Part shown: positions 1 through 64,000 of the stretch, one piece after another
Layout: each line of letters begins with the position of its first letter
How positions within the stretch are numbered: position 1 is the first letter of the stretch
Assembly (NCBI GenBank): GCA_015200345.1
Contig: CP054187.1
Span: 2,154,470 to 2,218,469 of the forward strand
Origin: Planctomycetia bacterium
Lineage (GTDB): Bacteria; Planctomycetota; Phycisphaerae; UBA1845; UTPLA1
Direction: 5' to 3'
Length of the DNA stretch: 64,000 nt
Made by a program: the position numbers and the translations under genes
The notes under the pieces: model-generated
What the model was told of the DNA's origin: nothing
What the model saw: the letters and a program-made list of their open reading frames with translations, nothing else
The model's database searches: none

Positions 1-488
1 CTCATCAACTGAAACGTCGCGCCGCGGCGAACCAGATCGCCGTGACGCGCCACAAACCGCTGTACCGATCGACCGTCAAACGCCAGCCGGGCGCGATCGC
101 CCATCTGATACCAGAATCCGCACAGGCCGCGCTTGCGCCAGCGGCTGATCGTCTTGGTTGACACGCGCAGCCGCTGCGCGAGGGCCTCGCTGTCATACAA
201 CGGGCCGACCGCCGCCTCGCAGGGCAGCGGATTGTTTTCGGTGAGAAGATCCATCAACTCAACGAGATCGCCCACCAGCTCGCGTCCACCCAGAACGCCG
301 TCCAGGCCTCGACGCGGGCGATAGCCGGTGATGTGGAAGCAGATAAATGCGTACGGATAGTCCGTTTCGGGATCGATCAAGTCGACGAGGTGCGCAATGC
401 CCTCGAGCTGTCGCGGGCGCAGCCGCGCCGGCGAGAGCAGCAGCTCTCGGCCCAGTTGTCCTATTTCAGGATGGGAGAATCGCGCCAT
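1..488 (-). CDS. Sigma-70-family factor of the planctomycete type, N-terminal fragment (cut by window edge)
   Basis: A minus-strand frame opens with ATG at 488 and stays open to base 1, so the C-terminal part lies outside the window. The translation starts MARFSHPEIGQLGREL, has 'LRPRQLEGIAHLVDLIDPE' and 'ITGYRP' near residues 20-50, and a helix-turn-helix-like 'VSTKTISRWRKRGL' near residue 120. From memory of the family, this order (RQL..IDPE.TYPY, ITGYRP, then an HTH) is typical of the N-terminal extension of planctomycete RNA polymerase sigma factors. The sigma regions 2-4 themselves are not visible here. It could instead be another HTH regulator sharing this N-terminal module. Confidence 0.55.
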   Translation of the reverse strand, partial: MARFSHPEIGQLGRELLLSPARLRPRQLEGIAHLVDLIDPETDYPYAFICFHITGYRPRRGLDGVLGGRELVGDLVELMDLLTENNPLPCEAAVGPLYDSEALAQRLRVSTKTISRWRKRGLCGFWYQMGDRARLAFDGRSVQRFVARHGDLVRRGATFQLM

Positions 489-828
489 GGCGTCTTACTT
501 CCTGAATGCGAGGCTGGCTCACAACACCGCGAGGCTAACGGCAGGCTACGAATCGCGCGGCTTCGAGCCGCGCCGTGGAGGGTTTGCGCGCGGCCTAGCG
601 GCGGGTACTTTCTCACCTAATTATCGCCCGTCCAGCTCGCAAAGTCAATTCGGTCAGGCCGGAAATATCGACCCTGCCGTAACGCAAAGCCCTTACTGAA
701 AACGGGTTACGTCATCCGCACACTGTTCAACAGCCGCCTGACCTGTTCATCGTACAGGAGAAACGCTTGTTCGAATCTGGTCTCAAGGGAAACGGCCAGG
801 CCCACGGATGGCGACTCCTCCGCATCAT
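489..828. other. Intergenic stretch, no gene supported
   Basis: About 340 bases between the start of the left-edge gene and the end of the methyltransferase. It presumably holds the promoter of the left-edge gene. A minus-strand frame that overlaps the end of the methyltransferase runs open to 707 and could be a frameshifted tail of that gene, but nothing proves it. I see no terminator hairpin or RNA gene. Confidence 0.4.
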
Positions 829-1506
829 CTACTTGGCGAAGATGCAAAGATTCTTGTCGTCGCATGCGACGAGCCGCAAGGCGAAGTGGTCGGCGATCCA
901 CTCCATCGTGCGCCTGGAATAAAAACAGACATGCGTCGGATCGCGCGCGTACCACCAATCCGCCGCAGCCGACGGGCCGGAGTGGAATAACGTCGATGCA
1001 ACCAAATGCCCGCCGGGTCGAACGCACTTCACGGCTTCGGCGACGTCGGCGACGCCGCCGCAGAAGTGCTCGAACGTCTCGACGGCGAACACCGCATCGA
1101 ATGGCCGCGATCGATCGGCCTGCGGCGCGAAAAACGGATCGTACCCCAGCGCATCACAGCCTCGCCGGCGAAGCAACTCCACCAGCACCGGCGGATCGCC
1201 CGGTCCGCAGCCGAAGTCCAGCACGCGGCGGGGCGGCGAGGCGTGTTTCGCGCCGACGCCCGGCAGCGCTTCCCAGGCCGCGATCAGGATCTCGAATCGC
1301 CGCACGTACTCGCTGTTGGTCAGGCTGTTTTGATGATTGCGGTACCGGGCCTGCTGCCCGGCGGACGAAAGGTGACACGATCGAGGCACCCACAACAATT
1401 CACAGGCCGGGCAGGCGTGCAGCGGCCGCCGAAAGACCGGCACGGGCGGTCCGCCGGCCGCGCCGCACAGCGGGCAGAATTCGAACTCGACGCCTGTCTT
1501 TTTCAT
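829..1506 (-). CDS. Class I SAM-dependent methyltransferase with N-terminal zinc-binding cysteines
   Basis: A 225-residue protein starting at ATG 1506. Two CxxC pairs ('CPLCG' near residue 11 and 'CPAC' near residue 32) form a probable zinc ribbon, followed by a Rossmann methyltransferase core. SAM motif I is 'RVLDFGCGPGDPPVLVELL' and the acidic post-motif region is 'DALGYDPF'. 'FDAVFAVETFEHF' and 'GGHLVASTLFHSG' follow as motifs II and III. The pattern matches the Methyltransf_23 group, many members of which act on sugars or small molecules. The substrate cannot be read from the sequence. The gene stands alone, divergent from nrdJ. Confidence 0.8.
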   Translation of the reverse strand: MKKTGVEFEFCPLCGAAGGPPVPVFRRPLHACPACELLWVPRSCHLSSAGQQARYRNHQNSLTNSEYVRRFEILIAAWEALPGVGAKHASPPRRVLDFGCGPGDPPVLVELLRRRGCDALGYDPFFAPQADRSRPFDAVFAVETFEHFCGGVADVAEAVKCVRPGGHLVASTLFHSGPSAAADWWYARDPTHVCFYSRRTMEWIADHFALRLVACDDKNLCIFAK

Positions 1507-1701
1507 GCCGAAACCCGGCTGCGACGCCGGCGATCCATGCCGGGCAAACGCATGGGATCGAGAGCGCCGGAATTCTTGTGAGTTGTGTTGCGGTCTCCCG
1601 CCAACATTCTGGGGGCAACGGTATTACAACGGAAATTGACGATTCCGGGCAACAAATCAGCGGTTCAAATGTAAGCGTCCGTCTTACCGGACTTTACAGT
1701 C

Positions 1702-1717
1702 TGACAATATTTTGATG
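1702..1717 (+). promoter_or_regulatory. Degenerate second NrdR box
   Basis: The 16-mer TGACAATATTTTGATG matches the inner half of the NrdR box consensus (ACACWATATWTWGTGT-like). It begins exactly 32 bases before the strong box at 1734, the three-helical-turn spacing typical of tandem NrdR boxes. Alone it would not be convincing; the spacing is what supports it. Confidence 0.5.
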
Positions 1718-1726
1718 AAGAAATGA

Positions 1727-1755
1727 TTGACCCCCACAACATGTTGTGGTATTTT
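1727..1755 (+). promoter_or_regulatory. Predicted nrdJ promoter
   Basis: A -35 element TTGACC (1727-1732) and a -10 element TATTTT (1750-1755) are separated by exactly 17 bases. The spacer is almost entirely the palindrome at 1734-1749, so a repressor bound there would block RNA polymerase. The predicted transcript would start near 1762 and carry a leader of roughly 245 nt. Confidence 0.6.
1734..1749 (+). promoter_or_regulatory. NrdR box (perfect 16-bp palindrome)
   Basis: CCACAACATGTTGTGG is a perfect inverted repeat and fits the NrdR box consensus at most positions (C2, C4, A6, AT at 8-9, T11, G13, G15). NrdR is the ATP/dATP-cone repressor of bacterial ribonucleotide reductase genes. The next gene downstream is a ribonucleotide reductase, and the site lies between -35 and -10. 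The nrdR gene itself is not in the window. Confidence 0.72.
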
Positions 1756-2005
1756 CCCGTCCCGCCCTCAAGTGGGCATCATGGACCTTCCGAAATAGTC
1801 CGAGTGCCCCCGAGCGGGCAGCTCCCGGAGTTGAGGCCTCAAATGCCCTCATGCTTCGCTGGCGTTGTGTTGTGCCTGGCCGGTCGATCTGATCGGCCGG
1901 GGTTCCCGCGGTCCCGGGCGGGTGGGTGTCGTATCCCCGGGCGAATCGTCGTTTTCCTTTGAGTCATTGTTTTTCAACGGCCCTTTTTTCTGCACTGGTG
2001 CGCAC
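1756..2005 (+). promoter_or_regulatory. Structured 5' leader of nrdJ
   Basis: About 250 bases lie between the predicted promoter and the nrdJ start. They contain a hairpin in which GGGC pairs with GCCC and an inner GGAC with GTCC (around 1775-1815), and a tighter stem near 1880-1905 (CCGG.CGAT-CTG-ATCG.CCGG). I could not find a B12-box sequence, so a cobalamin riboswitch is not supported although the enzyme uses adenosylcobalamin. No RNA family was recognised. Confidence 0.35.
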
Positions 2006-4675
2006 ATGTTGCCTGTTTCGATGGAACGAACCGTTCGACGCGACACGGAAGTCGCCCCCTCGCGCTACGGCGCCTTCGGACTGACCAAAAACGCGCTGAC
2101 TGTTCTGGAGGCGCGTTATCTCGAAAAGGACGAATCCGGCAAGTGCACGGAGACGCCCGACGATTTGTTTGAGCGTGTGGCCAAGACCATGGCCGATATC
2201 GAGGCGCGCTACGGCGGCGACGCGAAGACGTGCAGCGAGTGGAAGATCCGTTTCAAGGCGCTCATGACCAGCCGCCGGTTCATGCCCAACAGCCCGACGC
2301 TCATGAACGCGGGCCGATCGATGGGCATGCTTAGCGCGTGCTTCGTGTTGCCGGTGCCCGATTCGATCGACGGCATCTTCGACTCGATCAAGCACACGGC
2401 ACTGATTCAGAAGGCCGGCGGCGGCACGGGCTTCGCCTTCGACGAGCTTCGGCCGACCGGGGACTACATCAGGTCGAGCGGCGGCACGACGAGCGGTCCG
2501 ATTTCGTTCTGGCGGGCGTTCAGCGAGGCGACCAACGCGATTCAACAGGGCGCGTTTCGCCGCGGGGCCAACATGGGCATGATGTACATCCATCACCCGG
2601 ACATTCTGAAGTTCCTGTATGCCAAGCAAGACCTGGGGCAATTCACCAATTACAACATTTCGGTGAAAGTGACCGACGCGTGGATGGACGAGTTTCTCCG
2701 CAACGCCGACACGCCGCACGTCGTCCGCAATCCGCGCACGAAGCAGGAATTTGTCCTGCCGCGCGGTCTGTCGATCTCCGAGTACACGATCAAGGACCTG
2801 ATCCCGCTGGCCGAGTACGACGGGAAGATGCCGGTGTATTCCAAGCGGGACGTTTGGGACATCATCGTTCGCCATGCGTGGCAGACCGGTGAGCCGGGCA
2901 TCGTCTTCATTGACCGCATCAACGAAGCCAATCCGACGCCGCACATCGGTCGCATCGAGGCCACGAACCCCTGCGGCGAGCAGCCGTTGCTGCCGTACGA
3001 GGCGTGCAATCTGGGCAGCATCAATCTCGGCCTGTTCGTCGTGGACGAAGGCACGGCGGCGGCGCGCGTCGACTGGGACGGCCTGCGCGAGACGATTCAC
3101 GACTCGGTGCGGTTTCTGGACAACGTGATCGACGCAAACAACTACCCGCTCCGGCAGATTCACGACGCCTGCATGGGCAATCGCAAGATCGGCCTGGGCG
3201 TGATGGGGTTTGCCGACGCGTTGTACAAGCTGGGCGTGCCCTACAACTCCGACGACGGCGTGGCCTGGGGCGAACGATTCATGAAGTTTGTGAACGACGA
3301 GGCGCACAATTACTCGGAGAAGCTCGCCCGCGAGCGCGGCAGTTTCCCGAACTGGCCCGACAGCACCTGGGACAAGATCGCCCACCGGCCGATGCGCAAC
3401 AGCTGTGCCACGACGGTGGCGCCGACGGGGACGATCAGCATCATCGCCGATTGTTCGGGCGGCGTGGAGCCGATGTTCAGCCTCGCATTCTTCCGCAACG
3501 TGCTGAAGGGGCAGGTGCAGGGCAAGGCGCCGCTGGTCGAGACGAATGAGACGTTCGAGCGCGTCGCGCGCCAGCGCGGATTCTATAGCGAGGGACTGAT
3601 GGAACAGATCGCCACGGAGGGCACCCTCGCCCATTTAGACGGCATCCCCGAGGACGTGAAACGCGTCTTCGTCTGTGCCCACGACATCGAGCCGCACTGG
3701 CACATCCGGATGCAGGCGGCGTTTCAGAAGCACTGCGATTCGTCGATCAGCAAGACGATCAACTTCTCGCACGACGCCGACGTGGACGACGTCGATCGCA
3801 TCTACCGCATGGCGTACGAGCTGAATTGCAAGGGCGTCACCGTCTATCGCGACGGCTGCCGATCCAGCCAGCCGATGGCCCTGAAGGACTCCGAGAAAAA
3901 GCACCGGGAGATGACCGCGGGCAAGGCAAACGGCAATGGCAACGGCCACTCGGACCATCATGACGAGCCGGATGAAAACGCGTCGGTCGCCGAGGTGCTG
4001 CCGACCGAACTGCCGCGGATCACCACGGCGACCAACCTGTTCGGCGAGCGGATCACCGAAGTGAAGAAACCGGTCACACCGCCGCTGAACCCGAAGGAGC
4101 CGCCGGCGATCACGAGCGGCATCCGCATTCGCCAGCAGACGCCGTTCGGCAACATGCACATTCAGATCACGGTCGATCCGATTGAGCAGCGCGAGCTGGA
4201 AGTCTTCGCGCAGCTCGGCAAGGGCGGCGATCTCGCGACGAGCGACCTCGAAGCCATTTGCCGCATGATCAGCCTGTGGCTGCGGGCCGGCGGCACGCTG
4301 AACCACGTCATCAAGCAGCTGTCGGGCATCGGCTCGTCGCTGCAAATCGCCACGCGGCACGGGCGGATCATGTCGCTGCCCGACGGCCTGGCCCAGGCGC
4401 TCAAGCGGTACATTCGCGCGAAGGAGCGGCATGGGCTGAAGGCGATTCTCATCGGCGACGTCGATCCGGCGGAGATCGAGAGCGAACCGGCCGTCGCGAC
4501 GCCGCCCGTGGGTGACACGACGCTGACCGCAGCCAGCCGCCTCGCCGAGCCGGAAGCGCGGCCGCTGCGACCCGATCGCAATCTCTTCGGCGTGAAGTGC
4601 CCGGAATGCGGCAGCCGGCTCGACATGGGCGAAGGCTGCACGAAATGCCACGGGTGTGGATATTCACAATGTTGA
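2006..4675 (+). CDS. nrdJ: Adenosylcobalamin-dependent (class II) ribonucleotide reductase
   Basis: This enzyme reduces ribonucleotides to deoxyribonucleotides using a B12-derived thiyl radical. With ATG 2006 the protein has 889 residues. The redox cysteines and radical cysteine are recognisable as Cys112 ('SACFVLPV'), Cys323 ('NPCGEQ', with Glu325) and Cys334 ('ACNLGS'). Their spacing resembles Thermotoga NrdJ. 'NSCATTVAPTGTISII' follows, as is typical. After a polar linker near residues 630-690 comes a TSCPD-type domain ('FGNMHIQITVD'). The C-terminal tail is zinc-ribbon-like ('CPECGSRLD', 'CTKCHGCGYSQC') and probably shuttles reducing equivalents. The frame is also open upstream to 1865, but 2006 is preferred because homology begins soon after it. 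Promoter, NrdR boxes and leader precede it. Confidence 0.93.
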   Translation: MLPVSMERTVRRDTEVAPSRYGAFGLTKNALTVLEARYLEKDESGKCTETPDDLFERVAKTMADIEARYGGDAKTCSEWKIRFKALMTSRRFMPNSPTLMNAGRSMGMLSACFVLPVPDSIDGIFDSIKHTALIQKAGGGTGFAFDELRPTGDYIRSSGGTTSGPISFWRAFSEATNAIQQGAFRRGANMGMMYIHHPDILKFLYAKQDLGQFTNYNISVKVTDAWMDEFLRNADTPHVVRNPRTKQEFVLPRGLSISEYTIKDLIPLAEYDGKMPVYSKRDVWDIIVRHAWQTGEPGIVFIDRINEANPTPHIGRIEATNPCGEQPLLPYEACNLGSINLGLFVVDEGTAAARVDWDGLRETIHDSVRFLDNVIDANNYPLRQIHDACMGNRKIGLGVMGFADALYKLGVPYNSDDGVAWGERFMKFVNDEAHNYSEKLARERGSFPNWPDSTWDKIAHRPMRNSCATTVAPTGTISIIADCSGGVEPMFSLAFFRNVLKGQVQGKAPLVETNETFERVARQRGFYSEGLMEQIATEGTLAHLDGIPEDVKRVFVCAHDIEPHWHIRMQAAFQKHCDSSISKTINFSHDADVDDVDRIYRMAYELNCKGVTVYRDGCRSSQPMALKDSEKKHREMTAGKANGNGNGHSDHHDEPDENASVAEVLPTELPRITTATNLFGERITEVKKPVTPPLNPKEPPAITSGIRIRQQTPFGNMHIQITVDPIEQRELEVFAQLGKGGDLATSDLEAICRMISLWLRAGGTLNHVIKQLSGIGSSLQIATRHGRIMSLPDGLAQALKRYIRAKERHGLKAILIGDVDPAEIESEPAVATPPVGDTTLTAASRLAEPEARPLRPDRNLFGVKCPECGSRLDMGEGCTKCHGCGYSQC

Positions 4676-4860
4676 CGGATCGCGTGCCAACTGACCGCGT
4701 CGGAACCACAGGAAAGCGGGCCCTGCTCGTTCTGGCTCCGCGTTCACGGACGGCGCGATGGTTCACGATCAGGGGAGTTGTACGTCGCATGGATGCGAAA
4801 GCCTGCCTTTCGTGACCTGTCAATCAGGAGTCGATTGAAGCACGGCTTCTTTCCCCTCCG

Positions 4861-4908
4861 GAAAGCGCCGCGGTTTCCCAAGAGGACCGCGACGCTTTCT
4901 TTGTTTTT
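4861..4908 (+). terminator. Strong intrinsic terminator (nrdJ terminator or attenuator)
   Basis: The stem GAAAGCG-c-CGCGGT pairs with ACCGCG-a-CGCTTTC (4861-4899) around an 11-base loop and is followed directly by TTTGTTTTT (4900-4908). It lies 186 bases after the nrdJ stop and 77 bases before the next gene. It could terminate nrdJ, or act as an attenuator if a promoter lies in the 4676-4860 gap, in which I see no gene. Confidence 0.8.
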
Positions 4909-4985
4909 ACGTGCAGGCCATCGGATCGCGTCGCCTCGCGCAACAGGGATACCCGGGCCACGGCCACCCGATTGGTTCGATTATC

Positions 4986-7010
4986 ATGCAGCGCATGGAC
5001 TTGAGTGCGACGGAATTGGACGCCCCGCATGAACGGCGAACCCGCGGTGCGGCCATTTTCGCGCTGCTCGCCATCCTCTCGCTTGGAATGTGGGTTGAGA
5101 TCCGCCGCATTCCGGCGGTGTACGACGCGCAGCGCGTGCTGACGGGCGACCCGGATGACGCCATGCGCCTGTATCGCGTGCGGCAGATTGTCGGCGGCGC
5201 GCGGTCATACATCCGCAACGAGCCATTGATCAATTATCCGCTCGGAGCCGAGCTGCACTGGACCGCACCGGTCGATGCGCTGTTCGCGGGGACGGCGGCC
5301 ATGCTCAAGCCGTTCATCCGCCACCCGGACCCGGTCGCGCTGGTGCTCGCGTGGATTCCTCCCGTGCTGGGCGCGGCGTATCTCGTCGTGATCTATGCGC
5401 TGGTGCGAGCGCTGGCGGGGGCCGGCGGCGCAGCGGCCGGCCTGCTCGCGGCGCTCGCGACCGCCGTCAGCCCCGCGTATCACCGGGCGTTTCAACTCGG
5501 CCACGCCGATCACCAGTGCGCGGTGGAACTTCTTATTTTGATTTCTGTATATTTTATGTTCGCCCGGCGCAACGCGGCAGCGGCCGGCACGGCGATCGGG
5601 CTGGCGATCTGGATTGCGCCGCAGGCGCTGGCGGCGTGGCTGGCGATCTTCGCGGGATTGCTGGTCGACGCTCCGCACCGCCGAGCCTTTTCCTCCGCCG
5701 CGCTGGCGGTCGTCCTGCTGGGTTACCTCGTCGAAAATGCGCCGGCTCACCTGGCGCGCCTGCATGTTGACAAGATCAGTCTATTTCATGCCGTGCTCTT
5801 GGCGCTCGCGTGGCTCGCGCCGTCTACTTTGCGTTCTACTTCCGCGACCCCTTCAAAGGAGCACCCGATTCAGCCAAGCCCGACTCGCGACGCATTCGCC
5901 GACACGTTGCTGTCCCGCATTCTCTTCGCAGCCCTCGCCCTGGGACTGGCGGCCCTGTTTGCCTGGTCGCCGAATCGCCTGTTCGAATTCGTGTCCCGCC
6001 CGGAGTTCTTCCGCTGGTCCGACGCCATCATGGAATTGCAGCCGCTCATTCTCCGCGCCGGCGACGAATGGTCGTTTGCCAATCTTCATCGCCTGCTCGG
6101 ATTCGCGCCCTATGCCCTGCCCATCGCGATGATCTTCTTTCTCCGCGCGCCACACATCGACCTCGCCGCGCGCATCGCCCTCGCCCTGCTCGCCGTCGGC
6201 TTTATCACGCTCTCCATCCTGCAGCGCCGCTGGATCGACCACGTCAACGGCGGTCTCATCCCCGTCATTGTCCTCGGCGCATTCGAAGCCGCGCGACGGC
6301 TGGCCCCGCCACGCTGGATCGCCCCAGTCGTAGCGATCATGTCGGCAATTGTATTCTTTCCATCCGCTCGCGGCGTCCTGACCGCCCCTGTCCCCGCGAC
6401 GCATCCGCAACTGCTTCGCACCGCCGCCGTCGCCGAGCATATTCGACGCTTCGAAGCCGCGCAGCCAGCCGATCAGTACCGCCGCGCCATTCTCGCGGAA
6501 GAAGGCGAAGGCCCGATGCTGCTGGATCGCACCGGCCTGCCCGTCGTCGCCGCGCCCTATCACCGCGCGCTGGACGGCATCATCGAAGTCGCGCGATTCT
6601 TCACGGAGACCGATCCGGCCACCGCGCGCAAGCAACTCGATCGCCTTGGCGTGCGATACATTGTTGTGCCATTGCGACCGGGTGAGCAACTTCTGAACAT
6701 GGAATGCATCGCGTACGGCGAATGGCGCTCGTTCGACCCGCCCGACCGTCGCATCGACGGCGACGGCAACCTCGCGCTGACGCTGCACTTCCGCCCGCGC
6801 GTCGTAAAAACGATGGCTTATCGACTCGCCATGCTCGGTCCGCCGCCGGAACTGGGCCTGCGCCTGCTCGCACGAACCCGTGAAGGCGCCCCCATGCCCG
6901 ACGGCTTGTCGGGATTGCTCTACGTCGTGGAGAATGCGCCGAGCACCGCTCAACCAGCGACCGCGCCGAGCGGCGGCAACGATCACGCAACGATCCGGAA
7001 GACGCCATGA
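4986..7010 (+). CDS. STT3/PglB-like polytopic membrane glycosyltransferase (putative)
   Basis: A multi-pass membrane protein of about 674 residues. Near the N-terminus 'TGDPDDAMRLYRVRQI' gives an acidic motif after the first membrane segment. It is followed by 'INYPLGAELHWTAPVDALF' and 'LGHADHQCAVELL'. These resemble the DxD-, YPxG..hW- and GxxDHH-type motifs of STT3-family oligosaccharyltransferases. About ten hydrophobic segments occupy the first 450 residues; the C-terminal 200 residues look soluble. ATG 4986 is chosen although the frame is open from 4911. The stop overlaps the ligA start by four bases (ATGA), implying translational coupling. A more general GT-C enzyme is the alternative. 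Confidence 0.55.
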   Translation: MQRMDLSATELDAPHERRTRGAAIFALLAILSLGMWVEIRRIPAVYDAQRVLTGDPDDAMRLYRVRQIVGGARSYIRNEPLINYPLGAELHWTAPVDALFAGTAAMLKPFIRHPDPVALVLAWIPPVLGAAYLVVIYALVRALAGAGGAAAGLLAALATAVSPAYHRAFQLGHADHQCAVELLILISVYFMFARRNAAAAGTAIGLAIWIAPQALAAWLAIFAGLLVDAPHRRAFSSAALAVVLLGYLVENAPAHLARLHVDKISLFHAVLLALAWLAPSTLRSTSATPSKEHPIQPSPTRDAFADTLLSRILFAALALGLAALFAWSPNRLFEFVSRPEFFRWSDAIMELQPLILRAGDEWSFANLHRLLGFAPYALPIAMIFFLRAPHIDLAARIALALLAVGFITLSILQRRWIDHVNGGLIPVIVLGAFEAARRLAPPRWIAPVVAIMSAIVFFPSARGVLTAPVPATHPQLLRTAAVAEHIRRFEAAQPADQYRRAILAEEGEGPMLLDRTGLPVVAAPYHRALDGIIEVARFFTETDPATARKQLDRLGVRYIVVPLRPGEQLLNMECIAYGEWRSFDPPDRRIDGDGNLALTLHFRPRVVKTMAYRLAMLGPPPELGLRLLARTREGAPMPDGLSGLLYVVENAPSTAQPATAPSGGNDHATIRKTP

Positions 7011-9607
7011 CGCCCGCGCAGGAAATCGCGAAGCTCCGCGACGAGATCAACGAACACGATTACCTCTACTACACCGCCGCCGCGCCGCGCATCAGCGATC
7101 GGGAGTATGACAAGCTGTTCGCGCGGTTGAAGGAACTCGAAGCCGCGCACCCGGAGCTGGTCACGTCCGATTCGCCGACCCAGCGTGTCGGGGAGAAGTT
7201 GCTCGCCGGGTTCAAACACGTCGCGCACGCCGTGCCCATGCTCTCCATCGACAACACCTACAACGAGGCGGAGTTGCGCGAGTTTGACGGCCGCGTCTCG
7301 CGCGGGCTGGACGGCGCGAAATACGAATACCTCGTTGATCCCAAAATCGACGGCGTCTCGGCATCGCTGCGCTACGAGGACGGCGCGCTGGTGCTCGGCG
7401 CGACGCGCGGCGACGGAAGATCCGGCGACGATATCACGGCGAACATCAAGACTATCCGCGCGATCCCGCTTCGCCTGCGCGGCAGGGGCTGGCCGGGCGT
7501 GCTGGAAGTGCGCGGCGAAGTCTATTGGCCGCGCAAAGCGTTTGACGCGTTCAACGCCCAGCGCGTGAAAGACGGCGAGGAACCCTTCGCCAATCCGCGC
7601 AACGCGACGACCGGGGCGCTCAAGTCGCTCGACCCGCGCGAGACCGCCTCGCGCGGGCTGGCGTTCATCGCGCACGGATTCGGCGAGATCGCCGGAGCGA
7701 CGTTCGAGCGGGCGAGCGAGTTGTTCGCGGCCCTCAAACAATGGGGCGTGCCGGTCAGTCCGCATCAGACCCTTTGCAAATCCATCGACGAAGTCGTGCA
7801 ATTCGTGAATGACTGGGAAGCCCGCCGCCACAGTCTCGAATATGAAACCGACGGCCTCGTGATCAAAATCGATCGGCTCGATCAGCGCGACGCTCTCGGC
7901 GCGACCAGCCGCTTCCCGCGCTGGTGCATCGCGTACAAATACGCCGCCGAACAGGCCGAGAGCAGGCTGCTGAATGTCGATTTTCAGGTGGGCAAGCTCG
8001 GCACGATCACGCCGCGGGCCGTCATGGAACCGGTGCAATTGTCCGGCACGACCGTTCGGCACGCGAGCCTGCACAACTTCGATCAGGTCGCGCGGCTCGG
8101 CGCCGATCACGGCGGCCTGCACCTCGGTGATACCGTGCTGGTGGAAAAGGCCGGCGAGATCATCCCGCAGGTGATTCGCATCACGAAGAAAGGCTCGCCG
8201 CGTGGCAGGCTCGTCGAGCCGCCGAGCAAGTGCCCCGTCTGCAAAGGCGATATCGAGAAGGACGAAGGCGGCGTTTACATTCGCTGCATCAACCCGGCGT
8301 GCGACGCACAGATCAAGGAGCGGCTGAAGTTCTTCTGCGGCCGCGATCAGATGGACATCGAAGGGCTGGGCGACATTTGGATAGATCGGTTGGTAGATCT
8401 AGGGCTTATCAAGGACGCGGGTGATCTGTACAAACTAAGTACTCGCCAAGCGGAATTGTCCGAAATCGAAACTGTAAAAGAGTTTGGCGTTACTAAGGCC
8501 CGCGAGTTTATTGACTCGATTAGAGAATCGATCGATCACTCATTGCCTGAACAGTTGAAGCGCCTACGATTGAGACTTCCCACTACTTGCTTGGATCGGT
8601 GTGCCAAGAACTTCGCGAACATCAAGGCCTTCGCCTCAGCAACCGAAGCTGACTTGATAGCACGTTGTGGATTGGAACCATCATTAGCATCTGCCGTGAT
8701 GGCCAAGCTTAATCCACCAATCGGCGATGCGCCGAAAGCACTTGCAAGGCTCGTCGGAACCCAGGGGCTCAGGTTTAAGTGGGCCGGAGAATCGCTTATT
8801 TCAAAGCTTGTAGAGCGCAAATGGGTAAAGGGACTTGCTGATTTCTACTCTCTTGAACAACACATGGAATCCATTGCTCGATTGGAATTCAAGTCAAGGC
8901 TTGGTGCAACGCGTGCGAAGGAAATTATCTTTAACATAGAAGTTAGCAAGAATTGTTCGCTATCAAGACTTATCGTAGCTCTCAATATTCCTCATGTCGG
9001 CGGCTCAACGGCCGAACTCCTCGCGGAACACTTCGGCAGCATGGATGCCCTCGTCGAAGCGGCGACAACAACTCCCTCTCCCTGCAAGGGAGAGGGTCGG
9101 GGTGAGGGTCCGACGCCGAAACGCGCCAAGCGCTCCTCCGGACGAACCGCCGCCCCGTCGCTGTTCGGTGAATCCGCCGACGACGATTCGCAAACCGTTC
9201 CGCCCGTCAAATCAAAACCGCCCGCCGACCCCTTGCAGGAGATCGAGGGCATCGGACCGGAAGTAGCGAGTTCCATTCGCAGGTTCTTCGCCATGCCATC
9301 TGTCCAAGAGATGCTAGACAAGCTGCGCAAAGCTGGCCTTAGGATGAACCAAGAACTCAAACCGGTTCAGGAGCATCAACCGCTTAAAGATAAGTCTGTG
9401 GTAATAACGGGCTCTTTTGAGAACTATTCTCGCAACGACCTTGAAGCTTTGATAAAGCGAAATGGCGGCAAGTGCGTTTCGGCGGTTAGCAAGAAGACCA
9501 GTTTCTTGCTTTGTGGGAATAGCCCCGGGAACAAGCTTGACGTTGCTCGCAGATTGGGAATAGAGGTATTGGATTTGTCGTCATTTCTTGATATGCTTAA
9601 GCGCTGA
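7007..9607 (+). CDS. ligA: NAD-dependent DNA ligase with duplicated HhH region
   Basis: LigA seals nicks in duplex DNA using NAD. The protein has 866 residues, about 200 more than usual. Domains in order: Ia (1-60), adenylation domain with Lys113 in the KxDG motif, OB fold, a four-cysteine zinc finger (C409, C412, C427, C432), then two successive helix-hairpin-helix regions. These are a divergent copy at about 449-567 ('GLGDIWIDRLVDLGL') and a second at about 586-765 ('HVGGSTAELLAEHFGSMDAL', 'EIEGIGPEVASSI'). A BRCT domain follows at about 794-866. A palindromic repeat lies in frame near residues 690-702. Base composition alternates: GC-rich to about 8375, clearly more AT-rich to about 8990, GC-rich to about 9290, then AT-rich to the end. 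Confidence 0.9.
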   Translation: MTPAQEIAKLRDEINEHDYLYYTAAAPRISDREYDKLFARLKELEAAHPELVTSDSPTQRVGEKLLAGFKHVAHAVPMLSIDNTYNEAELREFDGRVSRGLDGAKYEYLVDPKIDGVSASLRYEDGALVLGATRGDGRSGDDITANIKTIRAIPLRLRGRGWPGVLEVRGEVYWPRKAFDAFNAQRVKDGEEPFANPRNATTGALKSLDPRETASRGLAFIAHGFGEIAGATFERASELFAALKQWGVPVSPHQTLCKSIDEVVQFVNDWEARRHSLEYETDGLVIKIDRLDQRDALGATSRFPRWCIAYKYAAEQAESRLLNVDFQVGKLGTITPRAVMEPVQLSGTTVRHASLHNFDQVARLGADHGGLHLGDTVLVEKAGEIIPQVIRITKKGSPRGRLVEPPSKCPVCKGDIEKDEGGVYIRCINPACDAQIKERLKFFCGRDQMDIEGLGDIWIDRLVDLGLIKDAGDLYKLSTRQAELSEIETVKEFGVTKAREFIDSIRESIDHSLPEQLKRLRLRLPTTCLDRCAKNFANIKAFASATEADLIARCGLEPSLASAVMAKLNPPIGDAPKALARLVGTQGLRFKWAGESLISKLVERKWVKGLADFYSLEQHMESIARLEFKSRLGATRAKEIIFNIEVSKNCSLSRLIVALNIPHVGGSTAELLAEHFGSMDALVEAATTTPSPCKGEGRGEGPTPKRAKRSSGRTAAPSLFGESADDDSQTVPPVKSKPPADPLQEIEGIGPEVASSIRRFFAMPSVQEMLDKLRKAGLRMNQELKPVQEHQPLKDKSVVITGSFENYSRNDLEALIKRNGGKCVSAVSKKTSFLLCGNSPGNKLDVARRLGIEVLDLSSFLDMLKR
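9071..9108. repeat. Palindromic repeat inside ligA
   Basis: CCCTCTCCCT-GCA-AGGGAGAGGG (9073-9095) is a near-perfect hairpin followed by a GGGGTGAGGG tail. From memory, this 'ctccctctccc...gggtgaggg' unit is a dispersed intergenic repeat in many GC-rich bacteria. Here it is read in frame as low-complexity residues (PSPCKGEGRGEGP) within the second HhH region of LigA. Confidence 0.7.
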
Positions 9608-9647
9608 ATCTACGTGAAGTCCATTGTTCCATCGGCTGGCGACCTGG

Positions 9648-10601
9648 ATGAGAGTCCTTGCCTTAGACTTTGAGACGGCGAATCGTTTGCGATCCAGCGT
9701 TTGCTCGATCGGGGTTGCGCTTATCGAGGACCAAAAGGTTGCATTTTCGAAAAAATGGCTTGTACGGCCGCGGCCTCTACAATTCGACGCAACTAACATG
9801 CGCGTGCACAGAATTTCGGCTGATCAAGTCAAGGATAAACCCGAATTCGACGAAGTCTGGCAAGAGCTTTTACATACTTTGGGCGACATTCCACTCTTAA
9901 TGGCGCACAATGTGAGCTTTGATATAAACGTGTTGTGCTGCGCGCTTGATCAATATGGCATAACATACCCTCGTTGCGAGTTTATTTGTTCATTGCTCAT
10001 CGCACGAAAGGTTTGGCCGCGCATGAAAAGCTATCGGCTCAGTCACCTCTCAAAATTCCTTGGCATCTCTTTGTGCCACCATGATGCGGAAGCAGACGCT
10101 CTTGCGAGTGCCAACATTGCGATTGCGGCATGTGAAGCGACGGGGGCGGCAACGGTTCGCGAGTTAACTCGAACTCTAAAAATCACCCACGGAAGGCTGT
10201 CTCCCGTTGAATTCACGGTGTGTCGCTCACAATTGGACGATCCACGTATTCCGCGCAAGAAGAATACGAGTTCAAAGCCGATTCCTCGCGATTTCGTGCC
10301 AACGACGAACGAGATTGATCCAAGACATCCGCTTTATGGAAAGACCGTGGTTTTCACCGGAAAACTATTCAGCATGCCACGGAAAGAAGCAATGCAGAAA
10401 GTCTTAGATTGCGGTGGAAATTGCGCGAATTCAGTAACGAAGAAGACGTCGATACTTGTTCTCGGCAACAAGGACTTCACACGACTAGCTGGTTCGACTA
10501 AGAGCGATAAACACCTTAAAGCCGAACAGCTAATCCTCAAGGGAGTGCCTTTGAAAATAATACCCGAGGCAGACTTTCTGAAATTGATTACTAACGCGTA
10601 G
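9648..10601 (+). CDS. DEDDh 3'-5' exonuclease (DnaQ-like) with C-terminal BRCT domain
   Basis: The protein has 317 residues from ATG 9648; a TTG start at 9624 is also possible. The N-terminal exonuclease has motif I 'LALDFETAN', motif II 'LLMAHNVSFDINVL' and motif III 'CHHDAEADALASANI', so the DEDDh residues look intact. The C-terminal 80 residues form a BRCT domain ('GKTVVFTGKLFSMPRKEAM'). The tail resembles that of 'DNA polymerase III epsilon-like' exonuclease-BRCT proteins. Composition is AT-richer than the surroundings, matching the AT-rich end of ligA 40 bases upstream. Both neighbours end in BRCT domains, suggesting a shared repair role and perhaps shared transfer; the latter is inference. 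Confidence 0.85.
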   Translation: MRVLALDFETANRLRSSVCSIGVALIEDQKVAFSKKWLVRPRPLQFDATNMRVHRISADQVKDKPEFDEVWQELLHTLGDIPLLMAHNVSFDINVLCCALDQYGITYPRCEFICSLLIARKVWPRMKSYRLSHLSKFLGISLCHHDAEADALASANIAIAACEATGAATVRELTRTLKITHGRLSPVEFTVCRSQLDDPRIPRKKNTSSKPIPRDFVPTTNEIDPRHPLYGKTVVFTGKLFSMPRKEAMQKVLDCGGNCANSVTKKTSILVLGNKDFTRLAGSTKSDKHLKAEQLILKGVPLKIIPEADFLKLITNA

Positions 10602-10657
10602 TAGCAATCTTAACGGTTAAATAGAGCACACAGCCCAATTGGCCGTATAGAAAACAA

Positions 10658-10681
10658 GCCCGAGCCATTCCGGGCCCGGGC
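10658..10681. terminator. Probable terminator hairpin after the exonuclease gene
   Basis: GCCCG-A-GCC pairs with GGC-C-CGGGC around a six-base loop, between two convergent genes. There is no clear T tract on either side, so an intrinsic, possibly bidirectional terminator is only probable. Confidence 0.45.
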
Positions 10682-10727
10682 CTCCTTGGACACATAGTCA
10701 AATCCGCTTCGCGCCGGTCGCGATGGA

Positions 10728-11033
10728 TCACTTCACATCCACATATCGCGCCACGCTCTTCAGATCCCCGATGACATCCGTCGTCGCCAGAATCTTGCAC
10801 GCGTCACCCGTCTTCGGCTGGATCAATCGCGGCGCCTTCGGGCGAACCTCCCACAGACGGCCGCCGCGGCGGCGCTCATCCAGGCCGTCGGCCAGCAGCT
10901 TCTTTCGCTTGCGGCGCAGGGGCTTGTTCGCCGCGTCTTTCGCAAACAGGCGCGACAGCGTCTTGGCTGCCTTCTCGCTGACGACGCTGCGCTTCACCGT
11001 CACACTGACCATGCTGCCGGGCGTGATGTCCAT
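10728..11033 (-). CDS. Small basic conserved-looking protein, function unknown
   Basis: This 101-residue protein begins MDITPGSMVSVTV at ATG 11033. An AAGGAGA ribosome-binding site lies about ten bases upstream, which decides this start over an upstream TTG. The protein is rich in Lys/Arg in the middle ('NKPLRRKRKKLLADG') and ends in 'ARYVDVK'. The basic patch suggests nucleic-acid binding. I do not recognise the family by name, though the good ribosome-binding site and codon bias support a real gene. Confidence 0.6.
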   Translation of the reverse strand: MDITPGSMVSVTVKRSVVSEKAAKTLSRLFAKDAANKPLRRKRKKLLADGLDERRRGGRLWEVRPKAPRLIQPKTGDACKILATTDVIGDLKSVARYVDVK

Positions 11034-11456
11034 CGGGTCCGTCTCCTTCAAAACCGGTCGAAAATCGAGCCGCGTATTGTACCCCCCTCCCCGCGTGCGT
11101 CAATGCCGGCGGCGACCTCGAAAAAGCAGGGCGTCACGCCCTCCTTCCCACCTCAACCGTCGCTGCCAATTTGACGAAACACCGGGAGCGCCGCAGGCGA
11201 TCGGTTGAGGCCCGCAATCATGGCAGGGCAGCGGATCTCGATTCAAATCCGATCTGCCGCGCGACGAGGCAGCCGGCTCACCGGGCGGCGCGGCAAGCCC
11301 GTTTCGGAACTCGATTTCGGATTTTCGACCTTGCGCGTCATATTACGTCTCGAGAAAGGCACTAGCGGGAAAATATCTGTCAATATTCTTCTTGTCCCCC
11401 CCCATTGCGGTGTATATTTATCGGGAGCGGGGGACGAACACAGGAGGCGCGCATCC
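11034..11456. other. Divergent intergenic region with probable promoters
   Basis: About 420 bases separate two divergent genes. Near the right end, TATATTTAT at about 11412-11420 precedes a CAGGAGG ribosome-binding site (11441-11447), consistent with a promoter for the lipoprotein-like gene downstream. No RNA gene is evident. A T-loop-like GATTCAAATCC at about 11248 has no tRNA cloverleaf around it. Confidence 0.35.
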
Positions 11457-12233
11457 ATGACAACAAATGGATATCTCCCGAATCAGGCTTCACTGAACCA
11501 CTCGCAACAGGCTGGCCGTTTCACGGAGCCGCGGCCGGGCAGCCGTCGAAGCGCTGTACGGCTCATGGTGGTGCTTGGTGTGCTGATCGCCGGATTGCGA
11601 TGGATGTCGAGTGAGCCGGCCGCACAGGCCACGGCTAGTGCCTTGTTAACGACACCGCCCACCGAGCAGGAATTGTTCGGTGAAGCGTTAAGTCCGTATT
11701 CCGGCATGGGCGCAGTATGGATTCGGCCCGACGGCATGGTCTTTGTCGAAACCGAGGACGGCGGCGGCACGGCGTATTCGGTTCAAACCGCATCGCTTTG
11801 CCTGGTTCAGGTCAACGGCGAACGAGTCGAGTTTCGTCACGCGTCGCAGAGCGGCGACCCGGGCGTCGAACTCCTTCATGCGTTCGCGTCCCCCCCGCCC
11901 TCCCGGGAGCAAGGCCGCTCGTGCAGCGCAATCTATCGCCACGTCGGCGATCTCTCAATCGACTACGACGAACTGACAGGTGTCCTGATGATCGAGGTCA
12001 TTGGCGGCAAGGAAATCTTTGAAGCGCAATTCGATCTCTCGCGGATGTCGCAGCCATCGCGTCAGTCCGGCAGCAGTTGCGAGTGCAGTTATTACGGCCC
12101 GCCCGGGGGAAGCTGCTCGGCCAGCAAGACCTGCCCCGAGGGCCAGGAATGCTCCTGCAAGTGCGACCAGCTTGGCTGCAAGTGCGGCGCGTGCAAGCGA
12201 GCCCGCGGCGCGGAAGTGGCCGTCCTCTACTGA
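11457..12233 (+). CDS. Membrane-anchored protein with cysteine-rich C-terminus, unknown function
   Basis: The protein has 258 residues from ATG 11457, ten bases after a CAGGAGG site. A hydrophobic segment at about residues 37-52 ('LMVVLGVLIAGLRWM') probably acts as an uncleaved anchor or signal. The exported middle part has no motif I can name. The last 55 residues hold ten or more cysteines in a pattern like 'CECSYYGPPGGSCSASKTC', suggesting a disulfide-bonded knot or metal-binding knob. It is followed by the convergent DedA gene. Confidence 0.65.
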   Translation: MTTNGYLPNQASLNHSQQAGRFTEPRPGSRRSAVRLMVVLGVLIAGLRWMSSEPAAQATASALLTTPPTEQELFGEALSPYSGMGAVWIRPDGMVFVETEDGGGTAYSVQTASLCLVQVNGERVEFRHASQSGDPGVELLHAFASPPPSREQGRSCSAIYRHVGDLSIDYDELTGVLMIEVIGGKEIFEAQFDLSRMSQPSRQSGSSCECSYYGPPGGSCSASKTCPEGQECSCKCDQLGCKCGACKRARGAEVAVLY

Positions 12234-12276
12234 TAATTTCAGATAGGCGTTCGCGGCGGTCGCTTGGCGGCCCGTG

Positions 12277-13014
12277 TTACGGTCCCCGCGTCTGCCCGGC
12301 CGGCTGGGCCGCGGGTTGGCTGGTCAATTTGCCCGGTTCGAGAGGCGGGACCAGCGGTGCGGAGGCGATCTTGCCCACCTCGTCAGGACCTTCGACTGTC
12401 CGCTCCCCGGTGCCGTTTCGCTTGCGCAGATTGTGAAAATACTCCCACAGGCCCCAGACGATCAGCGCGACCACCAGCAGCCCGACGATGCAGTACGTTG
12501 CAGTGCGGGCGCTGCCCAATATCTGCTCGATGTGGCTGCTGAAGCGCCAGCCGGCCCAGACCCATACCGGCACCGAGATCAGCGCCGCGAATCCGTCGAT
12601 CAGAAAAAACTTCCAGAACGGCACACCAAAGACGCCGGCCGAGATGAACATCGGCGAGCGCAGGCCGGGCATGAACCGCGCCGCGAAGAGGATCTTCGAC
12701 CCGTGCGCCGCGTACTTCTGCCGCGCCTTCTCCAGCAGCCACGGCTTTGCGAAGCGCCGCACCCACTTGTGCTCGACGATGTGTACGCCGTACTTACGGC
12801 CGAGGCGGAACATCAACGAATCGCCGACCATCACGCCCGCCAGGCCGGTGAGCATCATCAGATACAGATTTGCCCTGCCGGTGTGCACCAGCCAGCCGGC
12901 CGCGACCAGCGGGATGTCCTCCGGCAGCGGAATGCCCAAGCCTGCCGCCAGCAGCACGGCGAACAGGCCGACGTAGCTGAATTTAGCCAGTAGTGTAAAA
13001 AAAACGGAGTCCAC
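12277..13014 (-). CDS. DedA-family inner-membrane protein
   Basis: A 245-residue membrane protein of the DedA/SNARE-associated (VTT) family, some members of which flip lipids such as undecaprenyl phosphate or phosphatidylethanolamine. Visible family features are 'GLGIPLPEDIPLVAAGWL' in the first re-entrant region, 'GDSLMFRLGRKYG', and the conserved 'ARFMPGLRSPMFISAG' with the F/R..G.R pattern. A last transmembrane helix lies at about 180-205. The C-terminal 40 residues are proline-rich and poorly conserved. It is on the same strand as the two genes upstream, 15 bases apart, so it may be read in one unit with parB. Confidence 0.85.
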   Translation of the reverse strand: MDSVFFTLLAKFSYVGLFAVLLAAGLGIPLPEDIPLVAAGWLVHTGRANLYLMMLTGLAGVMVGDSLMFRLGRKYGVHIVEHKWVRRFAKPWLLEKARQKYAAHGSKILFAARFMPGLRSPMFISAGVFGVPFWKFFLIDGFAALISVPVWVWAGWRFSSHIEQILGSARTATYCIVGLLVVALIVWGLWEYFHNLRKRNGTGERTVEGPDEVGKIASAPLVPPLEPGKLTSQPAAQPAGQTRGP

Positions 13015-13029
13015 CCGCCGCTCCCGCGA

Positions 13030-13908
13030 TCAATCGCCTGCATCGCCCGGCCTTCGCGCCTCGCTCGCGAGATGGGCCTGATTGTCATCCCCCACACCCT
13101 GCGGCGCCGGCACACGCACGGACAGGATCGGCTCCGGCATCACCCGCGCACGTGCGACCGCCTCGCGCACCCCCGCATCGGTGTCCGCACCGAGCAGCGT
13201 CAGCCACGACTCCCGATATGGCCCGCCCACCTCGTTCACGTACTTCACCAGCCACAGGCGGCGATCCACTGTCATGGATTCCAGCCGTTTCTCAATCTCT
13301 GCACGACCCGCCGCCCCGAGCCGAAACAGCCCCGCGCACGCCGAATCCACCCCCGCCGGAACCGTCTCGCCCGACGCCGCGCCGGCCAGAACTTGCCCCA
13401 GCAATTCCGCCGCACGCTCGGCCGGCTGCACCTTCGCCAGCGCATCGACCGCCGCCCCCGCCACCACCTCCCGCCGATCCCCACGCAATTCAAACAACGC
13501 CGTCTCAATCTCGCGCCGATCCACAAACGCCTCGCACAGCCGAATCACCGCGCAAAGCTGATCTTCCGACCGCGACGCTCGCAAGGCACGCCGAATCTCC
13601 GGCAGCACGTATTCCGCCACCTTCGGCTTCCCGCGCAATTGAGCCGCCCGATCGGCCAGCTCCGCGTCTGTCCGATTCTCCAGCGAGGCAATGAACCCCT
13701 GCACGCGCGTGCGCAGCTCACGCCGCTCCTGAATCCGGAACCACAAAAACGCCGCCGATCCGACGATCGACACCGTCAGCACGCAGGCCGACACGGCGAC
13801 CAGAACTCGACCCCAGAAGCCCGCGGCGTGTTCGGGTGATTCCATGGGCAGGCCCCCGCCCACCGGCGCGCTTATTTTAGATGTTTGACTATATGTCGCG
13901 TCGCTCAT
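13030..13908 (-). CDS. Single-pass membrane protein with helical (HEAT-like) domain
   Basis: The protein has 292 residues starting at ATG 13908, chosen because it avoids overlap with the parB stop. A transmembrane helix at about residues 38-58 ('VLVAVSACVLTVSIVGSAAFLWF') is followed by an Ala/Arg/Glu-rich domain of repeated helix pairs, e.g. 'YVLPEIRRALRAS', 'VAGAAVDALAKV', 'VREAVARARVMPEP'. This resembles HEAT/armadillo repeats. No catalytic motif is seen. It follows parB by 13 bases and is probably co-transcribed, so a role near chromosome segregation is possible but unproven. Confidence 0.6.
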   Translation of the reverse strand: MSDATYSQTSKISAPVGGGLPMESPEHAAGFWGRVLVAVSACVLTVSIVGSAAFLWFRIQERRELRTRVQGFIASLENRTDAELADRAAQLRGKPKVAEYVLPEIRRALRASRSEDQLCAVIRLCEAFVDRREIETALFELRGDRREVVAGAAVDALAKVQPAERAAELLGQVLAGAASGETVPAGVDSACAGLFRLGAAGRAEIEKRLESMTVDRRLWLVKYVNEVGGPYRESWLTLLGADTDAGVREAVARARVMPEPILSVRVPAPQGVGDDNQAHLASEARRPGDAGD

Positions 13909-13921
13909 GCTCGTGCCGATC

Positions 13922-14878
13922 CTACGCCGGCTCACTCGACAGCCCCAGCCGTTGCGTGATGCGCTCGAAATCGTCCAGACTGTAGTACTCTATCACCAGC
14001 CTGCCCGTGTGCCGACGCCGCCCCTCGCGCACGTCCACCCGCGTGCCCAGAACCTCCGTCAACCGCCTCGCCACATCCGCCACCGCCGGACGAACCGGCT
14101 CCTGCTCCCTCCTGCCCCCCTGTTTGGCTGCCTCGGTCAGCCGCCGAACCTCCGATTCCACCCGGCGCACCGACCAGCCCTCCTTCGCAATCCGCTCGGC
14201 CAGTTCGACCTGCTTCCGCGCATCCGACAGGCCCAGCAAGGCGCGGGCATGGCCCATATTTAGACTATTGTCTTCTATCCGCTCCAGGACAGCCGGCGCC
14301 AGCGACAGCAGGCGCAGGTAGTTTGTGACCGTTGCCCGGTCCTCCCCCATTTTTTCAGCAATTTGCTCATGAGTCAGGCCGTTGCGATCAGCCAGCGCCT
14401 TGTAAGCCCGTGCCCGTTCAACCGCGCCGAGATCGGCACGCTGGATATTCTCGATCAGCGCTAACTCGAGCATTTCGGCATCGCCGACAGCTCGAATCAG
14501 GGCCGGCATCTCTTTCAGCCCAGCCTTGCGAGCCGCTCGCAGGCGTCGCTCCCCCGCCACAAGCTCGAAACCGCTGCCACTGCGCCGCACCACGATCGGC
14601 TGTAATGCCCCGCGATCTTTTAGCGACCTGGCAAGGCTTTCGATGGACGCCTCGTCGAAGTTCTTTCTCGGCTGGGCGGGGTTGGTTCGAATGGAATCAA
14701 CCGCCACCATTTGGAGTAGTGGACCAACCTTCGCCGCTGTACCAGCGGGCTGTACTGGTTCCGGCAATTCAGTTGGCGTTTCGATCCCGACGGGTGCCTG
14801 CGGGATGTTATCGCGCTGGATGTCGGTTGAAATGAGCGAGGAAAGCCCCCTACCGAGTCGCTTGGGTTGCGCCGACAT
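13922..14878 (-). CDS. parB: Chromosome-partitioning protein ParB/Spo0J
   Basis: ParB binds parS, hydrolyses CTP and slides on origin-proximal DNA. The 318-residue protein starts at ATG 14878, behind an excellent AAGGAGG site about ten bases upstream; the frame extends further upstream without support. The N-terminus has the ParA-activating type of sequence 'KRLGRGLSSLI'. The CTP-binding core has 'NPAQPRKNFD', 'LQPIVVRR' and the 'GERRLRAARKAGL' box. The HTH is around 'LTHEQIAEKMGEDRATVTNYL'. A C-terminal dimerisation domain follows. Two parS sites lie directly upstream. No parA is present in the window, which is unusual because parA normally precedes parB. Confidence 0.93.
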   Translation of the reverse strand: MSAQPKRLGRGLSSLISTDIQRDNIPQAPVGIETPTELPEPVQPAGTAAKVGPLLQMVAVDSIRTNPAQPRKNFDEASIESLARSLKDRGALQPIVVRRSGSGFELVAGERRLRAARKAGLKEMPALIRAVGDAEMLELALIENIQRADLGAVERARAYKALADRNGLTHEQIAEKMGEDRATVTNYLRLLSLAPAVLERIEDNSLNMGHARALLGLSDARKQVELAERIAKEGWSVRRVESEVRRLTEAAKQGGRREQEPVRPAVADVARRLTEVLGTRVDVREGRRRHTGRLVIEYYSLDDFERITQRLGLSSEPA

Positions 14879-14974
14879 TTTGGATTCGCCTCCTTGCGAG
14901 AAGTTCGATTGTTTTGAGATTTCCATCCGATTGCGGCGGGATCGTAGCTGATCTATGTACCAAACGCAATCTCA

Positions 14975-14990
14975 TGTTTCACGTGAAACC
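14975..14990. promoter_or_regulatory. parS site 1
   Basis: TGTTTCACGTGAAACC matches the near-universal parS palindrome TGTTNCACGTGAAACA at 15 of 16 positions. It lies 97 bases upstream of the parB start, in the intergenic region. Confidence 0.9.
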
Positions 14991-15021
14991 TCGTAAAGAT
15001 CGTATAGTATAGTTAAACCTA

Positions 15022-15037
15022 CGTTCCACGTGAAACA
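15022..15037. promoter_or_regulatory. parS site 2
   Basis: CGTTCCACGTGAAACA matches the parS consensus at 15 of 16 positions if the variable fifth base is allowed. It is 47 bases from the first site, start to start. Between the two lies the AT-rich TATAGTATAGTT, which on the minus strand offers TATACT as a -10 element for parB. ParB bound at parS could therefore regulate its own gene. Confidence 0.85.
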
Positions 15038-15149
15038 TTAATCGGATATTTTAAGTCCGACATGTGGTAATGGTGAGGGCTCTCCGATACCGATAACCAA
15101 TTGAGACCATCATGGCCCATTGTGGTAACAGGTTACCAGGAACATCGTT

Positions 15150-15404
15150 ATGCGAGCCAGGCTGACGCTGCCGACAATCATTGCATCCTTATTGCTGGCA
15201 ACATCTTGCAGCGAGCAAGTATCCCAGAAGAGAATCCAGCGCCGGTGGGAATCCGTTGGCACCACCATCGCGGGCATCGAAAAACGCGAGCGGCAATCGC
15301 CGAAGCGAATTGATGAGGCCGCTCAAACGCTTAATCACTGGCTCGAGCAGGAGAGCGAGCGGTTCAACGAACGCGTTAAGATCATTGGCGACTATGCTTG
15401 GTAG
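15150..15404 (+). CDS. Small putative lipoprotein
   Basis: An 84-residue protein beginning MRARLTLPTIIASLLLATSC. The short positively charged start, hydrophobic stretch and Cys20 resemble a lipoprotein signal. The mature part is highly charged and probably helical ('EKRERQSPKRIDEAAQTLN'). No family is recognised. It is the first gene on the plus strand after the parS region and may share the divergent promoter zone with parB. Confidence 0.5.
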   Translation: MRARLTLPTIIASLLLATSCSEQVSQKRIQRRWESVGTTIAGIEKRERQSPKRIDEAAQTLNHWLEQESERFNERVKIIGDYAW

Positions 15405-15630
15405 GGCGGCAGGGCGTCTGTCTATGCTCCGGCTGTGTTGCACAGCCGTCGCCGAGCACGTGGACATGCCGCTTGCTGTTGGATCGCGCACGAATCCATC
15501 GCGAGGACGAGCCGCCTCGCGGATTTGAATTCCGGGGCAACGCAATCGTGCGGCAGGGCGGCGGGGTGATTCGACAACCAGGGCCGCGACGGCGCCGAAT
15601 CGTTACATTTGACTATTTTTAGGGGCGATC

Positions 15631-15945
15631 ATGATCCAATGCGAACAGTGCGAACACTTCCGGCGCGGGCCGGGCGGCGAGGCGCGCCTGATGTGTGACC
15701 CGTTCAGCACGATCAAGGAGCCTGAATGTTTACAAAAGTGGCAATTGCTGCGGCTGGCGGAGCTGTCTCGCAAGGCGGATCGGATGGTGGGGGCCTACGA
15801 GGCGACGCTGGAGATCTATCGCCGCTTCGAGCCGTTGCAGGAGAAGATGTTCCGCCACATGGAGCGCGAGATCGACGACGCCGAAGAATCGGATTCGTGG
15901 AAGTACGAGGACGACGACGAAGCGGATGATGCGGAAGGGCGGTAG
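15631..15945 (+). CDS. Small zinc-finger-like acidic protein, unknown function
   Basis: The 104-residue protein starts MIQCEQCEHF. A CxxC near the N-terminus plus Cys22 and Cys33 ('LMCDPF', 'PECLQKW') could bind a metal. A helical middle part ('LLRLAELSRKADRMVGAYEA') is followed by a very acidic tail. I have seen this type of short CxxC protein in planctomycete genomes but know no function. The gap 15405-15630 upstream holds no supported gene. Confidence 0.6.
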   Translation: MIQCEQCEHFRRGPGGEARLMCDPFSTIKEPECLQKWQLLRLAELSRKADRMVGAYEATLEIYRRFEPLQEKMFRHMEREIDDAEESDSWKYEDDDEADDAEGR

Positions 15946-16057
15946 GGGGCGCAAACACATCTTCGCGTCCAAGTCGGGCCAGTCATCGCCCGGACGGCGT
16001 GGTCGCGACGGGCTAGTTCCGCCGCATGATTGCGGCGGCCCGGACCGATGGAATTCA

Positions 16058-18433
16058 TTACGCTCGCGCGGGCTTGCGCGGGGGTTTCGCCGCGGCGCCA
16101 GCGCACATTTCGACGGCTGCGGAAATGATCTGTTCCTCCTGCGGGAGGACAAGGTTGGCGGCGGGGCCAAGTGGGATGTACGTGTCTTCGCCGACGATTC
16201 GGCAGATGGCGAGGTCGCCGAAGCGCCCCGTCGAACATTCGCTCGATATTGATGGGCCGCGCGGGCTGAAGCCCGCGGCTCGCTGCGCGCCCGGCGCGTT
16301 GGCTCGTGCGGTTCGCTGATCGGGGCATCCTTCGACAATCGCAGTGATGATTCCTTCGGATACTCCGGCGCTGCGACGGCCCTCGTCGACGATCAGTACG
16401 TTGCCGCACGCCGAAGCCTGTTCACAGATTTCCGCCTCGTTGAGCGGCAGGAGCCAGCGCAGATCAACGACGCGTGCGCGAATGCCGTGATCGCGCTCCA
16501 GCACTTTCGCGGCCCGCAAAGACATGTACACGCCGTTGCCGAACGTGAGGATGCACAAATCGTCGGCGTCGGGGAAATAGACGCGCGGCTCGCCGAGGGG
16601 AATCGCCTCGCCGGGCGGGGGGTAATCAAACGACCAGCCTTCGTCGCCGGTCTCGTGCAGATCCTTCGTCATGTACAGCGCGATCGGCTCCAGAAACGCC
16701 ACCACGCGGCCGTCGACGCGTGCGAGGGCGGCGCAGGTTCGGATCATCGCGGCGGCATCGTCCCCGCGCGAGGGGCAGGCGATGACCAGGCCGGGAATAT
16801 CGCGCAGGGCGGCGATGCTGTTGTCATTGTGGAAGTGGCCGCCGAACCCTTTTTGATAGGCCAGCGAAGCGACGCGCATCACCATTGGATTGCGATACTG
16901 GCCCTTTGAAAAAAACTGCATCGAGCATGCCTCGCCGCGAATCTGATCGCAGGCGTTGTGGAAATAGGCAAGATACTGAATCTCCGGGAAGGGCAGCAGG
17001 CCCATGTAGCCCGCGCCCTGTGCCAACCCAAGAATCGTCTGCTCGTCGAGCAGCGTGTTAAACACGCGGCCTGCCTTGTAGCGCTTGAACAAATCCTTGG
17101 TGACGTAGTAGACGCCGCCTTTTTGCGCCACGTCTTCGCCGAAGACAATCATCTCCGAGTACAAGGCCATCAGATCGAAGAGCGCGGCGTTGATCTGCAC
17201 CGCGAGATGGCGACGGCCGAGCTTCTCGGGCAGTTTGTCCACTCCGCCGAAGACGTCGGCCCGCTTTGCGGCGTCCGCGCCGCGTCGCGCTTCGGCGTTC
17301 ACTTTCTCCGGGTGATAGGGCGCGAGCGGGGCCATGACTTCGGCGGCGCTTGCCAGCCGCGGGCGCTTGATGACGCGTTCGGCGGCTTCGCGCGTTCGCG
17401 AGCGAATGGCTTCATACATTTCGAGAATCCGCGGCGCGGTCATTAAACCGAACTCAAGCACACGCCGGGCCGATGTCAGCAGCGGGTCGTGCGTCTCGAC
17501 CTCGGCGATCTCCTCGAGCGTGTGATAGGCCAGCTCGATGTCGGACCCGGCGTGACCGAGCATGCGAATGGTGCGAAGGTGCAGAAACGTCGGCGCGCGG
17601 TGCCTGCGACAGTGCTCGACGGCCTGCGCCACGACGGAGTAGCCCTCGACAAGGTCAAGCCCATTCGCCCGAAAGTAGGCGAGACCGGGTCGATTTGAGA
17701 AGTTTGTCTCGATCCAGCCGGGCGGCGTGCGGACGGAGATGCCGATGCCGTTGTCCTCGCAGACGAAAAGCACGGGCACGGGCAGCGATTGAAACGCGGC
17801 CCATTGCGCCGCGTTGAAGGCGCCCTGCGCGGTCGAGTGGTTCGTGCTGGCGTCGCCGAACGAGCAGACGATGATGCTGTCGTCCGGCACCGGCGGCTTG
17901 ATGCGCAGCGCCCGCGCTCGCTGAAGGCCGATGGCCGCGCCGACTGCCTTGGGAAGGTGGCTGGCGATGGTGCTGGTCTGCGGGAGAACCCATGCCGGGA
18001 CCGAGCCCCAGACCTTGTGCCGCCCGCCGGAGATCGGATCCTCGGCGCTGGCCGCCTGCGAGAGGATCGTGTCGTAGATGAAGTCGATTTCGGGCACCTT
18101 GCGGCATCGCTCGGCCATAAATCCGCCGCTCCGGTAGTGGAGAAAGGCGGGGTCGGTGAGCCGGGTGAGACGGCCGACCATGGCGTTGCCTTCGTGCCCG
18201 GCGGAACCAATGGTGTAATAAGCGGCATCCTTTGAGCGGAGGTATCTGGCGATCAGGTCCAGATGCCGCGTAACCATTTGCGATTCAAAGAGTTGCAGCA
18301 GGTCTTTGCCTGTCATGGGATTGTCCGGCGCGACCGGCTCGTCGGCGGAAAGCCGTCGAGAGGGGGCGTCGGACCAGCCCTTGAGGAGGGCGACGAAGGC
18401 GTCGTCAATTGCTTGGGCGCGGTTGAGGCTCAT
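16058..18433 (-). CDS. Fused alpha-beta E1 component of a 2-oxoacid dehydrogenase
   Basis: A thiamine-diphosphate enzyme that decarboxylates a 2-oxoacid (branched-chain or pyruvate type) for transfer to lipoyl-E2. The 791-residue chain contains an alpha half (about 1-370, TPP motif 'GDASTNHSTAQGAFNAAQWA', 'CEDNGIGISV') and a beta half (about 400-791, 'VFGEDVAQKGGVYYVT', 'LLDEQTILGLAQGAGYMG', 'VDLRWLLPLNEAEI'). Such fusions are known in several bacteria. Near residues 705-740 a stretch with 'GAQRAAGFSPRGPSISSE' is encoded by a palindromic repeat inserted in frame before 'ICRIVGEDTYIPLG'. No E2 or E3 gene is nearby, so the partner and exact substrate are unknown. Confidence 0.85.
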   Translation of the reverse strand: MSLNRAQAIDDAFVALLKGWSDAPSRRLSADEPVAPDNPMTGKDLLQLFESQMVTRHLDLIARYLRSKDAAYYTIGSAGHEGNAMVGRLTRLTDPAFLHYRSGGFMAERCRKVPEIDFIYDTILSQAASAEDPISGGRHKVWGSVPAWVLPQTSTIASHLPKAVGAAIGLQRARALRIKPPVPDDSIIVCSFGDASTNHSTAQGAFNAAQWAAFQSLPVPVLFVCEDNGIGISVRTPPGWIETNFSNRPGLAYFRANGLDLVEGYSVVAQAVEHCRRHRAPTFLHLRTIRMLGHAGSDIELAYHTLEEIAEVETHDPLLTSARRVLEFGLMTAPRILEMYEAIRSRTREAAERVIKRPRLASAAEVMAPLAPYHPEKVNAEARRGADAAKRADVFGGVDKLPEKLGRRHLAVQINAALFDLMALYSEMIVFGEDVAQKGGVYYVTKDLFKRYKAGRVFNTLLDEQTILGLAQGAGYMGLLPFPEIQYLAYFHNACDQIRGEACSMQFFSKGQYRNPMVMRVASLAYQKGFGGHFHNDNSIAALRDIPGLVIACPSRGDDAAAMIRTCAALARVDGRVVAFLEPIALYMTKDLHETGDEGWSFDYPPPGEAIPLGEPRVYFPDADDLCILTFGNGVYMSLRAAKVLERDHGIRARVVDLRWLLPLNEAEICEQASACGNVLIVDEGRRSAGVSEGIITAIVEGCPDQRTARANAPGAQRAAGFSPRGPSISSECSTGRFGDLAICRIVGEDTYIPLGPAANLVLPQEEQIISAAVEMCAGAAAKPPRKPARA
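16254..16282. repeat. Dispersed palindromic repeat inside the E1 gene
   Basis: The core GCGGGCTGAAGCCCGC is a palindrome with flanking GGGCCGC and GGCTCG. The 29-base unit recurs in reverse orientation at 49385-49413 with a single mismatch. Here it lies inside a coding sequence without breaking the frame. Confidence 0.8.
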
Positions 18434-18523
18434 GCGAGAAAGCTACTCGCGGAGCGGGTGGGTGGTCAATCGGCTGGGCAATGGGGGTTATCGCGGCGGC
18501 CAGGGATGGGCTACCTTGTCAGC

Positions 18524-21500
18524 ATGTCGCATCATCGCGTCACGGTGATCGGGTTTTTGGTCGGGCTGGCAGCCACGCTGCTGCTGGCGGCGCACGTGTT
18601 CTGGGTGGAGCCGGGGCTGCCTGGGCGGGCGAGGCTGTTCGAACGGCTGGAATATCAGTCATTTGACTTTCGTATTAATTATTTCAACACGCTGGAGCCG
18701 GCGTCGCCGCTGGTGCACCTGGACATCGATGACAACGCCCTGTCGCGTGTGGGGCGCTGGCCGTGGAAACGGCGTGACCTGGCGGACCTGATCCGCGTGA
18801 CGACGGAGCTTGGGGCACGGTTGATTCTGATCGATTTGCTGTTCGACGAGCCGCAACCGGTGTCGATCAGCGATCCGGCCTATTTGGGGGATGCCGACAT
18901 CGAGGGGCCTGCGAGCGTGGTGGGGGAGCTATCCGACGCGAATCGCGTGTTTGACGATCTCGAGTTGGCGAACGCCATTCGCGCGAGCGGGCGAGTGGTA
19001 TTGTCGGTACAGGGAGATGTTCCGCCGCCGGGTGAAACGTCTGTGCGCCGGCGGGTCGAGACCCTGTTGCAGGGCGGTGAGTCAGACTGGCAGCTCATTG
19101 CGCAACGATTGAACGCGACAACGGCTGCTGGGCGCGAACTCGTGCGCCGCGAAGTGTTGCGAGCGCGCGCCGCGGCGGAATTGAGCAGGCGCTTCACGCT
19201 GGGCGAGGCGGAGTTGGCTGTGGCGCTGGGCGCAAGCATCGAAGACGTGCGCGAGGTGATCGCAGGAGCGAAGTCGCGCGCCGCGGCTGCGCGGATGCGG
19301 GAGTTGTTTCGCAAGGATCGGCCCACGCTGGACGCCGCGCTGCGCGCGATCCTGGGCGAGGCGACGGACAGTCGCACGGCCGACCGGCGCGATGTCGTTG
19401 CGGCATATCGCGAGGCGCTGGGGTGGGAGGCGATGCGACGGGCAATGATTCCGGCGCCGGCTGAACCTGCGGCCGCGCGATCGCGTGAAGGGGTCGCGTC
19501 GAGCAGGAGGCTGGCATCGCTGCCGCACGTGGCGGAGAGATTGTCTCCCGTCTATTTCATGTTCGGCGAGGCGGCGGCGGACATCGGGGCGGTGAATTTT
19601 CGCGGCGATTCGGACGGCGTGGTGCGGCGCGTTCCGCCGTTGATTCTCACTGACGAGGGTGTGTTGCGGCATCTGGGCGTGGCGGGGGCGTGTCTCGCAC
19701 TTGGCATTTCGACGTCTGATATTGCGCTTTCTGACGAGAACGAGCTGGTGCTGGGAGCGTCGCGCCCGGGAGCGGGCCGCGTGGCGGCACGGCTGGACGC
19801 CGGCGAAAACCTGATCATCCATTGGACAAGCACGGGGCGGCGCTGGCGACAGGGCGAAGACTTTCCCCATGTTTCGGCCGCCAAGGCATGGTCGATTGTC
19901 GATGCCAGGCGGCAGATCGAGGCGAACGAGACGGCGACGGCATATCTCCTCGCGGAGATCGTGGCGGCCGCGCGTGGTGAGGCCACCATCGAAACCGGCA
20001 GCGCAGGCGGCGCGTCGAAGTCGGAGTTGATTTCGGGTGACGCGGCTTATCGACAGAAGGTGAACGACCAATTGAAGCTGGCCCGTGAGGCGCACCTGGC
20101 GAGGCTGCGCGGCGATCGGCCGGAAGCGGAGCGATCGCGCATGGAGCAGCGTTCGGCGGCGCTGCTGGCAGAGATTCGCGCGGAACAGGAGCAGGCGATC
20201 TCGGCAATCGAGGCGGCGTGCGCCGAGTTAGAGTCACTCACGCCGGAGGAACTGTCGGCCGACGCGGCCCTGAAGGCGGATTACGATCGGTACCTGGGCG
20301 CACGGCGTCTGATCACCCATGATCTCGCGCGAATGAAACAGGCGAACAAGCTGTTGCAGGAGACGGTCGACGCAGCGCGGCGAGAACTTGAGCCGCGATT
20401 GAAGGACAAGATCGTGCTGCTCGGATTTGCAGCGACGGCGCAGGGCGACATCGTCTCGACACCCATCGATCCCGTCACCAATGGTGTGATGTGTCATGCG
20501 CATGTGTTAAACAGCCTGCTCCAGCGGCGGTTCATTCAAGCGACCGGCACGGCAACGGGAGCGGCCGCGTTCATCGTGCTGGGCGCGTTGGTGAGCTATG
20601 TGACCGCGCGGCAGGGACCTTGGCGATCGTTGCTGGAGACGGCAGCGCTGCTCGGGGCATTCGGGCTGTTCAACGCGTACTGGCTGTTTCAGCGCCGCGA
20701 CATCTGGCTGCCGCTGGCCGGTCCGATGGTCGCGGGCGGCGTCGCGTGGGCGGTGGTGACGCTGTTCCGGCAGTTGACGGCCGAGAAAGACCGCCGCATG
20801 TTCGCGCGGCAGTTGAGCCTGTACACGTCGCCGGCGATCGCGGCGAAGATCGCGGAGAGTCCGTCGGCGATGGCGGCGTTCAAGACGGTGCAGACGCGCG
20901 ACGTGACGTGCCTGTTCTCCGATCTGGCGGGCTTCACGACCATCTCGGAGCAGCAGGACGCCGAGGTCGTGCAGCTGGTGCTGAACACCTACCTGCGGCG
21001 CATGAGCGAGGTAATCTGGGCGCAGCGCGGGCTGATCAACAAGTTCATGGGTGACGGGATCATGGCATTCTTCAACCCGTCGGTCGATCCGATGCCCGAT
21101 CACCCTCGCGTCGCCTGCGAGACGGCCCTGCTGATGCTCGAAGCGCTGGAAGCGCTGAAGGGCGAACACGGCGCGGGCACGGCCGACGGTGTGTTCCAGC
21201 AGCTTGATATGCGGATCGGTCTCGCGACGGGGCTGGCGAAGAACGGCGATCTCGGCTCGGATCTGAAGGCGGATTACACGGTGATTGGAGATGTGGTGAA
21301 TCTGGCGGCGCGGCTGGAGCCGGCGAACAAGGTCTTCGGGACGAAGCTGATGATCAGCGGTCCGACGCGCGAAGCGGTGAAGGATGCGTACGAGTTTCGC
21401 TACCTCGCCGAGTTGCAGGTGAAGGGGAAGAAGACGACGGTGCCGGTGTACGAATTGATCGGCCGCCGCGGCTCGCTGAACGACGAGCAGCGCGCGTACG

Positions 21501-21697
21501 TCGAGCGGTTCGAGGCGGGCGTCGCGCTTTACAAGGCGATGAAATGGGACGAGTGCATCGTGCATTTCACGCGCATGCTGGCGCGGCGGCCGGACGACGC
21601 GGGAGCGAGCCGCTATATTGATGCGTGCCAGGAGTTAAAGCAGTTCCCGCCGGAAGAGGGGGAGTGGCGCGGAGCGCTGGAGTTGAAAGAGAAATGA
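18524..21697 (+). CDS. CHASE2-domain adenylate/guanylate cyclase
   Basis: A membrane receptor-type class III nucleotide cyclase of about 1057 residues. ATG 18524 is preferred; ATG 18506 and longer starts are possible, with no strong ribosome-binding site to decide. An N-terminal membrane segment is followed by a periplasmic CHASE2 domain ('FDFRINYF', 'LVHLDIDDNALSRVGRWPW'). That domain is interrupted by a long Ala/Arg/Glu-rich helical insert (about residues 150-330 and again 480-620). Three membrane helices follow at about 675-750. The catalytic domain has the two metal aspartates Asp800 ('FSDLAGFTT') and Asp844 ('FMGDGIMAFF'), then 'GDVVNLAARLE'. The C-terminus looks TPR-like. The stop overlaps the next start (ATGA). 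Confidence 0.85.
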   Translation: MSHHRVTVIGFLVGLAATLLLAAHVFWVEPGLPGRARLFERLEYQSFDFRINYFNTLEPASPLVHLDIDDNALSRVGRWPWKRRDLADLIRVTTELGARLILIDLLFDEPQPVSISDPAYLGDADIEGPASVVGELSDANRVFDDLELANAIRASGRVVLSVQGDVPPPGETSVRRRVETLLQGGESDWQLIAQRLNATTAAGRELVRREVLRARAAAELSRRFTLGEAELAVALGASIEDVREVIAGAKSRAAAARMRELFRKDRPTLDAALRAILGEATDSRTADRRDVVAAYREALGWEAMRRAMIPAPAEPAAARSREGVASSRRLASLPHVAERLSPVYFMFGEAAADIGAVNFRGDSDGVVRRVPPLILTDEGVLRHLGVAGACLALGISTSDIALSDENELVLGASRPGAGRVAARLDAGENLIIHWTSTGRRWRQGEDFPHVSAAKAWSIVDARRQIEANETATAYLLAEIVAAARGEATIETGSAGGASKSELISGDAAYRQKVNDQLKLAREAHLARLRGDRPEAERSRMEQRSAALLAEIRAEQEQAISAIEAACAELESLTPEELSADAALKADYDRYLGARRLITHDLARMKQANKLLQETVDAARRELEPRLKDKIVLLGFAATAQGDIVSTPIDPVTNGVMCHAHVLNSLLQRRFIQATGTATGAAAFIVLGALVSYVTARQGPWRSLLETAALLGAFGLFNAYWLFQRRDIWLPLAGPMVAGGVAWAVVTLFRQLTAEKDRRMFARQLSLYTSPAIAAKIAESPSAMAAFKTVQTRDVTCLFSDLAGFTTISEQQDAEVVQLVLNTYLRRMSEVIWAQRGLINKFMGDGIMAFFNPSVDPMPDHPRVACETALLMLEALEALKGEHGAGTADGVFQQLDMRIGLATGLAKNGDLGSDLKADYTVIGDVVNLAARLEPANKVFGTKLMISGPTREAVKDAYEFRYLAELQVKGKKTTVPVYELIGRRGSLNDEQRAYVERFEAGVALYKAMKWDECIVHFTRMLARRPDDAGASRYIDACQELKQFPPEEGEWRGALELKEK

Positions 21698-22167
21698 GAC
21701 CGCGGCCGTACAAGGAATTGATCGCACGAATCGACGCGGCGTGTCGCGGAATGGACCGCGCGGCTGCGATGCAGGTGTTTGTCGATATCGCATGGGACGC
21801 GCTGCAACCGACGGGGGTTTCCTGGTTGGGGTTTTATTTCGGCGGTGCGGAGGAGATGACGCTCGGTCCGCGGCGCGACAAGCCGGCCTGTACGCCGATC
21901 GGTCTGCACGGGGTCTGCGGGCGGGCGTACACGAGCCGGCGGCCGCAAGTCGTGGCGGACGTGGCGACGCTGGGGGCGAATTACGTCGCATGCGACCCTC
22001 GGGATCGTTCCGAAGTGGTGATTCCCTGCATTGATCCGGATGGCGTGTGTTGGGGCGTGCTCGATCTGGACAGCCACGAGGCGGGTTCGTTCGGCGAGGC
22101 GGACGTGCGCGGGCTGACGGGTGCGTTGATCGCCGCGGGGCTGACGTCAGAATCCAATGAAGCGTGA
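21694..22167 (+). CDS. msrC: GAF-domain free methionine-(R)-sulfoxide reductase
   Basis: This enzyme reduces free methionine-R-sulfoxide via a GAF fold. The 157-residue protein begins at ATG 21694, overlapping the cyclase stop by four bases. The three catalytic/resolving cysteines of the family are at Cys66 ('KPACTPI'), Cys75 ('HGVCGRA') and Cys100 ('YVACDPRDRSE'), followed by 'GVLDLDSHE'. The Cys66-Cys100 distance equals that of the E. coli enzyme's Cys84-Cys118. The ATGA coupling to the cyclase suggests co-translation; a GAF sensor role rather than catalysis cannot be excluded, but the cysteines favour fRMsr. Confidence 0.8.
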   Translation: MRPRPYKELIARIDAACRGMDRAAAMQVFVDIAWDALQPTGVSWLGFYFGGAEEMTLGPRRDKPACTPIGLHGVCGRAYTSRRPQVVADVATLGANYVACDPRDRSEVVIPCIDPDGVCWGVLDLDSHEAGSFGEADVRGLTGALIAAGLTSESNEA

Positions 22168-22484
22168 CGAGTTGAGAATGTAGAAAGCGGTCATCAGCGG
22201 CTTCGCGCAGGAATTGCCGGGGCCGCGCGTGAACTGCGCTTTTTGCCGAATCGCACGCAGCCGCGCAACCCTATGCGCAGACACCTGTTGCGCGGCTCGC
22301 GGTTTCTCAAGCCAGTCTTCTACTCGCGTCGATAAGGAGGGGTCGGTTTATCGGACAATCGCGCGCGGGCGACGCGGCGCGGTCCGGGCTTTTCGGCCCA
22401 TTCGCTTCTGATGTCGCCCGTCGCAACCACCGATAAACCGCACGCGGCGCGGCCACGGATTGGCTGCCGGGAAGCGAGTTCTGC
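22168..22484. other. Intergenic stretch, nothing recognised
   Basis: About 317 bases between msrC and the TolB-like gene. Short open frames here lack ribosome-binding sites and protein-like composition. No terminator with a T tract or RNA gene was seen. Confidence 0.4.
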
Positions 22485-23639
22485 ATGTCGCGACGGATCG
22501 CATCGTTCGGCTGGATCGTGGCGGGCATCGCGCTGATTGCGGGCTGCCGGATTCCTGTCCATCGCGCTCCCGCAGCGGCGGCGCCGACGTCCGGCAGTGC
22601 GACAGCGGTGTCCGCACCGGGTGATGACGCATCCGATCGGTATCGCGATCTTCGTCTATTTGGCCAGAGCAGTGCGTCGAGCGACTTCTCATTCGAGGCG
22701 CGTCCGGCGGACAATCTGCAACAGCATACCGCGCCAAGCGAGGGCGGCGATTTCGATCCGTCCGTCGATCCGGCGGGGCGGCAGCTTGTCTTCGCTTCGA
22801 CGCGTCATTCGGTTCACAGCCATATATACGTGAAGCCGATCAACGGTGCCACGCTTGTGCAGCTCACCGACGAACGCGCAAACGACGCGCAGCCGGTCTT
22901 CTGCCCGATGGGCAAGCGGATCGCCTTCGCGAGCGATCGCGCCGGCCAGTGGGACATCTACGTGATGGATGCCAACGGACGCAACGTACGGCAGATCACG
23001 AACAGCCCCGCGGCAGAGCTGCATCCGAGCTGGTCGCCGGATGGGACGCGGATTGTTTACTGCCGCCTGAATCCATCGGAGCCGGAGGGCGAGTTGTGGG
23101 TGGTTGACCTGGACAATCCCGGCACGAAGCGGTTCATCGGTGAGGGGCTGTTCCCGGCGTGGTCGCCGCGCGGCGGCAAGATCGCGTACCAGCGCGCGCG
23201 GCAGCGCGGCAGCCGCTGGTTCAGCATCTGGACGATGGACTTCGACAACAACGAGTCGCTTTACCCGACCGAGGTTGCCAGCAGCACGCTGGCGGCGTTC
23301 ATCCTGCCGAGCTGGTCGCCCGACGGCACGCAGATCGCCTTCGCCGCGGTCAGCCCGGCCGGCGACGACGGTTCGCGCCCGCGCCTTTCCGGCCGGGGCC
23401 GCTCCGACATCCTGCTTGTCGATGCCGACGGTCGCGGGATGCAGCGTCTGACCAACGGGCGCGGCGAGAACTACTCGCCGTATTGGGCGACCGATCAGCG
23501 TGTCTATTTCACGGCACGATCCGGTCGCAGTGAGACGATCTGGAGCGCGCGGCCGTTCCAGCCGGCGATGGAGGAATTGCCGTCCCCGGGCGCGCCGAAT
23601 CGCCGAGCGGCGTCGGCGCAGGAGGTGGCGGATGACTAG
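22485..23639 (+). CDS. TolB-like beta-propeller lipoprotein
   Basis: The 384-residue protein has a lipoprotein signal ending at Cys21 ('GIALIAGC'). The body is built of repeated WD40-like/PD40 beta-propeller blades. The signature 'FDPSVDPAGRQLVFAST', 'DAQPVFCPMGKRIAFASDR', 'LHPSWSPDGTRIVY' and 'LPSWSPDGTQIAF' is the same as in TolB and related periplasmic proteins. It lacks an obvious tol operon context. The stop overlaps the next gene by eight bases. It probably acts at the outer membrane or periplasm in protein-protein contacts. Confidence 0.8.
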   Translation: MSRRIASFGWIVAGIALIAGCRIPVHRAPAAAAPTSGSATAVSAPGDDASDRYRDLRLFGQSSASSDFSFEARPADNLQQHTAPSEGGDFDPSVDPAGRQLVFASTRHSVHSHIYVKPINGATLVQLTDERANDAQPVFCPMGKRIAFASDRAGQWDIYVMDANGRNVRQITNSPAAELHPSWSPDGTRIVYCRLNPSEPEGELWVVDLDNPGTKRFIGEGLFPAWSPRGGKIAYQRARQRGSRWFSIWTMDFDNNESLYPTEVASSTLAAFILPSWSPDGTQIAFAAVSPAGDDGSRPRLSGRGRSDILLVDADGRGMQRLTNGRGENYSPYWATDQRVYFTARSGRSETIWSARPFQPAMEELPSPGAPNRRAASAQEVADD

Positions 23640-24408
23640 CCGCCGGCGGCCAATGCATGGGATTCCTGGGCGGCGCGCTCCGATTGCGGCGTGGGCCTGG
23701 TTGGCGATGGTCACGTTGTGCGGCTGCGCGCAAAGCGAAAAGAAGCCAAGGGTCGAGACTTCGGCCTTGCCGCGGAGCATGACGTTCGCCGTTGCTCCGG
23801 TGCTGAATTACAGCGGGCAGCCCGATCTGGACCCGCTGCGGCTGGCGGACCTGCTGGCGTCGGAACTGACGTATGTGCGTGGCGCGGCGGTGTTGCCGGT
23901 CAGTCGCGTGGCGGCTGTGCTGCTGTCGCAGGGAAAGACGCAGGTTGAATCGCCGGAGCACGCGCGCGCGCTGGCCCGGCAGATCGGCGCGGATGCGATG
24001 ATCGTCGGGGGCGTGACGGAGTACGACGCGTACGCACCCACCGTGGGGCTGGTGCTGCAACTGTACCTGACGGACGCAGCGGGGAGCGCGCCGCTCGATT
24101 TGGGAGAGGCCCGTTTTCGATCTTCGCCGTATGTCGCAGTTCGGGCGACGCCGAAGGCCGGTCCCTCGGCGCAGGTGCAGGGCACCTACAACGCGATGCA
24201 CAAGTCGGTGGTGGACCGCGTGCGCGAGTACGCGCGGGAGCGCAGCGAAACGGATCATCCCGACGGCTGGCGACAATACACGCAAGTTCAGTCGCTCTTC
24301 ATTCGATTTTGTTGGAACGACGCCTTGCGGGCGATGCTCGATCAGGACTCGTGGAAGCGCGATCTGGTTGCGGGGACCGCGGACGTGTCGGAGACCTATC
24401 ATGAATAA
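23632..24408 (+). CDS. Putative lipoprotein related to CsgG/LpoB-like proteins
   Basis: The 258-residue protein begins at ATG 23632 behind an AGGAGG site, overlapping the TolB-like gene by eight bases. The signal ends in a lipobox 'LCGC'. The body starts with 'MTFAVAPVLNYSGQPDLD' and includes 'GADAMIVGGVTEYD'. This layout (a 'vaP..n.sg' strand, then 'a..ga d.vi.G.v...') recalls CsgG- and LpoB-like periplasmic lipoproteins. The similarity is only in pattern. It sits in a probable three-gene unit with the next small gene. Confidence 0.6.
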   Translation: MTSRRRPMHGIPGRRAPIAAWAWLAMVTLCGCAQSEKKPRVETSALPRSMTFAVAPVLNYSGQPDLDPLRLADLLASELTYVRGAAVLPVSRVAAVLLSQGKTQVESPEHARALARQIGADAMIVGGVTEYDAYAPTVGLVLQLYLTDAAGSAPLDLGEARFRSSPYVAVRATPKAGPSAQVQGTYNAMHKSVVDRVREYARERSETDHPDGWRQYTQVQSLFIRFCWNDALRAMLDQDSWKRDLVAGTADVSETYHE

Positions 24409-24613
24409 GGCGGAAGTGCGGCAATTATCGCTCGTAAAAGGCAGCCACCGGTATCTGTTTCGTTACCGGCCCGGCAGCGAAGCGGACGTCATCGGGGCAT
24501 TGGCCACGCTGGCCAGCGACGCCCAGACGGATTTCGACTGGTTTGATGCGGCCGTCTTGAGCTACCAGATGGGCCGCAGAATTGAGTCAGAACTAGATGA
24601 ACTCCGTGCATGA
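24401..24613 (+). CDS. Small conserved-looking cytoplasmic protein, unknown
   Basis: A 70-residue protein, MNKAEVRQLSLVKGSHRYLF, starting inside the last codons of the preceding gene (eight-base overlap), which implies coupling. It is soluble and mildly acidic, with 'FRYRPGSEADVIGALATLA' then a helical tail. I believe similar short proteins occur in other planctomycetes but know of no function. Confidence 0.65.
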   Translation: MNKAEVRQLSLVKGSHRYLFRYRPGSEADVIGALATLASDAQTDFDWFDAAVLSYQMGRRIESELDELRA

Positions 24614-24762
24614 AAAGCCCGATAGGGTTTGTGTCCGTAAAAGCGGAGGATCCGCCGGTTTGTCGGTTGCGGCCTAGACCCCCGAAGCCGAACAAAACCT
24701 GGAATGGGTGGGATGGCCGAGGAGCGGCGCGTTAGCCAGGTTGAAAGAAAGGAACAAGACAA

Positions 24763-25821
24763 GTGATCGCCGAAAAGAGTCCCGCGACCATGAGCCAAGA
24801 ACATCCGCTCGTTACCGACTTCCTGAACTACCTGCGGTTCGAACGGCACTTCTCGCCCCACACCGGCAAGTGCTATGCGGCCGATCTCTACCAGTTCGGT
24901 CAGTTTCTGATCGGCGGAGCGGAGGCGGCGGCCCGCGTCTCGCTTCCGGCGCGCAGCGCCGGCCATGCCGGCGAGTCCGGTCACGGCGGTGCGGCCGGGT
25001 CGTACGGCCACGGCGCGCCGGCGACGATGGCGGCGAACGAGGTCGAAGTGCTGCGCGACAAGCTGTTGAAAGTGGACGCGAATCAGATTCGCGCGTTTCT
25101 CGCCTTTTTGCATGAGCGCGAGTACTCGAAAGCCACGGCAGCGCGAAAGCTCGCGACGCTGCGAAGCTTCTACAAGTTCTGCCTGCGCAAGGGCCTGATC
25201 AGCGCCAATCCGGTCGCGGCGATCCGAACGCCCAAGCAGGAGAAGCGTCTGCCGAAGTTTCTGGACATTGAACAGATCCGCAAGCTGCTCTCGACGCCCG
25301 ACGATACGACGCTGCTGGGCGCGCGCGATCGCGCGATGCTCGAGACGCTGTACAGCACCGGCGTTCGCGTGAGCGAACTGGTGGCCCTGAATCTCGCCGA
25401 CGTGGACATCCCCGGCGAGTGCCTGAAGATTCGCGGCAAGGGGCGCAAGGAACGCATCACGCCGATCGGCCCGACGGCCCTGGCGGCGATCAAGCGCTAC
25501 GTCGAAATGCGCACCAGCGATCCGCGCAGCACGACGTTCGACAAGGAGCCGCTGTACGTCAACAAGCATGGCCAGCGATTGAGCACACGAAGCGTCCGCC
25601 GCAAGCTGGACAAGTATCTGACCATGTGCGGCCTCGATCCGTCGATCAGCCCGCACACCCTGCGGCACACGTTCGCCACGCACATGCTGAACAACGGCGC
25701 CGACCTGCGAAGCGTGCAGGAGCTGCTCGGCCACCAGTCGATCAGCACGACGCAGGTCTATACACACCTGACGACGTCGGCGTTGAAGAAGGAATACGAC
25801 GAGAGCCATCCGCGAGCGTAA
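24763..25821 (+). CDS. xerC: Tyrosine recombinase of the XerC/XerD family
   Basis: This enzyme resolves chromosome dimers or acts as a general site-specific recombinase. The 352-residue frame starts at GTG 24763, with AAGGA ten bases upstream; ATG 24790 is an alternative. The N-terminal SAM-like domain is interrupted after 'LYQFGQFLIGG' by about 45 residues rich in Gly/Ala/Ser/His. The catalytic domain is complete: Arg in 'GVRVSELVALNL', Lys in 'GKGRKERITPIG', 'HTLRHTFATHML', 'LGHQSISTTQVYTHL' with the nucleophilic Tyr. XerC and XerD cannot be told apart here. No flanking attachment sites or phage genes, so a housekeeping role is likely. Confidence 0.88.
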   Translation: MIAEKSPATMSQEHPLVTDFLNYLRFERHFSPHTGKCYAADLYQFGQFLIGGAEAAARVSLPARSAGHAGESGHGGAAGSYGHGAPATMAANEVEVLRDKLLKVDANQIRAFLAFLHEREYSKATAARKLATLRSFYKFCLRKGLISANPVAAIRTPKQEKRLPKFLDIEQIRKLLSTPDDTTLLGARDRAMLETLYSTGVRVSELVALNLADVDIPGECLKIRGKGRKERITPIGPTALAAIKRYVEMRTSDPRSTTFDKEPLYVNKHGQRLSTRSVRRKLDKYLTMCGLDPSISPHTLRHTFATHMLNNGADLRSVQELLGHQSISTTQVYTHLTTSALKKEYDESHPRA

Positions 25822-25865
25822 CGCTCTGGAGCGATTCGCCGATTTTCTTCGTGGGACATTCAACG

Positions 25866-25898
25866 GGCGGGTGATGCGATGGAGTCGCGTCACCCGCC
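25866..25898. terminator. Terminator between convergent xer and etfB genes
   Basis: GGCGGGTGA (25866-25874) pairs with TCACCCGCC (25890-25898), with an inner GCGA/TCGC extension. TGTTTCATT follows on the plus strand. It lies between convergent genes. Confidence 0.75.
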
Positions 25899-25916
25899 TG
25901 TTTCATTGGTGGGGCC

Positions 25917-26717
25917 CTAGATCAGTTTCTCTTCCTCGCGAAGAATGCGAACGAGTTCCCTGGCCATGTCGGCCGGCTCTCCGGAGAGCTTGCGGCCCGG
26001 TGGTCGCGGCGGTGGGGGGGCAAACTCGCCCATGCGCGTGCCGACGGCATCGGCCGAGAGGTCCGCAGCCGCCAATCCGAGTGCGGCGGCGTTCTTGGTA
26101 TCGACCGGTCGCTTCTTGGCTTTCATCAGCCCCGGGAGCGACGGGTAGCGCGGCTCGCACAGGCCTTTCTCGATCGTCAGCAGCGCGGGCAACTGGACCT
26201 GCACGACTTCCTCCGCGCCTTCGATGCGCCGGCGGACGGTCGCGCTCTTGAAGCCATTGCCCCATTCAATGGCCGTGACCGCGCCGACGTGCGGCCAGCC
26301 GAGCAGTTCGGCGAGTGCGGGGCCAAGTTGACCGCTGTCGTAATCAATCGCATGCTTGCCGGCGAAGATGAGTTCATAGCCGCCGTCCTTGATCGCCGCG
26401 GCGATGACCCGCGCCGAGGTCAATTCATCGAGATGGTTGAACGCGTCGTCGCACAGGTGGATGCCGTGGTCCGCGCCCATGGCGTAGGCGGTACGAATGA
26501 CATCGACCGCAGCCGCGGGTCCGAGGGTCAGCACGGTGATTTCGACGCCCGCGCCGGGGTTCTTCTCCTTGAATTGCAGCGCGGCTTCGACGGCGAACTC
26601 GCAGAACGGGTTCATCACGAACTTGACGCCGGCGGTCTCGATGCCGCTGCCGTCGGCCTTGACCTTGATGTTGGCCGTGGACTCGGGGACGTATTTTGCG
26701 AGGACGAGCACTTTCAT
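25917..26717 (-). CDS. etfB: Electron transfer flavoprotein beta subunit
   Basis: EtfB, with EtfA, carries electrons from acyl-CoA dehydrogenases to the quinone pool. The 266-residue protein begins MKVLVLAKYVPESTANIKV. It has the family pattern 'NPFCEFAVEAALQFKE', 'ITVLTLGP', 'GADHGIHL', 'GYELIFAGKHAIDYDSGQLGPALAELLGWP' and 'LPALLTIEKGLCEPRYPSL'. A proline-rich stretch and a C-terminal helix end it. No etfA is adjacent, which is unusual, since the two are almost always paired. It follows the B12/MeaB fusion by 12 bases, suggesting an operon for acyl-CoA or methylmalonyl-CoA metabolism. Confidence 0.9.
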   Translation of the reverse strand: MKVLVLAKYVPESTANIKVKADGSGIETAGVKFVMNPFCEFAVEAALQFKEKNPGAGVEITVLTLGPAAAVDVIRTAYAMGADHGIHLCDDAFNHLDELTSARVIAAAIKDGGYELIFAGKHAIDYDSGQLGPALAELLGWPHVGAVTAIEWGNGFKSATVRRRIEGAEEVVQVQLPALLTIEKGLCEPRYPSLPGLMKAKKRPVDTKNAAALGLAAADLSADAVGTRMGEFAPPPPRPPGRKLSGEPADMARELVRILREEEKLI

Positions 26718-26729
26718 GGTTCCACCCTG

Positions 26730-27863
26730 TTACGAGGTCTTGAGCAGCACATCCGCCAAGTCGGCGATGCCTTCGCCGTGCGAGGCAACGGTCTTGATGA
26801 CCGGCCGCTTGCTGCCGAGCGTTTCGCGAATCTGGGCATCAAGCCGGTCGGCGCCGGGCAGGTCGGCCTTGTTGATGACAAACACATTCGCGACTTCGGT
26901 GATGCCGGCCTTGTCGAGTTGCAGTTCGTCGCCCGCGCCGGGCATGAGCAGCAGCACGACGGGGCGGGCGAGCTTTCGCACAGTGACATCATTCTGGCCC
27001 GCGCCGACGGTCTCAATGATGACGACATCGTATTTCGCGTGTCGCAGCGCGCGGACCATGCCATCGGTGGTCGGCGCGAGACCGCCCAGCTCGCCGCGGC
27101 TGGCCGACGAGCGCAGGAAGACTCCTTCGTCGCCGGCGTTTTGCGTCATGCGAGCGCGGTCGCCGAGCAGGGCTCCGCCGGTGATCGGGCTGGCCGGATC
27201 AACCGCCAGCACGGCCACGCGCTTGCTCCGGCAGCGCAGCTCCTTGAGCAGTCGACCGATGAGCGTGCTCTTGCCGACGCCGGGCGCGCCGGTCATGCCG
27301 ACGACGATGGTTGGATGGCTTGATTCGGGAATCCGCTCGGCCGCTTCTTCTTGGCCGGCGTCGTTCTCGACCCAGGTGAGAAGGCGTCCGGTCGCCGAGC
27401 GGCTTCCCTTCGCCGCCTCGGCGACGAGCAGATCAATCGTGCCGTCCTTTGGGCGCTGCGCGCGGGCCGCGCGGGCCTGCTCCCGAATTGTGGAGACAAT
27501 CGTCTCCATCGAACTTTCGGTTTCGAGGATGGCACTGACGCCGACGGCTTTCATGGCCGGCACGTCGTCATGCGGAATGATGCCGCCAATAACGACGGGC
27601 ATATCGGCCCGGCCGTGGGCCTGCATCTCCTGCATGATGATCGGGACGAGCGTCATGTGTGCGGCGCTGTGGAAACTGACGCCCAGCACGTCGGCGTCCT
27701 CCTCGACGGCCGCCTTCGCCGCGCCGGCGGGGGTCTGCCACAGGCCGGTGTAGATGACTTCCATGCCGGCGTCGCGCAGGCCGCGGGCCAGCACCTTCAC
27801 GCCGCGGTCGTGGCCGTCCAGCCCGACTTTGGCCAGCAGGATTCGCGTGGGAGTTTCCTTCAT
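26730..27863 (-). CDS. B12-binding domain fused to MeaB-type G3E GTPase
   Basis: The 377-residue protein joins two modules. Residues about 5-135 are a cobalamin-binding domain like the small domain of methylmalonyl-CoA mutase, with the base-off DxHxxG motif at Asp16-His18-Gly21 and 'VVIGGIIPHDD'. Residues about 180-377 are a MeaB/ArgK-like GTPase: Walker A at 192-199 ('GAPGVGKS'), 'VLAVDPASPITGGALLGD', 'IIETVGAGQ' and 'VINKAD'. Together it resembles the N-terminal half of the IcmF fused mutase but lacks the TIM-barrel catalytic domain. It probably chaperones or delivers B12 to a separate mutase subunit encoded elsewhere. Confidence 0.85.
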   Translation of the reverse strand: MKETPTRILLAKVGLDGHDRGVKVLARGLRDAGMEVIYTGLWQTPAGAAKAAVEEDADVLGVSFHSAAHMTLVPIIMQEMQAHGRADMPVVIGGIIPHDDVPAMKAVGVSAILETESSMETIVSTIREQARAARAQRPKDGTIDLLVAEAAKGSRSATGRLLTWVENDAGQEEAAERIPESSHPTIVVGMTGAPGVGKSTLIGRLLKELRCRSKRVAVLAVDPASPITGGALLGDRARMTQNAGDEGVFLRSSASRGELGGLAPTTDGMVRALRHAKYDVVIIETVGAGQNDVTVRKLARPVVLLLMPGAGDELQLDKAGITEVANVFVINKADLPGADRLDAQIRETLGSKRPVIKTVASHGEGIADLADVLLKTS

Positions 27864-28020
27864 CGCGCCGATCGCCCCGGAGACGAAATCGGCCGCTTCG
27901 CATCGAAACAGCCGAGCTTGGCATTGTCGCAGAGGGGGGAAAGAGCGCCAAGGGGCACCGGCCCCTGAATGGAGCGACCGGAGCGAGCGGGAGATTCCGG
28001 CTCGCCGCTCGATTTGGGGT

Positions 28021-29874
28021 TCATTCCTCGCTCGTATCCAGCACCGCCATAAAGGCCGACTGCGGGATGGCCACGCTGCCGACCTGTTTCATGCGCTTCT
28101 TGCCTTCCTTCTGCTTCTCCAGCAGCTTGCGTTTTCGGGAGATGTCGCCGCCGTAGCACTTGGCGGTCACGTCCTTGCGCACAGGCTTGATCGTCTCGCG
28201 GGCGATGATCTTGTTGCCGATGGCCGCCTGGATGGGAATCTCGAACAGATGGCGGGAGATTTCCTTTTTCAGGCGCGAGATCAGCCGGCGGCCGCGCGTT
28301 TCGGCGCGCGAACGATGCACGATGACCGACAACGCGTCCACCGGCGAGCCGTTCACGAGGATGTTCAGCTTCACGAGATCATCCGGCCGGAAGTCGATCA
28401 GCTCGTAGTCCATCGTCGCGTAGCCGCTGGTGACGCTCTTGAGCCGGTCGAAGTAGTCGTAGATCACTTCCGCCAGCGGGAACTCGTAAGTCATCACGAC
28501 GCGCTCGGTGGACAGATAATCCGTCTTTTTGTGAATGCCGCGTCGCTCTTCGCTCAACTTCATCACATTGCCGATGTATTTCGACGGCAGGATGATCTCG
28601 GCGCGGATGTACGGCTCGCGAATCTCCTCGATCTTCTCGGCCTGCGGCAAATCCGCCGGCGACTCGATCAGCTCCACGCGGCCGTCCTTGTGCAGCACCT
28701 CGAATCCGACGGTCGGCGCGGTCTGCACGAGGTCCACGTCGCTTTCGCGCTCCAGCCGCTCCTGGATGATCTTCATGTGCAGCAGCCCCAGAAAGCCGCA
28801 GCGGAAGCCGATGCCCAGCGCGGCGCTGTTGGTCGGCTGAAAGTTGAAGCTCGAGTCATTCAGCCACAGCTTTTCCATCGCCTCGCGCAGCTGCGCGCTG
28901 GTCGTCCCCGGGCCTGGGTAGAAGTCGCAAAACACCATCTGCTGCGGGGGCTTGTAGCCCGGCAGCGGCGCATCGCACGGGCGCGATTCGCTCGTCACGG
29001 TCTCGCCGATGTTCACATCGTGAATGGTCTTGATGTTCGCGAAGAGGTAGCCTACCTCGCCGGACGACAGCGACGCCGCGCTCGTGATCTTCGGCGTGAA
29101 AACGCCGACATCGCTCACCTGGTACGTCCGCCCGGCCGCCATCAGCCGCACCTTGTCGCCCTTTGCGATGGAGCCGTCCACGACGCGCATGTGACACACG
29201 ACGCCGCGATGCACGTCAACCTTCGCGTCGTAGATCAGCGCCTTGAGGGGGGCATTCCGGTCCCCGACCGGTGCCGGGATGCGCTCGACGACGGCGCGGA
29301 GGATCTCGTCGACGCCGACACCCGACTTGGCCGAGGCGAAGATGGACTCGTTCGCCGAGGTGCCCAGCACATGCTCCAGCTCCAGCGCGATGTCCTCCGG
29401 TCGCGCCGCCGGCAGATCGATCTTGTTGATGACCGGAATGATGACGAGATTCGCCTCAATCGCCTTGTACGCGTTCGCCAGCGTCTGCGCCTGAATCCCC
29501 TGCACGGCATCCACCAACAGCAACACGCCCTCGCAGGCGGCCAGCGCCCGGCTTACTTCGTAGTGAAAATCCACATGGCCCGGCGTGTCGATCAGGTTCA
29601 GCGTGTATACCCCGGCAGGAGGCGCGGTCCCGACTCCGCCGCCGCTGCGAACGGCATCGGTCGCGACGGGGGTGTAGTCGTATCGCAGCCTCGCGCGATT
29701 GGCCTTGATGGTGATGCCCATCTCGCGTTCGAGGTCCATGTCGTCAAGGAACTGCGCGCGGAACTCGCGGTCGGTGATCGCACCGCAGCGCAGCAGCAGT
29801 CGGTCGGCCAGCGTGCTTTTGCCGTGGTCGATGTGGGCGATGATGGAGAAATTGCGAATCCAGGCGTTGGACAT
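28021..29874 (-). CDS. lepA: Elongation factor 4 (LepA) GTPase
   Basis: LepA is a ribosome-associated GTPase that back-translocates or remodels stalled ribosomes. The 617-residue length is close to the usual 600. Motifs: G1 'AHIDHGKST' near residue 13, switch I 'REMGITIKANRARLRYDY', G3 'DTPGHVDFHYEV', G4 'VINKIDLP'. The C-terminal LepA-specific domain has 'GDISRKRKLLEKQKEGKKRM' and 'VAIPQSAFMAVLD'. About 15 extra residues ('AVRSGGGVGTAPPAG') precede the G3 strand. The gene is likely constitutive. Confidence 0.95.
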   Translation of the reverse strand: MSNAWIRNFSIIAHIDHGKSTLADRLLLRCGAITDREFRAQFLDDMDLEREMGITIKANRARLRYDYTPVATDAVRSGGGVGTAPPAGVYTLNLIDTPGHVDFHYEVSRALAACEGVLLLVDAVQGIQAQTLANAYKAIEANLVIIPVINKIDLPAARPEDIALELEHVLGTSANESIFASAKSGVGVDEILRAVVERIPAPVGDRNAPLKALIYDAKVDVHRGVVCHMRVVDGSIAKGDKVRLMAAGRTYQVSDVGVFTPKITSAASLSSGEVGYLFANIKTIHDVNIGETVTSESRPCDAPLPGYKPPQQMVFCDFYPGPGTTSAQLREAMEKLWLNDSSFNFQPTNSAALGIGFRCGFLGLLHMKIIQERLERESDVDLVQTAPTVGFEVLHKDGRVELIESPADLPQAEKIEEIREPYIRAEIILPSKYIGNVMKLSEERRGIHKKTDYLSTERVVMTYEFPLAEVIYDYFDRLKSVTSGYATMDYELIDFRPDDLVKLNILVNGSPVDALSVIVHRSRAETRGRRLISRLKKEISRHLFEIPIQAAIGNKIIARETIKPVRKDVTAKCYGGDISRKRKLLEKQKEGKKRMKQVGSVAIPQSAFMAVLDTSEE

Positions 29875-29927
29875 CGGTGGAGATTCTATCGCGGATGGTT
29901 CGAATCCGCTGATCGGCGGGGATCAGG

Positions 29928-30368
29928 TTACTCGGGCTGGGTCGGTGATTCGGGAGGGGGCTCGTCGGCAGTCGGATCGGTCCCGCACTTGGGGCAATTT
30001 CGCGGCTGGCCCGCATCGTCGCGTTCTTCGAAGATCTCGCCGCACTTGGGGCACTTGACTGCGGGCACGCCGGTGTATTTTCCGGAGTAGGGGCTAAGCG
30101 CCTGCACGACGTTGACCTTCTCGCTGCGGCGGGCCGAGGGGGTCTCGGCATCGCCCGCGAGTGAACGGCGAACCATTCGCACGTCGGTCGCCGATTGCGG
30201 CCCGCTTAGGGAGAACGATTTCTGTGCTTCGGTGCAATACCAATAGGTGCGCGTGTCGTCAGTGTCCGGCACATCGATCGCGCCGGTTGATGTCCAGAAA
30301 TACAGGCCGACAGCAAGAGCGAGCAGGCCCGCGGAGACGCCGACTTTGATCTTGGCGTTCTTGTCCAC
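29928..30368 (-). CDS. Single-pass membrane protein with C-terminal zinc ribbon
   Basis: The 146-residue protein starts at GTG 30368, with AAAGGA upstream. A membrane helix at about 8-26 ('VGVSAGLLALAVGLYFW') precedes an exported part containing 'TYWYCTEAQKSFSLSG'. A zinc ribbon of two CxxC pairs ('CPKCGEIFEERDD', 'CPKCG') and a proline/glutamate-rich end follow. Function is unknown. It lies between lepA and a prepilin-type gene on the same strand. Confidence 0.7.
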   Translation of the reverse strand: MDKNAKIKVGVSAGLLALAVGLYFWTSTGAIDVPDTDDTRTYWYCTEAQKSFSLSGPQSATDVRMVRRSLAGDAETPSARRSEKVNVVQALSPYSGKYTGVPAVKCPKCGEIFEERDDAGQPRNCPKCGTDPTADEPPPESPTQPE

Positions 30369-30452
30369 CGAAGCGAAGCGTTCCTTTGGGGGGCATCACG
30401 CGGGCCTTTGCACCACCGCGAGAAACCGATCCGCCACCGGTCCGGCCAATTG

Positions 30453-31355
30453 CTATTGACCCAAGGGTATGTTGCGGCGGAAGTTCCAGATCCGCCAGCC
30501 CGGTCGCACGGAGTACCGCGTATCGAAATACCGGTGTTCGACGTGGCCGTCAAGGAAGAGCATGGTGTGGAAGGAGAATTTCTTGTGCCACCCGGGGCCG
30601 CGGCGGCCCTTGCCTTTCTCGTTTGCGCCGACGAATAGCTGGTCGCACTGGTTTTCCCACATGATGACGAATTCAGAGCCAAGCCCGCCGACGTTCGCAC
30701 CCAGCACGCGACGCCCCCAGAACAGGAGGTGCTTGTCAAACGAGTTCCCGCCGACGACCTGATCGGTGACCATTTCGGGGATCAGCGGGTCTTCAATGAA
30801 AAACCAGTTGATGCTGTAACTGGTGCCGAAGGCCTCCCATGAACTCTTGACGTCTTCATTCTCGATGGGTGCCGGTCCGAAACCAATGGTGGGCGAAAGC
30901 GAGGAGATGTCGCCCGGGCAGCGCGTGACCTTCACGTCGGCCTTGCCGATGACCCCCTTGGCCAGGAATTTGTTCAGCGGACGCAGCTCCGGCGGGACGA
31001 GGGCGAAATCGGCGTTGTTCTCGCCAGGGTCAGGTCGCGGGGCGCGCTGCCCGCCCCAGGAGTAACTGCTGTAGATGTCCGTGCCGGGGTAGAAGTAATT
31101 CGTATTGTTGAACGTCTGGTGAATGTACGTGAACGGAAGGTTGTCGTTCCCGTCGGAGAGGTACAGCCCCATGGCCGATCCGACCTGCCGCAGGTTGGAC
31201 ATGCAGACGGTTTTCTTGCCCTGCTCTTTTGCAAGCGACAACGCCGGAAGCAGGATCGAGATCAGCACGGCGATGATCGAGATCACGACCAGCAGCTCGA
31301 TCAGCGTGAAACCGCGGCTGCGGAATAACCGTAACGGGGCGCAATGCCGTGTCAT
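30453..31355 (-). CDS. Prepilin-type protein with N-terminal methylation motif
   Basis: The 300-residue protein starts at ATG 31355, with GGAG nine bases upstream. After a short basic leader comes the type IV pilin-like cleavage/methylation motif '[17 protein letters not shown]' (Gly before Phe, Glu at +5), then '[25 protein letters not shown]'. This resembles planctomycete pseudopilins (DUF1559 and relatives). The C-terminal domain contains '[20 protein letters not shown]', the late 'DGHV' signature of the family. It is processed by a prepilin peptidase not found here and is likely exported. Confidence 0.88.
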
Positions 31356-31556
31356 CTTGCGTGCTCCAATCGGTCCATTCGCGGGAGCGAATTTCCGGGC
31401 GGGCGACGGGCGACCACTCCACCACTTCACCAGCCTCATTCTAAAGGATTCACAGGCCGGGGTAAAGCGGGGGGATCGCCGTGTTTCGCTCCACGATGCA
31501 GCGCGTATTCGGGCACAAGCCGGCATTGCTTGTAACGAGAGCGGCGACGGTATGTA

Positions 31557-31573
31557 TACGGTAACTTACCGTA
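31557..31573. promoter_or_regulatory. Inverted repeat upstream of the restriction gene
   Basis: TACGGTA and TACCGTA are perfect inverse complements separated by ACT. The site is 92 bases before the putative restriction endonuclease start. It could be an operator for controlled expression of the system, though no controller protein of the C family was found. Confidence 0.4.
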
Positions 31574-31664
31574 CAAACGGCAAGGCGGGAGATCGCGCCC
31601 GAGCGTTCTTGGGCCGCCCACAGCAAGAACTCTTTGCTCGTTTATTCGCCCTTGAAGGATCGGC

Positions 31665-32567
31665 ATGCCCAAACCAATCATAATCAATCTCGGAGGTGCC
31701 AAGGGTTACCAATTGCGGCAGAAGGCAGCCGAGTACGTTTCCGCGAACCAGAATCGGACAGGGGCGGAACGGGGCAGCGCCGTGGAGCAGGGCTTTGGCG
31801 CATTGGCAGAAATTGTAATCAGGGCCAATCTCGGGTTGCCAGAAATTAATCCCGACGATCATCCGGTAGGGTATGACCTGATTCTACGGTCCGGCATAAA
31901 AGTCGACGTAAAGTGCAGGGGCGGGAAGCGCCCTTTTGAGGAAGCCTATGATTCTGACGATGGTGTGCCGCGCGAGGCCAAACACAATTTCTTCGCGCGG
32001 CAAGTTCACGACAAGAATCTTGATGCTGACATTTACGTCATGACTCACCTTCGAACACCCAGCGTCAGAACCCTGCCCGGCAAGCCGAAGCAGCGCAATT
32101 GGATGCTCTATGTATGCGGTTGGGTATCCAAGGAACGAGCATTGAGGGAGGGCGTATACCTGCCGCGGGGATCCTTAACAGAGCAGGGACGCTCTTGGTT
32201 TACCTATCGCGGCCAGGAAGTCGAGTTTTATCACCACAATCTCAATGCACTCACGACGATCGAGACGCTTCACGAAATAACTCCAGGGCTTGTAGAACAA
32301 GATCGCCGCCGAATTGGCGACCTGAATCTGACAAAGGCTGATGCGGTGCGGATTGGGCGAGACCTTGTGGGCATGGGCATTCTCACGCAAAACCACTTGA
32401 AAGAATTACAATCATCTATCGGAGTCGATAAGCCCATCAAGCCGATCCTGCATCCCAATCAGTACATCCACCTGCTTGAGTGGCTGGCGAAGCGGGGGAC
32501 AATCACATGCGAACAGATCGAAAAGGCCCGCGAAACACTTAAACAAGAGCATTTCACTGGGATTTAG
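31665..32567 (+). CDS. Putative type II restriction endonuclease
   Basis: This 300-residue protein has no family I can name. It contains a PD-(D/E)xK-like core: 'GYDLILRSGIKVDVKCRGG' near residues 68-86, with Asp then DxK after a beta hairpin. Its stop overlaps the end of a convergent DNA methyltransferase gene by four bases, the usual sign of a restriction-modification pair. Composition is AT-richer than the flanking genes, consistent with transfer. The recognition site is unknown. Alternative: another nuclease or a defence gene of unknown type. Confidence 0.6.
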   Translation: MPKPIIINLGGAKGYQLRQKAAEYVSANQNRTGAERGSAVEQGFGALAEIVIRANLGLPEINPDDHPVGYDLILRSGIKVDVKCRGGKRPFEEAYDSDDGVPREAKHNFFARQVHDKNLDADIYVMTHLRTPSVRTLPGKPKQRNWMLYVCGWVSKERALREGVYLPRGSLTEQGRSWFTYRGQEVEFYHHNLNALTTIETLHEITPGLVEQDRRRIGDLNLTKADAVRIGRDLVGMGILTQNHLKELQSSIGVDKPIKPILHPNQYIHLLEWLAKRGTITCEQIEKARETLKQEHFTGI

Positions 32568-33415
32568 AACAATCTGGCCCGCCTCTCTGCGATCACGCTG
32601 GCGAGCCTTTGCTTGCATATTTCGATGTAATCCACGGGGTAGCGCCGGTGCAACAACACTTCTCTGTTTCGTTCAATCCCAATGTAGTGGCGGCCCTCGA
32701 CGGCGGCGGCCACAAGAAAACTCCCGACGCCGCATGCGTTGTCCAAGACGACATCGCCGGGGTTGGTAAACGTGCGAATCAGGTAGCGCCCCAACGCAAC
32801 CGGCTTCTGCGTCGGGTGGAGCACGGTGCCTTCGCTCTCCGCTGTTTTAAAATAGACCACATCCGTCGGATAGCGTTCGCCGTTGCTTTTGACGACAACC
32901 GGCTTGAACTCACCATAGCTCCCCGTAAACTGATCTTTGCGGAACCCCTTGTTATACGGCTCGCCAACCGACATCTGCGGGTTGTAGGTGGGTTGGTTCT
33001 TGTAAAAAATGCATATGTCTTCGTGCTTTCTCAACGGCTGCTTCTTCGCGTTCAGGAAATTGGTGGGCTTCGACTTCACCCATGCAATCTTGTATCGGAA
33101 CAAGCGCGGATTGGAAAGCATGAGTCGGGCGGTAAACAAGCCTTGCCCCATCAATGCAATCACGCCGCGCGGCTTGATGAGGCGTTCGTATTGCGACCAA
33201 AGCCGATCCAGGGGAATCACGCTATCCCACACGTTTTGGGTCGTCCCATAGGGAAGGTCGCACAACACCATGTCCACCGATTCAGAGGGAAGGTCTGGCA
33301 TGATCTCCAGACAATCGCCCTCGAAAACCCGGTTCAGATAGTCGGCTGCTGTTTTTTTACTTGTTTTCAGCGTCGAGCGACTCCTGGGAATCACGGTCGC
33401 AGTTGTCATGAGCAT
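32564..33415 (-). CDS. DNA (adenine or cytosine-N4) methyltransferase
   Basis: A 283-residue amino-methyltransferase. The catalytic motif IV 'CDLPYGTT' lies near residue 50 and the SAM-binding motif I 'LDNACGVGSFLVAA' near residue 235, so the order is IV before I (the beta class). 'HPTQKPVALGRYLIRTFTNPG' is typical of N6-adenine or N4-cytosine enzymes. It presumably protects host DNA against the neighbouring endonuclease. Two close ATG codons (33415 and 33409) are possible starts. Confidence 0.88.
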   Translation of the reverse strand: MLMTTATVIPRSRSTLKTSKKTAADYLNRVFEGDCLEIMPDLPSESVDMVLCDLPYGTTQNVWDSVIPLDRLWSQYERLIKPRGVIALMGQGLFTARLMLSNPRLFRYKIAWVKSKPTNFLNAKKQPLRKHEDICIFYKNQPTYNPQMSVGEPYNKGFRKDQFTGSYGEFKPVVVKSNGERYPTDVVYFKTAESEGTVLHPTQKPVALGRYLIRTFTNPGDVVLDNACGVGSFLVAAAVEGRHYIGIERNREVLLHRRYPVDYIEICKQRLASVIAERRARLF

Positions 33416-33544
33416 GAAACCTCATCTGTTCATCGCACGAGACTTCGGCGGATCAACACACTGTAGTGCAGTCTTCATGTGTGTCAAGGAGATAGCGCTG
33501 TTATATTGGACAATGCACTAACCATCCACTACCCTGTGTTCGCC

Positions 33545-33763
33545 ATGAAGCGAAGAAAGCGACCGCCAGCCAAAAGCGAAACAGCAATGCAGGTTCGGGT
33601 CCCGACCAAGCTGCACGATCTGTTCTCGCTGGCGGCCGCAAAAGATAACCGTTCTCTATCAAGTTGGGTACGCGATCGTCTTGAGAAGCTCGCGCGGGAG
33701 GAGCTTGCGCCCCCTTCGTCCGGGGCTGGCGGGGCAGGTCGCATCAATAGACGAGAGGGCTAG
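33545..33763 (+). CDS. Small ribbon-helix-helix-like DNA-binding protein
   Basis: This 72-residue basic protein starts MKRRKRPPAKSETAMQVRVP at ATG 33545. 'MQVRVPTKLHDLFSLAAAKD' followed by 'SLSSWVRDRLEKLAREEL' fits a ribbon-helix-helix fold (a beta strand, then two helices). It is divergent from the methyltransferase with about 130 bases between, which contain a TATATT element. It may regulate the restriction-modification genes or be an orphan antitoxin-like protein; no toxin partner is visible. Confidence 0.6.
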   Translation: MKRRKRPPAKSETAMQVRVPTKLHDLFSLAAAKDNRSLSSWVRDRLEKLAREELAPPSSGAGGAGRINRREG

Positions 33764-33811
33764 CCCCAGCTTGGTGCATCGAGGCTATATTGTGCCGACC
33801 ACCAACACTCT

Positions 33812-34231
33812 CTACGCCCGATCGATACCGATGTGCTTATTGTCGTCCTCGGTCTTGTTCTGCATCGAGTAATTGTTGTCCTGCCGGGCGTGGTTGACCT
33901 TGAGCTTCTGGCGATAGAGGTCCAGCACGTCGGCAGCGGACAGACCCACGCACTGGGCCATCGAGATCCAGAAAAAGAGCAGGTCGATGACTTCGACACG
34001 GGCGTTTTGAAGGTCGTGCAGTTCGAACCGGCGGCCTTCCCTAGCCTCGGCGCACCAGTGTTTCCAGTAGGTGCAGTTGCGCAGCTCTTCCAGCTCGTTG
34101 GCGGTTGCCATGATGTAATTGTTCAGCCACTCACCGGCCTTGAGAGGGTCGAACTGACGGCGCAATTCATCGGGGTCAAAGCCGATCCGGCGGTTGAGTT
34201 CCGATTGGTGCGCGAATAGTTCTTCGAGCAT
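33812..34231 (-). CDS. Dimeric (all-alpha) dUTPase-like protein
   Basis: This family hydrolyses dUTP to dUMP and limits uracil in DNA. The 139-residue protein has the all-alpha NTP-pyrophosphatase pattern: 'ATANELEELRNCTYWKHWC' with ExxE-type metal ligands, then 'ELHDLQNARVEVIDLLFF' with the second acidic set ExxD. It lacks the trimeric dUTPase motifs. Another MazG-like NTP pyrophosphatase specificity is possible. Confidence 0.75.
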   Translation of the reverse strand: MLEELFAHQSELNRRIGFDPDELRRQFDPLKAGEWLNNYIMATANELEELRNCTYWKHWCAEAREGRRFELHDLQNARVEVIDLLFFWISMAQCVGLSAADVLDLYRQKLKVNHARQDNNYSMQNKTEDDNKHIGIDRA

Positions 34232-34337
34232 GGCGGGGTCTCCGTGGGGGATCGTCGCCGGCGGCGAGATCGAATTGATCCCAGAATACCCGCGTTTGGC
34301 GCGTTCTGCACGCGCGCAGCCGACCGGCGCGGCGTTC

Positions 34338-34616
34338 TCACGCGCGGCGGGGCATCACGCGCTGGTAGTACTCGGCGTTGATTTGAATGTACTTGATCCA
34401 CTCGGGGGGCAGGGCGTCGTCGGGAAAGATCGCCTTGACGGGGCATTCATCGACGCAGAGGCCGCAATCGATGCAGACAGCGGGATCGATGTAGAGCATC
34501 TCTTCGCGGCCGGCGTTGAGTTCGTCCTTGGTTGGGTGAATGCAATCGACCGGACAGACGGCGACGCACGCGCCGTCCTTCACGCCGATGCATGGTTCCG
34601 CAATAACGTAGGTCAT
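34338..34616 (-). CDS. 7Fe/8Fe bacterial-type ferredoxin
   Basis: A soluble electron carrier of 92 residues. The start MTYVIAEPCIGVKDGACVAV has the first cluster pattern of the 3Fe-4S/4Fe-4S ferredoxins: CIGVKDGACVAVCPVDCI. The second half 'CIDCGLCVDECPVKAIF' is a standard 4Fe-4S site. The C-terminal 20 residues resemble the extension of FdxA-type 7Fe ferredoxins. It is a single gene between the dUTPase and a glycosyltransferase. Confidence 0.92.
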   Translation of the reverse strand: MTYVIAEPCIGVKDGACVAVCPVDCIHPTKDELNAGREEMLYIDPAVCIDCGLCVDECPVKAIFPDDALPPEWIKYIQINAEYYQRVMPRRA

Positions 34617-34643
34617 GGTTGCCCGCTCCCGTCAGCGCCCGAT

Positions 34644-35942
34644 TCATTGTAGGCCGGCGTTCGGCGATTTCTGATTCGCGTGCGATCCGGCGCGGTTCAG
34701 GATGCGCGTGCAGCGCGGAGAGACCATGTCGTACTCGATGCCGCGCCAGACGATGCGCCGCGTCCGCATCGACGCGATCATCAGCGCAAGGAACATCAGC
34801 CCCGAGAACGTCACCGCGCTCAAATCCGCCCACGCATCGCGCCAGGTCGCATCGGGCGGGCGCAGCACGCGGCGGACGGCGCGCTGCCGATAGGCCGCTC
34901 GACCGATGATCGCCGCCAGCAGCGCCATCCACGCGGCGAAGGCCGGCCACGTGACCCCTGTTGCGCCGATCCAGCCGAACAGCGCCGCGAAGAAGAGAAC
35001 CGCCGCCGCCGTGCCGCCGACGACAAGATTGAGACACAGCAGCAGGCCCGCGCGCCAGACGTGCGGTGCATAGACGCGCGTCAGGATGATCTGCCGGAGC
35101 GCGAACGACCAGAAGCCCTTCAGCGTCGTCGCGTCGCTGCTGGGGGCCAGCGCGTACGGCACGAAGCGGATGTGCAGACCGGCGGCGCGCACGGCCTCGC
35201 TCAACGCGTAGTCGTCCGACACGGCATTGTCCCACGCGGCGCGTACGTCGCAGCGATCGAACACATCGCGGCGAATCGCCGTGCCGCCGCCCCAGCAGAA
35301 GTTGGAGCGCTCGTCGGCCAGCAGCGTGACCGTCGCCGCGTTCCACGCCGAGCGAAGCTGCGACGCGACGCCACGGCCCGCCGTGTACCAGCGATAGCCC
35401 GTCGCCGCTCCCGTCGTTTCCTCGGCCAGGGGCGCCACGAGATGGCCCAGCCAATCAGGACCCGGCACGGCGTCTGAATCCAGAAAAACATAGACTTCTC
35501 GATCCGCCGAGACCGCCGCCACCGCCGCCAGCAGGTTGTGAACCTTCTGCCCGCGCGAGGTCGCATCGCCGGCCACGACGCGCCGCGTAACCGGTCGATC
35601 CCAATTCGCCGTCATAGCGCCGATCGCCGCATAAGCCGAATCGTCAGCCGAGGCAAACGTGAACACCACTTCGAAGTCCTCGTAGCGCTGGGCCTTGAGC
35701 GCGGCAACCGTCTGCTCGAGCTTCTCGTCGATTCCGCAGCAGGGGAGAATGATCGCGACGCGCGGTTGATACCTGAATCGGCCGGCCGCATCGAACAACG
35801 CGGGCGCCTCGCGCACGCAACGAGCGACAAATCGATCAAACCGTCGCCCCTCGGCCAGCGCTGCGACCGCGTGAACCATCGCCGCGAGCCATAGTGCCGC
35901 CGCCACCCCAATAATCCAGTGCTCCCCGCTCATGCGCGGCAT
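34644..35942 (-). CDS. Membrane glycosyltransferase family 2 (ceramide-glucosyltransferase-like)
   Basis: The protein has about 432 residues from ATG 35942; ATG 35933 is also possible. An N-terminal membrane helix precedes a GT-A catalytic domain: 'RVAIILPCCGIDEKLEQTV', the DxD motif in 'VYVFLDSDAVPGPDW', 'WGGGTAIRRDVFD', 'VSDDYALSEAVRAAGL'. This D1-D2-D3 arrangement resembles ceramide glucosyltransferase and HpnI-type enzymes. Four C-terminal membrane helices lie at about 290-400. Its acceptor is probably a lipid, by analogy only. Confidence 0.82.
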   Translation of the reverse strand: MPRMSGEHWIIGVAAALWLAAMVHAVAALAEGRRFDRFVARCVREAPALFDAAGRFRYQPRVAIILPCCGIDEKLEQTVAALKAQRYEDFEVVFTFASADDSAYAAIGAMTANWDRPVTRRVVAGDATSRGQKVHNLLAAVAAVSADREVYVFLDSDAVPGPDWLGHLVAPLAEETTGAATGYRWYTAGRGVASQLRSAWNAATVTLLADERSNFCWGGGTAIRRDVFDRCDVRAAWDNAVSDDYALSEAVRAAGLHIRFVPYALAPSSDATTLKGFWSFALRQIILTRVYAPHVWRAGLLLCLNLVVGGTAAAVLFFAALFGWIGATGVTWPAFAAWMALLAAIIGRAAYRQRAVRRVLRPPDATWRDAWADLSAVTFSGLMFLALMIASMRTRRIVWRGIEYDMVSPRCTRILNRAGSHANQKSPNAGLQ

Positions 35943-36092
35943 CCTACGGTCCGCCCCGAACGGTGAAAACACAGGCGAGACGCCCTTGCCGAAACCGGCC
36001 CCCGGGCACTTCAGGTTACAATCCGCCGCGAACCGGTTCGCGCCGCGCGGTCATCGTCCGCCGCCGAGCGTCTCCTTCAGGATGCCCTTGCC

Positions 36093-37241
36093 ATGAAGAA
36101 AGCCATTGTATTGGGCTGCGGCCTGGTGGGCCGAGCGATCGCCGAAGACCTTGCCGCGGACGCCGCGCTGAACGTCACCGTTGCCGACGTGTCGGAGGCC
36201 AATCTCGCTCGCACCCGCGCCGACCTTCGCCTCCAGCGCATGCAGGCCGACCTCTCGTCCGCCGAAGGCGTTGCTCGCGCGATCGCGCCGTTTGACCTCG
36301 TCGTCGGCGCGCTGCCCAGCGCGCTGGGGCTGATGGCCCTTCGTGTCGTGATCGAGTCGCGTAAGCCCTACGCGGACATCTCGTTCATGGCCGAGGATGC
36401 GACGTCGTTAAGCGGCCTGGCGCGCGAGCGCGGCGTCACGGCGGTCGTCGATTGCGGCGTCGCGCCGGGGCTGGCGAACATCCTAATCGGCCAGGCGGCG
36501 GCCCGGCTCGCTCGCGTGACCGACGCGGTGTACTACGTCGGCGGCCTGCCGCGCACGCGGAGCTGGCCTTACGAGTACAAGGCGCCGTTCGCGCCGCTGG
36601 ATGTGCTGGAGGAATACACGCGCCCCGCGCGATTCATCGAAAATGGAAGCATGGTGACCCGACCGGCGCTTTCCGAGCCGGAGCTGATGGACTTCGAGCC
36701 GGTCGGCACCCTGGAAGCCTTCAACACCGACGGCCTGCGCAGCCTGTTGACGACGATCCCGGCGGACAACATGAAAGAGAAGACGCTGCGCTATCCGGGG
36801 CACGCGGCCCTGATGCGCGTGCTGCGCGAGACGGGCTACTTCAGCAAGGATGAAATAACGCTCAAGAACGGCGCGAAAGTGCGGCCGATTGACGTGACCA
36901 GCCGCTTGTTGTTTCCGTTGTGGGAGCTGAAGCCCGGAGAGCCGGAGTTCACGCTTCTGCACGTGCGGGTGTCGGGGCGCGATGCGACCGGAGCAGCCGT
37001 GCGATACGTCCATCATTTGTTTGATCAGAACGATGCGGCGACGGGTCATTCTTCGATGGCGCGGACAACGGGTTACCCGTGCGCGCTTGTCGCGCGAATG
37101 ATCCTCGAAGGGCGTATCAGCGAGCCGGGGATCCATCCGCCCGAAGTGCTTGGGCGCGACGAAGCGTTGGTCGGCGATCTGCTGCGGCGGCTTGCGACGC
37201 GCGGCGTGCGCGTGGAATCGCGCGTCGAGGCGGTGGCGTAA
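36093..37241 (+). CDS. Saccharopine dehydrogenase-family oxidoreductase (LYS9-like)
   Basis: An NAD(P)-dependent 382-residue protein. The N-terminal Rossmann motif 'AIVLGCGLVGRAIAEDLA' and 'VTVADVSE' bind the nucleotide. 'DLVVGALPSALGLMALRVVI', 'YADISFMAED' and 'DCGVAPGLANILIG' are typical of saccharopine/lysine-6-dehydrogenase proteins. The second domain has 'GGLPRTRSWPYEYKAPFAP' and 'DMEPVG'-like 'DFEPVGTLEAFNTDGLRSL'. Its stop lies directly against the stop of the convergent haloperoxidase. Lysine degradation or polyamine-related chemistry is likely; the exact reaction is open. Confidence 0.85.
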   Translation: MKKAIVLGCGLVGRAIAEDLAADAALNVTVADVSEANLARTRADLRLQRMQADLSSAEGVARAIAPFDLVVGALPSALGLMALRVVIESRKPYADISFMAEDATSLSGLARERGVTAVVDCGVAPGLANILIGQAAARLARVTDAVYYVGGLPRTRSWPYEYKAPFAPLDVLEEYTRPARFIENGSMVTRPALSEPELMDFEPVGTLEAFNTDGLRSLLTTIPADNMKEKTLRYPGHAALMRVLRETGYFSKDEITLKNGAKVRPIDVTSRLLFPLWELKPGEPEFTLLHVRVSGRDATGAAVRYVHHLFDQNDAATGHSSMARTTGYPCALVARMILEGRISEPGIHPPEVLGRDEALVGDLLRRLATRGVRVESRVEAVA

Positions 37242-38693
37242 TTACGGCGTCGGCTGGTAAACCTTCGAACAGACGTAGTTCGCCACGCGATTCCCCTGCA
37301 CGATGCCCTCGGACTTATCAAAGGACCAGTGGATGCCGAGGTAAATTCGGCTCTGGCCGTTTTCCTCCTCGGCTTGCGAAAGGCTCGCAAAGCTCCGCGG
37401 CAGGAGTGGGCGGACGTTGCCTTCGTTGTCCCGTGTTTCGCCGTTGAATTCGTCAGAGACAAACGTAAAGGCGATCTGGTCGGTGCCGAAGAAATTGCGC
37501 AGCGTCTGGAAGAGCGCGCCGCCGAAGCCGGCATGGCCGGATGGGTACGCGGGGAACGGCGGCGTGAAGTTCGGGCCGACGAGATTGCTGGCCGGCGCGC
37601 CGAGCGGCGTGAAATCGGGGTCGCCCTCGGTCAACGGGTTGTTGTCCCCCAGGCCCAGCGGGCCTGTGCCGACATCCGATTCGCGTATGCCCGCCACGGG
37701 GCGCCACAGATTGTAGTAATATTTCGATTCCCAGACGGCGATGGCGGCGTCGGCCAGGCCGATGTTCACCAGTGCCAGCAGGCGGCCCAGTTGCACGACG
37801 TCCAGCCCGCGTTCCTTGCCGATCTGCGTGGCGATCTGGTTGTACAGCCGCGGCGGAGCACACAGACTCGGCGTGCCGTCGTAGGCCCAGAAGATGCCCG
37901 CTTCGGTTTGGTCGGCGGTGCGGATGGTTGGCGTGTTGATACCGTCGCCCCCCAATGCCTTCGCTTCCGCATAGGCAATGGCGTATTCCACGCTGCTGAT
38001 GGGCGGGGGCGGCGGACAGCGGAATTGATCGGACCGGCTCATGGCAAACGGCGTCACCTTGTGCCAGTTCGCGCCGAGCGCCTCCTGCCCCGGATTGATC
38101 GGGTCGGATCGCCACGCGCCCGGCTGATCGGAAAAAACGTACGGGGTGTTGTCGTCCGACCCGTCGGCGGCGCGCAACGCGAGAATCGCCGCGGCGGCCT
38201 GCTGCCCCAGCAGCACGCCGTTGGCCAGCGCGGCGGGGTCGTCGATGTGTTGCAAATCTTCGGCAAGCTTTTCGTCAAACGTCTGTGAATGCGACGGGTA
38301 GAGCGCGACCAGCGTATCGTGCGCCGCCTGCGAGACCGCCGCCTTCATGGACGTGTTGGCCGGCGCGGGGGCCAGCCCGGTGTAGCTCTGGTAGCCGCCG
38401 TTGATCGCGACGATGGCGTCGAACATGGCGATGTGCACAATGGCCATCGCTCGGCTGGATCGCGTGGGGCCGTACTGGTGGCCAAAGGTACGGACTTCGC
38501 CTGCCTTCAGTGGTGTGTGATCCAGCCCGCTGGCGTCGATGGCAATCTTGTTCCACCGAAGCACCCAGCTTGTCGCGTCCTCGCCGCCGGGAAGTGCGCC
38601 CAGCCCGGGAATGCAACCGGCTGCGAGCGACAAGGCGCAGAACACGATCAATCCAGCGCGGAAACCGCGGCTGCAAACGATTTGCGTTGCCAT
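37242..38693 (-). CDS. Secreted vanadium-dependent haloperoxidase (PAP2 superfamily) lipoprotein
   Basis: The 483-residue protein starts at ATG 38693 behind GGGAG, with a lipoprotein signal ending 'LSLAAGC'. The vanadate-binding pocket shared with class A phosphatases is visible in order: 'KYYYNLWRPVAGI' (Lys, Arg), 'PAYPSGHAGFGGALF' (Ser-Gly-His) and 'SRIYLGIHWSFDKSEG' (Arg, His). Vanadium haloperoxidases oxidise halides; some homologues are plain phosphatases. The frame is open further upstream but homology and the signal peptide fix the start. Confidence 0.85.
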   Translation of the reverse strand: MATQIVCSRGFRAGLIVFCALSLAAGCIPGLGALPGGEDATSWVLRWNKIAIDASGLDHTPLKAGEVRTFGHQYGPTRSSRAMAIVHIAMFDAIVAINGGYQSYTGLAPAPANTSMKAAVSQAAHDTLVALYPSHSQTFDEKLAEDLQHIDDPAALANGVLLGQQAAAAILALRAADGSDDNTPYVFSDQPGAWRSDPINPGQEALGANWHKVTPFAMSRSDQFRCPPPPPISSVEYAIAYAEAKALGGDGINTPTIRTADQTEAGIFWAYDGTPSLCAPPRLYNQIATQIGKERGLDVVQLGRLLALVNIGLADAAIAVWESKYYYNLWRPVAGIRESDVGTGPLGLGDNNPLTEGDPDFTPLGAPASNLVGPNFTPPFPAYPSGHAGFGGALFQTLRNFFGTDQIAFTFVSDEFNGETRDNEGNVRPLLPRSFASLSQAEEENGQSRIYLGIHWSFDKSEGIVQGNRVANYVCSKVYQPTP

Positions 38694-38925
38694 ATGAGAA
38701 AACGCTCCCAACGTATTGTGCGGGATGACAGGGCAGCCGTTCGGACCGAGCCGGTTGGCTCTCACCGATATGCCCGGCCGGGCCGCGCCGACTCCGACAC
38801 GTCGGTCAAATCGTATGCCCGCGTGAGTTGTCGAGCAAATACCGAACGCGGCGCCCGGCCGAGGAAAAATACAGAACGGCCGCCAAGATGCCGGCGGATC
38901 GGTATCGGACCGCTCCGCGTCAATA

Positions 38926-38962
38926 GAAAAACCGCCGACCCCCGTTGGGGGGGGCGGCGGTT
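38926..38962 (-). terminator. Intrinsic terminator of the large repeat protein gene
   Basis: Read on the minus strand, AACCGCCG pairs with CGGCGGTT around a G/C-rich loop (38930-38962) and is followed by TTTTT-like sequence at 38926-38930. It lies 27 bases after the stop of the large surface-protein gene. Confidence 0.8.
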
Positions 38963-38989
38963 CGAAGTTGCTCATAACCTCGTTGAGCT

Positions 38990-41900
38990 TCAGATGCGCC
39001 GGCGCGATCGACCGCGACGCATCATCGCGAGGCCGACCACCAGCAGCGGTGAGGCGATCGCCGCGCCCGATCCGCACACGCCGCAGGTGTTGTTCTGCAG
39101 CGGTGCGGGGTTGTCGGATTGCAGCGCCGGCGCGCCCGGCTCGACGATGATCCCGTTGACGGTCAGGTCGTTGTCGCCGCGCTGGCCGTCGGTCAGGTGC
39201 AGCGTGACAACGTTGCCGGCGACTTCGGAGCCGGTGTTGCCGTCAAACAGGAACGTGTAGAAGTGCGGCACCGGGATGATCGGCGTCGGGCCGAACTTGT
39301 AGTAGGTGTTCACCGTCGGGTTCGAGTGCATGATGATCTGCACCTCGATCGAGTCGCCCGGACCGATGCCGGTGACCTTGAACCCGAAGAATCCGACCGG
39401 GAAGGTGACATCCGGCGGGGTGATCCCCTCGGCCGGCGTGTTCAGCGCTTCGACGTTCATGAGCACGGTGCCCGGCGGCGAGACAATCGTCACGTAGTTG
39501 CCGTTGATGTCCTTCAACGACGCGACGTTCGGCTGCAACTTGTCGGGAATGCCGTCGTTGTTGCCGTCGCCGTTGTTGGGGGCGCCGTCTTCCTCGTCGG
39601 GGTTGATGCCGTTGCCGTCGCCGGCCTGCCACGTCTTGGTGGCGGTGCAGGTGAACGGCACGCCGTCGATGTTGCCGGTGGCCTGGATCGTATCCGTGCC
39701 CGCGCCGCCGGCGCCGGTGTAGATGAACTCACCCTGACCGCTCGCGTCGGTTGTGTCGGTGTTGTTCAGACCGGCGTTCGGACCGCTGGTGATGTTGAAG
39801 TTCACCACCACGCCCGCGACCGGCGCGCCGTTGCGCGTGACGGTGACGGTCGTTGTGTGTTCCTCGCCGTTAACGTTTGTATCCGTCGGCGGGGACAGGC
39901 TGCATTGCGCGTTGATCCACGTCTTGCTCGCGGTGCAGGTGAACGGCACGCCGGAGATGAGTCCGCCGGCCGTGATCGTATCCGTGCCCGGCTGGCCGTT
40001 GCTGGTGTAGGTGAACGTCGCCTGGCCCGCTGCGTTGGTGAAGCGCAGATCGCCTGCGCCGGCGTTCGGTCCGGCCGACACATCAAAGGCCACCAGCACA
40101 CCGTTCTGCGGCGCGCCGTTGGACGTGACCGTGACGGTCACCGAGTGATCGGTGCCGACCTGGTTTGTCGCCGTCGGCGGCGCGAGGCTGCACGCGGCGT
40201 TGATCCACGACTTGGTCGCGGTGCAGGTGAACGGCACACCGGAAATCGCACCGCTCGCCTGAATGGTGTCGGTGCCGGGGCCGCCATCGCCGGTGTACGT
40301 GAAGACGGCGTTACCCGAAGCGTTGGTAACTGCCAGGCCTGTGTCGCCCGTGTTCGGACCGGCCGTGACTTCGAACGTAACCAGCACGCCTGGCGCGGCG
40401 ACGCCATTGTTCAGCACGTTCGCCGTGACGGTGTGCTGCGTGCCGATCTGGTTCGTATCGGTCGGCGGAGACAGCGAGCAGCCGGTGTTGATCCACGTCT
40501 TGGTCACCGTGCAGACAAATGGCGAGCCGTCGACGTTGCCTGACGCCTGAATCGTATCGGTGCCGGGTGTTCCGTTGCTGACGTAGTTAAACGTCGCCTG
40601 GCCGGCGCCGTTCGTCACCGGCGAAGCCGACAGGCCGGTGTTCGGCCCGGCCGTGATGTTGAAGTTCACCGTCGCGCCCGCGGCGGGTGCGCCGTTGCGC
40701 AGCACAGTCACCGTCACCAGGTGGTTGGTGCCGACCTGGTTGGTGGCGGTCGGCGGCGAGAGGCTGCACGACGCCTGCACCCATGTCTTCGTCGCGGTGC
40801 AGGAGAACGGGATGCCGTCAAGCAGGCCGCTGGCCTCGATCGTGTCGGTACCGGTCGCGCCGTTGCTGGTGTAGGTGAACGAGCGCTGGCCCAGCGCATT
40901 CGTCGGAGCCGCAGCGAGCGACGCGCCGAAGTTCGGGCCGTTGATGACGCTGAACCCGACGTTCACGCCGGCCGCCGGCCCGCCGTTGCGCAGGACCGTG
41001 ACGGTCACGGTATGCATCGTGCCGACGCCGTTCGCGGCCGTGGGTGGATCAAGCGAGCAGCCGCTGGTGATCCACTCCTTGGTCGCCGAGCAGTTGGTGG
41101 TGACGCCGGTGATGGTGGCGGTTGCCGCAATCGTGTCGGTGCCGGCCGCGCCGTTACTCATGTAGGTGAACTCGGCGTGACCCAGTGCGTCGGTCACGTC
41201 GGCGCCGTTCTGGCCCGCGTTCGGACCGGCGGTGATGGAGAAGTTGACCGTCACGCCGGCTTGCGGCACGCCGTTGACCAGCACAGTCGATGTTACCGTA
41301 TGCGACGTGCCGACGAGATTTACACCGGCGGCCGGATCGAGCAGACACTGTGCGTTGATCCAGGTCTTGCTGGCGGTGCAAACCGTCGCGACGCCGCTGA
41401 CCAGCGCCGTCGCCTGAATCGTGTCGGTGCCGGGCAGTCCGTTGCTCGTGTAGTTGAACACAGCCTCTCCGATGACATTTGTCACGCCGACGCCGGCCGC
41501 GCCGGCATTCGGACCGGCCGTCACGAGGAAGTTCACGGTCACGCCATTGGCGAGTACGCCGTTGCGCACCACCGTGACGGTGACACTGTGATTGTCGCCG
41601 ACCTGATTGGTGTCCGATGCGGGGGCGAGAATGCACCCGGCGTCGATCCACTCCTTGGTCGCCGTGGCCGGCGTCCAGGGCACGCCGTCGATGCTGCCGG
41701 TGGCGGTGATGGTGTCGATGCCGACGCCGCCGACGCCGTTGTAGGTGAAGCTGGTGTTGCCGTTCACGTCGGTAAGTCCGACGCCCGCAGTGCCGGTGTT
41801 CGGCCCGGCGGTGACGAGGAAGTTGACCGTGATGCCCGCGGCAGGCAAGCCGTTGCGAAGAACGGTCGCCGTAACCGTGTGGCTATCGCCGATCTGGTTG

Positions 41901-44017
41901 GTGTCGCTTGCGGGCGCGAGCGAGCAGCCGGTACTGATCCAGGTCTTGGCGGCCGACGCGGTAGTCCACGTCACGCCGTCAACATTGCCGGAAGCCTGGA
42001 TCGTATCGACGCCCGGTCCGCCGGCATCGGTGTACATGAAGACCGCCTCGCCGGCGGCATTGGTGACCACGGCGCCGACGGTGCCGGCGTTCGGGCCGGC
42101 CGTCACGGCGAAGTTCACGGTCGCACCAACCGCGGGCACGCCAGGGCGACGCAGCACGGTCGCGGTGACGGCGTGCATCGTGCCGATCAGGTTGGTTGCC
42201 GCGGGCGGGGTGAGCGTGCATGTCGGATCGATCCAGTCTTTTGTCGCAGTGCAGAGAATGGGGACGCTGTCGACGAGGCCGGTGGCGCGAATCGTGTCCA
42301 GCCCGGGGTTGCCGTTGCTGGTGTAGGTGAATGACGCGTTACCAGCCGCGTCGGTGGTGGCCATGCCGACCGTTCCGACGTTCGGCCCGGAGACAACCTC
42401 GAAGTCGATGTTCACGCCCGGCGGGAAGAGCGGCGGGATGCCGTTTCGCAGGACGGTGATCGTCACGGTGTGCATGTCGCCAACGCGATTGACATCGGTG
42501 GCCGGCGCAAGCGAGCAGCCGGTGTTGATCCACTCCTTGGTCGCGGTGCAGGTGAACGGCACGCCGCTGATGACGCCGCTGGCCTGAATGGTGTCGACGC
42601 CGATCGTACCGTTGCTCGTGTAAGTGAAATCCGCGACGCCCAGCGCGTCGGTCGTGTCCATTCCCGCCGCGCCGGCGTTCGGCCCGGCCGTCACGAGATA
42701 GTTCACCGTCACGCCCGCGGCGAACGCGCCGTTGACCAGCACGGTGCTGGTGACGGTGTGATCGCTGCCGATCAGGTTGGTATCCGCCGGCGGCGTCAGC
42801 ACGCAGACGGGATCGATCCAGGTCTTGGTGGCGTTGCAGACGAACGGGACGCCGTTGATCAGACCGCTTGCCTGAATCGTGTCCGTACCCGGGCCGCCCG
42901 CGCCGTTGTACGTGAACGTCGCCTGGCCGGCGCCATCGGTCGCCACGACGCCCGCCGCGCCGACGTTCGGCCCGGCGGTGACATCGAAGTTGATGTTGAC
43001 GCCGGCGGCGGCAGCGCCGTTGCTCAACACGGTGACGGTCACGCTGTGCATCGTGTTGATCGCATTCGTGTCGGCGGGGGGGGCGAGCGAGCAGGTCGCG
43101 TCGATCCAGTTCACCGCGATGTTGCCGGTGGCTGCGCCGAGCGCCGCGGTGATCGTGATGGGGCCTTCGCCGACGGGGCTGGCAACCTCGAACGAGCCGG
43201 TGCCCAGCGCGTCGAACGGCGTGGCGACCGGAACAGTGGCGGTGTTATTCGCGTTGTCGACAATGGTCAGCGCGTTGGCCGCACCGCCCGATGCGAACGT
43301 TCGCAGGCCCGCGCCGCCGGCCGCGGCGATGGTGATCGGCGCGGGGGGAACAAAGTTCGGCAGGATGTTGTTGCACAGGTCGCGCGCCGTGAGTGTCACG
43401 ACGAACGGGCTGCCGGCCGCCTGGTTCAGCGTGGCCGGAACAGCGGACACCGTGAAGTGATCAACCGCCGGTCCGGCGATGACGCTCACGTCCACAATGG
43501 GGACATTGACAAGCGTAGAACCGGCCGCGCTGACGGTCAACAGGATGTCGGCCGCGGGGCCGGCTGTTCCGCCGGTGCAGTCGACCGCGCGCAGGCGAAT
43601 GTCGGGGAAGCGAATGGTGCTGGCGATGGTGCTACCGGCGGTGACGGTGAAGGTCACGCTGTTTGCGGCGGGCGTCTCGGCGCCCGCATTGGCGAGCATG
43701 ACGTCGCCTGCGATGACCACCGCGTTATACAACACCGATGTGTCGAAAACGAAATGGGTCGGCGCGGTGAGCGTGATCGTCGTACCGGCCGGCCATTCGT
43801 TGAAGAAGGATTCGGTGATCGTCGGCCCGACCGCGACGGCGTTGAACGCGCCGGTGACGGCCGAGTTGGCGTCGACCACGATCACGTCGGGCACAAACGA
43901 GTCGGCGCGGGCGCTCGCCGGGGCGATCAGCCACGAGGCGGCAACGAGCGCGGCGAACGCGGCGCGCGACGATACGAAACGATCGACACGGTTCATCTTG
44001 GCGTGGAACGAATTCAT
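38990..44017 (-). CDS. Giant secreted protein with 12 Ig-like repeats and C-terminal sorting tail
   Basis: The 1675-residue protein starts at ATG 44017 with GGGGAG upstream. A signal peptide ends near 'ASARA'. After an N-terminal region of about 310 residues come 12 repeats of about 95 residues. Each runs 'C.L.PP.DTN..G..H.VTVTV', 'PAAGVTVNF', 'TAGPNAG', 'FTYTSNG.PGTDTIQASG', 'GVPFTCTATKTWI'. These match invasin/Big_1-type bacterial Ig domains, each with two cysteines. A 'DGNGINPDEEDG' segment and a beta domain follow. The tail 'CGVCGSGAAIASPLLVVGL' plus arginines resembles MYXO-CTERM-type sorting signals. Probably a surface adhesin or stalk-like fibre. Confidence 0.85.
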   Translation of the reverse strand: MNSFHAKMNRVDRFVSSRAAFAALVAASWLIAPASARADSFVPDVIVVDANSAVTGAFNAVAVGPTITESFFNEWPAGTTITLTAPTHFVFDTSVLYNAVVIAGDVMLANAGAETPAANSVTFTVTAGSTIASTIRFPDIRLRAVDCTGGTAGPAADILLTVSAAGSTLVNVPIVDVSVIAGPAVDHFTVSAVPATLNQAAGSPFVVTLTARDLCNNILPNFVPPAPITIAAAGGAGLRTFASGGAANALTIVDNANNTATVPVATPFDALGTGSFEVASPVGEGPITITAALGAATGNIAVNWIDATCSLAPPADTNAINTMHSVTVTVLSNGAAAAGVNINFDVTAGPNVGAAGVVATDGAGQATFTYNGAGGPGTDTIQASGLINGVPFVCNATKTWIDPVCVLTPPADTNLIGSDHTVTSTVLVNGAFAAGVTVNYLVTAGPNAGAAGMDTTDALGVADFTYTSNGTIGVDTIQASGVISGVPFTCTATKEWINTGCSLAPATDVNRVGDMHTVTITVLRNGIPPLFPPGVNIDFEVVSGPNVGTVGMATTDAAGNASFTYTSNGNPGLDTIRATGLVDSVPILCTATKDWIDPTCTLTPPAATNLIGTMHAVTATVLRRPGVPAVGATVNFAVTAGPNAGTVGAVVTNAAGEAVFMYTDAGGPGVDTIQASGNVDGVTWTTASAAKTWISTGCSLAPASDTNQIGDSHTVTATVLRNGLPAAGITVNFLVTAGPNTGTAGVGLTDVNGNTSFTYNGVGGVGIDTITATGSIDGVPWTPATATKEWIDAGCILAPASDTNQVGDNHSVTVTVVRNGVLANGVTVNFLVTAGPNAGAAGVGVTNVIGEAVFNYTSNGLPGTDTIQATALVSGVATVCTASKTWINAQCLLDPAAGVNLVGTSHTVTSTVLVNGVPQAGVTVNFSITAGPNAGQNGADVTDALGHAEFTYMSNGAAGTDTIAATATITGVTTNCSATKEWITSGCSLDPPTAANGVGTMHTVTVTVLRNGGPAAGVNVGFSVINGPNFGASLAAAPTNALGQRSFTYTSNGATGTDTIEASGLLDGIPFSCTATKTWVQASCSLSPPTATNQVGTNHLVTVTVLRNGAPAAGATVNFNITAGPNTGLSASPVTNGAGQATFNYVSNGTPGTDTIQASGNVDGSPFVCTVTKTWINTGCSLSPPTDTNQIGTQHTVTANVLNNGVAAPGVLVTFEVTAGPNTGDTGLAVTNASGNAVFTYTGDGGPGTDTIQASGAISGVPFTCTATKSWINAACSLAPPTATNQVGTDHSVTVTVTSNGAPQNGVLVAFDVSAGPNAGAGDLRFTNAAGQATFTYTSNGQPGTDTITAGGLISGVPFTCTASKTWINAQCSLSPPTDTNVNGEEHTTTVTVTRNGAPVAGVVVNFNITSGPNAGLNNTDTTDASGQGEFIYTGAGGAGTDTIQATGNIDGVPFTCTATKTWQAGDGNGINPDEEDGAPNNGDGNNDGIPDKLQPNVASLKDINGNYVTIVSPPGTVLMNVEALNTPAEGITPPDVTFPVGFFGFKVTGIGPGDSIEVQIIMHSNPTVNTYYKFGPTPIIPVPHFYTFLFDGNTGSEVAGNVVTLHLTDGQRGDNDLTVNGIIVEPGAPALQSDNPAPLQNNTCGVCGSGAAIASPLLVVGLAMMRRGRSRRRI

Positions 44018-44787
44018 GATGCTCCCCTTCCTCTTGTTGAAATACAACGCGCGCCGATTCGCCTTCGTCCATTCAGCGCGGAGCGCAAAGCGCTCGGCTC
44101 GGCGACGAGGCGTCGCGCGGACAGAACCTCTCACTGCGTGGTGAGTTCGTGCCCTCCCAGTGCGAACTGGCGCCGGCGATCTGACAAGACGGGATTTCGC
44201 CTGCGCCGTCCGGAAACTTTCCCGCTCAATTGAACGCGGCGTCGAGTTGATCGCCGCGCGCGTCCCTTAATCTCCATTCTAATGATTCGCGCCCGCCGAC
44301 TCCAGCGCTGAACGGCTAGATTATCAAGCCAGCGTGAACTTTCGTGTGTCCTTCGCCGCGCTCGCGAGCGTTGCGGTCCTTGCACCGCAGGATCGGGCCG
44401 CTCCAAATGAATACATAGTCCTAATATCCCGAAGCGTCCGATACAATCCCTTCTGCCGCGCGAATCTCTTGCTCGCCTCATTCTTTCCTGCATGAAAGCC
44501 CGATCGTCGCGGGGGAGACGCCGGCGCACGGCTTTCCAGGTTGCCGGTTTCGCGCGCGACCGCAACAACGAAAAATCTTTCCGAAAGCAGTCAAACACCG
44601 TGCGGGCATTGACTTTCTCGGCCGTTTCTGATGAAGTAGTGGGCAGAGGGAAAGAAAACCTTTCGCACCGCTCGGAGCGAAACGGGGGGCGAAGCAACTC
44701 TGTCAAACGCGATGCCTGCCCGCGCGCCGTTCGGCCGTCGACTCTTCTTCTTGCCGGGATGGACCGGAAGAAACCGGAGGTTCAATC
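44018..44787. other. Long divergent intergenic region, no supported gene
   Basis: About 770 bases separate the large repeat-protein gene from the lipoprotein gene. A long minus-strand frame at 44131-44706 has arginine-rich, non-protein-like composition and no ribosome-binding site, so I do not call it. The region presumably holds both promoters. I found no clear -35/-10 pair, hairpin with T tract or RNA gene. Confidence 0.4.
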
Positions 44788-45807
44788 ATGTTGCGCGCAT
44801 TCAAACGATTCACATTCAAAGCCCAGGCCTGTCTCTGCGTCATGCTGGTCCTGCACTCGCAGTTCTTCATCGCGGGGTGCGGGCCGGGATTCAGCCTCTT
44901 CCCCACGGGCATGTTCATCATTCCGCTTGAAGCGGGCCATCCGATTGTCACCGCGCTGGAGGGCTCTTCCCTCGCGGGGCCGACGGCGCTGGAAGTCACC
45001 CCCGGCACGCGGCAGTTCCGGCTGATTTACAGCGACGCGCGCGAGTTGAGCGGCAGCTACATGATGAACGGCGACGCGATCACGCTGGCCGATTTCAACT
45101 TCTCGGTGCACGGCGAAGGCGCCAAGCTGGAGTTCAACAGTGCCAAGCAAGTCGCCGCCATCTCGGTGCACGGCGGCCCGACCTGGGCGCGCCCCGCCGA
45201 TGACAACGGTCGCGTCGTCGCCGCCGACGGCAATTCCACCAATCCCTACATGGCTGCCAATCAGGACATCCTCGAATTGGCCGCATCGCTGGATCAGGCG
45301 TCATCACAGAACGGCGGCACGCCGCCTGCGACCCCGCCCGGCGGCGGCGGCCCGATCAAGGGATCAACGGCCTCCGCGACCGGCACGCTGAACTCCATCC
45401 TCGCCGTTCTCGCGGCGATCTGGCTTCCGATCGCGAGCATCCTCCAGCCACTGGCGCAGCTTTTCACCGTCGCGTTTGTGCTGGACAACTCGTTCGGCCT
45501 GCGATTCGACGGCACGTGGAAAGCCGTGAACTCCTCGAGCAACCTGCTTGTCACTGTATCGGGCGGGAAAATCACCAAGCTCGTCGATGACGCATCGCGC
45601 CAGGAGTTGAACATCGTCACCACGCGCCTGGCGGATCGTTCGGGCAATCGGATCACCTGGGTCGTCAATGCGCAAGTCCTCGGACAGGCGACAACCGTCG
45701 AGTTCACCTTCGACGTCGAAGAGCTGACCAACGGCAATCTGGAGGGCACGCTGACCGCGCTGGGCAACACCTTCGCCCGCGTGCCGGTCACGATGTCGCG
45801 GCTGTAG
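44788..45807 (+). CDS. Putative lipoprotein with central hydrophobic segment, unknown
   Basis: The 339-residue protein starts at ATG 44788 after a GGAGG site. The signal ends at Cys31 ('FFIAGC'). The exported part is beta-rich. A Gly/Pro/Thr-rich linker ('GGTPPATPPGGGGPIKG') precedes a hydrophobic segment at about 205-225 ('LNSILAVLAAIWLPIASIL'). The C-terminal domain has 'GTWKAVNSSSNLLVTVSGGK', like a small lipocalin-type sheet. No family recognised. The next gene, also exported, starts 180 bases later. Confidence 0.65.
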   Translation: MLRAFKRFTFKAQACLCVMLVLHSQFFIAGCGPGFSLFPTGMFIIPLEAGHPIVTALEGSSLAGPTALEVTPGTRQFRLIYSDARELSGSYMMNGDAITLADFNFSVHGEGAKLEFNSAKQVAAISVHGGPTWARPADDNGRVVAADGNSTNPYMAANQDILELAASLDQASSQNGGTPPATPPGGGGPIKGSTASATGTLNSILAVLAAIWLPIASILQPLAQLFTVAFVLDNSFGLRFDGTWKAVNSSSNLLVTVSGGKITKLVDDASRQELNIVTTRLADRSGNRITWVVNAQVLGQATTVEFTFDVEELTNGNLEGTLTALGNTFARVPVTMSRL

Positions 45808-45988
45808 TCGTCGTGCTGCGCGGCCGCTCCCGCAGGGGGCGGCTTGCGCGCACGACCCAACCCCGGCTGGGCGGCCGGGCCATGCAGCGGCGCTTCGGCG
45901 TCGCGAATCCGGCGGCGGGCGAATCGCTCGTCGCGCGCGGGGCCTGCCATTGCATCTCTTGCCATTTCATCCAGAAGGAGGAAGGAAC

Positions 45989-47713
45989 ATGACTCGCACG
46001 AATTTTATCGCCCCGGCTCTTGCGGCGATTCTGACACTTGTCGCATCGCGTCCGGCGGCGGCGCAGTATGAACAGGTCGAGCAGCCCGCCGACAAAGGCG
46101 CCCCGGCTATCCAGAACGCCTTCGCACTGCAAGGCCCCATCAGCCACGGCGATTTGCTCGACCTCGGCGAGGACGACCACTTGCAATACGCACTGCTTGC
46201 CGGCCGCGCGGGCGGGCAGATCTTGAGCGGCGGGACGGCCAGCGGCGACGCCCTGGCACTGCAAGGCTCGACGGCCAATGATGGCAACATTCTCCTGAAC
46301 GCGCTGGGCGGAAACGTCGGCATCGGCACCGGCGCGCCGGCCTTCCTGCTTGATGTCAACGGTGCGGCCAACATCGCCGGAAATCTCACCGTCGGCGGCA
46401 CGCTTTCAGTGCCGGGCAACTTCAACTTCTCTGGCGATCTCACTGTCGACGGGACGGTCTTTACGCACTTCGTCACGGCCAACAGCCCGCTCCAGCTTCA
46501 AACCGACGGCGTCACACGGGTCTATATCGACGACAACACCAACAACGGGAACGTCGGCGTCGGCAATCCGCCGCCCGTGCCGCCGGCCTTCCCGCTCGAC
46601 GTGAACGGCGATATTCATACGAACTCGCAATTGCGATCATCGATCCCTGACGGCACCGCGCCGATGGTCGTCGCGTCCATGACGCGCGTTGACAATCTCA
46701 ATGTGGACAAGCTCGACGGCCTCAGCGAAGAGGAATTCGCCCTGCTCGCCGGTCGACCGGGCGGCCAACAACTCAACGGCGGAACGAACAACAACGATCC
46801 GCTTACCCTGAACGGCTCGGCGACCAACGACGGCGACGTCATCATCAACCCCAACGGCGGCAACGTCGGCATCATGACGACGACCCCGGGCGAAAAACTC
46901 GACGTGGTCGGCGGCAACATCCGCACGAATCAGCAATTCATCTCCACCATCCCCGATGGCACCCCGCCGCTCGTCGTGGACTCCATGACGGTCGTCACCA
47001 ATCTGAATGCCGACAAACTCGACGGTCGTCATGAAGACGAATTCGCCCTGCTCGCCGGGCGACCGGGCGGCCAGGTGCTGCACGGCGGCGACGCCGCGGG
47101 CGACGATCTCGTGCTTGATTCGACCAGCGACCCGATGAAGGGATTTGTCATTCTCAACCCGACGCCGGTCGGCCCCGGCGCCGGCAGCGTCGGCATCGGC
47201 ACGATGAACCCGACCGAAGCGCTGGAAGTCATCGGCTGCATCAAGGCGGATTGTCTGAAGATCACCGCGCCGAACTTCGTCGGCGTCAGCCCGCTGGGCA
47301 TGGTCCGTGCAGGCACCAGCGTTGACGTGCTGCCACAGGTAGACGGCACCGCGAAGGTCCGCGCGTCGGCCGTCGGCACGCACAGCACGATGATCCCGGT
47401 GAACCTGCACACGTCGCTTTTCGGCACGCAGCAGAAACTGGCCAACGTGCAGGTGTATTACAAGGTGACGTCGCCCAACAGCTTCATCGCGGTGACCCGC
47501 GCGCGAATCATGGGGCCGAACGGCACGTTCACGAACCTTGCCGTCAACGCGACGCAGCAGAAGTCCACCGCGTGGACCTCCTACTTCGTCACGCCGGCGA
47601 CCCCCGTGGACATCACCGGCCCCCTCTACCTGAATTTTGAATTGAACTACACCGGAACCAACACAGCCCACGATATCCAGATCGGCCAGATCATCCTGAC
47701 GACGGTCGAGTGA
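45989..47713 (+). CDS. Secreted fibre-like protein with tail-fibre-type repeats
   Basis: The 574-residue protein starts at ATG 45989 behind AAGGAGGA. A signal peptide ends near 'ASRPAAAQ'. The body has three units of the type 'EEFALLAGRPGGQ.L.GG' and four 'GNVGIGT..P...LDV.G' motifs. These are characteristic of phage tail fibres and of collagen-like or S74-associated exported proteins. The end is a beta-sandwich-like domain ('FGTQQKLANVQVYYKV'). No intramolecular chaperone domain is seen. A signal peptide instead of phage neighbours suggests a domesticated cell-surface fibre. Confidence 0.7.
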   Translation: MTRTNFIAPALAAILTLVASRPAAAQYEQVEQPADKGAPAIQNAFALQGPISHGDLLDLGEDDHLQYALLAGRAGGQILSGGTASGDALALQGSTANDGNILLNALGGNVGIGTGAPAFLLDVNGAANIAGNLTVGGTLSVPGNFNFSGDLTVDGTVFTHFVTANSPLQLQTDGVTRVYIDDNTNNGNVGVGNPPPVPPAFPLDVNGDIHTNSQLRSSIPDGTAPMVVASMTRVDNLNVDKLDGLSEEEFALLAGRPGGQQLNGGTNNNDPLTLNGSATNDGDVIINPNGGNVGIMTTTPGEKLDVVGGNIRTNQQFISTIPDGTPPLVVDSMTVVTNLNADKLDGRHEDEFALLAGRPGGQVLHGGDAAGDDLVLDSTSDPMKGFVILNPTPVGPGAGSVGIGTMNPTEALEVIGCIKADCLKITAPNFVGVSPLGMVRAGTSVDVLPQVDGTAKVRASAVGTHSTMIPVNLHTSLFGTQQKLANVQVYYKVTSPNSFIAVTRARIMGPNGTFTNLAVNATQQKSTAWTSYFVTPATPVDITGPLYLNFELNYTGTNTAHDIQIGQIILTTVE

Positions 47714-47946
47714 GCGCGCCACGGGCCGCACACAACGGAGCCAATGACCCAAAGCGAAAGCCCCGTGCAATGCGCATGGGGCATTGCCTTGGCGACTATG
47801 CCGCCTGCAGAGCTATAATCGATCCGGCGAGTCCGAATAGCGGCCCGAACGCCGCCGGAATTGCCCGGCGAATAACCAGGCCTGCTGTTCCGTTTATCTT
47901 TGACCGGAGATGGGAGTTTTACCCCTCTGTGTTATCAGGTGTCTCG

Positions 47947-48588
47947 ATGCCTTTTTTCCGACCATTGAAGGCTCGCCGGCTGCGCGGCGGATTCACATTG
48001 ATTGAGCTGCTCGTCAGCGTCGCGATCATTTCCCTGTTGATCGCCATTTTGCTGCCCTCGCTCGGGGCGGCTCGAGCCAGGGGCCGGCGGACGGCCTGCT
48101 CGAGCAATCTGCGCCAGCTCGCCATCGGCATGCGGTCCTACCTGGACTCGAGCGGCGACATCTTTCCGCACGCATCGTTCATGCCGTCGGTGGATCCGTT
48201 TCCAATCGGCATGCCGACACCCGACAATCCCGACCCTGATCCGAATCCCGTTGCGATCTATCTGGCCGACGTGCTCGCGCCGCACGTCGGTGACTCGGAG
48301 AAGGTCTTTGCCTGCCCCGACGACAACGGGCAGATCGTCCGCGGCGCTCCCAACGAGGGCAGATCCTATTTCTCCACCGAGAAGAGCAGCTACGAATACC
48401 GATTCCGTCTCGGAGGCATTTCGATCGCCGAATCGATCAAGCGCATGGCCGAGTTCACCGGCCGCACGATCAACGAGAACACGCTCTGGATTCTGCGCGA
48501 TTATGACAATTTTCACGGGCCCGGCGGCAAGCCCGGCGCGCGGCGGTACGTGTATTACGATACGCACGTGACGGATTTTGAGAATTAA
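47947..48588 (+). CDS. Prepilin-type protein (second copy)
   Basis: The 213-residue protein starts at ATG 47947. A basic leader ('KARRLRG') precedes '[20 protein letters not shown]', the prepilin cleavage motif with Glu+5, and 'ILLPSLGAARARGRRTACSSNLRQLAIG'. The C-terminal part ends with 'RRYVYYDTHVTDFEN', a shortened version of the family's 'DGHV' end. It is shorter than the copy at 30.5-31.4 kb. The gap 47714-47946 upstream has no supported gene. Confidence 0.85.
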   Translation: MPFFRPLKARRLRGGFTLIELLVSVAIISLLIAILLPSLGAARARGRRTACSSNLRQLAIGMRSYLDSSGDIFPHASFMPSVDPFPIGMPTPDNPDPDPNPVAIYLADVLAPHVGDSEKVFACPDDNGQIVRGAPNEGRSYFSTEKSSYEYRFRLGGISIAESIKRMAEFTGRTINENTLWILRDYDNFHGPGGKPGARRYVYYDTHVTDFEN

Positions 48589-48629
48589 CGCGAGCCGGCG
48601 GGTCTCGCCACAGCAGAAGGAACCACACC

Positions 48630-49322
48630 ATGTCTGTTTCATCCAGTCCGAAGACGCTTGTCATTGCCGGCGCGTTGATCGCCGCGCTGGGCGGCGGCGC
48701 GTGGGGCGTCGCGCATTTCGCGGGCGGCGCAAAGGACGCCGAGGCGACGACGACCGCCCTGCCCGAAGAGTACACCGTCGAGAAGATCAAGGCGTCGGCC
48801 ACGGAGGATCCGTCCGTCGTCATGGAGCGCATGCGCAATTTCATGGATCGCACCGATCTGACGGAGGAGCAGCGCGAGCAGGCCCGCAAGAACATGCGCG
48901 AGGCGATGGACCAGATGATGCAACAGCGCGTCGATGAATACTTCGCCGCCAAGACCGACGAAGACAAGAACGCCGTGCTGGACAAACACATTGACGAAAT
49001 GCAGAAGTTCATGAAGGCGATGGAAGAGCGCCGACGCCAGGAAGAGGAGAAGGAGGCGGCCGAGGAGAGCGATCCCGAAAAGAAGGCGGAGCGCGAAAAG
49101 CGGCGCGAGGAGATGCGCAACCGGTGGGCCAATCGCTCACAGGCCGAGCGCAAGGCCGACTCCGAAACGCGCGATCCGAACAAAAGCGCCCAGCGCATGG
49201 CGTACTTCGGTGCGATGATGCGGCGATCCGCCGAGCGGGGCATACAAATGCCGCGCTTTGGCGGACCGGGTGGACGCGGTCCAGGCGGCCCCGGCGGCGG
49301 CCGCCGCGGCCCGGGCGGGTAA
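48630..49322 (+). CDS. Membrane-anchored coiled-coil protein with Gly-rich tail
   Basis: This 230-residue protein starts MSVSSSPKTLVIAGALIAAL with AAGGA upstream. One membrane helix (about 9-30) anchors a charged, helical exported part containing 'DLTEEQREQARKNMREAMDQ' and long Glu/Lys/Arg runs that should form a coiled coil (residues 60-190). The last 30 residues are Gly/Pro/Arg-rich ('RFGGPGGRGPGGPGGGRRG'). The pattern resembles Spy/CpxP-like Thr-Glu-Glu-Gln segments but no firm assignment is possible. Confidence 0.65.
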   Translation: MSVSSSPKTLVIAGALIAALGGGAWGVAHFAGGAKDAEATTTALPEEYTVEKIKASATEDPSVVMERMRNFMDRTDLTEEQREQARKNMREAMDQMMQQRVDEYFAAKTDEDKNAVLDKHIDEMQKFMKAMEERRRQEEEKEAAEESDPEKKAEREKRREEMRNRWANRSQAERKADSETRDPNKSAQRMAYFGAMMRRSAERGIQMPRFGGPGGRGPGGPGGGRRGPGG

Positions 49323-49384
49323 TCGACATCGGGTATTCGACATCTATTGACTCGGACGATTCCCGCTAAACGATTCACGCTCAA

Positions 49385-49413
49385 CGAGCCGGGGGCTTCA
49401 GCCCGCGCGGCCC
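49385..49413. repeat. Intergenic copy of the dispersed palindromic repeat
   Basis: Reverse orientation of the unit at 16254-16282, 28 of 29 bases identical. The core GGGCTTCAGCCC is palindromic. It lies in the gap between the coiled-coil gene and the convergent GDSL lipase. Confidence 0.8.
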
Positions 49414-49495
49414 GCTTAACCGCCAAATAATTCCAACTGCCCCGCACGCGCCCCGCGCCGGCTCATGTCGATCCGGATTTCATCGGCAGCGCGCC

Positions 49496-50524
49496 TCAAA
49501 ATCGACATGCGTCGCCTCGCTCGGGCTGGCTGGCGAGCGAGAAATACATCAGCCAGAACTCCGTCTCCGGCGGCAGGATGTTGAAAGCGAATCCGGCGGG
49601 CGGCGGCGGCGGGGCGGCCGTCGGCAGGCTGGCCTGCAAGAGATCGATGGCCCGCTCCGCCAGCACCTGGTGCGAGACGCGCGTCGGGTGGACGTCATCC
49701 CAGAACAAATACGCATCGGGATTCTCGGCCAGTTGGCCCTCGCCGCCCGCGTAGCCGAGAAAGCCGCCGGTCCACGCGGGGTCGGTCGTATTCGTTAGCC
49801 CCGGCGGCGGCGACGCAATCATTTCCGCGAAGAGCGCGGCGATGTCCATCCGCCAGATGCGGATGTCGGGCAGCGTTTCAAGCTGATCGAGCCGGGCGCC
49901 AAGCGCCGCGTTCACGTCATTGGATAGCTGCGTCGCCCGCTCCTGCCGAGGCGTGTCGCGATAGCGCGGCGTCAGCCCGATGTCGGGCAGGTTCGGCACA
50001 AGGAACCACCGCCCGCCGAGTTCGTAAAGCCGCGCGACGGCGAGAAAAACGTTGTCGGCGATGGTCGTGGGCGGGTCGTTGCAGTCGTCGCCCAAAACGT
50101 CGAAAACATCGTTGGCCCCGCCCCAGACAACGAACAGCTCCGTGCCGGCTGGCTGACCGTGATACAAATCGACCTGCTGCCGAACGTTCGGCCCCAGCGG
50201 CAGACCGAACGACTGGCCCAGCCCGCGGCCGGTCCCTGATGCGGCGTGGGCGAAGTTGGTCCCGCCGCGGAAGCTGGGTCGCGCGACGAGACCGTAGCGC
50301 GACGCGAGCCGCTCGACCCAGACCGGCCCGTTTGATAGACGGCCGTCAAAATAAGGCGCCTGCGGCACGATGCTGAAGGCAGCGTGAATGTTCCCCGCGT
50401 CGGACAGGCTGTCGCCGAAGACGACGATCTGCGTAAACGGCCCGGTGGGCGCGGTCGGCGCAGAAAACAGGCCGCAACCGGAGATCGTGAATGCGACAAG
50501 GGCGATGGTCGCAAAGGTACGCAT
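49496..50524 (-). CDS. GDSL/SGNH-family lipase or esterase, lipoprotein
   Basis: The 342-residue protein has a lipoprotein signal ending 'ISGC' at residue 17. SGNH blocks are clear: block I 'IVVFGDSLSDAGN' (Ser), block II Gly in 'FRGGTNFAHAASG', block III 'VWGGANDVFD' (Asn), and block V 'FWDDVHPTRVSHQVLAE' (Asp, His). It resembles outer-membrane or secreted GDSL lipases. The start codon immediately follows the acyl-CoA dehydrogenase stop, and the ribosome-binding site is weak, so translation may be coupled. Function in lipid turnover fits the neighbour. Confidence 0.85.
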   Translation of the reverse strand: MRTFATIALVAFTISGCGLFSAPTAPTGPFTQIVVFGDSLSDAGNIHAAFSIVPQAPYFDGRLSNGPVWVERLASRYGLVARPSFRGGTNFAHAASGTGRGLGQSFGLPLGPNVRQQVDLYHGQPAGTELFVVWGGANDVFDVLGDDCNDPPTTIADNVFLAVARLYELGGRWFLVPNLPDIGLTPRYRDTPRQERATQLSNDVNAALGARLDQLETLPDIRIWRMDIAALFAEMIASPPPGLTNTTDPAWTGGFLGYAGGEGQLAENPDAYLFWDDVHPTRVSHQVLAERAIDLLQASLPTAAPPPPPAGFAFNILPPETEFWLMYFSLASQPERGDACRF

Positions 50525-51715
50525 CTAAAACGCCGCGTGGCCTGTCAGTTCCCGGCCGACGACCAGTTCGTGGATCGTCTCGGTGCCTTCGTAGGTAATC
50601 ACCGACTCGAGGTTCAGCATGTGGCGGATCGGGCTGCACTCGATGCTGATGCCGCCGGCGCCGAGGATGTCGCGGGCGTCGCGGGCGATGTCCAGCGCCA
50701 TGCGCACGTTGTTCCACTTGGCCATGCTCACCTGGCTGTGGTGCATCGTGCCGGCGTCTTTCAAGCGCCCCAGTTGCAGGGACAGCAATTGCGCCGTCGT
50801 GATGCGCCGGCTCATGTCCGCCAGCCGCCGCTGAATCGTCTGCGTGTGCGCGATCGGCCGCCCGAAGACGACGCGGATCTTCGCGAACTCCAGCGCCTCT
50901 TTGAAGCACGCGATGGCGGCTCCGATCGCCCCCCAGGTGATGCCGTATCGCGCCTGGGTCAGGCAGCCCAGCGGCCCCTTCAACCCCACGACGTTCGGCA
51001 GCATCTGCGAGGCGGGCACGCGCACGTTGTCGAAAAACAATTCGCTGGTGACGCTGGCGCGCAGGGAGAACTTCCGCAAAATGTCGCGTGCGGTGTAGCC
51101 CGGCATGCCCTTCTCGACGATGAACCCGCGCACGCCCTCGTCCGTCATCGCCCAGACGATGGCGATGTCGGCGATGGTGCCGTTGGTGATCCACATCTTG
51201 GCCCCGTTGATGACCCAGTCGCCGCCCTTTTTCACGGCGCGGGTCTTCATGGTGCCGGGATCGCTGCCGCCGTCCGGCTCGGTGAGGCCGAAACAGCCGA
51301 TGCACTCGCCCTTGGCCATGCGAGGTAAATACTTTTGTCTTTGTTCCTCGCTGCCGTAGGCGAGGATGGGGTACATGCACAGGCTGCCCTGCACGCTGAC
51401 GAAGCTGCGCACGCCGCTGTCGCCGCGCTCCAGCTCCTGGCAGACAAGGCCGTAGCAGACGTTGTTCAGGCCGGCGCAATCATAGCCCTCGATGTTGCAG
51501 CCGAGCAGGCCCATCGAAGCGATCTCGGGAACGAGTTCCTTTGGAAAACGGTGGTCCTCAAACGCCTGCGGAATGACCGGCAGCACGCGCTCGTCCACAA
51601 ACCGCGCGACCGCGTCCTGAATGGCGAGCTCATCGTCAGAGAGCAGGCTGCGGATGTTGTAGTAGTCGTACGGATTGGGCGTTTCAACGGCGGTAGTCAT
51701 GCTCGGTGCGGCCAT
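50525..51715 (-). CDS. Acyl-CoA dehydrogenase (glutaryl-CoA dehydrogenase-like)
   Basis: An FAD enzyme oxidising an acyl-CoA to the enoyl-CoA. The 396-residue protein starts at ATG 51715 behind GAGGAA. Hallmarks are 'IGCFGLTEPDGGSDPG', 'WVINGAKMWITNGTIADIAI', 'GLKGPLGCLTQARYGITWG' and the C-terminal catalytic 'YEGTETIHELVVGRELTG', with Glu as the base. The 'YEGT' context and 'TQARYGI.WG' favour the glutaryl-CoA group, though substrate range is not certain. Electron transfer to an ETF is expected; etfB is 24 kb away. Confidence 0.9.
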   Translation of the reverse strand: MAAPSMTTAVETPNPYDYYNIRSLLSDDELAIQDAVARFVDERVLPVIPQAFEDHRFPKELVPEIASMGLLGCNIEGYDCAGLNNVCYGLVCQELERGDSGVRSFVSVQGSLCMYPILAYGSEEQRQKYLPRMAKGECIGCFGLTEPDGGSDPGTMKTRAVKKGGDWVINGAKMWITNGTIADIAIVWAMTDEGVRGFIVEKGMPGYTARDILRKFSLRASVTSELFFDNVRVPASQMLPNVVGLKGPLGCLTQARYGITWGAIGAAIACFKEALEFAKIRVVFGRPIAHTQTIQRRLADMSRRITTAQLLSLQLGRLKDAGTMHHSQVSMAKWNNVRMALDIARDARDILGAGGISIECSPIRHMLNLESVITYEGTETIHELVVGRELTGHAAF

Positions 51716-51930
51716 GTGCGGTTCCTCGTGCTTCGGGTCCGTGTTGCGGGTCCAGGGTGTCGAACCGGGGATTGTAACGCAGCGGCGAGCCTCAATGAAG
51801 CACGGCGATGACATGACTGCATGTGATTATGGGCTGTTTTGGTCGGGCCAACTTGACGCCGGGCCTTCGCTGGGCCGATGAACAGGGTGAACGAATCCCG
51901 ATTCAATAAATCGAGCCGCCGGGGTGCGAC

Positions 51931-52473
51931 ATGGCGCAATCATTATCCACACACAGGAGCGATGCGCGGCCGCTGGTGCTGGTCACGCTCTGCGGCGGCG
52001 GCTGGCATCGCGAGACCCAGCGCATGCTGGAACAGTTCCCGGCGGACCAATTTCGCTACGCGTATGTTTACGGCCATTGCCGCGGTGTCCACGGCGCGGC
52101 CCGGCTGGAGATGCCGCACGACGGCCCTCGCTACCCGATGCACTACCTCGGGCCGACGCGTGCGCAGCGGTTCGGCTGGATCGGCAACGCCGTGCGCTTC
52201 GCGCGGTCGATGATCGAGGCCGATCGACTGGTCAGGCGGCTTCGCCCGGCCGCCATCCTCGCGGTCGGCACGGCCATGGCGCTGCCCCTGTTCGTCGCCG
52301 GGCGAAGGTGCGGCGCGACCTGTGTGTTTGTCGAATCGCTGACGAGATTTCGCAATTTGTCTGCGACCGGGCGATGGGTGCGGCGGCTGCGCCTGGCGGA
52401 TCGGCTGTACGTCCAGTGGCCACGGTTGCAGCGGACGCTTCCGGGCACGACGTACGCGGGGGCGGTGCTGTGA
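51931..52473 (+). CDS. Alg14/PssD-like glycosyltransferase subunit
   Basis: This 180-residue protein is the membrane-anchoring, acceptor-binding partner of a split GT-B glycosyltransferase. It has 'VLVTLCGGGWHRETQRMLEQ' near the N-terminus, similar to the 'GsGGHt.em..l' of Alg14, then 'PAAILAVGTAMALPLFVAGR' and 'CVFVESLTRFRNLSATGR'. The stop overlaps the start of the Alg13-like gene (GTGA). The two together likely add a sugar during polysaccharide or glycolipid synthesis. Confidence 0.75.
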   Translation: MAQSLSTHRSDARPLVLVTLCGGGWHRETQRMLEQFPADQFRYAYVYGHCRGVHGAARLEMPHDGPRYPMHYLGPTRAQRFGWIGNAVRFARSMIEADRLVRRLRPAAILAVGTAMALPLFVAGRRCGATCVFVESLTRFRNLSATGRWVRRLRLADRLYVQWPRLQRTLPGTTYAGAVL

Positions 52474-53087
52474 TCCTTGTCACCGTCGGCACACAGTTTT
52501 TTGACGAGTTGATCGACGAGGTGGACCGCCTCGCCGGCGCGAGAGCCTTCGACCAATTCACCGGCGCGGGGGCGGCAACAACTCTTGCCGACACATCTCC
52601 TGCCAGCGCTGGCCCCGCTTTTCATGGGCCGAACCGGCTGAAAGCCCGCGCCGCAGAGTGCGCAAAAGCCACGCCGGTGTCGGGCCGGCTGGAAACCGGC
52701 GGCGCAGCCGTCTTTGCGCAGATCGGCCTGCAAAAGAAGCCGCCGAAACATATCGCCCACGTCGCGTTCGATCGCGAGCTGGTCAGCAAGGCACGGCGGG
52801 CCGATCTCATCATCACGCATGCCGGCACCGGCTCGCTGATGGAGTTCCTCCCGATGGGCCGGCCGCTCATCGCCGTCGCGAACCCGACCAAGGCCGACAA
52901 CCACCAGTTGGAGTTCCTGCACGCGCTGGATGATGAATACGATTTCTGCTGGATCGCCGAACCGCGCTACCTCGAATCCGCCTTGCCCCAGGCGCGCCCG
53001 CCTCGACGGCGACACCATCCCGGCAATGCCCCCGGGCCGAGCATCGGCGAAAACATCGCCGCGTTCCTAGTCGGCAGAATTGAATAG
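52470..53087 (+). CDS. Alg13/PssE-like glycosyltransferase catalytic subunit
   Basis: The 205-residue protein starts at GTG 52470, overlapping the Alg14-like stop by four bases. It begins 'ILVTVGTQFFDELIDEVDRL', the Alg13 signature, and has 'ADLIITHAGTGSLMEFLPMG' and 'PLIAVANPTKADNHQLEFLHAL', the UDP-sugar-binding half of GT28. About 50 extra residues (roughly 30-80, low similarity) interrupt the domain between 'GARAFDQF' and 'VFAQIGLQKKPPKHIAHVAF'. They are encoded by repeat-like DNA. The C-terminus is arginine/proline-rich. Confidence 0.75.
   Translation: MILVTVGTQFFDELIDEVDRLAGARAFDQFTGAGAATTLADTSPASAGPAFHGPNRLKARAAECAKATPVSGRLETGGAAVFAQIGLQKKPPKHIAHVAFDRELVSKARRADLIITHAGTGSLMEFLPMGRPLIAVANPTKADNHQLEFLHALDDEYDFCWIAEPRYLESALPQARPPRRRHHPGNAPGPSIGENIAAFLVGRIE
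52610..52712. repeat. Repeat-like in-frame insertion in the Alg13-like gene
   Basis: The stretch contains short palindromic cores such as GGCTGAAAGCC and CCGGCTGGAAACCGG and is read without a frameshift. It has a different sequence from the repeat in the E1 gene but the same style. Boundaries are approximate. Confidence 0.45.
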
Positions 53088-53099
53088 GGCCGATCTGGC

Positions 53100-53116
53100 G
53101 GCAATAATTTATTGCC
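53100..53116 (+). terminator. Weak hairpin after the Alg13-like gene
   Basis: GGCAAT pairs with ATTGCC around a five-base loop and is followed by TTTGCG. It could weakly terminate the upstream plus-strand gene. It lies beyond the tracrRNA terminator on the opposite strand. Confidence 0.35.
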
Positions 53117-53126
53117 TTTGCGCAAT

Positions 53127-53232
53127 AAAAAGGCCGCACCCTTGCGGTTGCGGCCGGTCGCCCCGTGGGGCGTGGCCTGCGAATCTTTCTTCTTGTTACG
53201 AAAAGACACGCGGGCCGAGGTCGATTACACTG
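53127..53232 (-). ncRNA. tracrRNA of the type II CRISPR-Cas system
   Basis: On the minus strand the sequence begins AGTGTAATCGACC, identical to one end of the CRISPR repeat, and continues through about 36 nt of anti-repeat that matches the repeat with a few mismatches. It then has GGCCACGCCCC/GGGGCG-type stem-loops and a final hairpin GGCCGCA...TGCGGCC (53132-53155) followed by TTTTT. Length is about 105 nt. tracrRNA pairs with each crRNA repeat and is bound by Cas9. It lies between the Alg13-like gene and cas9, antisense to cas9. A promoter with ideal spacing is directly upstream. Confidence 0.9.
53132..53155 (-). terminator. tracrRNA intrinsic terminator
   Basis: GGCCGCA (53132-53138) pairs with TGCGGCC (53149-53155). 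The minus strand continues with TTTTT (plus-strand AAAAA at 53127-53131), the expected U tract. Confidence 0.85.
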
Positions 53233-53238
53233 GTCGTA

Positions 53239-53267
53239 ATTCTGCCAAAATGCAACCGGCTTGTCAA
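53239..53267 (-). promoter_or_regulatory. tracrRNA promoter
   Basis: On the minus strand a consensus -35 TTGACA (53262-53267) and a -10 CAGAAT (53239-53244) are spaced by 17 bases. The predicted start falls at about 53232, exactly at the anti-repeat. Confidence 0.75.
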
Positions 53268-53299
53268 GTGCTTTTCAACCGCGCGAAAGGGAGATTGAT

Positions 53300-56200
53300 A
53301 TGTCTGGGTTGGTTCTGGGGCTGGATTTGGGGCCTAACTCTCTCGGCTGGGCGTTAGTTGACGAATCCGAGGGGGGGAAGGGGTTGATCGATTGCGGGGT
53401 GCGGGTGTTTCCGGAGGGTGTCGACAATTTCGACACCAAGAAAGAAACGCCGCGCAACGAGGCCCGCAGGATTGCCCGTGGCATGCGGCGGCAAATCGCT
53501 CGACGCGCTCGGCGGAAACGCCGCCTACGCGAGGCTCTCATTGCATCCGGTCTATACCCTGCCGGTCCCGGTGAGCAAAAGAAGCTCGAAGGCCTGGATC
53601 CATACGAGTTGCGCGCCCGCGCATTGGATGAACCGCTCAAGCCTTACGAGATTGGCCGCATCTTGCTGCACTTTGGACAGCGCCGAGGGTTTCTATCGAA
53701 TCGAAAGCGGGAACGCACGAACAATGAAGTCAAGGGCATGCTCGCGGAAATGAGCGCCTTACAGGCCGACATTGAAGCAACCGGCGCGCGAACGCTTGGC
53801 GAGTATCTTCACCGCAAGTCGCGCGAAATGAACCACTGCAAGCGAGTTGATAATGACCACGTTCGACGTCGCCACACCCGGCGCGACATGCTCTCTTATG
53901 AGTTCGACAGAATCTGGAAAGAACAATCTAAACATCATGCCGGCCTCTTAACGGACAAGCTGCGGTATGGCGCATCCGGCGCGGCACAAAAATTTCCGTC
54001 GTTGCCCCGCAGGCGGAAAAAGGGCCAATCATTTCTTGATGCCTTTGGCGTCGAGGGGCTGATTTTCTTTCAGCGGCCAATCTATTGGCCTCGGTCGGTA
54101 GTCGGCAAGTGTGAGTTGGAGCCAAAGCAAAAGCGGTGTGCCCGCGCGGACCGCCGAGCGCAGCGGTTTCGCCTTCTACAGGAAGTTAATAATTTGAGGT
54201 ATATCGATCCGGATACAAATCAAGAGCGGTCTCTTTCGCCGGAGCATCGCGACACGCTACTTAAAAAGTTGTCTCGGTCCAAGGAAATGGATTTCGACAA
54301 AATTCGCAAGGCGCTGGGGTTGCACGAATCGGTGCAGTTTAACCTCGAATCCGGCAAGAGAAAAAAACTTTGGGGCATGGTGACGGATTCGCTTCTGGCC
54401 GCCAAGGGCGCATACGGGCCGAAATGGCATGAACTGGCGGAGCAGACCAAGAACCGCGTCGTCGAATTGCTTGTGCTTTCGACGGATGATGACGAAACTG
54501 CCGAACGCCTGATAGAGGAGTGCGGCCTGACAAGGAGCCAGGCCGAGTCGGTGCTGGGTGTAGATCTGCCGCAGGGCTACATCCACTTGTCGGTGATGGC
54601 TCTCAACAAGCTTATTCCCCCTCTTGAACGCGGCTTGAAGCTGATGGGAAACGACGAAACGGATTCAGCGATGCACGCTGCTGGGTATATGCGCCGAGAT
54701 CAGCTCCAACGGCGAGTCTTCGACCATTTGCCAGACCCAACGAGAGCAAGGGACGCTCGCATCGGCGACATTCCAAGCCCTGTTGTTAAACGAGCAATCG
54801 TTGAATTGCGGAAGGTCGTCAACGCCATCATCCGCGAGTACGGCAAGCCCGCAGCGGTACATGTTGAATTAACGCGCCAGGTTCGACAGGGGCCAGAAGC
54901 TCGCCGTGAATACACGTCTCGTATCCGCGAAATTGAAGAAGAGCGCGCGGCGGCGGCTGACGAAATACGCAAACTCAAGATAGGGGGGGCGTCTGTAGCT
55001 GTCAATCGCGACAGCATTCTGCGTTGGCTGTTGTGGAAGCAGCAGAACCATGACTGCATCTACTGTGGCAATAAGATCAGCCAGGCACAGTTATTCGGCG
55101 GCGAGATCGACGTGGACCACATCTTGCCGTATTCACGCAGCCTCGATGACTCACAGATGAACAAGGTTGTCTGTCATCGAAATTGCAATAGCGACAAAGG
55201 CAATCAAGCGCCCTACGAATGGTTGTGCGATAAGAATCCCAAGAAATACGCCGAAGTTCTGCAACATGCTTTGTCACTGGTTCGGCGCGGGACGCTGCCC
55301 TACAAAAAATACCGCAGAATCAGCCAGAAAGATTTGATATTGGACGACTTTATCGCTCGTCAACTGACGGCGACCGGCTACATCACCAGTGCAACCGTGG
55401 AGTATCTAAAATGTTTGTTTGAAAACGAGCACGCCGTACTCGGCCTGAAGGGCGAGTTGACGGCGGAGCTGCGACACCAGTGGGGGCTTGATGACGTGCT
55501 GTCATCGCTGCCAGACAGCCCCGCCTGGCAGGAGCAGGCCGATCTGCGGTCAGGGGAAAAGAATCGCGCCGACCACCGCCACCACGCAATAGACGCGATC
55601 GTCGTCGCGCTGACAAATCGCTCTCGCCTTCAACAGCTGTCGCGCATTCGCAAGAGGGGCGGGGGAGACAGGGCTGACGAAGCCCTGCCCGCGCCGTGGG
55701 CGTCATTCCGTGATGATGTTGTTGCGAAGATCAGAGATATCAACGTGTCGCGTCGCGCCAAAAGGAAGGTGGCGGGCGCGCTGCATGACGACAACCCTTT
55801 TGGCAAGACGCAGAGGCCGGGGTACTTTGTCAAGCGCAAGCCGCTGATAGAGCTCTCACCAAGCGAAATAGACAAGATACGCGACGCCGCTATCAAGGAC
55901 ATTGTAAAGGGCGAGCTGTCTCGGGCCGGCATTATCGCTGGGCGCGGGAAGGGGGTGGATGGTGGGGCGATGAAGAAGGTCTTGGCAGAATTAACAATGC
56001 CGTCAGGCGTCCCTATTAAACGCGCTCGGCTCTTGGTGCCCAGTGAAACCATTAGACCGATCCGTGAGAAAACACCGCACGAAGTACAAGTCAATCCGAT
56101 GTCAACACATCACTTGGCGTTGTTCGAGTGGGATGAAGGCGGTAAGACAAAGCGCAAAGCTGTTTTCGTCACAATGATCGACGCCATTAAGCGGCTCAAG

Positions 56201-56491
56201 TGCCACGAGCCCATTATCCAACGCAATCCGCCCAACAATAATGCTGGTATTCCGCAAAATGCACGATTTGTGTTTTCGCTAAGCGGCGGAGAGCTTGTGT
56301 TGGTTGATGTCGGGGGTAACAAAAAGCTCCTTGTCTTTGACACCGCGGCTCAAACATCACAGCAGATGTGGTTTTATGAACATACCGACGCCCGAAAGCA
56401 CAAGAGGCTGTATAGTTTCATGCCGAATACCCTCAAGGCGCGAAAGGTGACGGTAGACCCCCTAGGTCGTATTCGCTGGGCCAACGACTGA
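53300..56491 (+). CDS. cas9: Type II-C CRISPR effector endonuclease Cas9
   Basis: The RNA-guided nuclease has 1063 residues from ATG 53300, with AAAGGGAG upstream. RuvC-I is 'LGLDLGPNSLGWAL' with Asp9. The arginine-rich bridge helix spans about 52-80. RuvC-II is 'AVHVELTRQV' with Glu523. The HNH domain (about 580-645) has His607 in 'DVDHILPYSR', plus C586/C589 and C625/C629 as a possible zinc knuckle. RuvC-III is 'RHHAIDAIVVA' with His762 and Asp765. The remaining C-terminal part (about 800-1063) is the wedge/PAM-interacting region. All catalytic residues are present, so it looks active. Size and the absence of csn2 and cas4 place it in II-C. Some stretches are AT-richer than the neighbours. 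Confidence 0.97.
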   Translation: MSGLVLGLDLGPNSLGWALVDESEGGKGLIDCGVRVFPEGVDNFDTKKETPRNEARRIARGMRRQIARRARRKRRLREALIASGLYPAGPGEQKKLEGLDPYELRARALDEPLKPYEIGRILLHFGQRRGFLSNRKRERTNNEVKGMLAEMSALQADIEATGARTLGEYLHRKSREMNHCKRVDNDHVRRRHTRRDMLSYEFDRIWKEQSKHHAGLLTDKLRYGASGAAQKFPSLPRRRKKGQSFLDAFGVEGLIFFQRPIYWPRSVVGKCELEPKQKRCARADRRAQRFRLLQEVNNLRYIDPDTNQERSLSPEHRDTLLKKLSRSKEMDFDKIRKALGLHESVQFNLESGKRKKLWGMVTDSLLAAKGAYGPKWHELAEQTKNRVVELLVLSTDDDETAERLIEECGLTRSQAESVLGVDLPQGYIHLSVMALNKLIPPLERGLKLMGNDETDSAMHAAGYMRRDQLQRRVFDHLPDPTRARDARIGDIPSPVVKRAIVELRKVVNAIIREYGKPAAVHVELTRQVRQGPEARREYTSRIREIEEERAAAADEIRKLKIGGASVAVNRDSILRWLLWKQQNHDCIYCGNKISQAQLFGGEIDVDHILPYSRSLDDSQMNKVVCHRNCNSDKGNQAPYEWLCDKNPKKYAEVLQHALSLVRRGTLPYKKYRRISQKDLILDDFIARQLTATGYITSATVEYLKCLFENEHAVLGLKGELTAELRHQWGLDDVLSSLPDSPAWQEQADLRSGEKNRADHRHHAIDAIVVALTNRSRLQQLSRIRKRGGGDRADEALPAPWASFRDDVVAKIRDINVSRRAKRKVAGALHDDNPFGKTQRPGYFVKRKPLIELSPSEIDKIRDAAIKDIVKGELSRAGIIAGRGKGVDGGAMKKVLAELTMPSGVPIKRARLLVPSETIRPIREKTPHEVQVNPMSTHHLALFEWDEGGKTKRKAVFVTMIDAIKRLKCHEPIIQRNPPNNNAGIPQNARFVFSLSGGELVLVDVGGNKKLLVFDTAAQTSQQMWFYEHTDARKHKRLYSFMPNTLKARKVTVDPLGRIRWAND

Positions 56492-56538
56492 TAAATAAAG
56501 AACCCCGCCGTCGCGACCGATCTACCACGGTCGACGGA

Positions 56539-57558
56539 ATGGGGGCCGTGATCAAGCGCACGATCGAAATCTCCCAGAACCCCGCCTACCTGGCCGTCCG
56601 CGACGGCCAACTCCTCCTCCGCGCGCAGCGCGAGAATACTGACACCCAGCCGGACCGCGACCCCGACGGGGCGGGTTCTTCCCGGCGCGGTGCCCGAGCG
56701 CAACACGATCCGGACCATCGACCCACGCCGGCCATTCCCTGCGAGGACATCGGCGTCCTGCTGGTCGATCACCCCGCCGTGACGTATTCACACAGCGCGC
56801 TCACAACACTCCTTGAGCATGATGCCGCCGTTGTACTTTGCGGGAGAAACCACCTGCCAATCGGATTGCTGCTGCCGATCGCGGAGCACTCGCAGGTCGT
56901 CTGGCGAGTGCAGGCCCAAATCAACGTGCCGAAGCCCGTCCGAAAGCGACTGTGGCAGCAAATCATCCGCGCCAAGATTCGCGCGCAAGCGGCGAACCTG
57001 TTGCCCGACACCCTCACACGTACCAAGCTGCTCGGCCTGGCGCGGAATGTCCGCTCCGGCGACCCTGACAACCTCGAAGCCCAGGCTGCTCGGGCCTATT
57101 GGCCGGCATGGCTTCAAACCATTCACGCCGAGGCGGCGGGCAGAGCCGCCGTGCCGGATTTCCGGCGCGATGCCGACGGCCCAGCACCGAACAACCTGCT
57201 CAATTATGGCTACGCCGTCCTGCGCGCGGCCGTCGCGCGGGCCTTGGTATGCGCCGGCCTGTTCCCGGCCCTGGGATTGAAGCACTCGAACCGTTCCAAC
57301 GCGTTCTGCCTGGCGGACGATCTCGTGGAGCCGCTTCGTCCCATGGTGGACGCGGCCGTGAGTGGGCTTGCGCGTCAAGGGGTGCTTGAGCTCGGCCCGG
57401 ACAGCAAGAAAGCGCTCTTGGGGCTGCTCGCATCGGACGTCGAACTAGCGGGACAAACCGGCCCGCTCATGGTCGCGCTGCATCGTTTTGCCGCATCCCT
57501 GGCGAAGTGTCTCGACGGCGACGCCGAGGAACTGGAGATTCCGGTCGCATGTACTTGA
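56539..57558 (+). CDS. cas1: CRISPR-associated integrase Cas1
   Basis: Cas1 inserts new spacers together with Cas2. The protein has 339 residues. The metal-binding triad is Glu180 ('DNLEAQAARAYW'), His249 ('GLKHSNRSNAF') and Asp260/261 ('LADDLVEPLRP'). The N-terminal beta domain has 'EDIGVLLVDHPAVTYSHSAL' and 'CGRNHLPIGLLLP'. It carries about 30 extra Arg/Asp/Pro-rich residues (about 34-63) not typical of the family. GTG 56548 is an alternative start. It is 47 bases after cas9 and overlaps cas2 by 10 bases. Confidence 0.95.
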   Translation: MGAVIKRTIEISQNPAYLAVRDGQLLLRAQRENTDTQPDRDPDGAGSSRRGARAQHDPDHRPTPAIPCEDIGVLLVDHPAVTYSHSALTTLLEHDAAVVLCGRNHLPIGLLLPIAEHSQVVWRVQAQINVPKPVRKRLWQQIIRAKIRAQAANLLPDTLTRTKLLGLARNVRSGDPDNLEAQAARAYWPAWLQTIHAEAAGRAAVPDFRRDADGPAPNNLLNYGYAVLRAAVARALVCAGLFPALGLKHSNRSNAFCLADDLVEPLRPMVDAAVSGLARQGVLELGPDSKKALLGLLASDVELAGQTGPLMVALHRFAASLAKCLDGDAEELEIPVACT

Positions 57559-57878
57559 GCGGGTATCGCTGCATGTGGGTTATCGCCATGTTTGATTTGC
57601 CGGTCGATACGAAAGCGGCGCGAAAGGCCTACGCGCAGTTTCGCAAGGCCCTGCTCAAGGACGGCTTTGCCAAAATGCAGTTTTCGGTCTATATTAGAAA
57701 TTGTGCCAGCGAGGAAAACGCCAATGTGCACATCCAGCGCGTGCAGGGGTTTCTTCCGGACGACGGTGAAGTGCGCATCCTCACCATCACTGACAAGCAA
57801 TTTGAGCGCATGCGCGTTTTCTGGGGAAAACGGCGCAAGCCCCCCGAACCGGCCCCGCAACAACTCGAACTTTTTTAG
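57549..57878 (+). CDS. cas2: CRISPR-associated protein Cas2
   Basis: The 109-residue protein starts at ATG 57549, inside the cas1 end, which indicates coupling. The ferredoxin-like fold begins 'WVIAMFDLPVDTKAARKAY' with the conserved Asp16, then 'FAKMQFSVYIRNC' and 'GEVRILTITDKQFERM'. A proline-rich tail ends in 'LELF', as in many type II Cas2 proteins. It forms the adaptation complex with Cas1. The array starts 49 bases downstream. Confidence 0.95.
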   Translation: MYLSGYRCMWVIAMFDLPVDTKAARKAYAQFRKALLKDGFAKMQFSVYIRNCASEENANVHIQRVQGFLPDDGEVRILTITDKQFERMRVFWGKRRKPPEPAPQQLELF

Positions 57879-57926
57879 ACCGGGCTGCTCGCAAGTGTCG
57901 GTCGGAAAGCCGCTTCGGAACGAGGT

Positions 57927-60337
57927 AGTGTAATCGACCCCGGCCTGCGAGCAATCCGCAACTGGGCCGGTCGATGAGCCGCCGAGCGACACAGTGTAAT
58001 CGACCCCGGCCTGCGAGCAATCCGCAACATCGCGCACGCGCCGGATGGCGTCGGCGCGAGTGTAATCGACCCCGGCCTGCGAGCAATCCGCAACTCCCTG
58101 TCGGCAGTCGAATTACATCGGTAAAGTGTAATCGACCCCGGCCTGCGAGCAATCCGCAACCGTCCTTATCCAGTTGACCGGCCACCTGTTAGTGTAATCG
58201 ACCCCGGCCTGCGAGCAATCCGCAACAATGCCCCATGTGCGCAGCCGGACGGCTGGAGTGTAATCGACCCCGGCCTGCGAGCAATCCGCAACTTAACATC
58301 AATCACCTCGCCTCGTCTTCTAGTGTAATCGACCCCGGCCTGCGAGCAATCCGCAACGCCCGCGAAGACGGAAAGGCCGACGATCCTAGTGTAATCGACC
58401 CCGGCCTGCGAGCAATCCGCAACGTTGGTTGGAACCAGCGTCTATGTTGATGAAGTGTAATCGACCCCGGCCTGCGAGCAATCCGCAACCCGTTGGTCGT
58501 CACGTTGACGCGGGTTTACAGTGTAATCGACCCCGGCCTGCGAGCAATCCGCAACTGACGGCTGCGGTTGGCCAGAAGGTGACGCAGTGTAATCGACCCC
58601 GGCCTGCGAGCAATCCGCAACCGACCGTCAGCAACGCCGCACAATCGGTCGAGTGTAATCGACCCCGGCCTGCGAGCAATCCGCAACCCTTCCTGCGCGG
58701 CCAGCGAACGCCGGTGAAGTGTAATCGACCCCGGCCTGCGAGCAATCCGCAACTGCCTGCGCGAGACAGAGATCGTCGCATGGAGTGTAATCGACCCCGG
58801 CCTGCGAGCAATCCGCAACTAATGTTGATCGGGCCGCCGGATGGCAGGAGTGTAATCGACCCCGGCCTGCGAGCAATCCGCAACAGTGGCCTTCCGGCGT
58901 GTCGGTGTCGTTCAAGTGTAATCGACCCCGGCCTGCGAGCAATCCGCAACGTCTGCCGTCAATTAGCAAACGGTCAATATAGTGTAATCGACCCCGGCCT
59001 GCGAGCAATCCGCAACTCAACGATTGCGACCAACAACAACGAGTCGAGTGTAATCGACCCCGGCCTGCGAGCAATCCGCAACCCGTTACGCTAAAATTGA
59101 CCCGTTCCGAAAAGTGTAATCGACCCCGGCCTGCGAGCAATCCGCAACTCATCGCGCATTCGCCGGGCGGCACACATTAGTGTAATCGACCCCGGCCTGC
59201 GAGCAATCCGCAACGTCGATGAACTGGTGATTCGCAACAACGCCAGTGTAATCGACCCCGGCCTGCGAGCAATCCGCAACTCAAGAACCTTATCTGCCGT
59301 CTCGTTTAAGAGTGTAATCGACCCCGGCCTGCGAGCAATCCGCAACGATACGTGCCGCACGGCCCATAGCCCGTATAGTGTAATCGACCCCGGCCTGCGA
59401 GCAATCCGCAACCGCGACGCGCATCGGCACGCCGGTATAGGCAGTGTAATCGACCCCGGCCTGCGAGCAATCCGCAACTATCGGTTCACGGGCAGGGCAG
59501 TACGAATCAGTGTAATCGACCCCGGCCTGCGAGCAATCCGCAACGCTAAAGCAAGCGATGCGGCGACTGACAAAAGTGTAATCGACCCCGGCCTGCGAGC
59601 AATCCGCAACCGAAACGACGGCACGTTGGACTATGCGGGAAGTGTAATCGACCCCGGCCTGCGAGCAATCCGCAACAGCGCGCCTTCCGGTTCGTGCTCG
59701 CTAGGCAGTGTAATCGACCCCGGCCTGCGAGCAATCCGCAACCATCAAAGCCGACGTGCCAAACTCTTGCTTAGTGTAATCGACCCCGGCCTGCGAGCAA
59801 TCCGCAACTTATTCCCCGTCCTGGCCGACAACTTGTTGAAGTGTAATCGACCCCGGCCTGCGAGCAATCCGCAACACAGCCCATGATTGGTCCAGCCCGC
59901 GTGAGAGTGTAATCGACCCCGGCCTGCGAGCAATCCGCAACACGGAATCATGGCAGCGGTTCTTGCAATCGAGTGTAATCGACCCCGGCCTGCGAGCAAT
60001 CCGCAACTGTGTCGGCTGCGCGACATCCGTCTTAGACAGTGTAATCGACCCCGACCCGCGAGCAATCCGCAACTCATCCAGGCCGCGCCTTCCTCGGTCG
60101 CGTAGTGTAATCGACCCCGACCCGCGAGCAATCCGCAACTGCCACGGAGGTGCCGGGCAGCGCGGCAAAAGTGTAATCGACCCCGACCCGCGAGCAATCC
60201 GCAACAGCACCAGCGCCGTGATGTCGCGCGTGGACAGTGTAATCGACCCCGACCCGCGAGCAATCCGCAACACGCTTGTAGAATTGCAGCGCACCGTTGC
60301 GAGTGTAATCGACCCCGACCCGCGAGCAATCCGCAAC
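57927..60337 (-). CRISPR. CRISPR array, 37 repeats of 36 bp and 36 spacers
   Basis: Direct counting gives 37 repeats beginning at 57927, 57993, 58059 and so on to 60302. Spacers are mostly 30 nt with a few of 29 or 31. On the crRNA strand (minus) the repeat starts GTTGCGGATTGCTCG and ends GGTCGATTACACT, the GTT...start typical of type II crRNA. Minus-strand transcription is inferred from this, from tracrRNA complementarity and from the AT-richer flank on the right. Repeats 33-37 (60038-60337) share two substitutions. The leftmost repeat is not degenerate. Spacers look unrelated to each other; targets are unknown. Confidence 0.97.
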
Positions 60338-60558
60338 TCAACAAACCACAGCTCTTTTTAACAATGATGCCGCCGTTGAATCGCAAACGCTGTGACCTTT
60401 TTTTGTGCGCTGCGTCCGCGAATATCATTTACCAAGCCATAAGAATCTACTTCTGTATAAGAGTGGGTTTCCCCGCGGTGCATTGTCAACACTGTGATTA
60501 ATAAAAGTAATGCTTTGGAGCGCTGTGGAGCAACTGCGTGCCACCATTTGATGGCCGC
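60338..60558 (-). promoter_or_regulatory. Probable CRISPR leader
   Basis: About 220 bases between the array and the SpoIID gene are AT-richer than the surroundings and contain runs of A/T (CTTTTTAAC, CTTTTTTTG). On the minus strand a TTGACA is present at 60484-60489. The other side of the array (57879-57926) is short and GC-rich. This makes the right side the likely leader and acquisition end. Confidence 0.6.
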
Positions 60559-61863
60559 CTAGTAAATCTTTCTGATGATCGCACCCGGGTAATACGTCGC
60601 GAGGATGGCCTTGTGATCCATCCCGCGGCGGGCTTTGGTCTCGGTGCCGTACTGGCAGAGACCCATGCCGTGGCCAAAACCCTTGCCGTCGGAGAAGATG
60701 AACCGATCGCCCTTCTTTGCAACCTGGAAGTTTGTCGATTTCAGAAGCCGCCCGCCCATCGTCAGGCGGAAATCCTCGCCGATGAGCGCGTCCTTCGCGC
60801 CGCCGGAACCGATCAGCTCCATGTGAAGGATGCGGCCGTCGGGCGTGCGGGCCTTCGGGCGCAGGTCGCTGATCGTGCCGAGCTTTTTCAGCGAGGGGTA
60901 GCGGGCGACGAGTTTCTTGGTCATGTCGGCGCGGGAGATTTCAACGGGACCCCATTTGTAATTCGGCGCGACGTAGCAATCTTCGCAGACCACGCCGCCG
61001 CGGAGCGGGCCGACGTCGGGATCGCGCGGCTTGACGTTGTTCACATGCTGCGATTGGCCGCCGCAAGCGGAAGAATAATAGGTGCAGAAAATGTCTTCCT
61101 TTGAGCCGTCGTTCCAGAGGCAGACTTCACCGCGCGTGCCGTCGACGGCGCTGATCGCGATGGCGTCCTCGCCTTTGACGCCGATGTACATCTGGCTGCC
61201 TTCGTCATCAACGACATCCCAGGGCCGGCCCGGCGGAGCGATTCGCTTTTGATAAAGCACATACGTCCGCGCGGCGACGCATTGCGCCTTGAACGATTCG
61301 GGATGGAAGTAGCGAGGAAGTTCGCCGCGCAACACACCGCGAAGATACGCTTCGACATCGACGAGGTTGATCACCGTGAGCGCCTCGCCGGTGCGAAGGA
61401 TGCGAAGTGACCCGCGATAGGTTTGCTGATTCAACACGATCGATGCGTCGCGCGCCGGCGTGATCAGCAGGTTGGTCGTATCAAACGTCTCGCCACCCAG
61501 CGCGATGCCGCCGCCGGTCGCGGGGCGCAGCGCCGCCAGGGAGAGCGGCGGATGCTCCGGCGCGAGCTGCCGGCCGGCCACGCCGTCGATCGCGGAAAAG
61601 ACCGACGTGACGGCCAGTTCAGCCGACTGGCCGGGTTTGAGTTCCAGCAGTCGGACGCGAATTTGTCGGTCGACGATGACTTCGGGCGGGGCTTCGGGGC
61701 GATGGGTGCTGGTCCATCGCTGGGTGTCGAAAAGTCCTTCACATCCGACAAAGCACAGCGTGGTGGCGGTGAGCGTCACGCCGAGAATAACAGCCGGATG
61801 ACATTTTCGAAGCGCCGAGGCGATCATCATGAGAACCCGGATGATCTGGTTTTGGGCGGACAT
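60559..61863 (-). CDS. SpoIID/LytB-domain lipoprotein
   Basis: The 434-residue protein has a hydrophobic segment ending in a lipobox 'LCFVGC' near residue 41; a shorter start at the later MMIAS is possible. The SpoIID domain is recognisable: 'RGVLRGELPRYFHPESFKAQCVAARTYVLYQ' region (conserved Glu and AR.Y), 'YYSSACGGQSQHV' and the C-terminal 'GFGHGMGLCQYGTETKARRG'. SpoIID-like proteins degrade or remodel peptidoglycan (lytic transglycosylase or its enhancer). It is upstream of the array on the same strand, so read-through into the array is conceivable. Confidence 0.85.
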   Translation of the reverse strand: MSAQNQIIRVLMMIASALRKCHPAVILGVTLTATTLCFVGCEGLFDTQRWTSTHRPEAPPEVIVDRQIRVRLLELKPGQSAELAVTSVFSAIDGVAGRQLAPEHPPLSLAALRPATGGGIALGGETFDTTNLLITPARDASIVLNQQTYRGSLRILRTGEALTVINLVDVEAYLRGVLRGELPRYFHPESFKAQCVAARTYVLYQKRIAPPGRPWDVVDDEGSQMYIGVKGEDAIAISAVDGTRGEVCLWNDGSKEDIFCTYYSSACGGQSQHVNNVKPRDPDVGPLRGGVVCEDCYVAPNYKWGPVEISRADMTKKLVARYPSLKKLGTISDLRPKARTPDGRILHMELIGSGGAKDALIGEDFRLTMGGRLLKSTNFQVAKKGDRFIFSDGKGFGHGMGLCQYGTETKARRGMDHKAILATYYPGAIIRKIY

Positions 61864-61956
61864 CGGCGGACGGCTCCGGCCGGCGCGGCTCGATGGGGTT
61901 CGCGCCTCGGCTCACAGCAAGGATAGCGCGCCGCGGAATCGGAGTCGGATCGACGA

Positions 61957-63285
61957 TCAGGCCTGCCGCAAGGACAATCCCATCTGGGCCAGGCACGCCT
62001 TGATTTCCGTCAGCGACGTCTGGCCGAAGTTTCGCGATTCGAGCAGCTCCTGCTCGCTGCGAATGATCAGCTCGCCAATGGTCGAGATGCCCAGCCGCTG
62101 GAGACACTTGCGGGAGCGCACCGACAACTCGATCGACATGACCGGGCGGCTCAAAACATCGGGGCTGACGTTGGGCGCGAGGGCCGCGAAGTCGGGCGCG
62201 GGGCGGGCGGCGCCGCCCATCGGCGAGTTCTGACCGAGGCTCAAGCCCTTTTGCGCGAGCATGGCTTTGATCTCGCGGAGGCTGGTCTCACCGAAGTTCT
62301 TGTAGGCCAGCAACTCGGCCTCGGTGATGCGCAGCAAGTCACCGAGGGTGTTGAGATTCATTTTCTTGAGGCAGTTGCGGCTGCGCACGGAGAGTTCAAA
62401 ATCGGTGATGGGGGTATCGAGCACGGCGCTGCGCTTCTCCATCGCGCGGACCTGGTGCTCGTTGATGTACATCGTGTCGGCGGCGAGAACATCGCGCAGG
62501 TATAGCCGAGCGCGCTCGTGATTGGGGTTGACGGCCAGCACCCGGCGGAGGCACTCCTCGGCGAGATCATATTCGTTGTTGTCTTCGTGAATGACCGCGA
62601 GGTTGATCAGCGCGTGCATGTGCACGAGGGGCAACCCGGTGCAGTGGATGTAATGGTTCATCGCCTCTTCGTCGTCGCCAAGCAGATCGCAGAGGTAGGC
62701 GAGATAAAAGCGCGCGTGGGCGTTGGCCGGGTCGATATCAACGGCCTTCTTGTACGACGCGGCGGCCCGCTGAAGATCGCCCTGTTCCTGGTGAATCCGG
62801 CCGCGGGCATAGTTCCACAGTGCGGAGCCGGCCTCGTGCGAGGCGTGTTGCTTCAGAGCGCGCAGGGCGTCATCGAAGTTGCCCATGTGCGCGAGGCATT
62901 CGGCACGGAGGCAGTCAATCTCCAGCCGATTCGCCCCGAGTGCCGCCGCCTTGTCGAACTCCGCGAGCGCTTCAGCGAATTGGCGCGACTCCAGATGCGC
63001 CCGGCCAGCAGCCAAACGGCGCACAACGCCTTCGGTCGCCTGGCCCAGCCACGCCAAGGCCTTGGGGGCGTCTCCCATGTAGAGGTAAGCCAAGCCGAGC
63101 TTGAGGCTCGAAGCGGCAGTGTCGCCCTCACCGCGTTCCGTCTTGTCTTCCAGATCATTGAGCAGCTCGATGAAACGGTGCAGGGTTTCGTTGGTCGAAA
63201 ACGCCGCACAGGCAAGCTGATTGAATGCGTCGGCAGTGGTAATGGGTTGTTCAAACTGGACTGCAAGGTCAACCGTGGTATCCAT
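61957..63285 (-). CDS. TPR protein with two RNA polymerase alpha-CTD-like domains
   Basis: The 442-residue protein starts at ATG 63285. The N-terminal two-thirds carry TPR repeats, e.g. 'ALWNYARGRIHQEQGDLQRA' and 'AHARFYLAYLCDLLGDDEEA'. Two C-terminal modules (about 290-350 and 383-442) match the helix-hairpin-helix of the RNA polymerase alpha subunit C-terminal domain. They read 'LSVRSRNCLKKMNLNTLGDL' with 'NFGETSLREIKAMLAQKGLS', and 'LSVRSRKCLQRLGISTIGEL' with 'NFGQTSLTEIKACLAQMGLS'. It may bind DNA or transcription factors as a decoy alpha-CTD. Such fusions are, from memory, found in planctomycetes. Divergent from dnaA. Confidence 0.8.
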   Translation of the reverse strand: MDTTVDLAVQFEQPITTADAFNQLACAAFSTNETLHRFIELLNDLEDKTERGEGDTAASSLKLGLAYLYMGDAPKALAWLGQATEGVVRRLAAGRAHLESRQFAEALAEFDKAAALGANRLEIDCLRAECLAHMGNFDDALRALKQHASHEAGSALWNYARGRIHQEQGDLQRAAASYKKAVDIDPANAHARFYLAYLCDLLGDDEEAMNHYIHCTGLPLVHMHALINLAVIHEDNNEYDLAEECLRRVLAVNPNHERARLYLRDVLAADTMYINEHQVRAMEKRSAVLDTPITDFELSVRSRNCLKKMNLNTLGDLLRITEAELLAYKNFGETSLREIKAMLAQKGLSLGQNSPMGGAARPAPDFAALAPNVSPDVLSRPVMSIELSVRSRKCLQRLGISTIGELIIRSEQELLESRNFGQTSLTEIKACLAQMGLSLRQA

Positions 63286-63589
63286 GAGAAGTTTGCCTGG
63301 TCTCCGAAAAGAGTGGTGCCCGCTTGTTGCCGTCACACGATTGGCCAGGGCGTCGGATTCGGCATGGCGATACGACACCCGCGGCCATGAAGGACTTCGT
63401 GCTCGATGCGTAGGACTCGGTTTCTGGATTCAGGTCGGTATGGTACATGCTGGCGTGGCGACTTCAAGCCCCTTGGAAGCAGCGGGAGTTGTGAATTTTA
63501 GTTGATAAGGTGTTTAAAAGAATTTGGTGACAAAACATGGAAATGAGGTGGTTGACGGATTGAGAGTTGGGGTTAAATCAAATATCATG

Positions 63590-63628
63590 CAGGTTGTGCC
63601 AGGGCCATTCTGGCTCTGCCGCAACCTG
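63590..63628. promoter_or_regulatory. Imperfect hairpin upstream of dnaA
   Basis: CAGGTTG and CAACCTG form the outer arms, with GCCAG/CTGGC inside. It directly precedes TTGACA (63629-63634), so it could be an operator or mark the end of the origin region. Confidence 0.5.
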
Positions 63629-63655
63629 TTGACAGAAAAAGAGTTACAGTAAAAC
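63629..63655 (+). promoter_or_regulatory. Candidate dnaA promoter
   Basis: A perfect -35 TTGACA at 63629-63634 is followed by A-rich candidates for -10, TAAAAC (63650, 15-base spacer) or AAACAT (17-base spacer). Neither is strong. It is about 60 bases upstream of the dnaA start. Confidence 0.45.
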
Positions 63656-63711
63656 ATGCGTTCGGCGTGTGGTTTCTTAATTGAACTCGCTCGCCCCGCT
63701 TTGGGCCGACC

Positions 63712-64000
63712 ATGCAAACGTTGAATCGATCGCTTCAGGCTGCGATTCTGGAGCTGCTGCGGCGACGTCATCCCGCCATTTGTCGCGCGTGGTTCAGTGA
63801 CTTAATAGTGGAAGACGCACAAGGCGGGGAGATCACCGTCGTGGCGGCCGATGCCGCTCAACTGACTTATCTGCTCGAATACTGTCGCAGGCCGCTGGTC
63901 GAGGCGGCGCAGGCCGCCACGGGCAGGCTGGTCTCGGTGCGGTTTGTTCTTCCCGACGGCAGCGAACCATCCGCCGGCGACGGCGAGGAGGACGACGATC
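63712..64000 (+). CDS. dnaA: Chromosomal replication initiator DnaA, N-terminal fragment (cut by window edge)
   Basis: The frame opens at ATG 63712 and runs to the window end (96 codons). It reads MQTLNRSLQAAILELLRRRH, then 'AWFSDLIVEDAQGGEITVVA', 'LLEYCRRPLVEAAQAATG' and 'VSVRFVLPDG', then an acidic linker. This matches domain I of DnaA, including the tryptophan of the 'W...L' core, the 'I.EA...VTG..V.V.FV' end and the start of the flexible domain II. The AAA+ and DNA-binding domains lie outside the window, so the call rests on domain I alone. Confidence 0.75.
   Translation, partial: MQTLNRSLQAAILELLRRRHPAICRAWFSDLIVEDAQGGEITVVAADAAQLTYLLEYCRRPLVEAAQAATGRLVSVRFVLPDGSEPSAGDGEEDDD

What the first reader, a model, noticed from the sequence alone, without database searches (positions are those of the whole stretch)
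53127..53267. A complete antisense tracrRNA gene can be read upstream of cas9
Promoter (TTGACA-17-CAGAAT), start at the anti-repeat, anti-repeat of about 36 nt, stem-loops and an intrinsic terminator are all visible in 140 bases on the minus strand. That supplies the natural guide scaffold of this Cas9 from sequence alone. The tracrRNA promoter and the cas9 ribosome-binding site nearly abut, so the two divergent transcripts may be regulated together.
Basis: partly seen in the sequence, partly recalled or inferred. Interest (0 to 1): 0.85.

Follow-up and report, generated by a model that had tools for sequence, protein, structure and literature searches.

The report
Self-locking Cas9 tracrRNA gene

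Summary
On the minus strand at 53127-53231 there is a complete type II-C tracrRNA gene: promoter TTGACA-17-CAGAAT, a 37-nt anti-repeat (53195-53231), a stem-loop and an intrinsic terminator. It is the only anti-repeat in the genome. About 70 related Planctomycetota loci have one on the strand opposite cas9, tracking each locus's own repeat. In 91% of them the best promoter ends 5-9 nt before the anti-repeat (12% by chance), so the RNA should start at the anti-repeat.

The guide-scaffold reading is supported. Joint control of tracrRNA and cas9 is not shown; their spacing varies widely in relatives.

The new point is the free fold. Anti-repeat nt 16-31 pair with the segment just downstream (53174-53189), leaving the first ~15 nt open. 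This pairing co-evolves: in 33 edge-disjoint sister pairs, swapping anti-repeats weakens it in 29 and strengthens it in 2 (p = 2e-7). Controls are null, and a separate set of 23 tracrRNAs repeats the result.

Most likely the tracrRNA is self-locked and is opened by crRNA through a toehold. The pairing is supported by comparison; the switch is inferred. I found no description of it in the open-access library.

The parts
53239..53267 (-). tracrRNA promoter TTGACA-17-CAGAAT, with TG before the -10
   Evidence: phasing to the anti-repeat conserved in 70 loci
53195..53231 (-). anti-repeat, 37 nt; predicted transcription start at or next to 53231
   Evidence: unique in the genome
53217..53231 (-). 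anti-repeat nt 1-15, unpaired in the free RNA: proposed toehold
53201..53216 (-). anti-repeat nt 16-31, paired in cis in the free RNA
   Evidence: co-evolution
53174..53189 (-). lock strand (tracrRNA nt 43-58), pairs with anti-repeat nt 16-31 when the RNA is free
53159..53172 (-). hairpin II, with compensatory changes in relatives
53127..53155 (-). intrinsic terminator: G+C-rich stem and TTTTT
53300..56491 (+). cas9, 1063 aa
   Evidence: TIGR01865 668 bits, Pfam HNH_4 and RuvC_III
56539..57558 (+). cas1, type II
   Evidence: TIGR03639
57507..57878 (+). cas2 (the open frame from the GTG at 57507; the homology begins at its residue 23)
57927..60337 (-). CRISPR array, 37 repeats of 36 nt and 30-nt spacers, crRNA on the minus strand

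Best explanation
This is the working tracrRNA gene of a type II-C CRISPR-Cas9 locus in a Planctomycetota genome (my confidence about 0.97). Transcription is predicted to start at the first anti-repeat base, so no longer 5' form is expected. In the free RNA the first ~15 anti-repeat bases stay single-stranded while the rest of the anti-repeat pairs with the segment immediately downstream (about 0.8). A pre-crRNA repeat would bind the open 5' part first and then displace the lock strand along the anti-repeat. This completes the repeat:anti-repeat duplex and frees the downstream segment to take its guide-bound shape for Cas9 (about 0.55). The likely benefit is that only RNAs matching the whole repeat open the tracrRNA, which would keep Cas9 from pairing with empty tracrRNA or stray transcripts. 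Shown by sequence comparison: the gene anatomy, repeat/anti-repeat co-variation, promoter phasing, and co-evolution of the lock pairing. Inferred: transcription, RNase III processing, the order of strand displacement, and the benefit.
For: Anatomy. Only anti-repeat in the genome. Own-repeat anti-repeat opposite cas9 in every relative whose array could be read; sister-pair control for repeat x anti-repeat: 18 of 19 non-zero contrasts favour the native pair. Promoter ends 5-9 nt before the anti-repeat in 91% of 70 loci against 12% in shuffles. Free fold -46.6 kcal/mol, z -4.1. Over 42 tracrRNAs the mean P(unpaired) is 0.82 for anti-repeat nt 1-12 and 0.22 for nt 15-28. Native anti-repeat + downstream better than swapped by 4.4 kcal/mol, 0 of 20000 permutations, confined to the 3' part of the anti-repeat and the nexus/lock segment. 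Repeated in 23 further tracrRNAs, z -5.2. 33 edge-disjoint sister pairs: 29 against 2, p 2e-7, controls null. Duplex-only test p 0.0006. Crude energetics allow displacement: lock worth 16.9, toehold duplex -23.9, net binding -31.7 kcal/mol.
Against: No RNA data. All folds are thermodynamic predictions; co-transcriptional folding or Cas9 binding could prevent the lock. With shuffled anti-repeats as the null, only 58% of 72 tracrRNAs reach p 0.05 one by one, although the window does. In the close clade the lock helix shows few two-sided compensatory changes. The distant subclade has a less open 5' end (toehold open above 0.7 in 18 of 30).
Confidence: 0.6

Rival explanations
1. Ordinary type II-C tracrRNA in which the cis hairpin only stabilises the free RNA: it shields tracrRNA from nucleases until crRNA arrives, without gating which RNAs bind.
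For: Explains the co-evolution of the hairpin without any switch; the lock is stable, median 13 kcal/mol.
Against: A pure stability hairpin need not use anti-repeat bases at all, nor leave the first ~12-15 bases open so regularly.
Confidence: 0.25
2. Self-inactivation: the cis hairpin is a substrate for RNase III, so that tracrRNA without crRNA is cut and removed.
For: The hairpin is 14 bp with small interruptions, and RNase III co-processes type II duplexes (PMC3936727).
Against: The paired runs are short and interrupted; RNase III cutting was not testable here.
Confidence: 0.08
3. The cis pairing has no function: the anti-repeat is held by the repeat and the downstream segment by Cas9, and their complementarity is incidental.
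For: Many single tracrRNAs are not significant against shuffled anti-repeats.
Against: Swap tests with internal, reversed and shuffled controls and phylogenetically independent sister pairs.
Confidence: 0.05
4. The functional RNA is on the plus strand, or the element is a cas9 leader and not a tracrRNA.
For: Complementarity between repeat and anti-repeat is symmetric and does not fix the strand; a terminator-like site also exists on the plus strand.
Against: Promoter and T-run terminator lie on the minus strand and flank the anti-repeat at conserved distances in about 70 loci.
Confidence: 0.02

Closest known systems
tracrRNA of type II-C CRISPR-Cas9 systems (e.g. Neisseria meningitidis, Campylobacter jejuni)
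   Same: Anti-repeat, short RNA, stem-loops and terminator, next to a II-C cas9 with cas1 and cas2.
   Different: A strong co-evolving self-lock of the anti-repeat.
CRISPRCas_38, a covariation model of II-C tracrRNA, mostly Bacteroidetes (PMC9067536)
   Same: Structured II-C tracrRNA, typically within 100 bases upstream of cas9.
   Different: Other phylum; no switch or lock is discussed in its text. The models could not be compared directly.
tracr-L, the long tracrRNA of S. pyogenes II-A that represses the cas promoter (PMC11417352)
   Same: A tracrRNA with a second role beyond guide formation.
   Different: Here the promoter abuts the anti-repeat, so there is no 5' guide-like extension.
Toehold riboregulators (synthetic, e.g. 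PMC9071393)
   Same: An open toehold next to a hairpin that a trigger RNA would unzip by strand displacement.
   Different: Natural and only predicted; the trigger would be the crRNA repeat and the output guide assembly.

Membership tests
type II tracrRNA | anti-repeat complementary to the array repeat | tested here: met
type II tracrRNA | encoded near cas9 and unique in the genome | tested here: met
type II tracrRNA | own promoter, stem-loops and terminator | tested here: met
   sequence level only:
type II tracrRNA | match to an existing RNA family model | tested here: not met
   no Rfam match at gathering score and no tracrRNA family even at E 5. Not a defining trait: Rfam is reported to hold one tracrRNA family (PMC9067536).
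type II tracrRNA | transcribed, co-processed with pre-crRNA by RNase III, required by Cas9 | not testable with these tools
   needs RNA and protein experiments
subtype II-C locus | about 1000-aa Cas9 with cas1 and cas2 and no csn2 or cas4 between cas9 and the array | tested here: met
   closest solved chains are Cas9s of about 1080 aa, best E 3e-64. No separate csn2/cas4 profile scan of the whole genome was made.
tracr-L type autoregulation | 5' extension of tracrRNA that guides Cas9 to the cas promoter | tested here: not met
   promoter ends 7 nt before the anti-repeat; no solo repeat near cas9 in the window
toehold-gated RNA switch (works like) | open toehold plus conserved hairpin that excludes the trigger-bound state | tested here: met
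   predicted folds and co-evolution only:
toehold-gated RNA switch (works like) | trigger opens the hairpin through the toehold and changes activity | not testable with these tools
   needs binding kinetics and Cas9 loading assays

The most novel reading that the evidence does not exclude
Planctomycetota type II-C tracrRNAs are natural toehold-gated switches: free tracrRNA hides half of its anti-repeat with an evolved lock strand, and only a full-length repeat opens it, so that the Cas9-binding scaffold forms only once a true crRNA is bound.
Probability: 0.45. Interest if true: 0.75.

Novelty: new variant of a known kind. Interest (0 to 1): 0.52.

Why it matters
How Cas9 avoids pairing tracrRNA with the wrong RNA matters, because host transcripts can act as noncanonical crRNAs (PMC8224270). 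A built-in lock would be a simple proofreading step that can be tested in vitro by changing a few bases. It would also mean that the free tracrRNA fold has to be considered when tracrRNAs are reprogrammed. At the least, the window gives a full natural scaffold for a Cas9 whose solved relatives are only distant.

Tried and rejected
The lock strand as a copy of the crRNA repeat: in the window it shares TCGCAGGCC with the repeat, but over 53 loci the match to the own repeat is no better than to others, so I call it a strand complementary to the anti-repeat.

Target phages for PAM inference: the array matched none of 50,697 phage records. Cas9 relatives in viral contigs: none. Rfam: no match. Array leader promoter: none by consensus scan. 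A cas9 promoter between tracrRNA and cas9: none; the only plus-strand hit lies at 53080-53108.

Literature searches for a self-paired or toehold tracrRNA gave nothing relevant. The tracrRNA family and type II classification papers that I looked up by id are not held, so novelty is provisional.

Full report
What is there. The window lies in a 3.88-Mb genome whose named Cas9 relatives are Planctomycetota, one of them Phycisphaerae. It holds a compact type II-C locus: cas9 at 53300-56491 (TIGR01865, 668 bits), cas1 at 56539-57558, cas2 ending at 57878, and an array of 37 repeats of 36 nt at 57927-60337. The crRNA strand of the array is the minus strand, because the tracrRNA that pairs with it is on the minus strand.

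The observation. On the minus strand upstream of cas9 there is a promoter (TTGACA-17-CAGAAT, 53267-53239), a 37-nt anti-repeat (53231-53195), a hairpin (53172-53159) and a terminator ending in TTTTT at 53131-53127. The anti-repeat core occurs nowhere else in the genome; all other non-array matches have three mismatches. Repeat and anti-repeat give the usual lower stem, internal loop and upper stem; binding is predicted at -31.7 kcal/mol net of the free folds. Five repeats at the cas-distal end carry a variant that repairs the one A/C mismatch with the anti-repeat, net -33.8.

Comparative test of the gene. Cas9 relatives were collected from relatives, class and phylum searches and their loci read. 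In every Planctomycetota locus whose array could be read, an anti-repeat for that locus's own repeat was found on the strand opposite cas9 and upstream of it; one contig (L089) holds only part of it. In the first set the distance to cas9 runs from about 60 to about 630 nt. In 70 loci the best promoter ends 5-9 nt before the anti-repeat in 91%, against 12% in shuffles, so the RNA should start at anti-repeat nt 1. Hairpin II and the terminator stem show compensatory changes. The tracrRNA identification is about as strong as sequence alone allows.

The lock. Folding the free tracrRNA gave a structure in which anti-repeat nt 16-31 pair with nt 43-58 (window 53189-53174), while nt 1-15 are open (-46.6 kcal/mol, z -4.1). 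I then asked whether this recurs. In 42 tracrRNAs the mean probability of being unpaired is 0.82 for anti-repeat nt 1-12 and 0.22 for nt 15-28. The lock is worth 3 to 20 kcal/mol, median 13, over 69 tracrRNAs. In a distant subclade with different anti-repeats (AGTGTATCTGAGCGACG...) a hairpin of the same kind is rebuilt from different sequence, though its 5' end is open less regularly.

Is the lock more than chance? Three tests were made. First, every anti-repeat was joined to every downstream part: the native pair is better by 4.4 kcal/mol after removing row and column effects, 0 of 20000 permutations. The effect resides in the nexus/lock segment (-4.2) and the 3' part of the anti-repeat (-3.7). 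It is absent for anti-repeat nt 1-15 (-0.2), reversed anti-repeats (0.0) and shuffled ones (-0.1), and small for hairpin II plus terminator (-0.3). Second, 23 tracrRNAs collected afterwards by an automatic rule gave z -5.2, and -7.2 for nt 11 to the end, with controls null. Third, to remove shared ancestry, 33 edge-disjoint sister pairs were taken from a Cas9 tree and anti-repeats were swapped within each pair. Pairing weakened in 29 and strengthened in 2 (p 2e-7); the 5'-part and reversed controls gave 10:11 and 17:15. A duplex-only version confined to anti-repeat nt 11-26 and downstream nt 1-45 gives p 0.0006; the other combinations tried are not significant. Against these, with shuffled anti-repeats as the null only 58% of 72 tracrRNAs reach p 0.05 singly, the window among them.

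How it most likely works. The lock uses anti-repeat bases that must also pair with crRNA, so the two states exclude each other. The open first 15 bases bind the repeat 3' end at -23.9 kcal/mol, which makes them a natural toehold. Strand displacement would then remove the lock strand, complete the duplex and release the downstream segment to form the bound scaffold. The pairing and its co-evolution are supported by comparison. The order of events, and the idea that this proofreads crRNA identity or holds back empty tracrRNA, are inference. The main rival is that the hairpin only stabilises the free RNA.

What was not supported. Joint control of tracrRNA and cas9 remains open: no cas9 promoter was found in the gap and the spacing varies widely in relatives. 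The lock strand is not in general a copy of the repeat. Outside Planctomycetota the lock was not significant in the two loci tested; the comparison with model tracrRNAs used sequences recalled from memory and is only a hint.

Novelty. The tracrRNA itself is a new member of a known kind. A co-evolving self-lock with an open toehold was not found in the open-access papers searched. The one covariation model of a II-C tracrRNA that I could read about, CRISPRCas_38 in Bacteroidetes (PMC9067536), is not discussed as a switch in its text. Papers on tracrRNA families that I looked up by id are not held, so this judgement is provisional.

A side finding. Three related loci, not the window, carry a solo repeat between tracrRNA and cas9 whose preceding 30 nt end in a 12-14-nt match to a nearby site. 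They look like self-regulating crRNAs and are listed below.

Noticed in passing
L085 (+ strand coordinates about 1520-1613), L088 (about 1660-1805), L111 (about 1893-2150): A solo CRISPR repeat between tracrRNA and cas9; the 30 nt before it end in a 12-, 12- or 14-nt seed match to a site in the same intergenic region (about 0.0005 expected for 11 nt or more within 500 nt either side). In L085 and L088 the site overlaps the -35 region of a promoter-like sequence before the solo repeat. Candidate self-regulating crRNAs (scaRNA or creRNA type); absent from the window.
   Followed up: partly
L153: A repeat-like copy outside the array (score 48), possibly the same kind of element.
   Followed up: no
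window 60038-60337: The five cas-distal repeats carry GCGGGTCGGG in place of GCAGGCCGGG, which replaces the A/C mismatch with the anti-repeat by a G-C pair and binds about 2 kcal/mol better.
   Followed up: partly
window 51931-53087: Two overlapping plus-strand frames upstream of the tracrRNA look like an Alg14/Alg13-type glycosyltransferase pair (judged by eye, no family search). They end about 40 nt from the tracrRNA terminator, in convergent orientation.
   Followed up: no
window 53226-53231 (+ strand) and the 3' end of every repeat: Repeats end in TACACT, like the -10 box that N. meningitidis repeats carry (from memory). The same hexamer on the plus strand of the anti-repeat points at cas9 and could serve as its promoter; not tested.
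   Followed up: no

What the first reader, a model, noticed from the sequence alone, without database searches (positions are those of the whole stretch)
60038..60337. Five contiguous variant repeats at the leader end, one change compensating the tracrRNA
Repeats 33-37 share two substitutions against the other 32, seen as CGGCCTGCG changed to CGACCCGCG. Against the tracrRNA, one turns an A-C mismatch into a G-C pair and the other turns a G-C pair into a G-U wobble, so pairing is kept or improved. A single mutated leader-proximal repeat copied during later acquisitions would give exactly such a block. This also supports the right side as the acquisition end.
Basis: partly seen in the sequence, partly recalled or inferred. 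Interest (0 to 1): 0.75.

Follow-up and report, generated by a model that had tools for sequence, protein, structure and literature searches.

The report
Old tail of a CRISPR array
Five repeats at the far end of this bacterium's CRISPR memory array do differ from the other 32, but comparison with about 60 related systems indicates that they are the oldest entries rather than the newest, left from before the template for new repeats changed.

Summary
The pairing claim also holds: against the tracrRNA anti-repeat (53195-53231, - strand) the variant turns an A-C mismatch into G-C and a C-G pair into U-G (predicted duplex -58.2 against -54.7 kcal/mol).

The polarity claim does not hold. This is a type II-C locus (cas9-cas1-cas2, crRNA strand opposite). 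II-C systems are reported to acquire spacers at the cas2-side end, here the left (57927). In 66 planctomycete arrays the cas2-to-repeat-1 segment has nearly constant length and conserved sequence; the far flank does not. Of 44 arrays complete at both ends, the terminal repeat is altered at the far end in 11 and at the cas2 end in none. The five are most likely the oldest repeats.

The 32 younger repeats break a repeat-tracrRNA pair kept in 60 of 64 relatives; the old five keep it. Cas9 and Cas1 have significantly different phylogenies. I favour replacement of the cas1-cas2-leader-repeat segment by recombination, leaving an old tail; mutation of the template within the lineage remains possible.

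The parts
53127..53235 (-). tracrRNA (ends approximate): anti-repeat at 53195-53231, terminator-like hairpin at about 53132-53155 followed by a T run
   Evidence: Local alignment score 39 to the repeat, at most 29 in shuffles; sequence and fold
53300..56491 (+). cas9 (1063 aa)
   Evidence: TIGR01865, E 2.7e-200; sister to L043 in the Cas9 tree
56539..57558 (+). cas1
   Evidence: TIGR03639, E 6.8e-65; groups with L108, L046, L050
57549..57878 (+). cas2
   Evidence: TIGR01573, E 1.5e-21; best match L108, 87%
57879..57926 (.). Short leader, the inferred acquisition side: 48 nt between cas2 and repeat 1
   Evidence: Nearly constant length and conserved sequence in relatives
57927..60007 (-). Repeats R1-R32, majority form; inferred younger part. 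crRNA strand is -
   Evidence: Identical repeats; crRNA A17 mismatches the tracrRNA
60038..60337 (-). Repeats R33-R37, variant form G17A T20C; inferred oldest part. crRNA strand is -
60338..60572 (.). Flank beyond the old end, without homology to G001 up to 60573
   Evidence: far flanks are not conserved among relatives

Best explanation
The array records two epochs of one type II-C system. New spacers enter next to cas2, at the left end (57927), by copying the repeat that lies there. R33-R37 at the right end are the oldest surviving units and keep the repeat form that pairs with the present tracrRNA at crRNA position 17. After they were laid down, the template repeat at the cas2 side changed at two positions, and the 32 later repeats have the new form, which carries an A-C mismatch to the tracrRNA. 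The likeliest cause of the double change without intermediates is recombination: a cas1-cas2-leader-repeat segment of another lineage replaced the middle of the locus, leaving the older tracrRNA-cas9 on one side and the older tail of the array on the other (about 0.5-0.6; mutation within the lineage about 0.35). Shown here: the block, the pairing, the asymmetry among relatives, and the Cas9/Cas1 incongruence. Inferred: the acquisition end in this organism, the age of the block, and the recombination event.
For: Polarity: papers report II-C acquisition at the crRNA-3' or cas2 side. In the 66 arrays the gap from cas2 to repeat 1 is 50-57 nt in 60 of the 65 measured; the 48 nt there have mean pairwise identity 0.375 against 0.253 at the far side; of 44 arrays complete at both ends, altered terminal repeats are 11 far, 0 near, p = 0.001. 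The two other uniform variant blocks found (L089 R39-R43 of 43, L123 R18-R21 of 21) are also at the far end. Age and fit: at crRNA position 17 repeat and tracrRNA agree in 60 of 64 other systems; the 32 majority repeats break this and the five keep it. In L123 the far block likewise fits its tracrRNA and the majority does not. Recombination: Cas9 is sister to L043 (SH-aLRT 98-99), whose repeat has the same two states as the five; Cas1 groups with L108, L046 and L050 (100/93), and L108's repeat is identical to the majority form and pairs at position 17 with its own tracrRNA. Swapped groupings are rejected, p-AU 4e-4 or lower. L089's block differs from its neighbours by 7 substitutions, which mutation of one template hardly explains.
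Against: No strain sharing spacers with the window was found, so acquisition was not observed in this lineage. The 11 to 0 count includes the window (10 to 0 without it), and the loci are not fully independent. The alignment used for position 17 favours matches. Only two positions separate the two repeat forms, and elsewhere the variant is nearer to L108-type repeats than to L043's. PMC12638026 suggests that II-C may contain subgroups with different acquisition ends. L108 is only a distant stand-in for a donor (Cas1 62.6% identical), and a single repeat of it is on the contig.
Confidence: 0.8

Rival explanations
1. Two in-lineage mutations: the cas2-side template repeat mutated at both positions between acquisitions, or an intermediate repeat was lost by deletion, and the 32 later repeats copied it. 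Same polarity as the best explanation, but no recombination.
For: The two forms differ at only two positions; L123 shows a uniform far block with a single substitution and no sign of module exchange. Arrays in the set show internal duplications, so units can also be lost.
Against: No intermediate repeat among 37. The new form happens to equal L108's repeat, and the Cas9 and Cas1 trees disagree.
Confidence: 0.35
2. One reading: the leader is at the right, a leader-proximal repeat mutated recently, and five acquisitions copied it.
For: A uniform terminal block is what template copying gives at either end; the transcript of the array starts on the right.
Against: Reported II-C polarity; conserved segment at the cas2 side and not at the far side; altered terminal repeats 11 far, 0 near; the five fit the tracrRNA as relatives do, the 32 do not.
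Confidence: 0.07
3. Gene conversion or unequal crossing over spread the variant among neighbouring repeats without any link to acquisition order.
For: Repeat arrays recombine; duplicated spacer runs occur in several relatives.
Against: All spacers within the block are unique and spacing is regular; conversion would have to change five repeats and leave every spacer untouched; blocks in L089 and L123 also sit at the far end.
Confidence: 0.04

Closest known systems
Type II-C CRISPR-Cas as in Riemerella anatipestifer and Campylobacter jejuni (PMC6008519, PMC4283603, PMC12080349)
   Same: cas9-cas1-cas2, tracrRNA, crRNA strand opposite to cas, 30-nt spacers; altered oldest repeat at the crRNA-5' end is common
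   Different: Here a uniform five-repeat block is changed, and it pairs better with the tracrRNA than the consensus repeat; PMC12080349 reports the reverse trend for oldest repeats
Leader-distal terminal repeat variants, e.g. Streptococcus agalactiae CRISPR1 (PMC4466440)
   Same: Repeat polymorphism concentrated at the leader-distal end and inherited as a lineage mark
   Different: That is one degenerate terminal repeat in a II-A system; here five intact repeats share two substitutions
Array of L089 (G142): 38 + 5 repeats that differ by 7 substitutions
   Same: Two uniform blocks, with the minority block of five at the cas2-distal end
   Different: Seven differences instead of two; no cas9 or tracrRNA was found on that contig, so the fit could not be tested

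Membership tests
Type II-C CRISPR-Cas | Cas9 effector | tested here: met
   TIGR01865, E 2.7e-200
Type II-C CRISPR-Cas | Only cas1 and cas2 besides cas9; no csn2 or cas4 in the operon | tested here: met
   cas9, cas1, cas2 and then the array; no room for a further gene between them
Type II-C CRISPR-Cas | tracrRNA with an anti-repeat to the array | tested here: met
   Anti-repeat at 53195-53231 (-), score 39 against at most 29 in shuffles
Type II-C CRISPR-Cas | crRNA strand opposite to the cas genes | tested here: met
   Anti-repeat pairs with the - strand repeat, 5'-GTTGCGG...TACACT-3'
Type II-C CRISPR-Cas | Acquisition at the crRNA-3', cas2-proximal end | tested here: inconclusive
   Strong comparative support, but acquisition itself was not observed and no strain pair was available
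Type II-C CRISPR-Cas | Promoter within each repeat | tested here: inconclusive
   62 of 66 repeats end in TACACT or TACAAT on the crRNA strand, but a strict sigma-70 scan finds no site
   Far flanks are not conserved among 44 complete arrays; the conserved segment lies at the cas2 side

The most novel reading that the evidence does not exclude
The locus is a mosaic left by a module exchange. The cas1-cas2-leader-repeat segment came from a lineage like L108 (G015), while tracrRNA-cas9 and the last five repeats stem from the earlier resident. The old tail then gives the order of events and the number of surviving acquisitions since (about 32), with the young repeats still mismatched to the tracrRNA.
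Probability: 0.5. Interest if true: 0.55.

Novelty: new member of a known kind. Interest (0 to 1): 0.38.

Why it matters
It corrects the reading direction of this array: the left spacers, not the right ones, are probably the recent infections. More widely, uniform variant blocks at the cas2-distal end could serve as marks of past changes of repeat template in II-C systems. Read together with the tracrRNA and with separate Cas9 and Cas1 trees, they could show whether such changes come from mutation or from exchange of the adaptation module.

Tried and rejected
Strain comparison: the same-genus genome G001 has no Cas9 match; its flanking genes are present, with other DNA between them. No window spacer is shared with any other array of the set. 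Protospacers: no match of the array in phage records, and only two weak matches (E 0.7) in plasmids, so evidence from PAM and targets is missing. A second array as source of the variant: none in the genome with the pattern used. Right flank as leader: far flanks are not conserved, and homology to G001 resumes only at 60573, which decides nothing by itself. Phylogeny of the repeat states alone as a guide to the ancestral form: dropped, because relatives by Cas9 and by Cas1 give opposite answers at + position 20. Escape from phage solitary repeats as the reason for the change: dropped, because the majority form pairs more weakly with the tracrRNA than the phage repeat does. Rfam on 51000-62000: no relevant match. 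Repeat-borne sigma-70 promoters: the strict scan found none.

Full report
What is there. The window holds a type II CRISPR-Cas locus on the + strand: cas9 (53300-56491), cas1 (56539-57558), cas2 (57549-57878), then an array. A tracrRNA anti-repeat lies at 53195-53231 on the - strand, upstream of cas9. With no csn2 or cas4 in the operon and the crRNA strand opposite to the cas genes, it fits subtype II-C. The array has 37 repeats of 36 nt at 57927-60337 with spacers of 29-31 nt. R1-R32 are identical; R33-R37 share G17A and T20C and nothing else varies.

Pairing. In crRNA orientation the two changes are A17G and C20U. Against the anti-repeat the majority form has an A-C mismatch at 17; the variant has G-C there and a U-G wobble at 20. 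Predicted duplex energies are -54.7 (majority), -58.2 (variant), -60.9 (G17 C20, the form of a phage solitary repeat) and -52.0 kcal/mol (A17 U20).

Which end is new. A terminal block does not show polarity. [quoted passage not shown] The last of these also suggests that II-C may contain subgroups with different acquisition ends. I therefore tested relatives. From genomes of the same class and phylum I fetched loci with Cas9 or type II Cas1 and extracted 66 arrays, the window included. The distance from cas2 to repeat 1 is 50-57 nt in 60 of 65. Among 44 arrays complete at both ends, the 48 nt on the cas2 side have mean pairwise identity 0.375 with a conserved CGCAA...TTaCG pattern; the far side has 0.253 and no pattern. 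The terminal repeat is altered at the far end in 11 arrays (10 without the window) and at the cas2 end in none (p = 0.001). Of 19 arrays with variants, 16 have them mostly in the far half.

Why the block exists. Template copying at the cas2 side explains it: the five oldest repeats predate a change of the template, and the next 32 have the new form. Two other arrays show the same pattern at the same end: L123 (R18-R21 of 21, one substitution) and L089 (R39-R43 of 43, seven substitutions). In L123 the far block also fits its tracrRNA better than the majority does. In L089 seven differences at one clean junction are hard to explain except by joining of two arrays.

Mutation or recombination. At crRNA position 17 repeat and tracrRNA agree in 60 of 64 other systems, A on both sides in 44 and G in 16; no permutation of 20,000 reaches this. 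The window's majority repeats break the rule and the five obey it. The Cas9 tree puts the window with L043 (98-99), whose repeat shows the same two states as the block, including the U-G wobble. The Cas1 tree puts it with L108, L046 and L050 (100/93), and the one repeat of L108 on its contig is identical to the majority form and pairs at position 17 with its own tracrRNA. Forcing the window's Cas1 with L043 or L042, or its Cas9 with L046/L050 or L108, is rejected (p-AU 4e-4 or lower). One event would account for all of this: a foreign cas1-cas2-leader-repeat segment recombined into the locus, with one crossover between cas9 and cas1 and the other inside a repeat. This is an inference from two repeat positions and two trees. 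The donor is not identified, L108 is distant, and at other positions the variant repeat resembles L108-type repeats more than L043's. I put recombination at 0.5-0.6 and mutation within the lineage at about 0.35. PMC12080349 finds that oldest repeats in II-C usually pair worse with the tracrRNA; here they pair better, which an exchange would explain.

Limits. No strain with shared spacers was available, no protospacer was found, and acquisition was not observed. The same-genus genome G001 has no Cas9 match and different DNA between the flanking genes, so presence of the locus at this site varies within the genus. Array finding and tracrRNA alignment were done with my own scripts, which favour regular arrays and matching alignments.

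Verdict. Observation confirmed; interpretation right on pairing and copying, most likely wrong on polarity and on the sense of the compensation. It is an ordinary II-C system with an informative old tail.

Noticed in passing
L138:2735-2770 (-), L144:2467-2502 (-), L145:8840-8875 (+), L146:1659-1694 (+): Single full-length repeats of this repeat family, without any second copy, in IMG/VR phage contigs (L145 and L146 share the same context). They resemble the solitary repeat units described as RNA anti-CRISPR candidates (PMC10651486); function not tested.
   Followed up: partly
window 57879-57926 and the cas2-to-repeat-1 segments of relatives: Conserved inverted-repeat-like pattern CGCAA ... TTaCG, a near-perfect hairpin in several loci (e.g. 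L114, L134, L135, L137); perhaps an integration signal or a two-way terminator.
   Followed up: partly
L125:927-962, L127:1722-1752, L106:1076-1109, L096:1402-1436 (in cas orientation): Repeat-like sequences upstream of cas9 on the cas strand, besides an anti-repeat; possible crRNA-like regulators or decayed repeats.
   Followed up: no
L109, L132, L115, L089 arrays: Duplicated runs of spacers, mostly in the cas2-distal half, as would be expected of older parts.
   Followed up: no
Cas9 and Cas1 trees of the whole set: Cas9 of one long-form clade (L108, L125, L057, L095, L122, L128 and others) pairs with Cas1 from scattered clades, so exchange of Cas9 and adaptation genes looks frequent in these bacteria.
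   Followed up: partly
G000:C1:1354110-1354736 (outside the window): A second, weaker Cas1-like match inside a 637-aa frame elsewhere in the genome, perhaps part of another CRISPR type.
   Followed up: no
window 52560-52708: About 150 nt in a region otherwise collinear with G001, where G001 has about 20 nt.
   Followed up: no
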